Part shown: piece after piece, positions 1 to 32,518 of the stretch
Layout of the letters: every line of letters starts with the position of its first letter
Numbering within the stretch: the first letter of the stretch is position 1
Source: Pseudanabaena sp. BC1403
Lineage (GTDB): Bacteria; Cyanobacteriota; Cyanobacteriia; Pseudanabaenales; Pseudanabaenaceae
DNA length: 32,518 nucleotides
NCBI RefSeq assembly: GCF_002914585.1
Contig: NZ_PDDM01000040.1
Span: forward strand, 1 to 32,518
Direction: 5' to 3'
Notes under the pieces: model-generated
The model's input: the letters and a program-made list of their open reading frames with translations, nothing else
What the model was told of the DNA's origin: nothing
The model's database searches: none
Made by a program: the position numbers and the translations under genes

Positions 1-87
1 TTGTTCTGGTGTCATGCTTTTACTGGCCTCTAAATTATTCTATTTTCCCTCCTTTTTCTCGCTTTTTCGCAAAAGTGACATGCTCCC
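1..87 (-). mobile_element. Left end of an ISKra4-like insertion sequence, running out of the window
   Basis: Read on the minus strand, this stretch begins with GGGAGCATGTCAC (87 down to 75), passes through an A-rich leader containing AAGGAGG, and reaches an ATG at 15-13 followed by codons for TPEQ. That is the layout of an IS terminus followed by a transposase start. The first eight bases match the end of the neighbouring transposase remnant (GGGAGCAT, 393 down to 386), so the two ends look like terminal inverted repeats of related elements. The body of this copy lies outside the window. Assignment to ISKra4 rests on the neighbouring remnant's protein sequence; that this copy is intact is not known. 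Confidence 0.5.
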
Positions 88-393
88 GATGTTGAGTCTG
101 CTATAGCTTTATTTGAGGGTTGCAAATTTAAAAGAGCGGTGAATTTTGTGGACTATTTACGCAACCATTGTCTGCGGATTCCTGAATATAGTTCCTTCCA
201 TAAGTTAGGTCTGACTATTGGCTCTGGTTCAGTCGAATCTTCGATTAAGCAAATTGGGCGGCGCATTAAGATTTCGGGTGCTCAATGGAATCGAAAAAAT
301 GTCTCTCAAGTTTTGAAGCATCGCTGTGCTTATCTCAATGATATGCTTGATTCTTGTGAGTATAGTTACTCAGTGTCAAACTGAGATGCTCCC
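88..393 (+). pseudogene. ISKra4-family transposase remnant (C-terminal end plus right terminus)
   Basis: The reading frame runs without a stop from 79 to 384 and gives roughly the last 100 residues of a DDE transposase. It includes the block IGSGSVESSIKQIGRRIKIS followed by GAQW, characteristic of cyanobacterial ISKra4-type transposases. The rest of the protein is missing: a stop lies at 76-78 and the minus-strand IS end at 75-87 replaces the upstream part. After the stop codon the sequence ends in GAGATGCTCCC (383-393), which is the inverted counterpart of the terminus at 75-87 and marks the right end of this copy. Any GTG start at 139 would make only an 81-residue fragment without the upstream catalytic residues, so it is taken as non-functional. 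Confidence 0.7.
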
Positions 394-434
394 AACTAAC
401 TGGCATTGTAAGCAATGCAATCACAAATAAGAAA

Positions 435-1190
435 ATGAGAAATTCCTCTTTTTATTTTAAACAGTTTGTAATTCTTCAAGACAAATGTGCGATGAAAGTA
501 GGGACTGATGGCATTTTGTTAGGAGCTTGGGCAAATATATCTGACAACTCTCAAATTCTTGATATCGGAACTGGGACAGGGCTGCTAGCGCTGATGATGG
601 CACAGAGATCGCCATTGTCAAATATTGACACAGTGGAAATTGAAGAAGAAGCCTATGGACAGGCAAAAGAGAATATCGAGAAATCACCTTGGTGCGATCG
701 CATAAATATTTTTCATGCTCCTATTCAAGACTTTGCCAATAATTGCTCTAAGCAATATGACTTAATTATTTCCAACCCTCCTTTTTTTGAGAAAGCGAGT
801 AAATCATCGCAAAAGTCTAGAAACTTAGCGCGACATAGTGACAGCCTTTCTCAAACAGATATTCTCCAAATAGCCTTGCTGTTACTAAAGCCGACTGGTC
901 ATTTAGCAGTTATTTATCCGACAGATTTAGCTGATAATTTCCTGACTAAAGCCAAGAATTTTCACTTATTCTGCGATCGCAAAACCTATGTCAGACCAAC
1001 CCCTAAAACTGACATTAAACGTATCTTGTTAGAATTAAGTTCAACATTAAGTTCAATTCAGGGGCAAACTCAAGAAACTATATTGGTAGTGGAAGAGCGC
1101 AAACATATCTATACGCAGGATTACATTAATTTAGCAAAAGATTTTTACCTGAATTTGCCTATAGTTGAGTACTCTCTTCCCAGAGAATAA
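435..1190 (+). CDS. trmN6: tRNA1(Val) adenine-37 N6-methyltransferase (TrmN6/YfiC-like)
   Basis: A 251-residue class I SAM-dependent methyltransferase. Residues 16-32 carry the family's opening block with GTDGILLGAWA. The SAM-binding motif I is DIGTGTGLLAL at about residues 43-53, and the catalytic NPPF motif follows DLIIS at about residues 109-117. NPPF/Y is typical of enzymes methylating exocyclic amino groups of bases. The length matches the YfiC/TrmN6 family, which makes m6A37 in tRNA1(Val). The ATG at 435 places the N-terminus just before the conserved block; no good Shine-Dalgarno sequence is visible. It stands alone, downstream of IS debris and followed by a strong hairpin. A related N6-adenine methyltransferase of the same family is the main alternative. 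Confidence 0.85.
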   Translation: MRNSSFYFKQFVILQDKCAMKVGTDGILLGAWANISDNSQILDIGTGTGLLALMMAQRSPLSNIDTVEIEEEAYGQAKENIEKSPWCDRINIFHAPIQDFANNCSKQYDLIISNPPFFEKASKSSQKSRNLARHSDSLSQTDILQIALLLLKPTGHLAVIYPTDLADNFLTKAKNFHLFCDRKTYVRPTPKTDIKRILLELSSTLSSIQGQTQETILVVEERKHIYTQDYINLAKDFYLNLPIVEYSLPRE

Positions 1191-1191
1191 T

Positions 1192-1224
1192 TTAGTGGTG
1201 AACGGCTTCGCCGTTCACCACTAA
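1192..1224. terminator. Perfect 15-bp hairpin after trmN6
   Basis: Arms 1192-1206 and 1210-1224 are exact reverse complements around the loop TTC, starting 2 nt after the trmN6 stop codon. No long T tract follows, so it may be a weak terminator, an mRNA 3'-end stabiliser or a repeat. It belongs with the other gene-tail hairpins of this window. Confidence 0.7.
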
Positions 1225-1345
1225 TTATTCAGCCTGTGTTTCTTGCTGTGCTGGCGACTCAGGCTTTGGATCTGGATTTTAATTGCGCCAAGCTATTTAT
1301 TGTGTATATTTAACCTTGGTTAAAACTTCAAACGTTTGTATACCT

Positions 1346-2260
1346 ATGCCTACCCAAAACGATATCCCCGTTGCTCAAAGGGTCAGCGATCCTAACCGAT
1401 CGCCCCAAAAGCAACCAGAAAAAGTCAATGTAATTTCGCGATCGCTAAAATCAGTTCCTTGGTGGGCATATGGTTTAGCAGTACTAGCTTTTTTATCACC
1501 GATTATTAGCACCCGCATTTGGTTTGCCCTAAATGCCAATGCCGCGAATCAACCGAGAGAAATGGCTTCACCTGATCAAAGTTTACAACCAGTTTCATCT
1601 CAGCCAGTGCAACCATCGGCTATTGCTACTGCACCATTTATAAGTGCAACTCCTACGGCTAAAGGCAATGACACTAAGGCAAACCCAGAGGTCATCGCTA
1701 AAGAATCTAATAGTCCACCAGATTTATTTGGACATCATGCATTTAGTGAAGCTCCTGCGAATAAATTACGCACCATAGGCAGAGCAGGGGATGGCTATGA
1801 AATTAAGCTGCATGAGGCGGCAGCAAAGAGTTTTCTGCGAATGGAAGCTGATGCAAAGGCTGATGGTGTAGATTTTGTTGTAATTTCAGGCTTTCGGACG
1901 ATCGCTGAGCAGCAAGAACTTTTCTTTGAGATCAGTAAGCAACGCAACCAAACCCCAGCCCAAAGAGCCAAAGTTAGCGCTCCTCCAGGACATAGTGAGC
2001 ATCACACGGGCTATGCGCTAGATATTGGTGATAGTGCAGTTCCAAGTGCAAATCTATCAACTAGTTTCGAGAAAACTTCTGCCTTTCAGTGGTTGCAAAG
2101 CAATGCTGCCAAGTACGGATTTGAAATGTCTTTCCCGCCCAATAACCCTCAGGGCGTAATGTATGAGCCTTGGCATTGGCGTTTTGTCGGTGATGACGAT
2201 AGTCTCGCTACTTTTTACAAGAAATCAAACCCTAGTACTTCCTTTATTAAAAAACCATAA
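1346..2260 (+). CDS. VanY-like D-alanyl-D-alanine carboxypeptidase (peptidase M15B), membrane-anchored
   Basis: The 304-residue protein has one N-terminal membrane segment at about residues 39-62, a low-complexity Pro/Ala/Ser linker to about 125, and an M15B domain to the C-terminus. The zinc motif SxHxxGxAxD is visible with H219 and D226, and the second half-site EPWHW supplies E274 and H277, so the full catalytic set is present. The family trims D-Ala from peptidoglycan stem peptides in the periplasm. The ATG at 1346 was chosen over an in-frame TTG at 1283, which would add 21 residues of unlike composition ahead of the membrane anchor. The last codons overlap the base of a strong hairpin. 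It is monocistronic by spacing. Confidence 0.87.
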   Translation: MPTQNDIPVAQRVSDPNRSPQKQPEKVNVISRSLKSVPWWAYGLAVLAFLSPIISTRIWFALNANAANQPREMASPDQSLQPVSSQPVQPSAIATAPFISATPTAKGNDTKANPEVIAKESNSPPDLFGHHAFSEAPANKLRTIGRAGDGYEIKLHEAAAKSFLRMEADAKADGVDFVVISGFRTIAEQQELFFEISKQRNQTPAQRAKVSAPPGHSEHHTGYALDIGDSAVPSANLSTSFEKTSAFQWLQSNAAKYGFEMSFPPNNPQGVMYEPWHWRFVGDDDSLATFYKKSNPSTSFIKKP

Positions 2261-2306
2261 CTTAAGACAGATAAGGGGCTTAAGCTCCTTGTCTGTCTTA
2301 AGTTAT
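2257..2306. terminator. Long hairpin after the VanY-like gene
   Basis: Arms 2257-2271 and 2292-2306 pair perfectly, and the inner part continues through AAGG/CCTT to a TTAA loop, giving about 22 pairs with wobbles. The stop codon lies inside the 5' arm. The central part (GATAAGGGGCTTAAG) recurs in the hairpin at 11023-11050, so it is also a member of a repeat family. Confidence 0.7.
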
Positions 2307-2326
2307 TTCGATTTTTGAGCCTTGCC

Positions 2327-3025
2327 ATGAATGTAACTGCCACTGATTTACTAGCGATCGCAATATTTACAATTACGATGATGTCTTTGGTGGGCACAAT
2401 GGCAGGTTTGTCACCAGTCGTCCCTGCCGCGATCGCCATTAGTTTACTTAGTGCTTGGGGTATTGATATTGGCTTTTGGCAAGGAAAATTTGGGGCATAT
2501 ACTCAAGCATGGCTGAGGGCGCAATCGCCAAAGTATCGCGAACGAATTTCTTTTCATGAAGCAGGGCATTTTCTTGCGGCTCATGTGTTGGGCTTTAAAG
2601 TTGTGAACTATGCGATCGCGGGCATTGTTGGGCGATCGCTAGGTGAAATATTAGCTGATGAGGCTTTTACAGGCATCGAAGGAGGCGTGGAAATTGAGGT
2701 TGTTGATGCGCCTAATTCAGTAAATTTATCAGCGAATTTACTAGATCGCTATAGCACTGTATATATGGCAGGTATCGCAGCCGAACAACTGATGTGTGAA
2801 GGCACAACTGAAGGTGGTATTGATGATATGCAACGTTTGAGAGAATCAATTGCTCATTTACCTAATCCAATGACCCAAGAGCGTTGGGCGTTGTTAAATG
2901 CCCGTAATTTATTAAGCGATCGGCGTTTGGTGCTAATTGCGCTTGCAGAAAAAATGCTCAATGGAGCAACCGTCGAGGATTGTTGTAAGACCATTGAGCA
3001 AGAAATATTTATAGCGAAAAAATAA
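2327..3025 (+). CDS. Membrane-bound M41 (FtsH)-like zinc peptidase domain protein without AAA ATPase
   Basis: The 232-residue protein begins with two hydrophobic segments (about residues 8-26 and 28-46) and then shows the metallopeptidase motif HEAGH at 77-81, in the context FHEAGHFLAAHVLG as in M41 peptidases. A later GGIDDMQRLR block (D167) sits where FtsH has its third zinc ligand, Asp. There is no Walker A or AAA module, which is obligatory in FtsH. Stand-alone M41-like membrane proteins are known in cyanobacteria and plants, but their substrates are mostly undefined. The ATG at 2327 is preferred to a TTG four codons earlier. The stop codon lies within a bidirectional terminator shared with the convergent transporter gene. 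Confidence 0.75.
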   Translation: MNVTATDLLAIAIFTITMMSLVGTMAGLSPVVPAAIAISLLSAWGIDIGFWQGKFGAYTQAWLRAQSPKYRERISFHEAGHFLAAHVLGFKVVNYAIAGIVGRSLGEILADEAFTGIEGGVEIEVVDAPNSVNLSANLLDRYSTVYMAGIAAEQLMCEGTTEGGIDDMQRLRESIAHLPNPMTQERWALLNARNLLSDRRLVLIALAEKMLNGATVEDCCKTIEQEIFIAKK

Positions 3026-3055
3026 TGGAGGCACTTCGCGCCTCCATTATTTTTT
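3017..3055. terminator. Bidirectional intrinsic terminator
   Basis: A perfect 16-bp stem (3017-3032 with 3040-3055) around a 7-nt loop begins with A6 and ends with T6. It can therefore terminate both the M41-like gene from the left and the BT1 transporter gene from the right. The stop codon of the left gene is inside the 5' arm. Confidence 0.9.
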
Positions 3056-3065
3056 ATAAGTTAAT

Positions 3066-4499
3066 TTATAAGTTGAGTGCTTCTTCTGTAAGGATGGGAA
3101 CTTGGGGAGTAACTTCTTCTTGCTTGCCATTTTTCTCGTCAGGCAACCACTTTAAAAGTGGAAGTGGCAAAAGACTGGTTAGATTTGCAATTAAAACCAA
3201 TAACCAGAGATTATCAAAATTGGATTCGGTAACGCCTAGAAGATAGGTCAAACCTGCTCCTAACTGAAAAGAACATAGCGCTGAAATATTCAAAACTGAC
3301 ATCAACAGTGCAAACAATGTTGCTTCGATTCCCTCAGGACATAGTCTTGCTGCCAATACCAAAACGGGCATAAAGGCAATGCGACCAGCTACAGTCAAAA
3401 TCAAACTGTCCCCAAGACTAAACCAGCGATCATCAATACCTAGAGCTCGGTTTGTGTGCGTAACTAGTAATAAGCTGGTAAGCCCTAGCAAAGTGGAAAT
3501 GATGGTTGTCCAAAAGAAAATCTTGCGAGTCGGCACAGCTCTAAAAAAGCGCTGAAATAGCCATACACCAAGTAATCCCGCCCAACTCGCAAAAAATCGA
3601 ACCGTACCGAGGAATTCAGGATTAAACTTCAGTTCATTAGTCGTGAAATAGAAAAAAGCAGTATCAGCACTTGGTGAAGCTTGCCAGCAGAATAAGAACG
3701 CCGCAGGCAACCAAATTGCCTTATTGGTAAAGGCTTGACGCAGTTGAGTAAAGTTAAACTTCAGCGACATCCAAATTTGTGAATTTCTCGACAAAGCTTC
3801 TGGCTTTAAAGAAGGTGAACCATCAGCCGAATTGTTGGCGGGATCAGGAGCAACAATAAAAATTGTGGACATGGGTGGATCGGCGATCGCAAAGGCTGAG
3901 ATACCCACCAACAGCGGCAAAATCGCGGTAATTTCAAAAACGAATTTTGCGCCGAAATGCTCTAATAAGTAACCACTCAAATAGGCGGAGATAATCGCGC
4001 CAATTGAGGAAGCAATCCAACTAAATGACTGCAATGAACCTGCATCACCTTCTGGCTCTAGTCTAGCGCGTTGGACAATCAGTGCATCGGTAATCGCATC
4101 AGAAAAGGCAAGAGAGAGAGAACCCGTCGCAATCATTGCGATCGCCCAAAAGGGAGTCGTGACCCATAAACTCATGCTTACCCATGCAAAAATCCCTAAA
4201 ATGCTTGATAGCAAAAGATAAGGACGGCGACGATAGCCAAATACTGGGAATCCGTCAGAAATCAAACCATATAAAGGTTTAACTGTCCAAGGCAACATTG
4301 TAATCCCAACCATTGAGGCAACTTCCGCAGGGCTTAGTCCTAAGTCATCCTTAAGGAAGAAACTTACGGCAAGCTGCGAGATTGCCATTGCACCTTGCAC
4401 AAAATAAATAACTGCGATCGCTCCCAGCTCTAGGTCAAACGAGCGCCCTCGTAGTTTTTTGAGCCAGTCTGATTGGATTAGCACTATACGATTGCCCAA
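3066..4499 (-). CDS. BT1-family folate/biopterin transporter (MFS superfamily)
   Basis: A 477-residue polytopic membrane protein with about 12 hydrophobic segments. The N-terminal block FVQGAMAISQLAVSFFLKDD followed by LGLSPAEVASM, and the following PWTVKPLYGLISDGFP loop, are hallmarks of the BT1/FBT family. Its cyanobacterial and plastid members carry folates or pterins across the cytoplasmic or envelope membrane. A hydrophilic loop at about residues 210-250 separates the two halves, as usual for the family. The start is uncertain: TTG at 4499 gives the longest form, and a GTG five codons in is another option; both precede the first membrane segment. It is convergent with the M41-like gene and stands alone. 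The exact substrate cannot be read from sequence. Confidence 0.85.
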   Translation of the reverse strand: MGNRIVLIQSDWLKKLRGRSFDLELGAIAVIYFVQGAMAISQLAVSFFLKDDLGLSPAEVASMVGITMLPWTVKPLYGLISDGFPVFGYRRRPYLLLSSILGIFAWVSMSLWVTTPFWAIAMIATGSLSLAFSDAITDALIVQRARLEPEGDAGSLQSFSWIASSIGAIISAYLSGYLLEHFGAKFVFEITAILPLLVGISAFAIADPPMSTIFIVAPDPANNSADGSPSLKPEALSRNSQIWMSLKFNFTQLRQAFTNKAIWLPAAFLFCWQASPSADTAFFYFTTNELKFNPEFLGTVRFFASWAGLLGVWLFQRFFRAVPTRKIFFWTTIISTLLGLTSLLLVTHTNRALGIDDRWFSLGDSLILTVAGRIAFMPVLVLAARLCPEGIEATLFALLMSVLNISALCSFQLGAGLTYLLGVTESNFDNLWLLVLIANLTSLLPLPLLKWLPDEKNGKQEEVTPQVPILTEEALNL

Positions 4500-4608
4500 A
4501 TATTAAGAAATTTTAATCTAAATATATTTTAGTATCAATGCAGAAAATCGGATCGCGATCTCAAGAACGTATCGAACATGAAGCTAAAAATATAGAATTG
4601 TAGGAGTT

Positions 4609-4792
4609 GTAGGGGCAGAGCATTTGCGCCACAATTTTAAAATTCACCACAGAAACCTCGATCCGCAAATGCTCTGCCCTTGATGATTTCATAGATAAAT
4701 TGTCCCTGCGTTGCGAAGTTTTGGGCAGAGCATTCCCAAAAATAAGATGATCTAAAAATTTATAAATTGTGGTGGGAATGCTCTGCCCCTAC
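4609..4792. repeat. Four alternating copies of a GGGCAGAGCAT repeat
   Basis: The gap 4500-4879 has no gene. It contains two nested inverted pairs: GGGCAGAGCATTTGCG at 4613-4628 with its complement at 4664-4679, and GGGCAGAGCATTCCCA at 4723-4738 with its complement at 4773-4788. The outermost arms extend to GTAGGGGCAGAGCAT (4609-4623) and its complement (4778-4792). The core therefore occurs four times in alternating orientation, as in a short interspersed cyanobacterial repeat that inserted or duplicated. It could fold into two adjacent hairpins. Confidence 0.75.
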
Positions 4793-4879
4793 GGCTCGCT
4801 CACAAAAGTGCGGTAAGGTAAATAGGAGAAAAGCTGAAACAAATGTAGATCTTCTCTCTTATTTATCTTGTTAATTCCC

Positions 4880-5494
4880 ATGCCCAATCCCATTTTTGTC
4901 CTTGCTTCCGCATCTCCTACCCGCAAGAGCATTTTAGAAAACGCTGGTATCGAACCAATTGTCAAAGTCAGTTATTTTGATGAAGATGCAATTCAGGTTA
5001 GCGATCCCACGTCATTGGTGCTGACATTGGCACAATGCAAAGCCAAGGCGATCGCAACCGAATTTACAGGGCAGAATGCGCTAATTATGGGCTGTGACTC
5101 GATCATGTATCTCAATGGCATGATCTACGGTAAACCTGACTCCAAAGAAATTGCGATCGCGACATGGCAAAAGATGCGTGGCAATTACTGTGAGCTATAT
5201 ACAGGACATTATTTGATTGATGCTAAAACTCAGCGATCGGTGATGCGTCACGGCGTAACCAAGGTGTATTTTGCCAATGCCACTGATGCGGAAATTGCCA
5301 GCTATGTAGAATCTGGGGAGCCTCTATGCTGTGCAGGATGTTTTACGATGGAGAAGCTGGGTGGATTATTAATTGAAAGAATCGAAGGCTGTCACACTAA
5401 TGTATTGGGGTTGAGCTTGCCGATCTTGCGCCAAATGCTAACTGAGCTTGGCTACAGCCTGCACTTTAGTGCTAATGGAACTACCATCAGATGA
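4880..5494 (+). CDS. maf: Maf-family nucleoside triphosphate pyrophosphatase
   Basis: A 204-residue Maf/YhdE-type protein that hydrolyses non-canonical or modified nucleoside triphosphates to monophosphates (house-cleaning). The opening LASASPTRKSIL matches the family's nucleotide-binding S-x-S-P-x-R motif. GCDSI at about residue 70 carries the conserved catalytic Asp, and the GHYLI and CAGCFTMEKLGG blocks are in the expected order. The ATG at 4880 is chosen over a TTG four codons upstream because the signature then starts about eight residues in. The stop overlaps the menD start (ATGA), so both genes are likely translated from one transcript. The metabolic link to menaquinone synthesis is not obvious. 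Confidence 0.85.
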   Translation: MPNPIFVLASASPTRKSILENAGIEPIVKVSYFDEDAIQVSDPTSLVLTLAQCKAKAIATEFTGQNALIMGCDSIMYLNGMIYGKPDSKEIAIATWQKMRGNYCELYTGHYLIDAKTQRSVMRHGVTKVYFANATDAEIASYVESGEPLCCAGCFTMEKLGGLLIERIEGCHTNVLGLSLPILRQMLTELGYSLHFSANGTTIR

Positions 5495-7281
5495 ATACCG
5501 CCAATCGAAATACACTTTGGGCAAGCATTGTTGCTGAAGAGCTATATCGATCAGGTGTGCGGACAGTTTGTGTTTCCCCTGGCTCTCGGTCTACGCCACT
5601 AGTGATTGCTTTTGCTGAATTGCGCGATCGCAGTCCTGATTTTCAGATTTTGGTGCATATTGATGAGCGCTCAAGCAGCTTTTTTGCCCTCGGTTTAGCA
5701 AAAGTCCAAAAAGCTCCTGTTGCCCTGCTCTGCACATCAGGAACTGCGGCTGCAAATTACTATCCTGCGATTATTGAAGCCTATTACAGTCAAATTCCAC
5801 TTGTCGTCTTGACCGCCGATCGCCCCCCAGAAATGCGCGATTGTGGTTCTGGGCAAACTATTGATCAGATTAATATTTATGGAAAACATGTTCGCTACTT
5901 TTTTGAAGTGGGAACACCAGAGATTCTCGGTTTTCGATTGCGCTATTTGCGATCGCTAATTGGTCGTTCTGTGAGTATGGCTACTGGGAAAGGTGATACA
6001 CCCGCTGGTGCTGTCCATCTCAACTTCCCCTTCGCTGATCCGATGCCACCTGTTCCTGTTGCTAATGATGTACCAGAAGACTTAGCTCTCAGTAGTCCAG
6101 AAGCATTGTTTGGTAATCCTTCAGGTGATGCTTATAGTCAAGTAATTTCAGGAATGCGATCGCTGGATACGGATGCGATCGCTGCTATAGCCAATCAAAT
6201 TATCAGCCATCCTAAGGGAGTGCTAGTTGTAGGAGTATATGACTCACCACCAGAGTTTTTAGATGCTGTGCGCTGCTTGGCAAGAGCAACAGGCTATCCA
6301 TTACTGATCGAAGCTACAGGCGCACATCGTGGTAACGAAATTGGACATTATGATAGCTTTTTGCGATCGCCAAACTTCTGTAAAGCCCATGCTCCAGAAA
6401 TCGTGATCCGCTTTGGAGCCATGCCTACATCCAAAAGTTATCTACTCTGGTTACAGAAATATATTAGCTGTCAGCAAATCGTGGTTGGTAGCACCAATAG
6501 CGATCCTACTCATGGGATTACCCAAGCCTTAAATGTTCATCCTGCAAGCTTTTGCTTACAGTTAGCCAATTATTTAGAGAACTATGCTCAACCGATTTGG
6601 CAAGATAAACAATGGCGCTTAGATTTTGAACTAGCAGAAAGTATCGCTGAACATGCGATCGCAGAATCTCTCAGCACAATCGATGAATTATTCGATGGTA
6701 AAGTTTATGCAGAACTCGCGGAAATTCTTCCTGCGGATACTTATATTTATGTGGCAAGCAGTACGCCTATCCGCGATTTGGATACATTCTTCCATAGCGA
6801 TCGCCCAATCACCGTTTTAGCAAATCGTGGTGCTAATGGTATCGATGGAACTTTGTCTAGTGCGTTGGGTGCTGCATGGGGATGCGATCGTCCGATGGTT
6901 CTCATCTGTGGAGACTTAGCATTTTATCACGATCTAAATGGATTACTTGCCGCCAAAAAATATGATATTTCTCTGACAGTGATTCTTCTAAATAACGATG
7001 GTGGTGGTATTTTTGATTTACTACCAATTTCCAAATATGAAGATACCTTTGAAGAATTCTTCGGCACATCGCATGGTCTAGACTTTGCGCCAATTATCTC
7101 CGCCTATGATTGCGAACATATTCTCATTCAAGATTGGCAAGATTTTCGCGATCGCGTGATGATTTCTCTGAGTGCTAAGGGAACTCAAGTTTTAGAAATT
7201 AGAAGCGATCGCAAGCGAAATAAAGAACTCCATTTTGCGATCTGGGATAAAGTAATTGAAAGTTGCGATCGGAACTTTTAA
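5491..7281 (+). CDS. menD: 2-succinyl-5-enolpyruvyl-6-hydroxy-3-cyclohexene-1-carboxylate synthase
   Basis: A 596-residue thiamine-diphosphate enzyme that joins 2-oxoglutarate to isochorismate, the first committed step of menaquinone or, in cyanobacteria, phylloquinone (photosystem I quinone) synthesis. The N-terminal pyrimidine-binding domain shows VSPGSRSTPL and HIDERSSSFFALGLAK, then LLCTSGTAAANYYPA and LTADRPPEMRDCGSGQTIDQ. The C-terminal ThDP/Mg site is GDLAFYHDLNGL followed by NNDGGGIF. Length and domain order are normal. Its ATG overlaps the maf stop by 4 bp, implying translational coupling. HIP1 palindromes are frequent inside the gene, so its base use is native. Confidence 0.95.
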   Translation: MNTANRNTLWASIVAEELYRSGVRTVCVSPGSRSTPLVIAFAELRDRSPDFQILVHIDERSSSFFALGLAKVQKAPVALLCTSGTAAANYYPAIIEAYYSQIPLVVLTADRPPEMRDCGSGQTIDQINIYGKHVRYFFEVGTPEILGFRLRYLRSLIGRSVSMATGKGDTPAGAVHLNFPFADPMPPVPVANDVPEDLALSSPEALFGNPSGDAYSQVISGMRSLDTDAIAAIANQIISHPKGVLVVGVYDSPPEFLDAVRCLARATGYPLLIEATGAHRGNEIGHYDSFLRSPNFCKAHAPEIVIRFGAMPTSKSYLLWLQKYISCQQIVVGSTNSDPTHGITQALNVHPASFCLQLANYLENYAQPIWQDKQWRLDFELAESIAEHAIAESLSTIDELFDGKVYAELAEILPADTYIYVASSTPIRDLDTFFHSDRPITVLANRGANGIDGTLSSALGAAWGCDRPMVLICGDLAFYHDLNGLLAAKKYDISLTVILLNNDGGGIFDLLPISKYEDTFEEFFGTSHGLDFAPIISAYDCEHILIQDWQDFRDRVMISLSAKGTQVLEIRSDRKRNKELHFAIWDKVIESCDRNF

Positions 7282-7295
7282 TTATGCCTAGGTAC

Positions 7296-7937
7296 TTACG
7301 AATAGTTAAGAATTGAGGCAACTAAAATCGCAATCTGAGTTCTGTTTCGTAAATTTAGCTGGCTCAAAATATTGGTAATGTGGTTTTTGACAGTTTTTGT
7401 GGAAATATAAAGCTGATTGGCAATTTCCTCATTATTTGCGCCAGTAGCGATTAATTTTACTATTTGCTGCTCTCTAGGAGTGAGTTTGTCCCAATCAGTT
7501 GTAGACACTTCAGAAATCTCTGGAATTCGCGCAATCACCTTTCTGCCTAAGTTTAAGTCCAAGTGCATATAACCCCGATAGACAGCTTGAATTGCAAATG
7601 ATAATTCTTCGGGAGACGTATTTTTTAAGATATATCCTGAGGCTCCATATTTCAGAGCCTGTGAAACATATTCCTCCGTATCATCGACAGTGAGAATTAG
7701 GACTTTCGTTTCTGGAAAGCGATCGCAAATTTGTTTTGTGGCTTCCACTCTATCCATAAGTGGCATTTGGATATCCATGAGAACAACATCTGGCTGAAGG
7801 CTTTCTACTTGCGCGATCGCGAATTGTCCATTTTCTGCCTCTCCAACAATTTCCAAAGCAGATTCATCACCAAGAGAAATCTTCAGGGCGCGACGAATAA
7901 AGGAATGATCGTCAACAAGTAAAATGCGGATTTTCAT
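7296..7937 (-). CDS. NarL/LuxR-family response regulator
   Basis: The 213-residue protein has a receiver domain at 1-120 with acidic pair D9-D10, phosphoacceptor D55 (VVLMDIQMP), T83 and K105, and a LuxR-type helix-turn-helix at about 145-205 (LTPREQQIVKLIATGANNEE, then IA...STKTVKNHI). It should be an orphan DNA-binding regulator, since no kinase gene is adjacent. The loop after the phosphorylation site reads MPLMDRVEA, with Arg where Gly is normal in this family. It is convergent with menD, only 14 bp between stops, and is transcribed divergently from the CheY-like gene at 8162. Its targets cannot be inferred. Confidence 0.9.
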   Translation of the reverse strand: MKIRILLVDDHSFIRRALKISLGDESALEIVGEAENGQFAIAQVESLQPDVVLMDIQMPLMDRVEATKQICDRFPETKVLILTVDDTEEYVSQALKYGASGYILKNTSPEELSFAIQAVYRGYMHLDLNLGRKVIARIPEISEVSTTDWDKLTPREQQIVKLIATGANNEEIANQLYISTKTVKNHITNILSQLNLRNRTQIAILVASILNYS

Positions 7938-8161
7938 GGAAGTTACCTACGCTTTGGGCGATCGCCTCAGACTAATTCTCAACAGTCACACTTTCGAGAA
8001 TTGGTGTGAATTCAGATTAGCTGTTTATATAGTAACGAGCAAGTAGCAATAGTCCCAATTTTGTATGGGACTAAAGTACTAGTAGATTCGGGACTTAGTC
8101 TTCATGTGCAATTTCTGCCTCAGATCTAGGATGGAAATGTTGAACTTAGAGAATTCCTGCC

Positions 8162-8530
8162 ATGTCCAAAATTCTTGTTGTTGAAGATAGTAAGACTCAA
8201 AGGGAAATGATTGCTCATTTACTCCAAAGCAATCAATTTGAAGTTGTGACTGCTAAGAATGGGGTGGAAGCGATCGCCCAAGCTGAGGTGCTACATCCTG
8301 ATCTCGCAATTTTAGATGTTGTGATGCCTGAGATGAATGGCTATGAGCTTTGTCGCAAACTGAGGGACAATCCTGAAACATGGAATATCAATATCATTAT
8401 GTGTTCGACTAAATCCACCAAGGCTGATCGCCATTGGGGATATCGGCAAGGGGCAAATGCTTATATTGGCAAACCTTTCCACCCAGAGGAATTAGTGAAT
8501 ACAGTAAATGAGTTGTTAAGAATATCGTAG
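8162..8530 (+). CDS. Single-domain CheY-like response regulator (PixH/PilH type)
   Basis: The 122 residues form one receiver domain and nothing else. They hold acidic residues E8-D9, phosphoacceptor D52 (LAILDVVMPEMNG), S82/T83 and K104 (KPF). The block CSTKSTKADRHWGYRQGANA, followed by YIGKPF, is the pattern of cyanobacterial PilH/PixH regulators, which control type IV pilus twitching and phototaxis with a partner PatA- or CheA-type system. No such partner gene is in the window, so the role is by resemblance only. The stop codon is inside the next hairpin. The 224-bp gap shared with the divergent NarL-type gene must hold both promoters; an 8-bp inverted repeat (TAGTCCCA at 8050-8057 with 8066-8073) lies in it. 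Confidence 0.85.
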   Translation: MSKILVVEDSKTQREMIAHLLQSNQFEVVTAKNGVEAIAQAEVLHPDLAILDVVMPEMNGYELCRKLRDNPETWNINIIMCSTKSTKADRHWGYRQGANAYIGKPFHPEELVNTVNELLRIS

Positions 8531-8551
8531 GGTGGGCGTTGCCCACTCTAC
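8527..8551. terminator. Hairpin at the stop of the CheY-like gene
   Basis: An 11-bp stem (8527-8537 with 8541-8551, one G-T pair) closes on a GTT loop and contains the stop codon. There is no clean T tract. The sequence resembles the GTAGGGTGGGC-type repeats scattered in cyanobacterial genomes. Confidence 0.55.
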
Positions 8552-8658
8552 CTTTGATCTTTTCGTATTAAGATAGAAAAATAGTGGAGATTTGCTAGTC
8601 TTAGTTAACTAAATCTCTACTCTAAAATTTCAATCTACGAAAAGTAATAGAGATTAAC

Positions 8659-9996
8659 GTGTCTGGGAATGTATCTATAGATTTGCCTCAAGATTTGCCA
8701 CAAGATTTATTAGAGTCGATCCAACGTACTCGCACCGCTGCGATCGCCTTGGCGAAATTGCCTAGTGATGCAAAGAATAATGCATTAGAAGCGATCGCAG
8801 TCGCCTTGGAACAACAATCTGAAATGATTTTGGTAGCCAATCAAAAGGATGTCGCTGCTGCTAATGCGAACAAATTGCCCAGTGCCTTGATCGCTCGTCT
8901 CAAGTTGGATGCAAATAAACTGAAAGGCATGGTCACAGGTGTTCGCGATGTAATCCGCCTTGATGATCCGATCGGAGATCGTCAAATTCACCGTGAACTA
9001 GACACAGGTTTAGTATTAGAGCGTTTGTCTTGTCCTTTGGGCGTAATTGGTGTGATTTTTGAAGCGCGTCCTGATGCTGTTACCCAAATTGCTGCATTAG
9101 GTATTAAGTCAGGAAATGGCGTAATTCTCAAAGGCGGTAGTGAAGCTGTACATTCCTGCGAAGCGATCGCTTTTGTGATGTACAAAGCTTTAGAAGAGCT
9201 ATTTACAAAACATGGGGGCGTATCGCCCAATGTGGTGCAACTGTTGACTACTCGCGCCGAAACCTTGGCAATCTTAAAGATGGATAAACTCATCGATCTG
9301 ATTATTCCTAGAGGTTCCAATCAGTTTGTCCGCTATATCCAAAACAATACCCATATTCCTGTTCTCGGACATGCTGACGGAGTCTGCCATTTGTATGTAG
9401 ATGAGTCGGCGGATTTAGATAAAGCAGTGGCGATCGCAGTTGATAGCAAAACCCAATATCCAGCGGCTTGCAATGCGATCGAAACAATGTTGGTGCATAA
9501 TGCGATCGCGTCCAAATTCCTACCTTTAGCTTTAGCTGCCTTGCAAGAGCGGGGTGTAGAACTCAGAGGCTGCGATCGTACTCGCAAAATTATTGCGATC
9601 AATCCTGCTGCTGAATCAGACTGGTCAATGGAATATTGTGATTTGATTTTGTCCATCAAAATTGTTGATTCGTTAGAAGAAGCAATGACCCATATCACTA
9701 CCTACGGCTCTAAACATACTGAAGCGATCGTCACTGAAGATCAAGCGATCGCCAATATATTTACGAGTGATATCGATGCGGCAGGCGTATATCACAATTG
9801 TTCCACCAGATTTGCTGATGGTTTCCGCTACGGCTTTGGGGCAGAAGTGGGCATCAGCACCAACAAGATGCCACCGCGTGGTCCTGTTGGATTAGAAGGC
9901 TTAGTTACTTATAAGTATCGACTTGTGGGAAATGGTCACATTGTGGCTGACTATGCTGGGGTAAATGCTAAGGCTTTTACCCATCGTGATTTATAA
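8659..9996 (+). CDS. proA: Gamma-glutamyl phosphate reductase
   Basis: A 445-residue NADPH-dependent enzyme that reduces glutamyl-5-phosphate to glutamate-5-semialdehyde in proline synthesis. It has the aldehyde-dehydrogenase fold: [16 protein letters not shown] at about 125-140, LKGGSEA at about 157-163, the catalytic cysteine C271 in [10 protein letters not shown], and the C-terminal [17 protein letters not shown] block. The start is GTG at 8659; it places a short Asp/Leu-rich leader before the first conserved helix. Length is usual for cyanobacterial ProA. No proB or proC neighbour is present. A strong terminator starts at the last base of the stop codon. Confidence 0.95.
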
Positions 9997-10034
9997 AAAA
10001 CTAAAGGTGGCGCAAAGCGTCACCTTTAGTTTTT
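9996..10034 (+). terminator. Intrinsic terminator of proA
   Basis: An 18-bp stem with one G-T pair runs from A5 on the 5' side to T5 on the 3' side around an AAA loop, starting at the last base of the proA stop codon. It has the classic stem plus T-tract form in both directions. Confidence 0.88.
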
Positions 10035-10040
10035 AGATAT

Positions 10041-10069
10041 TAAGAGGCGGCGCTTTGCGCCGCCTCTTA
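10041..10069. terminator. Second tandem hairpin after proA
   Basis: A perfect 13-bp GC-rich stem (TAAGAGGCGGCGC and its complement) with loop TTT lies 6 bp after the proA terminator and is followed by TATATTTTT. It shares the GGCGGCGC/GCGCCGCC tip with the hairpin at 17399-17435. Confidence 0.75.
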
Positions 10070-10200
10070 TATTTTTGGTTTTGATATGCCTTGATACAAG
10101 CATCTATAGCTAATTTGAAACTAAAAGAGCTTATGTGAGTCTTGTAGAGTATGGTACAATCTCGCCCAATTTCATTTTTTGCTACCCTCGGCTCAAGCAT

Positions 10201-11019
10201 ATGAGACTCCTCACACAAAACACTCTTCGTAACGCTGCCCTTGGGCTAGTATCTCTTTTGAGTATTAGCGCCATTGTCAACTTTAGCGGCAACGCTAACG
10301 CCCAGTCTTTCCCGAATGACTCACTCCCAGTAGTTCCCACCAATGCTAGTAGTACACAGTACCTCGTATATTTACCCAATGTGGTGAATATACAACAGGC
10401 AAAGATATTGGCTCCAGATGCATTTGCCAGCCGATTAGACACAGGTGAACAGGTTGTACAGTTAGGACGTTTTAATAACTTAAATCTCGCTCAACGTCGT
10501 GCGGCTCAGTTTAGTCAAGCAGGTCTTAATCCACAGATCAAAACTGTCCAGAGTAAATTTGCCACTTTGCCATCTACGCCAGCAAATTCTATTCCTTCTA
10601 TCCCCAACAATAGTCTCCCAGCTTCATCTGCGCCGATTCCTGTGGAATCCATTCCGATCCAAAATGAGCCATTACCTAATGTGCCTGGTTCGGCTTTTCC
10701 AAATAGTAATGCGATCGAAATTGTGCGATCGCCTCAGTCACTTCCCGCACAAAATCAGTCAGTTCAGGCTCAGAGCATTCCCGCAATCCCATCTCAAACT
10801 GTACCCGCTGGCACGCAGCTACGTTATTTCGTGATTATTCCTACAGGTTTAGTATCTGAGTTGCAACGAGTTCAATCGATCGCGCCAAATGCTCAGCTAA
10901 GATCTTCCTATCGCGGCACTTATATCGAAGTACAGGGCTATCCCGATCGCGCTAGTGCCGAGACTTTGAGTCAAACTATGCGCCGCCAAGGGTTTGATAG
11001 TCGTGTTGCATTTTTCTGA
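10201..11019 (+). CDS. Secreted or periplasmic protein with two SPOR-like segments
   Basis: The 272-residue product starts at the ATG at 10201 with a signal peptide: positive N-end (MRLLTQNTLRNA), hydrophobic core (LGLVSLLSISAIV) and a likely cut after NANA at about residue 34. The mature part has two similar units, each with a short strand (YLVYLPN; RYFVIIPT), a middle ending in GRFNN or VQGYPD, and a helix plus strand (RRAAQFSQAGLNPQIKTV; AETLSQTMRRQGFDSRVAF). This resembles SPOR peptidoglycan-binding domains, joined by a Pro/Ser-rich linker (about 120-210). The longer in-frame start at 10135 is rejected because it would hide the signal peptide. Function is unknown; a cell-envelope role is inferred. 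Confidence 0.7.
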   Translation: MRLLTQNTLRNAALGLVSLLSISAIVNFSGNANAQSFPNDSLPVVPTNASSTQYLVYLPNVVNIQQAKILAPDAFASRLDTGEQVVQLGRFNNLNLAQRRAAQFSQAGLNPQIKTVQSKFATLPSTPANSIPSIPNNSLPASSAPIPVESIPIQNEPLPNVPGSAFPNSNAIEIVRSPQSLPAQNQSVQAQSIPAIPSQTVPAGTQLRYFVIIPTGLVSELQRVQSIAPNAQLRSSYRGTYIEVQGYPDRASAETLSQTMRRQGFDSRVAFF

Positions 11020-11022
11020 TTC

Positions 11023-11050
11023 AAGATAAGGGGCTTAAGTCCCTTATCTT
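11023..11050. terminator. Hairpin between convergent genes
   Basis: AAGATAAGGG (11023-11032) pairs with 11041-11050, continuing inward to a TTAA loop. It starts 3 nt after a stop codon and 8 nt before the convergent stop at 11059. Its core nearly repeats that of the hairpin at 2257-2306. Confidence 0.72.
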
Positions 11051-11058
11051 ATTCATGA

Positions 11059-12237
11059 TTATGAATAATTACGGCCTCGCCAACTTTTAGGTTTTGTAAG
11101 AGCCGAAATCCAAATGCGAATTACCGCAAAAGGATCGGCGAGGGGGGAGAGCCAAAACCAAAAGCCAACCTCGGTATAGCTAGTGCGAATACCAAACATC
11201 AGCAAACATCGGATGAATACTAGAAAAGCATTGAGCCAAAACAGAATATTCATCAATATCGACGGTACTGGTTGCCAAATTGATAGCGCGATTAGCATTA
11301 GTATTGGCAACCCCTGAACGGCTGTGAGTAACAGACAGTCCGCAAAGGTTTGGCTTAGGGTCGAGGCATCCTTAAGATCAAGCGATCGCCCCCATTCGCG
11401 CCATGTTTCTGCCATCGATGTATACATCCGCACCTGCATCAATGCTGCACCATCGAGAAAGCCCACCTTTGCACCTCGCTGGGCGGCCGCTCTAGCGAGC
11501 GTGACATCATCGCAAAATGATGACTTGGCGAGTTCATAGCCATTTAGCTCTACCAGTTTGTTGCGTTTGGATAGGAAACATTGACCATTTGCCATCACTC
11601 GATCTTCCGTAAATTGGGTAGGGTCGCCTGTTGCTCCAAAACGAAAAATGAGCGTAATTAATAGTGCGGGTTGCAGCCATTGCTCACCTGCGGTTTTGAG
11701 AATAAATTTCGGCGACAGTGACACAATATCAAAATTATCGACTGTTGCTTTATCTACAAAACTGGCGACTAGTCCCTTTTGCGGTAATGTATCAGCATCA
11801 ATTCCAAGTACCCATTCGCTAGTCGGGTCACTATTTAAAAATCCTGTATGCAAAGCCCAAGGTCTTCCCACCCAACCTTCAGGTAAAGGATCATCGGTAA
11901 TCAGCCTTAAAGGAATCGGGAAATCCTTTTGTAATTTCTGCACATATTCGGGAGTGCCATCCTGAGATCGGCTATCCACCACGATAATTTCTTTAGCGGC
12001 TTGATCGCGCAAACCTTCTAAACAAGTTGGTAAGCGTTCAATTTCGTTGAGTGTAGGAATAACAATCGAAACTTGGGGAGATTGCTTAGCTAAGGCTTCT
12101 GCGGATGGTTCTAGAGGGATTAGTGGTGCTGTGCGATCGCGGGCAGTGCTAAGACGTTTGAGCAGCACAAGTGTGGCGGGGACTTGTAGCAGCAAAAAAA
12201 AGATCGGGAAACCTATTAAAAAAAGCGGATTATTCAA
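11059..12237 (-). CDS. cruG: Family 2 glycosyltransferase, CruG-like (carotenoid 2'-O-glycosyltransferase)
   Basis: The 392-residue membrane glycosyltransferase has an N-terminal hydrophobic segment (residues 5-23), a GT2 catalytic domain from about 55 (VSIVIPTLNEIERLPTCLEG; VDSRSQDGTPE; GIDADT as the metal-binding DxD; FCDDVTLARAAA) and two or three C-terminal membrane helices (about 300-380). Blocks such as DDPLPEGWVGRPWALHTGF and ETWREWGRSLDLKDAS match my recollection of cyanobacterial CruG, which glycosylates the 2'-hydroxyl of myxol-type carotenoids; hopanoid-linked HpnB is a related family and a possible alternative. It starts at TTG 12237; no in-frame ATG lies close upstream. It lies downstream of dps on the same strand, but a 20-bp hairpin separates them. 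Confidence 0.68.
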   Translation of the reverse strand: MNNPLFLIGFPIFFLLLQVPATLVLLKRLSTARDRTAPLIPLEPSAEALAKQSPQVSIVIPTLNEIERLPTCLEGLRDQAAKEIIVVDSRSQDGTPEYVQKLQKDFPIPLRLITDDPLPEGWVGRPWALHTGFLNSDPTSEWVLGIDADTLPQKGLVASFVDKATVDNFDIVSLSPKFILKTAGEQWLQPALLITLIFRFGATGDPTQFTEDRVMANGQCFLSKRNKLVELNGYELAKSSFCDDVTLARAAAQRGAKVGFLDGAALMQVRMYTSMAETWREWGRSLDLKDASTLSQTFADCLLLTAVQGLPILMLIALSIWQPVPSILMNILFWLNAFLVFIRCLLMFGIRTSYTEVGFWFWLSPLADPFAVIRIWISALTKPKSWRGRNYS

Positions 12238-12276
12238 CTTCGATTGGAGATGATTACATTCTTGAAACTTAATCCT

Positions 12277-12319
12277 ATCGTAAAATCAAGCCGCGCATTG
12301 CGCGGCTTGATTTTACGAT
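12277..12319 (-). terminator. Perfect 20-bp hairpin after dps
   Basis: Arms 12277-12296 and 12300-12319 are perfect complements around ATT. Read on the minus strand it begins at the final base of the dps stop codon and has a GC-rich tip and AT-rich base. It separates dps from the glycosyltransferase gene, so the two need not share a transcript. Confidence 0.8.
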
Positions 12320-12831
12320 TATTCTTCGAGCAGGCTTCTAAGCATCCATGCTGTTTTTTCGTGAACTTGCATCCGTTGTGTCAATAGATCTGCCGTGGGT
12401 TCATCACTCGCTTTTTCTGCGATCGGAAAAATTGAACGGGCTGTTCTTGTGACAGCTTCTTGCCCTTCGACGAGCAACTTGATCATTTCTGTCGCTTTGG
12501 GCACTCCTTCAGTTTCGGGAATCGAAGTGAGCTTCGCATAGGCAGAATATGTGCCAGGAGCAGGAATACCAAGGGAGCGAATTCGTTCTGCAACAAGATC
12601 AACGGCTAGAGCAAGCTCTGTATATTGAGCTTCAAACATGAGATGCAATGTATTGAACATTGGACCCGTTACATTCCAATGGAAGTTATGGGTCTTGAGG
12701 TAGAGAGTATAGGTGTCGGCGAGTAAGCGAGATAGTCCGTCAGCGATCGCAATCCGATCCTCTTCAGAAATACCAATATTAATTGAGCTAGACAGATCTT
12801 TGTCAGCTAATTTTTCCTTGTTTTTACCCAT
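12319..12831 (-). CDS. dps: Dps-family ferritin-like DNA-protection protein
   Basis: A 170-residue Dps protein. The intersubunit ferroxidase residues are visible as H51 (in NFHWNVTG), H63, D78 and E82 in [23 protein letters not shown]-like spacing, followed by [11 protein letters not shown]. The family forms 12-mers that oxidise and store iron with H2O2 and protect DNA. The start at ATG 12831 (MGKNKEK) is chosen because the longer in-frame start at 12885 would run into a large palindrome at 12879-12919 and add an odd hydrophobic leader. Transcribed toward the CruG-like gene but separated from it by a strong hairpin. Confidence 0.92.
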
Positions 12832-12878
12832 TTTATTGTGTGTCCAGATTATTACTGACTGCATTATAGCCATTCCTA

Positions 12879-12919
12879 TAACCATACATATACACTCTTC
12901 GGGTGTATATGTATGGTTA
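12879..12919. repeat. 18-bp hairpin upstream of dps
   Basis: Arms TAACCATACATATACAC and its complement pair from 12879 to 12919 around a TTC loop, with one G-T pair. It lies 48 bp upstream of the chosen dps start, so it may fall in the dps leader or be an operator; it may equally be a dispersed hairpin. Confidence 0.65.
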
Positions 12920-12942
12920 AGTACTTGTGCAAAACAAATTAC

Positions 12943-12991
12943 CCAAACCTGTAAAGTTACGCCCCTGCGGGGCGCAACTTTACAGGTTTGG
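12943..12991. repeat. 22-bp GC-tipped hairpin upstream of dps
   Basis: CCAAACCTGTAAAGTT (12943-12958) pairs with 12976-12991; after one mismatch CGCCCC/GGGGCG closes a TGC loop. Together with the hairpin at 12879 it fills much of the 433-bp gap between divergent dps and the hybrid kinase. No gene is seen in the gap. Confidence 0.68.
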
Positions 12992-13146
12992 ATGTGTAAT
13001 TAATTATGTACCTCTACTCATCTACTTATTAGGAGAGTTATAGGAGAGATTCTACTTTGATAAAAGTCCGCAAACGACTGATTTTGATAAAAATCAATTT
13101 TGTTTTTTTAGAGCCTCAGGTGCTGAAAAACCCCAAATTGCTTACA

Positions 13147-13172
13147 TAATGAGAATCGCTGTATTCTCATTA
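13147..13172. repeat. Short inverted repeat ahead of the hybrid kinase gene
   Basis: TAATGAGAAT (13147-13156) and its complement (13163-13172) flank CGCTGT, 93 bp before the kinase start. AT-rich and palindromic, it could be a protein-binding site or a small leader hairpin; no clear -10/-35 pair could be fixed nearby. Confidence 0.35.
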
Positions 13173-13264
13173 CTTCTGAGGTTTACTTCTTTTTTCTGCT
13201 AAACTTAAGATCTCGTCGTAATGCATTTGGCGCGTTATTCATTTGGTCTATTCGGTTTAATTTC

Positions 13265-16200
13265 ATGCAGAAGCCACAAATGCCACTGAACGAGGGTGAT
13301 CGTCAAGCTGCTCTTGAGCGCTACAACATTCTTGATACATTACCAGAGCAGGAATATGATGACTTGACCCAACTAGCGGCAAGTATCTGTGGCACGCCGA
13401 TCGCTTTGATATCTTTAATTGATCGCGATCGGCAGTGGTTTAAGTCGCGTGTTGGCATTGACGCATTAGAGACCCCTCGCGATATTTCCTTTTGTGGTCA
13501 TGCAGTTGCCAATGATGCATTCTTAAATGTTCCAGACGCAATTCAAGATCCTCGCTTTGCTGACAACCCACTGGTGGTCAATGAGCCAAATATTCGTTTT
13601 TATGCAGGCGTACCTTTAAAGACTTCGGATAATTTCAATCTAGGAACTTTATGTGTCATAGATCGCCAGCCACACGACTTAACACCTCAACAGATTCAAC
13701 AACTCGAAGCTCTCGGTCGTCTAGTTATTAGCCAGTTAGAGTTACGGCGCAACAACGAAGCATCAAAGCTCCTTGTATCGGTGCTTGAGTCTTCACATAA
13801 AGTCTCAATGCTGCAACAAGCAATTTTAGATAGTGTTAATTTTGCAGTTATTGCCACAGACTTACAAGGTAGTATTCAATCCTTCAATTCAGGGGCAGAA
13901 TCGCTACTGGGTTATAAAGCAGCAGAAATAACTGGTAAAAGTCTTGAAATTTTCCATGACATCAATGAAATCATTGAGACATCTCATCAATTATCCGTAG
14001 AATTAAATCAACCTGTTGAAATTGGGATCGAAGTATTTACGACTAAAGCGAAATTTGGGGAAGTATTTGAGAAAGAATGGACTTACATTTGTAAGAATGG
14101 CGATCGCATTCCTGTTTTGTTGACAATTACTGCAATTTATAATCAGAAACAAGACAATCAGCAAAAAGAAGTTACAGGATTGCTCTGTGTTGCCAAAGAT
14201 ATTACTGCTCAAAAAGAATCTGAGCGCGATCGCTTGCGCCGCCAACAGACCGAAAAATTGGTAACAGCCCAAAATCAAATCGCTGGAATCCTTGCCGAAT
14301 CATCTAGCTTTAGTAACGCAGCAATACGAATCTTACGGACGTTATGCGAACTGTTGTCGTGGGACATTGCTGAACTATGGCTCACCAGTAACTATCCTCG
14401 CGCTCTAAGCCTGATGACAAGTTATTCCAAACCTGAAATTGAATCAATAGAGCTAATTCAGACCCATCAACTGATGTCAGTTGAATATGGATCTGGTTTA
14501 ATTGGTTCGGTTTGGGCAGAAGGAAAGGCTAAGTGTGTGGAGATAGACCAATATCCTAATTTTTACAAATCAGAAGCTGTAAAAAAAACAGGTATAAACT
14601 ATGCACTAAGTTTTCCTGTATGCGGAGAGAATGAGACGGTTTTAGCTGTAATTACGATGTTTAGCTGCGAATATCAGGATTGTAATCTAGAACTACTTAA
14701 CGTCTTAACAGCGATCAGTAGTCAGATCGGTCAATTTATGGAAAAGCGCAAAATTGAAAGAGATTTGCACAAACAGAATTGGCGATCGCTATTGCTTTCT
14801 GATATTGCTCTACGTATCCGTCAATCCCTAAATCTTCAGGAAATTCTGAATACATCTGTCAGTGAAATTCGCAAATTTATTAGAGCTGATCGAGTTATCA
14901 TTTACCAATTTCATGATAATTGGTCAGGGACCGTAGAAGTAGAATCGATCAATCCCAAATGGAGATCTTCTCTGCATACTGATATTCATGATACTTGCTT
15001 TCAATCAGGGTATTGGAAGACATATCAAGAAGGTCGAAAGTTAGCGATCGACAATGTTGCTGAATCTAATCTCAGTGAATGCCACAAAGAGCTTTTGATT
15101 AGTTTTCAAGTGCAAGCAAATCTAGTTGTTCCGATTATGAAAAATGCCCATTTGTGGGGATTACTGATCGCCCATCAATGTTCTGCACCAAGGCATTGGG
15201 AATCTTTTGAGATCAGTCTTATGAGTCAGCTTGCCGATCAAATTGGGATTGCGATCGCCCAGTCTCGATTGCTTGACCAAGAGAAGGAACAACTTAAGCT
15301 TTTACAACAACAAAATGTTGAGTTGGAAGTTGCTCGTAGAGAGGCGGAACAAGCAACTGTAGCCAAAAGTTCTTTCTTAGCCACGATGAGTCACGAGATT
15401 CGGACTCCTATGAATGCTGTTATTGGTATGACAGGACTACTACTAGATACTAACCTTGATGCTAGGCAGAGAGACTTTGCCGACACCATCCGTTCCAGTG
15501 GAGATCACTTATTAAATCTGATTAACGAAATTCTTGATTTCTCTAAATTAGAAGCTGGTGAAATGCAATTAGAGAATCTTAACTTTGATTTAGATATTAG
15601 CATTGAAGAAATCACGGAAATACTTGCTCCATCAGCGCATTTCAAAGGCATAGATTTAGCATCATTTATTCATCCCGATGTGCCAAAATGTTTGCGCGGT
15701 GATGTTAGTCGTTTGCGTCAAGTCTTATTGAATTTGACTAACAACTCCATCAAGTTTACATCCAAAGGTGAAGTCACGATTGAAGTTGCAATTCAGTCTG
15801 AAACTGACAGTGAGGTGGTTTTGAAATTTGAGATCATTGATACTGGTATCGGAATCCCCATAGCATCTCAAGCGAAGCTATTCCAACCCTTTACTCAAGT
15901 TGACGCTTCAACGACTCGTCAATATGGTGGCACTGGATTGGGCTTGGCTATCTGTAAGCAAATTGTAGAGTTAATGGGAGGTGAAATCCATGTGGAAAGT
16001 GAAGAGAATAAAGGATCGACATTTTGGTTTACAACGCCATTCCAGAAACAGAGTGAATGCCTTCGCAACAATATTTGTGCTGAAATCTTAGTAGGGATAA
16101 GATTACTTGTCGTTGATGACAGTCTTACTAATTGCAATATTCTTTACCATCAACTTGATAGTTGTGGAATGCGTGTTGATACCCTCCAACATTCCAATTT

Positions 16201-17356
16201 GACTTTGTCATATTTAGAGAGGGCGATCGCTGAAAACGATCCATATCGGATCGCGATCCTTGATATGCAAATGCCTGAATTTGATGGTGAGCAGTTGGGG
16301 ATGCAGATTAAAAGCTCAGCAAAGCTGAAAGACATCCACTTGGTTATGCTGACATCTCTCGATCAAGGTGGAGATGCTAAACGCATGATTGAGATCGGCT
16401 TTAATCAGTATCTTCGCAAACCAGTCCGCAAGATGCGTCTCTTAAATTGTTTAATTGAGATCATCTCTGGAGTTACCCAAAAATCTGCTAATGATTTACC
16501 TGTTGGCCCTGTATGTATACTGCCTCACATTCCACCTTACAACCTCAAGATTTTACTTGCAGAAGATAGTTTAGTTAATCAGAAAGTCGCGCTCAATCAA
16601 CTTCAAAATTTAGGATATCAGGCCGATGTCGCTGCGAATGGACAGGAAGTATTAGAACTATTTTCTCAAATTCATTACGATGTTATTTTGATGGACTGTC
16701 AAATGCCGATTTTGGATGGTTATACTACTAGTCGCCAAATTAGGAAGTTAGAATCAGAAGAAAATGGTTGTCTAGACTCTAAAGTTATTATCATTGCTCT
16801 TACCGCTAATGCAATGCAGGAAGACCGAGATCGCTGCTTAGCTGCGGGGATGGATGACTACCTAAGTAAGCCTGTTCGTATTGATGACCTTGCAGATATC
16901 CTGTCCCGATGTAGCAAGAGCATCACCCAAATGAGTGATCTAGAAACAACCGAACTTGTTGTGAAAAATTTTAAAGCGATCGCTCCCTCATCTCCTGACG
17001 AAGTAGAACAATCTAATAGCATAGACGCAGATGCATTAGAGGTTGATTGGGCATATCTAGAAGAAATGTCTAACGGTAATGCCGAGTTTAAAAAACAACT
17101 TTTGCTGGCATATCTTAGCTCTCTGCCCGAACATATGAATGCCCTAAAAGTTGCGATCGCTCAAAACCAATATATTAAGATTGAGCAGGAGGCACATTTT
17201 GTAAAAGGTTCAAGCGCTGCGATCGGTATTAATGGTATAGCAAAATTAGCATCTGTAATCGAAGAAAGCAGCAAGCAAGGGCAACTTCCTGAAAATGCAA
17301 TCTTACTTTTTGAAAGGATGAGTTTTGGTATTAGTGAGATAGAAAAATATATTTAA
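13265..17356 (+). CDS. Hybrid sensor histidine kinase: GAF-PAS-GAF-cyanobacteriochrome-like GAF-HisKA-HATPase-REC-REC-HPt
   Basis: The 1363 residues read in order: GAF (about 20-160), PAS (184-315), GAF (335-492), a third GAF (520-668), coiled coil (668-700), HisKA with H710 ([10 protein letters not shown]), HATPase with the N box near N826/N827, DTGIGI (859-864) and GGTGLGL (888-894), receiver 1 (D951/D952, D1000, K1052), receiver 2 (D1101, D1144, K1202) and HPt with H1311 (HFVKGSS). All phosphorelay residues are kept, so an internal His-Asp-His relay is possible. The third GAF has DTCF at 576-579 and ECHKELL with C606-H607, then [11 protein letters not shown]: the dual-cysteine pattern of DXCF cyanobacteriochromes. 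Bilin binding is therefore likely but not certain, because some GAF relatives keep these blocks without chromophore. No output regulator gene is adjacent. Confidence 0.9.
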
Positions 17357-17398
17357 AAATATATTTGGATTTGGTTAGTACAGCAATAATTGAGCTAG

Positions 17399-17435
17399 AA
17401 GAGTAATGGCGGCGCAAAGCGCCGCCATTACTCTT
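17399..17435 (+). terminator. Perfect 17-bp hairpin downstream of the hybrid kinase
   Basis: AAGAGTAATGGCGGCGC (17399-17415) and its complement (17419-17435) close on AAA, followed by GGGGTTTTAT. It sits 42 bp after the kinase stop. A near copy with the same tail (GGGTTTTAT) occurs at 24229-24269. The rest of the gap 17357-17782 holds only a decayed glycosyltransferase end. Confidence 0.75.
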
Positions 17436-17576
17436 TGGGGTTTTATCTCCTAGTCACTGGACTGTTAAAGAGGGATGAGCCGCTCAAAGTATTTCTTCCT
17501 TTCTTTTCATGGTTTTGTAGTCAGTCGCCATAAATCCTTGCTGGATAAGCTTTACAACCATTTATCACTTCTTTAG

Positions 17577-17645
17577 CAACCAGTGCCTTGGGCAGCACAT
17601 GCAAAAACAATTAGTGGTGCGTATGAGCAACTCTTAAAGTTATAA
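17577..17645 (+). pseudogene. Decayed 3' end of a glycosyltransferase gene (copy 1)
   Basis: The frame from 17577 reads QPVPWAAHAKTISGAYEQLL and ends in KL and a stop. Cyanobacterial GT4 glycosyltransferases often end with an aromatic-W-x-x-HA-K-x-hydrophobic helix followed by AYE-type residues, which this resembles. It is preceded in frame by a stop, and only a short block (KLYNH) further up might belong. A similar tail is found at 18978-19064. Protein identity is inferred from about 20 residues only. Confidence 0.45.
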
Positions 17646-17782
17646 GTTCTATCTAATTGAGAGGCAATTAATTAAATGTCAGCTAAGCTTTGGAAATAGC
17701 ATCTTTAATCTCTTAATCAGAATGTTGAAATTAAGTTTTCAGCGATCGCTTCTTGAGTCAAATTTGGTGTAGTCTCTGTAAC

Positions 17783-18136
17783 TTATATTTTTACTTCGAT
17801 CCCATCCCAAAGTTCTGCGATCGGTTTAGTTCTGCCATTCATTACGTCATCCCAACCACGCCGAAAACTTTCTGCCGCAGGTTCGAGTTCCTGTGAAGTT
17901 TCTTGTGAAGGTAGGTTTTGGGATTTTTGATGATTTGCCTGTCTTACAGCTTCAACTTCTTGAGTAATATCTTCTAAATTTAGCTCGTCAGTTTGCACTG
18001 AATGCAGAAGTTTTTTGAATCGCACCGAAAAAGTGTCTTTTTCTAGTAAATGCAATAATTCCAGTTTTTCTTCTAGATTGCATTGTGCGATCGCTGTTTT
18101 AAGTTGAGAGAAATCTATGGAGATGGATACATTCAT
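17783..18136 (-). CDS. Antitoxin-like small protein (VapB-like N-terminus), orphan
   Basis: The 117-residue acidic protein has an N-terminal helical block (LEEKLELLHLLEKDTFSVRF, then KKLLHSVQTDELNLEDITQE and VEAVRQ) like the antitoxins that precede PIN-type toxins in cyanobacteria. Its C-terminal stretch (SFRRGWDDVMNGRTKPIAEL, then W) resembles another common cyanobacterial antitoxin tail. No PIN toxin follows; downstream is only the glycosyltransferase relic at 17577-17645. It starts 32 bp after the MazF-like gene on the same strand, so it may be co-transcribed as a third module gene. The family assignment is from recollection of similar proteins; function is not shown. Confidence 0.5.
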   Translation of the reverse strand: MNVSISIDFSQLKTAIAQCNLEEKLELLHLLEKDTFSVRFKKLLHSVQTDELNLEDITQEVEAVRQANHQKSQNLPSQETSQELEPAAESFRRGWDDVMNGRTKPIAELWDGIEVKI

Positions 18137-18168
18137 TTTTTACTTCGTTTGATAAATGACATTTGACT

Positions 18169-18525
18169 CTAGGTTAACTCCAGTGCTGTCTTTAAACAGT
18201 CGTTGACTTTTTGGAGTGAGGAATTCGGTAGCTGCCCCAATTTCCTAAGTATTTTATCTTTACTGAGTGTAAGTAGATTGACGCAGTTAATAACAGAATC
18301 TTGCCTCAATCCAGATTGTTGTCCTTCATGGGTTGTCATCTTGATTAATAATTGCGTTGGTTCTAAAGAGCGTTGGGTTTGGCTTGTGATTTGGACTACG
18401 ATTGTGTTTTTGAGACGTTGATTGTCGCGATCGTTCTGGATTACAAGGACTGGACGAACTTTAGTTTCACTACTCGAAGTGTAAGGATAATCAACTAGCA
18501 CAATATCTCCGCGCTGAATATTCAT
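18169..18525 (-). CDS. MazF/PemK-family toxin (endoribonuclease)
   Basis: The 118-residue protein opens with MNIQRGDIVLVDYPYTSSSE and KVRPVLVIQND, the SH3-like barrel signature of MazF/PemK toxins, in which the RGD(I/V) and RPVLV strands line the RNA-binding face. A middle VVQITSQ strand and QDSVINCVNLLTLSKDKI, corresponding to the family's S-x-hydrophobic core near the active site, follow. It overlaps the upstream antitoxin gene by 4 bp (18522-18525), the usual coupling of toxin to antitoxin. Likely an mRNA interferase; cleavage specificity cannot be deduced. Confidence 0.85.
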   Translation of the reverse strand: MNIQRGDIVLVDYPYTSSSETKVRPVLVIQNDRDNQRLKNTIVVQITSQTQRSLEPTQLLIKMTTHEGQQSGLRQDSVINCVNLLTLSKDKILRKLGQLPNSSLQKVNDCLKTALELT

Positions 18526-18788
18526 GATTGTCTGCGGGGATCGAGATCGTTGTATATATCCATCGCTGGATCGTCCCAGCCTTCTTTCCCGAAGGTTTCC
18601 ATGACAGGAAGATACATATCTTGCAAGAATTGATTGTTTTGTTCTTCAATTAACAGTGCTTTTATTTTTGCATATACTTCTTCGCGAATAAGTACATAGG
18701 TTATGGCTGTATCTGGATCAATGGCACGAGGAGGAGTTTCGACCTGTTTGATGACATCTTGCCTTTGCTCAAGAGTTAGTTCGATCAT
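18522..18788 (-). CDS. Antitoxin of the MazF-like toxin
   Basis: An 88-residue protein with an N-terminal segment (MIELTLEQRQDVIKQVETPP, then RAIDPDTAITYVLIREEVY) that recurs in antitoxins paired with PemK/MazF toxins, and an acidic C-terminal region (EGWDDPAMDIYNDLD) suited to blocking the toxin. It is the first gene of the module, with GGAG (18797-18800 on the opposite strand) about 8 nt before its ATG. The toxin follows with a 4-bp overlap. Name and partner are inferred from position and resemblance. Confidence 0.75.
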   Translation of the reverse strand: MIELTLEQRQDVIKQVETPPRAIDPDTAITYVLIREEVYAKIKALLIEEQNNQFLQDMYLPVMETFGKEGWDDPAMDIYNDLDPRRQS

Positions 18789-18810
18789 TTTTTATTCTCC
18801 AGATTTTTAA

Positions 18811-18839
18811 TTTATACTGATTGCCTGATTGCTGGTGAA
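18811..18839 (-). promoter_or_regulatory. Candidate promoter/operator of the toxin-antitoxin module
   Basis: On the minus strand a TATAAA (18816-18811) lies 17 bp from a weak -35-like TTCACC (18839-18834). Between them is a perfect tandem repeat of the 8-mer GCAATCAG (18832-18817). Repeats in the promoter of a toxin-antitoxin module are often bound by the antitoxin complex; here that is only inferred. Confidence 0.35.
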
Positions 18840-18977
18840 AAGATTGATAAATGTTTCCGTTAGAACTAGGATATTGCTAATATTGTACAGTGATCGCCTA
18901 AATCTTCAGTATCTAACCGCGATCGCCTCTCATTAAACCTAAACAAATCCCAATGATCGCGTTGGTACTAAACAATC

Positions 18978-19064
18978 AGCGATCGCTTAGCTCATGCTGC
19001 TAAATATTCTTGGGCAGCACACGCAAAAATGATTAGCGATGCTTACGAGAGCATTGTAAATTAA
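18978..19064 (+). pseudogene. Decayed 3' end of a glycosyltransferase gene (copy 2)
   Basis: The frame from 18978 reads SDRLAHAAKYSWAAHAKMIS, then DAYESIVN and a stop, matching the C-terminal helix of GT4 glycosyltransferases (YSW-x-x-HA-K). An in-frame TAA at 18969-18971 closes it upstream. The tail parallels the relic at 17577-17645 (WAAHAK-x-IS-x-AYE). No other gene is seen in the gap 18789-19145. Confidence 0.5.
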
Positions 19065-19145
19065 CACCAAAATACAAATTAAGTATTGATTGAGTACAGT
19101 CAAATCAACTTCAGTACTCATTGATTTGCATATTTCTTCAGTCTA

Positions 19146-20672
19146 TTAATTGATATAATTGCTTTTTGAGCCAAATAGTTGAACCTCATCTAAGGATAGG
19201 GTTTCGTCCATATTATTTAATATCTCTTCATCTATCAATGGATAATAATTGATAAGATTTTTCATTTCCTCGCTTAACCATTCCGAATTCCATATTAATG
19301 TATTCGGCTCATTCAACTTTTGGCAGAGTTTTTCTTCAAAATACCTTTCTCTCTGATGCTTCAATATTGCTCTTTGTAGCCAGACCTGCAAATGACCTGT
19401 ATTAGGTATTTTGTCAAATTTATTGATAATGAGATTAATTGTTTCTTCCTTTTCACTTTCTTCAAGGAATAAAAATAACTCACTAAGTATTGCAGTTGAC
19501 ATTGGATATATTCTTGGATTTCTATAAGCAATATCAACAACTATACTAATGAGAACATTGATATTCTGGCTGGTCTTATTCATGGATTTTATTCGCATTA
19601 AAAACTTATTCATTGCTTTAACAAGGCTGCCAGAGTTTGGGTATTTCTTAGCTAAACTATGAATTAGAAAAAGATGTTCTTGTATATTTTTATTTCCTCT
19701 TTTATTGAGAATCCAAAATAATTTGTCAGGTTTAATAGATTCCTCTATAACATTACTTGAAGCTCTAGTTTTATGAGGGTTTAAACACATTCCTAGATCC
19801 ATAAGAATTTCTGTAATATGTTTTACAATAAACTCTGCATCTTGTGGACTATTTGTAAAAACACGATAATCATCTCGATACCGAATTACTTCAAAATCTT
19901 TCAGGTCTTTATTTATAACTCTTTTTGATAATTCAAGATCTACAAAACCTAAAACCATCTCCGCTATAAAATCCATTAAAACACTACCTTGTGGAATGCC
20001 ATTTGTTTGCCCAAATGACATATTTTGAAGATGTGTATCAATAATATTTCCAATAAGATGCTTGTTATGCTTCTCAGCCTTTGCTAATTCTTTAGTATGT
20101 AGCGCCCAAGGAACAGAATGAGTATAAATTGAGCCATAACAGTCTGATATATCAGTGTGTAAAATATAATCAAATTTCAAAGCTAGCTCAATAGACCTTT
20201 GTTCAATAGCTTCCCACCAATTAGTTACTGTCTCTGCTTTGTCAGAACTTTCACTCTCTGACTTAAGAGGTATACTATAACAATTTATATTTTTATTGGC
20301 ACGAAATTCACTGAATCTTTGAACAATTAAGTTCCAGTTGTTCTCTTCTGTTATTTTGTGTACAAGAGATACATATATAGCAGGATGCATTAGCTGAAGA
20401 GGTCGCCAAGAATATCGACCATCTTTATTGTTAAGAAATCTATAGTTTACATTTTCATAGTCACTAGGGAAAGTTGCTTTTGGTTTTCCTTTTTCCATAT
20501 CATGATAACTTCCATAGAAATCGGATAGTAACTTACCTTCAATTTTTTCAGATAATGTATGAATTAGTTTGTCAAATATGTAGTAGCGAGGAAGGTCAAA
20601 GGTAAAGTAACTCTCTGCTTTTATAAAATATGTTTTTGCTTCTGTATGGTTTAGTTCTAAAACATTTTTCAT
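19146..20672 (-). CDS. Reverse transcriptase of the UG/Abi (defence-associated) type
   Basis: The 508-residue protein holds the reverse-transcriptase palm motifs: motif A YILHTDISDCYGSIY with D174, motif B QTNGIPQGSVLMDF (222-235), motif C VIRYRDDYRVF with D267-D268, then GMCLNPHKT and the KLFWILNKRG strand. From about 330 to 500 it is entirely helical in character, without the maturase, endonuclease or integrase domains of group II introns or retroelements. A palm followed by a helical repeat domain is typical of the unknown-group/Abi reverse transcriptases, several of which (DRT systems) defend against phages. I cannot assign the subclass. Promoter at 20730-20757. No HIP1 site occurs in the gene and it is more AT-rich than its neighbours, pointing to recent acquisition. 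Substrate, template RNA and product are unknown. Confidence 0.85.
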   Translation of the reverse strand: MKNVLELNHTEAKTYFIKAESYFTFDLPRYYIFDKLIHTLSEKIEGKLLSDFYGSYHDMEKGKPKATFPSDYENVNYRFLNNKDGRYSWRPLQLMHPAIYVSLVHKITEENNWNLIVQRFSEFRANKNINCYSIPLKSESESSDKAETVTNWWEAIEQRSIELALKFDYILHTDISDCYGSIYTHSVPWALHTKELAKAEKHNKHLIGNIIDTHLQNMSFGQTNGIPQGSVLMDFIAEMVLGFVDLELSKRVINKDLKDFEVIRYRDDYRVFTNSPQDAEFIVKHITEILMDLGMCLNPHKTRASSNVIEESIKPDKLFWILNKRGNKNIQEHLFLIHSLAKKYPNSGSLVKAMNKFLMRIKSMNKTSQNINVLISIVVDIAYRNPRIYPMSTAILSELFLFLEESEKEETINLIINKFDKIPNTGHLQVWLQRAILKHQRERYFEEKLCQKLNEPNTLIWNSEWLSEEMKNLINYYPLIDEEILNNMDETLSLDEVQLFGSKSNYIN

Positions 20673-20729
20673 GGGTGAAATATATTTTTATACAACTAGA
20701 TATTAAATGGAGAATTTCCTTATAACACC

Positions 20730-20757
20730 ACTATAAGCTGTTTATTTAGGCTGTCAA
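20730..20757 (-). promoter_or_regulatory. Sigma70-type promoter for the reverse transcriptase gene
   Basis: On the minus strand TTGACA (20757-20752) is followed after 16 bp by TATAGT (20735-20730). Transcription would begin near 20723, leaving a leader of about 50 nt before the ATG at 20672. The flippase gene upstream on the same strand ends at 20793, so the reverse transcriptase can be expressed independently of the polysaccharide genes. Confidence 0.65.
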
Positions 20758-20792
20758 CTTTTAGAGAAGAAAACATTAAGATATATAAGCTT

Positions 20793-22106
20793 TTAGATGC
20801 CTTCTTTTGCTTCAATTGCAATTATCTCCTTATCCATCACCTTAGAAATATAGGAAGACACCCAAACCGTATAAGCAGGGGAAGCAATACTATGGGTCAA
20901 GAAAACTGCTACAGCTACACCTAACACGCCCCAATTAACCCCAACTAGTAGCGCGATCGCAAAAGCACCTGTAAATAGAATATTCCAAGCGAAATCCCAA
21001 TCAGGTTTATCGATCGCCCAAAGTCCATTAGAAGCAACATTCGCAAAAGGTCGCGGGATTGCTGACAGGCAAATTAGAATTAATAGAGGGATTGCAGGTA
21101 TCCATTTTTGCCCAAAGATAATTGGTACATAAAATGGAGCGAGTCCAGACTGCAAAATTACTAAAGGCAAGATAATCCAAGCAACTCTCTTAAACGTTTG
21201 GAAGTATCTTTCTTTAAATTCTCTTGGCTGACTACGAGCATCACAGAGGTGGGGGAACAATGCCGTATCAAGGGCATTGATCGCACTCATACTAATTCCA
21301 AGACCAGCATTGAAAGCAAAATAATATAAACCTAACGCTTCCACGCCTAGAAATCTACCTGCGATCACATAGTCGAGGTTATTTGTTAAAGTATGCATGA
21401 TTTTTACCCCCAAAACGCTGCGACCAAACCGTACAATTTCTTGCCATCCATTGAGAGTAAATTCGCTGGTTGGTCGCCAAGGATTACTGCGATAATGGAC
21501 AATCACCCAGACAGGAGCCACTAAGACCTTTGGCAGCACGATCGCCCACATCCCAAAGCCAAAGAAAGCAAGGATAATCGTGAGGATATTATCAACAGAA
21601 ACTTGAATGCCATTTGCGATCGCTGAAACATGAAGACGATTCTCGCGATTTGAAAGGGAAGCTTGCACCAAAGCGATCGGAATGATGAGATAGACCGTAG
21701 CCATTACGCAAATAGGTAGGATAATGCGGGGATCGTTATAAAACCAACTGACTGGGAAAGCCGCAATACATTGCCCTAAAAACACTAATCCACAGACAAT
21801 CCAGTTTAGCCAATAGGAAGTTTGGCAAAGTTTCGGTAAGTCATCAGCATCGGCTTGTATGAGTTTTGCCCAGATCCCATTTTGGGTAAATACATTCACA
21901 AATTCATTGGTAGTCAGTACCAATGCCGCCAGACCATAGTCTTCTTTGGTCAATAACCTTGCTAAAACGACCGTCGCAGCTAGTCGAGAAACGCGAATGA
22001 ATAGCTGCGACAAGCCTAGCCAACCGAGATTGCGGAGAAAGCGATCGGCTAATTTTTCTTTAATTACTTTGATGATTTGCTGGACTGCCAAAACAGAGCC
22101 TCCCAT
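20793..22106 (-). CDS. Wzx-type polysaccharide flippase (oligosaccharide flippase family)
   Basis: A 437-residue membrane protein, mostly hydrophobic, with a positive N-terminus followed by FLRNLGWLGLSQLFIRVSRL, then AATVVLARLLTKEDYGLAAL, the recognisable first-helix and YG-loop pattern of the Wzx/RfbX family. These transporters move lipid-linked repeat units from the inner to the outer face of the cytoplasmic membrane. It overlaps the preceding glycosyltransferase gene by 43 bp (22064-22106); a TTG five codons in would shorten the overlap but is a weaker choice. It is the last polysaccharide gene before the reverse transcriptase. Substrate specificity is not readable. Confidence 0.87.
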   Translation of the reverse strand: MGGSVLAVQQIIKVIKEKLADRFLRNLGWLGLSQLFIRVSRLAATVVLARLLTKEDYGLAALVLTTNEFVNVFTQNGIWAKLIQADADDLPKLCQTSYWLNWIVCGLVFLGQCIAAFPVSWFYNDPRIILPICVMATVYLIIPIALVQASLSNRENRLHVSAIANGIQVSVDNILTIILAFFGFGMWAIVLPKVLVAPVWVIVHYRSNPWRPTSEFTLNGWQEIVRFGRSVLGVKIMHTLTNNLDYVIAGRFLGVEALGLYYFAFNAGLGISMSAINALDTALFPHLCDARSQPREFKERYFQTFKRVAWIILPLVILQSGLAPFYVPIIFGQKWIPAIPLLILICLSAIPRPFANVASNGLWAIDKPDWDFAWNILFTGAFAIALLVGVNWGVLGVAVAVFLTHSIASPAYTVWVSSYISKVMDKEIIAIEAKEGI

Positions 22107-23065
22107 TCAGATAGGTATCTTTCCCATGCACCACGCACAGACTCTCTGCCATTATCTCCCCAATTACTCAGAGTTTGCGGTGAAGTTTTGTAGATATGTA
22201 CAACTTTAGCGATCGCCTCTTTGAGAGCCTCTACATTTGCTCCCACAACCAAGCCACAGCGATCGACCTGTTCGACTAGTCCATCTACGCTTGTCACAAT
22301 TACAGGCTTCCCTGCCGCTTTTGCTTCTAGGCAGACGTTGCCCCAAGGCTCCCATCGTGAGGGAATAACGATAACATCGCAAATTTCTAAAAACTGTGGA
22401 ACATTGTTTAACTGCCCCATAAATTGAATACGGCGATCGCCCTCAGCAATTTGTCTGAGTAACTCCTCCTTCTCACCATAGCCACCAATCAGTAGTTCTA
22501 CATCCAAATCTGGCAGTTCTTGCAACGCTTTTAGCAAAAGCTCGATTCCTTTTTGCTCAGAAAATCGACCATAAACGCCGAGAACTAATCTTTCTCCCAA
22601 AGGTTTGGCAGGTACAGTCAAGAAATCATCTAGAACGCGACATTGTTGAATTATGGTCAATTTTCGATGTTTGACCAGTTTATTTTCTAGCATCCAATTC
22701 ATTTGGGCATAGGAAATGGCGATCACTCGATGGGCAATGCTATAGGCGAGTTTCAGCATCAGCCGAAATCTCCATTTAGAAGGGACGTTTATCGCTTCAA
22801 AAGCTTCTGAATAATGATGCTCTTGAATAATTAACTTACTTCGCGATCGCAGCCGCAATAAAGTAAAAATAAACTTCCAAGAACAAGCATCATGGACAAC
22901 GATTAAATCTGGCTTTAATTTAGATCCTTGGGAAAAAACTTCCTGAAGCGTTTGCAGAAAAAAATCAAACTTTTCGCTGAGTGGAGATCTCAGTAAACTA
23001 TTCACTGAAGCCGTCACACCGCCCACATTGCGATCGATCAGAATATGTAAAATGCTAGGTTTCAT
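22064..23065 (-). CDS. GT4-family glycosyltransferase (tandem copy 2)
   Basis: The 333-residue retaining GT-B enzyme has an N-terminal acceptor domain beginning KPSILHILIDRNVGGVTASV, a C-terminal donor domain at about 170-320 with GVYGRFSEQKGIELLLKALQ, IGGYGEKEELL, and the EX7E motif in WEPWGNVCLEAKAAGKPVIV. It would transfer a sugar from a nucleotide donor to the lipid-linked intermediate on the cytoplasmic side. It is a close paralog of the adjacent gene at 23104-24102, clearly arisen by tandem duplication, and overlaps the flippase gene by 43 bp. Sugar and linkage are unknown. Confidence 0.88.
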   Translation of the reverse strand: MKPSILHILIDRNVGGVTASVNSLLRSPLSEKFDFFLQTLQEVFSQGSKLKPDLIVVHDACSWKFIFTLLRLRSRSKLIIQEHHYSEAFEAINVPSKWRFRLMLKLAYSIAHRVIAISYAQMNWMLENKLVKHRKLTIIQQCRVLDDFLTVPAKPLGERLVLGVYGRFSEQKGIELLLKALQELPDLDVELLIGGYGEKEELLRQIAEGDRRIQFMGQLNNVPQFLEICDVIVIPSRWEPWGNVCLEAKAAGKPVIVTSVDGLVEQVDRCGLVVGANVEALKEAIAKVVHIYKTSPQTLSNWGDNGRESVRGAWERYLSEWEALFWQSSKSSK

Positions 23066-23103
23066 AAATATACAAGATCAAGATCAAGTGTAAAGTTCAG
23101 ATT

Positions 23104-24102
23104 CTATGATTTCCTAATTAGCTGTTCAGATAGCTTATCCCATTCTATTAGATATCTCTCCCATGCGCCGCGCACCGATTCTCTACCATTATTACCCCAA
23201 TCAAGGAGCGTTTGCGGCGAAGTTTTATGAATATTCACAACTTGCACGATCGCCTGTTTCAACGACTCGGCAGTTGGTTCAGCAATTAATCCACAGTCAA
23301 TTACCTGTTCGGTCAGTCCATCAACATTCGTCACAATTACAGGTTTAGCAGCAGCTTTAGACTCAACACAGACATTGCCCCAAGGTTCCCACCGAGAAGG
23401 AATGACAGAAACATCGCAGGTTTCTAGAAATTTGGGGACATTTGTCAACTTTCCTACAAATTGAATACGGCGATCGCCATTCGCCATTTGTCGCAATAGT
23501 TCTTCCTTTTCACCATAGCCGCCAATCAACAGGTCTATATCTAAGTCGGGTAGCCCTTGCATTGCTTCGAGTAACAACTCGATTCCTTTTTGATTAGAAA
23601 ATCGACCATAGACTCCAAAGATCAACTTTTCCCCCAAAGGCTTAACAGGTAAAGCCAAGAAGTCTTCTAGTACACGACATTGCTGAATTACTGACAATTT
23701 TTGAGGATTGACCAGTTTGTTACTTAGCATCCATTTACCTTGGGCGTGGGAAACTGCCACTACATAATTTGCGATCGCATGTGCTAATTTTAAAACAAGT
23801 CGAAATCGCCATTTAATAGGTACATTAATTGCTTCAAAAGATTTTGAATAATGATGATCATGAATAAGGACTTTGCCATGCGATCTCAAGCGCCGTAAGA
23901 GAGGCAAAATGCTCCATGATGATGCATCGTGAACGATGATTAAATCTGGCTTTAAGGTAGATATTTGTGCTAAAGCTTCGTCAGGCGTGAGCAGCAGAAA
24001 GTCATATTTCTCAGCCAGACGCGATCGCATCAAGCTATTAGTACAAGCAGTTACCCCACCTACATTGCGATCGCTTAGTAAATGTAGAATTTTAGGTTTC
24101 AT
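23104..24102 (-). CDS. GT4-family glycosyltransferase (tandem copy 1)
   Basis: A 332-residue paralog of the next gene, aligning along its whole length: RNVGGVTA near the N-terminus, HDHHYSKSFEAINVP, GVYGRFSNQKGIELLLEAMQ and the EX7E motif in WEPWGNVCVESKAAAKPVIV. The start at ATG 24102 (MKPKILHLL) is preferred to 24132 because it matches the start of the paralog and lies before the conserved GG-x-T block. The gap to copy 2 is 38 bp, so they are likely one transcript. The C-terminal ends show more divergence than the donor domain, suggesting related but perhaps different substrates. Confidence 0.88.
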   Translation of the reverse strand: MKPKILHLLSDRNVGGVTACTNSLMRSRLAEKYDFLLLTPDEALAQISTLKPDLIIVHDASSWSILPLLRRLRSHGKVLIHDHHYSKSFEAINVPIKWRFRLVLKLAHAIANYVVAVSHAQGKWMLSNKLVNPQKLSVIQQCRVLEDFLALPVKPLGEKLIFGVYGRFSNQKGIELLLEAMQGLPDLDIDLLIGGYGEKEELLRQMANGDRRIQFVGKLTNVPKFLETCDVSVIPSRWEPWGNVCVESKAAAKPVIVTNVDGLTEQVIDCGLIAEPTAESLKQAIVQVVNIHKTSPQTLLDWGNNGRESVRGAWERYLIEWDKLSEQLIRKS

Positions 24103-24228
24103 AAAGTTTAAAAAATTTTTTGTAGCGCACAACCTTACTTGTTATCAAAAAAGATCCCCTTTTTATTATCTACTTAATTTGCCTAATTCTATAGTAATGA
24201 TTGAGTTAGTTAGAAAAAATCAAAAATC

Positions 24229-24269
24229 AAAAGAGTAATGGCTACGCAAAGTGTCGCCATTACTCTTTT
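24229..24269. repeat. Hairpin repeat related to 17399-17435
   Basis: AAAAGAGTAATGGC (24229-24242) pairs with 24256-24269 around an imperfect inner stem and an AAA loop, followed by GGGTTTTAT. The sequence nearly repeats 17397-17447 in the same orientation, including the tail. It lies in the 318-bp gap between divergent operons, where no gene ends from the left, so here it is more likely a dispersed repeat than a terminator. Confidence 0.7.
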
Positions 24270-24381
24270 GGGTTTTATATCCTAAGCAAAACTTACATTG
24301 CAATAAGAGCAATATGAGCCCTTTTATTTTGATCGAATATCACTTTCTTGAAAGATCGCGATCTGTCCCACTCACTTTTAC

Positions 24382-24392
24382 TGCTATATAAT
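24382..24392 (+). promoter_or_regulatory. Candidate extended -10 promoter of the polysaccharide export operon
   Basis: TGCTATATAAT offers TG-n-TATATA or TATAAT about 30 bp before the start codon at 24421. No good -35 box is visible at the expected distance, so this is tentative. Confidence 0.4.
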
Positions 24393-24420
24393 TAGATGTG
24401 ACAATGAGGGAAATTTTCGC

Positions 24421-25494
24421 ATGAGGCTACTTGCTAAATACATACTTAAAGTAATTCCTTTAGCCCTTATATCGATCACTGCGTCATTTGCCTTTGTAAA
24501 TGGGGTAAATGCCATTCCACTGTCGCAGGGCGATCGCTTAAGGGTTTTAATTCCTGAGGGAGAACTATTTAGTGGGGTGTTTGAAGTCAATCTAGATGGC
24601 AAAATTCAGGTTCCATATCTCGATCCAATTTCAGTGCAGGGGCTAGAAATTAATGCGGTAAAGCAAAAGATTTATGACGCTTTAATTGCTCAGAAATATT
24701 TTCAACCAAAATTTTTGCAAGTCAATGTCAGCATCTTGCAATGGTCGGCTATTCAAGTAACGGTTTCGGGGGAAACATTTCAACCAGGAAGAATAATCGT
24801 CAATTCGCGATCGGCAGAAGATCGATCGCAACAGCAAAGTGTGTCTTCGGGAGACTATCCTCCTGAACGATACCTAACAGCAGCTCTGCGTGGCGCGGGT
24901 GGAGTTATGCCCAATGCTAATATTAAAGAAATTCTTTTGATTCGTAATGGTAAAGAACAAAAGATTGACTTCACAGGCATTTTTACAGGTGATCCTGTGG
25001 AAGATGTTCCTCTAGTAGCAGGCGATCGCATTATCGTGTCTAGATTGCCTCAACCTCAAAATCAATTCGTGCGACCTTCCCAAATCACACCTCCCGGTAT
25101 TCGAGTATTTCTCTCAAATCTAACTAATTCAGCTACTAGTAATTCTAGTTCGGCAATTAAATCCGATGGTTCTTCCTTTCCTTATGGGGCGAGATTTTCT
25201 CAGGCAGTTGTGTCCGCTAACTGTGCTGGAGGTGTAGTTACTGCCCATGACCGACACGCTTTACTTGTGCGGGTTGATCGCATTACAGGCGAGACTAGTT
25301 CGTGGGATCGTTCTATAGAGCAGATTATGAGAGATTCCAAGAATGATAATGACAACCCTTTTTTGATGCCTGAAGATACAGTTGCCTGCTATGACTCCAC
25401 AACTACAGATGTGAGAGATGTGTTTTCTACTATCTCCGATGTTCTGAATCCTTTAAATCTGCTCTTCGGCATCTTTGGAGGAAACAAAAAATGA
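24421..25494 (+). CDS. Wza/GumB-type polysaccharide export protein
   Basis: The 357-residue protein begins with a signal peptide (MRLLAKYILKVIPLALISIT, cut near residue 31, FVNGVNA), then a Poly_export domain (about 33-115: LSQGDRLRVLIP, DGKIQVPYLDPISVQG, YFQPKFLQVNVS) and an SLBB-like segment (VTVSGETFQPGRI). No lipobox cysteine is at the cut site, unlike E. coli Wza. A C-terminal third (VRPSQITPPG onward), with two or three cysteines, is less conserved. It should form an outer-membrane export channel with the co-polymerase encoded next, whose ATG overlaps its stop by 4 bp (ATGA at 25491-25494). Confidence 0.87.
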   Translation: MRLLAKYILKVIPLALISITASFAFVNGVNAIPLSQGDRLRVLIPEGELFSGVFEVNLDGKIQVPYLDPISVQGLEINAVKQKIYDALIAQKYFQPKFLQVNVSILQWSAIQVTVSGETFQPGRIIVNSRSAEDRSQQQSVSSGDYPPERYLTAALRGAGGVMPNANIKEILLIRNGKEQKIDFTGIFTGDPVEDVPLVAGDRIIVSRLPQPQNQFVRPSQITPPGIRVFLSNLTNSATSNSSSAIKSDGSSFPYGARFSQAVVSANCAGGVVTAHDRHALLVRVDRITGETSSWDRSIEQIMRDSKNDNDNPFLMPEDTVACYDSTTTDVRDVFSTISDVLNPLNLLFGIFGGNKK

Positions 25495-26918
25495 CCGATA
25501 TTTCTACTTCCTCATTGAAACGACTTTCTATATTGGGTAAGAATAATTTCCTTAGATACTCCCGATATATTGCCTTGGGGCTTGTTGCTAATGTAGGACT
25601 ATGGGGAATGGCGCTATTCTATCTAAAAGTAACGCCACCAGTTTATGTCAGCAAGTGGGCGATGATTATGCCTGGGAATGGGCTGGGCGTGAATGTTAGT
25701 TTGGCAGATATTGGACAGACTTCTGCTTCTAGTAGTTCTCCATTTGGGGGGTCAAGTATGGATCCAAGAGCTAACTATCAATTTATTCTGACAGATGAGA
25801 GTCTTTTAGAAATTGCTGCCGAAAGTCAGAAAATTCCACTCAGCAAATTTGGGAAGCCCAAAGTCAAGTTAGTCGATAACACTTCGATCATGGAGATGGA
25901 AATCGGGGCAAGGACACCTGAACAGGCTAGGGAAAATGCCACAGCCGTCATAGAAGCTTTGCAATCTCGGTTAAATCTTCTAAGAGCAGAGGAAATTGAT
26001 AAGCGCGGAGAAAACAACGATGTAACCTTGAAAGATGCTAGAGACAAACTGCAATTCGCACAAAAGAAACTTTCTGACTATAAGGCAAGTTCAGGCTTAA
26101 GCTCGTCAAATCAAGTTGGTGAGCTATCTACAAATATTGAAACACTTCGCAAGCAAAAAGCCGAGATATTTGCCCAAAAAGAACAAATTTCTAGCCGCTT
26201 TCAAGAACTATCTGATAGCTTGGGAATGACTGTCCCAGAAGTAGCTGATGCTTTTGTCCTCCATGCCGATCGCCAGTTCCTCCAAAATTCTAAGGACTAT
26301 ACCGAGGCAAATACCACATTAACTGTCATGCAGACAAAGTGGGGAATCAATCATCCTTTAGTCGTCAAAGAGGCGGCAAGGCAACAATCTGCTAGAGATG
26401 CTATGATTGAGCGTGCTAGTGCGATTCTTCGCAAGGAAGTCACGCCAAAGTATATTGAACATATAGTGTTGGGTGAAAATTCGGGCTCAAGTAGAGAAAA
26501 TTTATTTCGCGATCTGATTGGTTTTCGGGTTGATCAGCAAGGTGCGATCGCGCAAAATGAGGCGCTACAGGCTCAAATCTTCCAGCTAGAAGATCGCTTG
26601 CAGTCTTTAGTCCAAAAGCAAGTCGCCTTAGAGAACTTACAACGTGAGGTTCAAATTGCCGAAGCCGTATTCGCCTCTACTTTGGCAAAAATAAATTTAG
26701 CAAAATCAGATATTTTTACAGCCTATCCGTTAATACAGCTTCTTTCTAAGCCTTCGCTACCTGAAAAAAAGTCTGCGCCCCAACCAACCGTTGTGTTTAT
26801 AGGAACTGGTGTCGGTTCAATTCTCGTCACAACAGGCTTAGTCATGCTGTGGTGGCGTAAAGAGATCAAAAGCAAAATAGTTTTATCAAAGAATAAACCT
26901 GTGGAAGTAGCCCAGTGA
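25491..26918 (+). CDS. Wzz/Wzc-type polysaccharide co-polymerase without kinase domain
   Basis: The 475-residue inner-membrane protein has two membrane segments, at about 22-44 and 432-455, that flank a large periplasmic part with coiled-coil character (about 155-245 and 360-410), the layout of Wzz/GumC/Wzc chain-length regulators. The tyrosine-kinase part of Wzc, with Walker motifs and a Tyr cluster, is absent; the protein ends 20 residues after the second segment. Kinase control, if any, must come from a separate protein. It overlaps the upstream gene by 4 bp and the next by 4 bp (GTGA), giving a tightly coupled trio. Confidence 0.85.
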   Translation: MTDISTSSLKRLSILGKNNFLRYSRYIALGLVANVGLWGMALFYLKVTPPVYVSKWAMIMPGNGLGVNVSLADIGQTSASSSSPFGGSSMDPRANYQFILTDESLLEIAAESQKIPLSKFGKPKVKLVDNTSIMEMEIGARTPEQARENATAVIEALQSRLNLLRAEEIDKRGENNDVTLKDARDKLQFAQKKLSDYKASSGLSSSNQVGELSTNIETLRKQKAEIFAQKEQISSRFQELSDSLGMTVPEVADAFVLHADRQFLQNSKDYTEANTTLTVMQTKWGINHPLVVKEAARQQSARDAMIERASAILRKEVTPKYIEHIVLGENSGSSRENLFRDLIGFRVDQQGAIAQNEALQAQIFQLEDRLQSLVQKQVALENLQREVQIAEAVFASTLAKINLAKSDIFTAYPLIQLLSKPSLPEKKSAPQPTVVFIGTGVGSILVTTGLVMLWWRKEIKSKIVLSKNKPVEVAQ

Positions 26919-28264
26919 AACGAGAAAATATCCAACCTGAGAATTTTGCCGAAAAGGTTATTTGGTATTCAATCATTTGGACTTATTGGTTCTACTTGAT
27001 TGGAGGGTTGTATATCTTAGGAGCAGTTTTAGCTTGGATCTTGTTTTTTCATCTTTGTCATAAATTATGGAAACAAAACGAGCAAACTCCTGAAGAAGAA
27101 AAGATACATATTCCTTGGTCAATCTGGGTGTGGATTGCAGGAATGATAATGATGGAAGTTGCTCTCGTGATTGGTCATCTGGATTTTAATCTAAGCTTAG
27201 GAGAAATCATTAAATCTACGATTGGTTGGGCAAAAGGATGGGCTTTACTAGCCCTTTATCCTTTAGTGGGATGTCTTAAGATTCGACCAAAGTTAATGTA
27301 TCGTGCGGCAGCATTAGTTTGTAGAACGAGTCTGCTAATTTCTATTCCATTTGTTTTAGCATTCTATCTTCGTTTACCTCAAAAACTTTATGTTTCTCCT
27401 CTTAGGGCGATCGGAGGACCTAGTGATGCTTTTTTTGAGGTAATGCTTTATGAAATTGATCCTGGGGAAGGTAAGCCTAGATGGAGACTATATACCCCTT
27501 GGGCTCCTGCTGCTGGATTTGTCGCGAACATCTACTTCTTTATGATCATTCATGAGAAAGATCTAAGATTGCGCTGGCTAGGAATTGCAGGTTGTGTGGT
27601 CATTTGTCAAATTTCAGCCTCACGTCTGGCTCTAGTCTGTTTGCCTACGGTTTGGTTGGTGAGTCTATATATGTCAAAGCTCAGCCGTCCTCCCTTTCTA
27701 ATTGCATCTGGATTTGCCAGCTTTTTTATAAGCATTTCCACTACTCAAATAATTGAGTCAATCAATGATTTTTCAGAAAAATTTTCGGCAGCCCGAAAAG
27801 ATTCTTCGCGTGTGCGTGCAGCTCTAGGAAGGATAGCAGTCTATCGATGGGAAAACGAAGCTCCCATTTGGGGGCATGGAGTTGTTGTTAAAGGACCTCA
27901 CATGGTAGAGTTCATGCCTATTGGCTCTCACCACAGTTGGTTTGGATTGCTATATGTTAAAGGAATAGTTGGATATATATCACTTGCTATTCCTATGGGT
28001 TGTAGTTTTATCCATATGTTATATCTTTCTCAAAGGAGCACACCTGCTAAAGTTAGTTTATGTATGGTAATGGTGCTGTTTTTCTATACTTTTGGTGAAA
28101 ACCTAGAAATTTTGGCATATTTGTTTTGGCCAGGTTTAGTGATGATGGGAATTGGAACACAGCCCAAGTATATAGAAAAAGAAAAAGAAAAAGATATAGA
28201 TATAGAATATGAAGAGATCATCGAAGATGATTCTACGAGTAACGAAGTTCTACCTAATAGTTAA
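26915..28264 (+). CDS. Wzy/O-antigen ligase-like membrane protein (polysaccharide polymerase)
   Basis: A 449-residue protein with about ten hydrophobic segments. A long outer loop shows the Wzy_C/WaaL pattern: RWENEAPIWGHGVVVKGPHM then PIGSHHSWFGLLYVKGIVGY, with paired His and Gly typical of O-antigen ligases and polymerases. It would join repeat units on the outer face of the membrane. The C-terminal tail is highly charged (KEKEKDIDIEYEEIIEDD). The start is GTG at 26915, which overlaps the previous stop. Its stop (28262-28264) directly abuts the stop of the convergent fusion gene at 28265. Polymerase rather than ligase is inferred from the locus. Confidence 0.8.
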   Translation: MKRENIQPENFAEKVIWYSIIWTYWFYLIGGLYILGAVLAWILFFHLCHKLWKQNEQTPEEEKIHIPWSIWVWIAGMIMMEVALVIGHLDFNLSLGEIIKSTIGWAKGWALLALYPLVGCLKIRPKLMYRAAALVCRTSLLISIPFVLAFYLRLPQKLYVSPLRAIGGPSDAFFEVMLYEIDPGEGKPRWRLYTPWAPAAGFVANIYFFMIIHEKDLRLRWLGIAGCVVICQISASRLALVCLPTVWLVSLYMSKLSRPPFLIASGFASFFISISTTQIIESINDFSEKFSAARKDSSRVRAALGRIAVYRWENEAPIWGHGVVVKGPHMVEFMPIGSHHSWFGLLYVKGIVGYISLAIPMGCSFIHMLYLSQRSTPAKVSLCMVMVLFFYTFGENLEILAYLFWPGLVMMGIGTQPKYIEKEKEKDIDIEYEEIIEDDSTSNEVLPNS

Positions 28265-30418
28265 TTATACAGCGCTATTTTTGCGATTTAGTAACACCAT
28301 GATTGTTCTGAAGATTAACCACAGATCGTATTTTAAGCTCCAGTTTTGCTTATAGGATAAATCAAATTCCATTACCTCTTCAAAGCTTTTGACACTCGAT
28401 CGCCCATTGACCTGCCATACCCCAGTCAGACCAGGCTTAACATCCAGACGACTCCATTCAGTCATTTTTTCGTCAGTATATTCATTTTCTATCTCATAGA
28501 GTCCAACTTCGCCGAAGGTCGGTGGTCTTGTCCCGACAAGGCTCATATCGCCCATCAAGACATTCCAGAACTGGGGAAGTTCATCTAGGCTAGTTTTCCG
28601 CAGAATTCGTCCAACTTTAGTGACCCTCGGATCATTACTATTCTTAAAGAATTTGCCGCCATCATTACTGGTACTGCTTCCATCTGTTGAATCAGAAATC
28701 TGGTTAGTAACTTTTTGCTTCAACATTTCCGCATTTTTTACCATTGAGCGAAATTTCCAGATCCCAAAAGGTTTGCTCATCAGCCCCGCTCGCTTTTGCA
28801 TGAAAAGCACTGAACCATGGCTTTCCAATTTAATAGCGATCGCAATCGGGATGGATAAAATTGCAGTTATTCCTAACCCAATTAAGGAGCCGCATATATC
28901 AATGAGGCGCTTCGGGAGACTGCGAACCGATGGATGAACTGGAACTCTAGGATCTAACTCGATCGCAGGATAAAGAAAATACATTAAATAGGCGATCGCA
29001 CATAATACTGGAACATTAATCAGCTTTTGATAGATGTGATATAAAATTACTGCAAAACGATTTGAATGACTTTGCGATCGTGGGTTTTTATTTCTCGATA
29101 AACGGTTCGTACGTGTTGCTGACTCGATGTTAAAAATACTTGCTAGCTTGGTCATTTTTAAAATCGATAGCACCTGTGGATTAACACTCCAAAGCACTAA
29201 TTCCGTTGGTTCTGGTTTGACTGATTGAATATCTTTCTGACGAAGGACTTTTAGACAAGACACCAATGCGCCGATACCTGAGCTATCCATAAACTCGGTA
29301 TTTGACATGTCAATAATAATTTTGCTAAAGCTCTCATCATCTTGGCACAATTGTTGAAAATCTTCCTTCAATTTCCTTGCCTCAGGATTGAAGATGTTTT
29401 GAGGTGTACTAATTAAGACGGTTTCATTAAAACTAGTGATTTGGACATCATTCAATCCAAGCTTTGCTGATTCCTGCTCATTGCCAGTAGGAATATATAT
29501 AGCTTCAGGATAAAGTTCAGCGATCGCCTCGGAACGCACAATCAGTAAATCCAAGGCTTTCCATGAGCGTAGAAGACGAGCGGACAGGCTCAGATCTCGA
29601 ATGCGGGTCTTCGACTCCACAAAGATGACTTTGCTCTTGTATAAGTACTTAGCCGCTAACAAAAATGGAACCGCGACTCCAGCGCCAGTTGACAGCACAA
29701 TTTCGGGGCGCTCTGTTCGTAATACGCTAATTGATAATAATAAATTCCGTGCCAAATTAGGCAAATTACGATTTGTGGGACTATGCGCCCAGTATGCTTT
29801 TTCCTCACTTAGTTCAGTATTTGTTGTACCAGTTTTAAATGTGACCCATGTTCTTTGTGCATAGGTTTGCCAATATTGCTTCAGCCCCTGCATCCCTTTA
29901 AAATGTCCGCCAGATGAGCATATCAGCATGAGTTTGTCATTGTCTTTACTGGGATAGCGATCGCCCAAATAGTCACATAAAAGCTTATCCTCAGCAAAAT
30001 TTGGAGAACCATTGGAAATCATAATTAGTTTTAAAAATTTCACTAAATCTGCTGGGGATCTAGCAATTAACACACCTTGATTTTCTAGTTCATCCGCCAT
30101 TTCTAATTGATGATTGTCCACATGCTCATGGAATTTGACTGTACGGGGTACTAGTATATAAGGCTTATCGAATTCTTCGAGTAATAATGCACTACCCTCG
30201 CCACAATGCGCAATCACCACACTTGCTTGCTTAACGAGCTCTTTAAATTGTGTCTCTGGAATTATTTTACTAATCCGAACATTGTCAGGCAATCTTGTTG
30301 AAGCCCCATACTGGATGACTACTTCTTCGTTAATGATACCCTCTTTAATTAACAAACTGATCCAATCCATTAACGAATTGAATGGATACTGCTCAGTGCC
30401 AACTGTAACAAGTATCAT
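28265..30418 (-). CDS. Four-domain fusion: PssE-like GT28 - PssD-like - STAS - phosphoglycosyl transferase
   Basis: The 717 residues combine four parts. 1-155: PssE/Alg13-like GT28 domain (MILVTVGTEQYPF; HCGEGSALLLEEFDKPYILV). 160-310: PssD/Alg14-like domain (LMLICSSGGHFKGM; STGAGVAVPFLLAAKYL), the membrane partner of PssE, normally a separate gene. 318-436: STAS domain with IIIDMSNTEFMDSSGIGALV, keeping the DSSG phosphoserine site (S380). 455-490: hydrophobic segment. 500-717: polyprenyl-phosphate sugar phosphotransferase (KRLIDICGSLIGLG; PFGIWKFRSM; catalytic D612-E613 in LDELPQFWNVL; PGLTGVWQV; YDLWLIFRT). One chain could thus charge the lipid carrier with a sugar phosphate and add the second sugar, under STAS control. 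The intact frame argues against a sequencing join. Monocistronic, converging on the Wzy-like gene with no spacer. Confidence 0.9.
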   Translation of the reverse strand: MILVTVGTEQYPFNSLMDWISLLIKEGIINEEVVIQYGASTRLPDNVRISKIIPETQFKELVKQASVVIAHCGEGSALLLEEFDKPYILVPRTVKFHEHVDNHQLEMADELENQGVLIARSPADLVKFLKLIMISNGSPNFAEDKLLCDYLGDRYPSKDNDKLMLICSSGGHFKGMQGLKQYWQTYAQRTWVTFKTGTTNTELSEEKAYWAHSPTNRNLPNLARNLLLSISVLRTERPEIVLSTGAGVAVPFLLAAKYLYKSKVIFVESKTRIRDLSLSARLLRSWKALDLLIVRSEAIAELYPEAIYIPTGNEQESAKLGLNDVQITSFNETVLISTPQNIFNPEARKLKEDFQQLCQDDESFSKIIIDMSNTEFMDSSGIGALVSCLKVLRQKDIQSVKPEPTELVLWSVNPQVLSILKMTKLASIFNIESATRTNRLSRNKNPRSQSHSNRFAVILYHIYQKLINVPVLCAIAYLMYFLYPAIELDPRVPVHPSVRSLPKRLIDICGSLIGLGITAILSIPIAIAIKLESHGSVLFMQKRAGLMSKPFGIWKFRSMVKNAEMLKQKVTNQISDSTDGSSTSNDGGKFFKNSNDPRVTKVGRILRKTSLDELPQFWNVLMGDMSLVGTRPPTFGEVGLYEIENEYTDEKMTEWSRLDVKPGLTGVWQVNGRSSVKSFEEVMEFDLSYKQNWSLKYDLWLIFRTIMVLLNRKNSAV

Positions 30419-30481
30419 AAATTTAATAGTCCCCGATTGTTTTACTAAATATATATTTGGCTACATGAGACTTGGTTAACT

Positions 30482-30660
30482 TAATGAACTGGTGTTACGT
30501 GGAAGAAATTCCTGCGATGGGGGAAACTTGGGTCTGGCAGGAGGCAAATCCCCTACAGAACATGAATTGTTTAGGTAGGGGCAACTCCCCCTGTGGTTGC
30601 CCTGCTTCGCGATTCAGCAAGAAATTCATCATCTGAATCCCACGTAACATCAGTTAATTA
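30482..30660. mobile_element. MITE-like element with 21-bp terminal inverted repeats
   Basis: TAATGAACTGGTGTTACGTGG (30482-30502) and the complement of 30640-30660 agree at 19 of 21 bases. The 179-bp body has no coding frame and contains a GGGGCAACTCCCC-type palindrome common in cyanobacterial repeats (near 30577-30592). TTAA-like bases flank both ends, possibly a target duplication. It occupies part of the 686-bp gap 30419-31104; no gene is seen there. Confidence 0.6.
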
Positions 30661-30820
30661 GGTAATTAAAAGTATTTTAAGTCATTATATTATTATTTGT
30701 TTAGATCATCATAGATATCTGATTATTCTTTGTTTTACAAAAAACTATTAGCTTGAAAAAACTAAAGTTAGTCTACACATTTTCTAATAATTGAATTGTA
30801 GCAGATTGTTCATAAACCTT

Positions 30821-30869
30821 ATTTCTTTCGGCATAAAGTCAGGGATGCTGACTTTATGCCGAAAGAAAT
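30821..30869. repeat. 22-bp perfect hairpin
   Basis: ATTTCTTTCGGCATAAAGTC plus A (30821-30841) pairs fully with 30849-30869, and one further G-C pair closes a 5-nt loop. No gene end is adjacent, so it is not an obvious terminator; it starts a run of four hairpins up to 31024. Confidence 0.7.
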
Positions 30870-30893
30870 TTTCATAATGATAATTACTGGTAT

Positions 30894-30921
30894 AAAGTAT
30901 TGCAGCGCTTTGCGATACTTT
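30894..30921. repeat. 11-bp hairpin
   Basis: AAAGTATTGCA (30894-30904) pairs with 30911-30921 with one G-T pair, loop GCGCTT. It is the second of the four consecutive hairpins in this gap. Confidence 0.5.
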
Positions 30922-30931
30922 TTAAAATACC

Positions 30932-31024
30932 AATCTACAAAAGTGTGGTAACACTTTTGTAGATTAAAAACCAAGCTCAGTAAGAGTTTTAAAAACACAA
31001 AATGGCGTAGCCATTTTGTGTTTT
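30932..31024. repeat. Composite two-hairpin repeat (full copy)
   Basis: Hairpin 1 pairs 30932-30946 with 30951-30965 (15 bp, AATCTACAAAAGTGT); hairpin 2 pairs 30992-31006 with 31010-31024 (15 bp, loop GTA). The unit is bracketed by ATACCAA on the left and TTGGTAT on the right, and hairpin 1 with its AAAAACCAA spacer recurs at 32374-32432 beyond the next gene. Confidence 0.7.
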
Positions 31025-31032
31025 GGTATAAT
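31023..31032 (+). promoter_or_regulatory. Extended -10 at the repeat edge, possible GST promoter
   Basis: TTGGTATAAT gives TG-n-TATAAT at the outer end of the two-hairpin repeat, about 73 bp before the GST start at 31105. No -35 box is evident. It would make the repeat supply the promoter of the neighbouring gene. Confidence 0.4.
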
Positions 31033-31104
31033 CTAGAGTTCAGATTCTCAGAGAACGGCCATAAGCTCAATCTCAATCAATTCACCCTCAACACAGATGC
31101 TTCT

Positions 31105-32322
31105 ATGACTATTCCCCCTCTAAGCTGGACTGAATTAGAATCTCTCACAGACTTCCAAATAGATACTATCAATGGTCCGACTAACTCACAAGCTAATTTG
31201 CGTCTGTTTGGACATGATGAGTCTGATGTGCGCGTGACTTTATATCGAGACCATCATGCATGGTGTCCCTACTGCCAAAAGATTTGGCTGTGGCTAGAGG
31301 AAAAACAGATTCCCTATCGCATTAAAAAAGTAACTATGTTTTGCTATGGCGAAAAGGAAAGTTGGTATAAGCAGATAGTTCCTTCAGGAATGTTACCTGC
31401 GATCGCATTAGACGGACAGATTATTACTGAAAGCGATGATATCTTGATTGCCTTAGAAAAAGTTTTTGGCTCTCTTCGTCATGGCATGACCGACTCTCAA
31501 GTAATCCCGATTAGAAGACTGGAAAGAATCTTGTTTAGAGCTTGGTGTGAATGGCTCTGTCGTCCTGTCAGTTCAGCAGCACAAGAGCAACGCCATCGCC
31601 AGCAATTTATTGAAGTCATGCAAAAAATAGAAGAGGTGTTGGGCAATTCGCCTAGCCCTTATTTTCTCGAAGATTTTGGTACTGCGGATGTAATTTTTAC
31701 GCCATATGTAGAGCGGATGAATGCTAGTCTCTACTATTACAAGGGTTATTCCATGCGCGAAGCTAATCCGAGGATGTCTGCTTGGTTTGATGTGATGGAA
31801 AGCCGCCCGACCTATCGCGGTACTCAGAGTGACTTTCATACCCATGCTCATGACTTACCACCTCAGATGGGAGGCTGCTATGAGAATGGAGAACCGCAGA
31901 TGCTCATTAATAAAGAAAGAGTAGATTATGGCTCTTGGTTTGGGCTTCCAGATGTGACTTATCCAGAACCAGCTAACTCTCGGCAAGAAGCATTGCAACG
32001 AGTAATCAAGCATCGCGCTAATATTATTAAGGTCAATCCTGCGAATAATGAATTGTTAGATCAGGCGTTGCGCTGTGCTCTGACGAATATGATGACTGAA
32101 GAGGAATGTATCCCACCATCAGATTCTGATATTGCTTTGCGATATCTGCGCGATCGCATTAGTGTCCCTCGCGATATGTCGATCTATGCTGCTAAGCGTC
32201 TGAGAGAGGCTCTTGAAAAAACTGCGGCTTTAGTAGGCGATCGGCAAAGTCCACCAATTCCTGTCAGAAATCGCCGAGATCAAGATCCAGCAAACTTTAG
32301 TTCTCTTTTATCAAAAAATTAA
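31105..32322 (+). CDS. Glutathione S-transferase family protein with glutaredoxin-like CPYC site
   Basis: The 405-residue protein has a thioredoxin-fold GST N-terminal domain at about 40-130 ([21 protein letters not shown]54 and C57; [12 protein letters not shown] with the cis-Pro; ITESDDI with the glutathione-binding E-S pair), a helical GST C-terminal domain (about 140-255) and an extra C-terminal region (about 270-405) rich in charged helices. This long form is shared by cyanobacteria and plant plastids. The CPYC motif suggests a thiol-disulfide or deglutathionylation role rather than simple transferase activity. The ATG at 31105 is preferred; the longer frame from 31018 would begin inside a hairpin arm. 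Flanked by the same repeat on both sides. Confidence 0.85.
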
Positions 32323-32324
32323 GG

Positions 32325-32361
32325 GTAATCTCATACAGAGTTTTGCTCTGTATGAGATTAC
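32325..32361 (+). terminator. Perfect 16-bp hairpin after the GST gene
   Basis: GTAATCTCATACAGAG (32325-32340) pairs with 32346-32361 around TTTTG, beginning 2 nt after the stop codon. T-rich sequence follows only weakly. Confidence 0.7.
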
Positions 32362-32373
32362 TGATATTATACC

Positions 32374-32432
32374 AATTCACAAAAGTGTGACGACACTTTT
32401 GTGAATTAAAAAACAAACCCAGGAGGGGTTTT
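32374..32432. repeat. Second copy of the two-hairpin repeat (first hairpin only)
   Basis: AATTCACAAAAGTGT (32374-32388) pairs with 32393-32407, loop GACG, followed by AAAAAACAAACCCAGGAGGG ending in GTTTTA; AAACCC and GGGTTT form a further small stem. Left border TATACCAA and the first hairpin match 30932-30965; the second, GGC-containing hairpin is missing. Confidence 0.65.
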
Positions 32433-32496
32433 ATAGCAAAGTAAGGTTAAGATAGGACATAAAATTGAAACAGAAGAGACAGAAAAAGAAACGAAA

Positions 32497-32518
32497 ATGA
32501 CAGCAGCTTACAGCATAG
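32497..32518 (+). CDS. Possible start of a gene cut by the window edge
   Basis: ATG at 32497 follows a purine-rich leader (GAGACAGAAAAAGAAACGAAA) and gives MTAAYSI before the sequence ends. Seven residues do not identify a family; the call rests on the leader and the open frame only. Confidence 0.3.

Follow-up and report, generated by a model that had tools for sequence, protein, structure and literature searches.

A four-domain protein in a polysaccharide cluster

The window (the whole stretch of DNA analysed here, 32,518 nucleotides from Pseudanabaena sp. BC1403) contains a single open reading frame on the minus strand, at 28265-30418, which starts with ATG and encodes a protein of 717 amino acids (P0001). 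Frame 1 of the plus strand across 28265-30418 is riddled with stop codons. The domains of P0001 are, in order, a PssE-like GT28 domain, a PssD/Alg14-like domain, a STAS domain, and a monotopic phosphoglycosyl transferase (PGT). An earlier note on this DNA had placed PssE, PssD, STAS and PGT in one frame of 717 residues, and the open reading frame and Pfam bear this out, on a strand (minus) that the note had left unstated. The features of the protein and of its neighbors are:

28265..30418, minus strand: four-domain PssE-PssD-STAS-PGT protein P0001, 717 aa (ORF, Pfam, homologues in the genus)
30020..30418, minus strand: PssE-like GT28 C-terminal domain, residues 1-133, motif H71-C-G-E-G (PF04101; NCBIfam PssE below cut-off)
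29492..29935, minus strand: PssD/Alg14-like domain, residues ~162-309, motif GGH172 (PF08660 at 222-309; NCBIfam PssD at 164-308 below cut-off)
29117..29428, minus strand: STAS domain, residues 331-434 (PF01740; TM1442 and SpoIIAA by sequence; fold match)
29282..29284, minus strand: Ser379 codon, first Ser of DSSG, aligned to that of SpoIIAA; putative phosphosite (alignment)
28949..29056, minus strand: linker, residues 455-490, hydrophobic stretch (alignment; helices in the predicted model)
28289..28912, minus strand: monotopic PGT domain, residues 503-710 (PF02397; WbaP and PglC by sequence; PglC by fold)
28580..28585, minus strand: catalytic dyad D612-E613 (translation, alignment)
26915..28264, plus strand: Wzy-like polymerase candidate (position and appearance; no Pfam match)
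25491..26918, plus strand: Wzz-like chain-length protein (position and appearance; no Pfam match)
24421..25494, plus strand: polysaccharide export protein, Wza-like (Pfam Poly_export; kept in clusters of the genus)
23104..24132, minus strand: GT4 glycosyltransferase, 69% identical to its neighbor (homology)
22064..23065, minus strand: GT4 glycosyltransferase (homology)
20793..22106, minus strand: Wzx-like flippase (Pfam Polysacc_synt_3)

All four Pfam matches of P0001 are above the gathering score: Glyco_tran_28_C at residues 1-133 (1.1e-11), Alg14 at 222-309 (2.8e-13), STAS at 331-434 (2.9e-12), and Bac_transf at 503-710 (1.2e-62). The NCBIfam matches to PssE (1.4e-23), PssD (9.7e-26) and EPS_sugtrans (7.7e-77) are all below the curated cut-offs; for the two equivalogs, the scores are 90.9 bits against a cut-off of 110 (PssD) and 83.4 against 120 (PssE). 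By sequence, then, these halves are related to PssD and PssE, and they fall outside the same NCBIfam equivalogs. The STAS domain matches NCBIfam's ant_ant_sig below the cut-off as well (43 vs. 53.45 bits).

The motifs of all four domains are intact. Both halves of the second glycosyltransferase are present, with H71-C-G-E-G in PssE and GGH172 in PssD; GGH in the D half and His-Gly in the E half are the sequence marks of a PssD/PssE-type enzyme, and replacing the GGH histidine inactivated an archaeal relative, Agl24 (PMC8993221). The earlier note's readings of an intact DSSG (D378-S379-S380-G381) and of the D612-E613 dyad agree with our alignment, in which 29 of the 29 fused proteins that reach the dyad's region have it. 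With a Bac_transf domain and the Asp-Glu dyad, P0001 belongs with the monotopic PGTs (PF02397) and is predicted to be active as one. As for the large type of PGT (WbaP/WcaJ), Pfam found no match to PF13727 or an N-terminal membrane bundle in P0001, and TIGR03022/3023/3025 match over their C-terminal part only. The linker (455-490) is longer than in the two-domain relatives with which we aligned it.

The predicted structure of P0001 has a mean pLDDT of 83.7 and a pTM of 0.56; the single domains of the model are sound, while the arrangement between domains is unreliable, and a pTM of 0.56 is too low to place the GT28 site relative to the PGT. The best fold match is PglC (E = 2.3e-10, rmsd 8.2, TM 0.69 by target). 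MurG matches weakly, with a poor overlay (E = 2.5e-6, rmsd 16, TM 0.37), perhaps because the two halves are in the reversed order. The STAS domain is similar in fold to TM1442 (rmsd 1.8), to SpoIIAA from its complex with SpoIIAB (rmsd 1.6), and to RsbV from the RsbV/RsbW complex (TM 0.84). In sequence, the STAS region matches TM1442 as well, and its DSSG aligns with the DSSG of SpoIIAA, whose first serine we take to be the phosphoacceptor, Ser58.

In the window, the fusion gene and the Wzy candidate are convergent and their stop codons abut. The Wza-Wzz-Wzy block is inverted both here and in the nearest relative (G018). In five other relatives (L046, L047, L175-L177), genes for Wza, Wzz, Wzy, GT4 and Wzx follow the fusion in one collinear series, and in a member of another family (G054) a like cluster has the fusion between GT4 and Wzx. 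A GST gene lies on the fusion's other side at 5 of the 7 loci from the genus that we inspected, and in the window also.

Given these neighbors, P0001 would start the repeat unit of a Wzx/Wzy-type exopolysaccharide. The C-terminal PGT would transfer a sugar-1-phosphate to the phosphate of the lipid carrier; the PssE and PssD halves, whose order is reversed relative to MurG, would together be one GT-B enzyme and attach the second sugar to this lipid; and the GT4s, Wzx, Wzy, Wzz and Wza would complete the polymer. Provided that no further glycosyltransferases contribute, the repeat would have three sugars in relatives with a single GT4 and as many as four in the window, which has two.

The fusion is found across the genus

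We searched for the fusion in 58 genomes, of which 26 are from the genus of the window. At least one form of it is present at full length in 25 of those 26, so it is not a frame error. Form A, which includes P0001, is found in 21 genomes of the genus (the window and 20 others at 72-87% identity, without internal stops), and form B, a second paralogue at 50-53% identity, is found in 22. The remaining genome (G006, 82% complete) has neither form A nor form B. The same four-domain order also occurs in four other genera (G028, G029, G032, where it is cut by the contig end, and G054). In a tree of PGT domains, a branch with an SH-aLRT of 87 separates the 30 fused proteins from the rest, so by sequence the fused forms are one clade.

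The earlier note had named two ways in which its proposal might fail: the frame might join two genes by error, or the homologs might always be separate genes. The 20 stop-free, full-length form A genes from other genomes of the genus rule out a frame error or a mis-assembly, and both fused and separate forms occur.

Most relatives are STAS-PGT proteins

Most relatives of P0001 are proteins of about 310-390 amino acids with just the STAS and PGT domains. We built a profile that spans the STAS domain, the linker and the first PGT helix and ran it against 386 genomes of the phylum. At a threshold of E = 1e-15 it matched 127 of the 386. STAS-PGT matches that cover the full span and are free of stops were found in 90 of the 386 genomes, from 17 families, which rules out an oddity of a single genus. 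(One full-span match with stops, in G230, was dropped from this count; L258, whose PGT is broken between frames, was kept among the 96 loci considered below.) An HPS[VI] motif is present in the linker of 80 of the 96 STAS-PGT proteins. In the PGT tree, the split between STAS-PGT proteins and controls has a support of just 11, so a single origin of STAS-PGT cannot be claimed.

At 11 of the 96 loci, from five families, pssD and pssE lie within 2.5 kb of the STAS-PGT gene, and 7 of these 11 have a kinase gene as well. Another locus (L164) encodes a three-domain protein, PssE-STAS-PGT. We also scanned named genomes: the best 80 of 469 loci are all STAS-PGT and all cyanobacterial, and there is no pssD or pssE in the stretches examined around these 80.

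Could the fusion serve simply to channel substrate, with the STAS domain as an inherited passenger? Among the 15 of 1014 records listed, plasmids of lactic acid bacteria have genes for a PGT, for PssD and for the second glycosyltransferase half side by side, as separate proteins, and the STAS part of the query has no match in them. Hence a STAS domain is no requirement of these three enzymes. Also, split genes of the PssD/E type are already known to have been re-fused (PMC8993221). Against this, in the relatives examined the STAS domain lies immediately before the PGT, even in those that lack PssDE, and its motif is conserved. We consider a passenger very improbable and prefer to read the STAS domain as a switch on the initiating enzyme.

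The first serine of DSSG is conserved

The first serine of DSSG is present in 174 of 174 two- and three-domain proteins and in 28 of 30 fusions. At the second position, the two- and three-domain proteins have S (162), C (11) or M (1), and the fusions have S (24), A (5) or T (1). These counts describe conservation and not independent events, because the proteins are related. Ser379 is kept in all 22 form A proteins that we aligned, including the one from G032.

Kinase genes adjoin many STAS-PGT genes

We examined the neighbors of the 96 STAS-PGT loci, all of which are outside the genus of the window. At 38 of them, a gene for a HATPase_c_2 kinase (SpoIIAB/RsbW-type) lies within 1 kb; 37 of these 38 kinases are downstream on the same strand, and for 29 the gap is at most 150 bases. 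As a control, we considered 40 PGT loci without STAS (32 from the search of 386 genomes of the phylum and 8 from the search of 58 genomes), and none of these has a kinase within 1 kb (P = 1.3e-7, Fisher exact test, which is only indicative because the loci are related). So adjacency to a kinase is not a general trait of PGT genes. Kinases adjoin STAS-PGT genes in 12 of 16 families. In the named genomes, which are partly of the same species, 31 of the best 80 of 469 loci have a kinase within 1 kb; Microcoleus vaginatus HSN003 (L102) is one strain in which a kinase adjoins the STAS-PGT gene. No kinase was found within 1 kb at the other 58 of the 96 loci, including 45 of the 50 loci from one family (f28).

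The profile for finding kinases was built from ten sequences, of which six are from STAS-PGT neighborhoods, so it may favor that clade. All 12 kinase ORFs that we tested pass the cut-off of PF13581; eleven of these adjoin STAS-PGT genes and one (L159) is 2.5 kb away. In a tree of 71 kinases, 42 of the 43 neighbors of STAS-PGT genes lie in one fork (support 84, not starred), along with none of the 28 other kinases; these were drawn from a search of nine genomes that yielded 30 loci from 45 matches, with four kinases of the window's genome (G000) added. The only neighbor outside the fork is the kinase of L167, which is on a long branch. Thus, the tree does not bear out the idea that all HATPase_c_2 kinases are alike.

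A SpoIIE phosphatase is encoded within 3 kb at 7 of the 96 loci. For example, L219, L247, L255 and L263 have the order pssD-pssE-STAS-PGT-kinase-STAS-phosphatase, with the phosphatase convergent (confirmed with Pfam for L219, whose phosphatase carries a response-regulator domain).

A lone STAS gene lies within 4 kb at 9 of the 96 loci and at 2 of the 40 control loci, and at L170, L219, L247, L255 and L263 two STAS proteins are encoded beside one kinase. These loci would fit another arrangement, in which the PGT-bound STAS domain is a sensor that titrates the kinase, the true target is the lone STAS protein or a sigma factor, and the PGT reports initiation to transcription. This is unlikely, as a lone STAS gene is missing near most of the loci that have a kinase.

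Proposed partner-switching control of initiation

We favor, with a probability of roughly 0.6, partner-switching control of the initiating enzyme, with P0001 as a two-step initiator that carries a phospho-switchable STAS domain. The STAS domain directly before the PGT would make initiation switchable. Across the family, the SpoIIAB/RsbW-type kinase encoded beside the PGT would bind the STAS domain and phosphorylate the first serine of DSSG, a SpoIIE phosphatase would reverse this, and the phosphorylated or kinase-bound state of the STAS domain would set the activity of the PGT. By analogy with SypA and HmpV, the unphosphorylated form would be the active one. The domains, motifs, conservation, gene neighborhoods and separate clade of kinases are observed, and we infer the enzymatic activities, the phosphorylation and the direction of the switch. 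The fusion probably descended from a STAS-PGT protein that worked with its own kinase. The 58 STAS-PGT loci that lack a kinase within 1 kb, and XssP (see below), which also lacks one, count against this model.

For the window's protein the kinase would act from elsewhere in the genome. In the flanks examined, none of 47 distinct four-domain genes has a kinase or phosphatase gene; the shortest of these flanks is about 100 bases and the longest exceeds 10 kb (most are 1.5-3 kb, ten are wider, and at a few loci one side is limited to 0-450 bases). In G054 a lone STAS gene lies about 5 kb from the four-domain gene. The window's genome has four small HATPase_c_2 kinases and eight SpoIIE matches, and none of the four kinases falls inside the dedicated clade in our tree; the two kinases of this genome nearest to that clade are C23 and C12 (L179, L180). 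With no kinase nearby and none of the dedicated clade among these four, either P0001 is served by another kinase or its STAS domain is losing the role of a switch and becoming a scaffold. The partner-switching model is therefore weaker for P0001 than for the STAS-PGT family.

Form B has lost key residues of its PssDE half. In all 22 form B proteins, His172 of PssD is replaced (by Tyr in 21 and by Ala in 1) and Gly73 of PssE is replaced by Asp, and position 379 is occupied by Ser in 14 proteins, by Gly in 7 and by Thr in 1. All 22 keep D612-E613. Similarly, the fusion in G028 has lost the PssE histidine, the PssD histidine and Ser379, and has kept the dyad. Because form B keeps the dyad while the PssDE residues are lost, the PGT, and not the pair of PssDE and PGT, is the conserved core, and these losses imply that a version can do without the switch or the second step. 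Judging from the alignments, the PGT is the most strictly kept part, and decay is tolerated in the second-sugar half and in the switch. Form B of G000 lies apart from any polysaccharide cluster like the one described above (within the 13 kb examined). The genus itself invites a comparison between its two paralogues, of which one is complete and the other has a degenerate second-sugar half; form A would be expected to carry out both transfers and form B just the first.

These patterns might also be expected if the STAS domain were a scaffold holding the PGT against PssDE, a dimer partner or some other protein of the cluster, with phosphorylation irrelevant in the fused lineage. The lack of kinases adjoining the fused genes would fit, as would the lack of the dedicated clade among the window genome's four small kinases and the loss of Ser379 in 8 of 22 form B proteins and in G028. 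There is a precedent in WbaP, whose DUF stabilizes the dimer, a structural role (although it is described as regulatory too; PMC10942596). Against a scaffold stand the serine, which is kept in the 22 form A proteins and in 174 of 174 two- and three-domain proteins (in the latter the adjacent serine drifts), and the kinase neighbors, which occur in 12 of 16 families and come almost entirely from a clade of their own. A scaffold is the less likely reading, and we continue to favor partner switching.

The earlier note had also proposed that the fusion couples the first two committed steps and may be switched as a unit. The coupling is supported by the domain content, the intact motifs, the adjacent Wza-Wzz-Wzy-GT4-Wzx genes and the separate neighboring enzymes in relatives. 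Switching through the STAS domain is supported for the family by the kinase and phosphatase neighbors and the invariant serine, evidence that was not available to the note. The case is weaker for P0001 as a unit, given the count of 0 kinases or phosphatases in the flanks examined of 47 genes, the placement of the four small G000 kinases outside the clade, and the decay of PssDE in form B.

Comparison with known systems

Two STAS-PGT-like proteins have been studied genetically. For all4160 of Anabaena PCC 7120, a review describes a glycosyltransferase whose N-terminal part is a STAS domain (PMC8256260), and synthesis of the heterocyst envelope polysaccharide is described as dependent on all4160, which is outside the HEP island (PMC4390870). 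As in P0001, STAS precedes the glycosyltransferase; the difference, judged from these descriptions rather than from sequence, is that all4160 has no PssD or PssE.

The other, XssP, is described as the priming glycosyltransferase of synechan in Synechocystis; its deletion abolished bloom formation and suppressed accumulation of the exopolysaccharide (PMC8205485). The main text of that paper does not mention STAS or anti-sigma. We took the XssP sequence from pSYSM of Synechocystis sp. IPPAS B-1465, where we identified it as the sole annotated sugar transferase in the stretch, adjoining genes for NACHT/STAND and response-regulator proteins. In Pfam it is a STAS-PGT protein (STAS at 9-99, Bac_transf at 124-310). 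Like P0001, it is in a Wzx/Wzy cluster; unlike P0001, it lacks PssDE and its motif is DSAA, which keeps the first serine. The 24.9 kb around it has no match to a HATPase_c_2 kinase, SpoIIE, PssD or PssE, so XssP is free of kinases within about 12 kb.

The enzymes themselves have parallels. In Rhizobium leguminosarum, PssA, PssD and PssE are described as a priming PGT and a two-half glycosyltransferase (PMC9961541); they differ from P0001 in being separate proteins, as do the sugar transferase, PssD and glycosyltransferase of the lactic acid bacteria. The Alg13-Alg14 fusions of Entamoeba and Dictyostelium have the same reversed order, with the C-half before the N-half of a MurG-type enzyme (PMC8993221), but they belong to the eukaryotic N-glycan pathway, and the account of them in that paper mentions neither PGT nor STAS.

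As for regulation, in SypE-SypA of Vibrio fischeri and HmpU-V-W of Nostoc punctiforme, a serine kinase/phosphatase and a STAS protein are reported to control biofilm or hormogonium functions; the accounts of these regulators leave the downstream target undefined and name no enzyme (PMC4517449, PMC6495340, PMC8256260). SypA and HmpV are stand-alone STAS proteins, while in P0001 the STAS domain is built into the enzyme. MlaB, in MlaFEDB, is a STAS protein that acts in an enzyme complex and not on a sigma factor, but it is a separate subunit of an ABC transporter (PMC7367683). In large PGTs such as WbaP, the accessory domain before the PGT core has been given a regulatory role, and CapM is reported to be activated by a regulatory kinase (PMC10942596). 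By analogy with WbaP, a PGT may be under the control of its accessory domains, although the accessory part of WbaP is a membrane bundle with a nucleotide-sensing DUF and that of P0001 is STAS and GT28.

Some of this is already in print: bifunctional PGT fusions (PMC10942596), re-fused genes of the PssD/E type, and all4160 as a STAS glycosyltransferase. In the literature that we searched, we found no match for the four-domain order, the association with kinases or the decay of a paralogue, and no paper that joins "STAS domain" with "phosphoglycosyl transferase". (Subscription papers were mostly outside this search, so this does not prove absence.)

How cells time the spending of scarce lipid carrier on exported polymer is described as poorly understood (PMC10942596), and for several STAS regulators of biofilm or motility the targets are described as undefined (PMC4517449, PMC6495340, PMC8256260). 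With a STAS domain inside a priming enzyme, and a kinase gene that adjoins it in many relatives, biochemistry can address this question directly, in tractable strains such as Synechocystis PCC 6803 (XssP) and Anabaena PCC 7120 (all4160). More broadly, and tentatively, with the odds slightly short of even, a cyanobacterial partner-switching module would have as its direct target the enzyme by which the lipid carrier is committed to exopolysaccharide. This would give post-translational on/off control of the synthesis of slime, sheath or envelope, which the fusion would extend to the first two sugars, and it could be a missing output of regulators of the SypA/HmpV type. The first enzyme may be the point at which slime production is switched.

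The second four-domain paralogue

For the genus's second four-domain paralogue (form B), we considered 22 proteins (L352-L371, L026 and L041). The PssD histidine (His172 of GGH) is gone in all 22, and Ser379, the first serine of the STAS DSSG motif, is replaced in 8 of them (7 Gly, 1 Thr). The dyad of the phosphoglycosyl transferase (PGT), D612-E613, is retained in 22/22.

The polysaccharide cluster and its flank in the window

18169-18788, -, two small overlapping genes, candidate MazF/PemK-type toxin-antitoxin pair
19146-20672, -, reverse-transcriptase-like gene (RVT_1, 2e-14)
22064-23065 and 23104-24132, -, two GT4 genes in tandem

The GT4 genes are 69% identical to each other; among relatives, L046 has one GT4 gene and L047 has two. 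The Wza-Wzz-Wzy block (24421-28264) is flipped in the window and in its nearest relative (G018) as compared to five other loci from the genus. The RVT_1 gene adjoins the cluster, and by eye, the small overlapping genes look like a MazF/PemK-type pair.

Other combinations of STAS and PGT

L164, 6635-8056, three-domain PssE-STAS-PGT protein
L321, 11983-12936, STAS-PGT protein, sugar transferase in the plasmid-borne synechan cluster

The three-domain protein is without the PssD half, and its gene is convergent to a kinase gene. We take the L321 protein to be XssP, the priming enzyme of synechan in Synechocystis. For 2 of the 40 control loci (L281-L320), which have PGT without STAS, a lone STAS gene lies at most 4 kb away, and these might be a two-gene version of the STAS-PGT idea.
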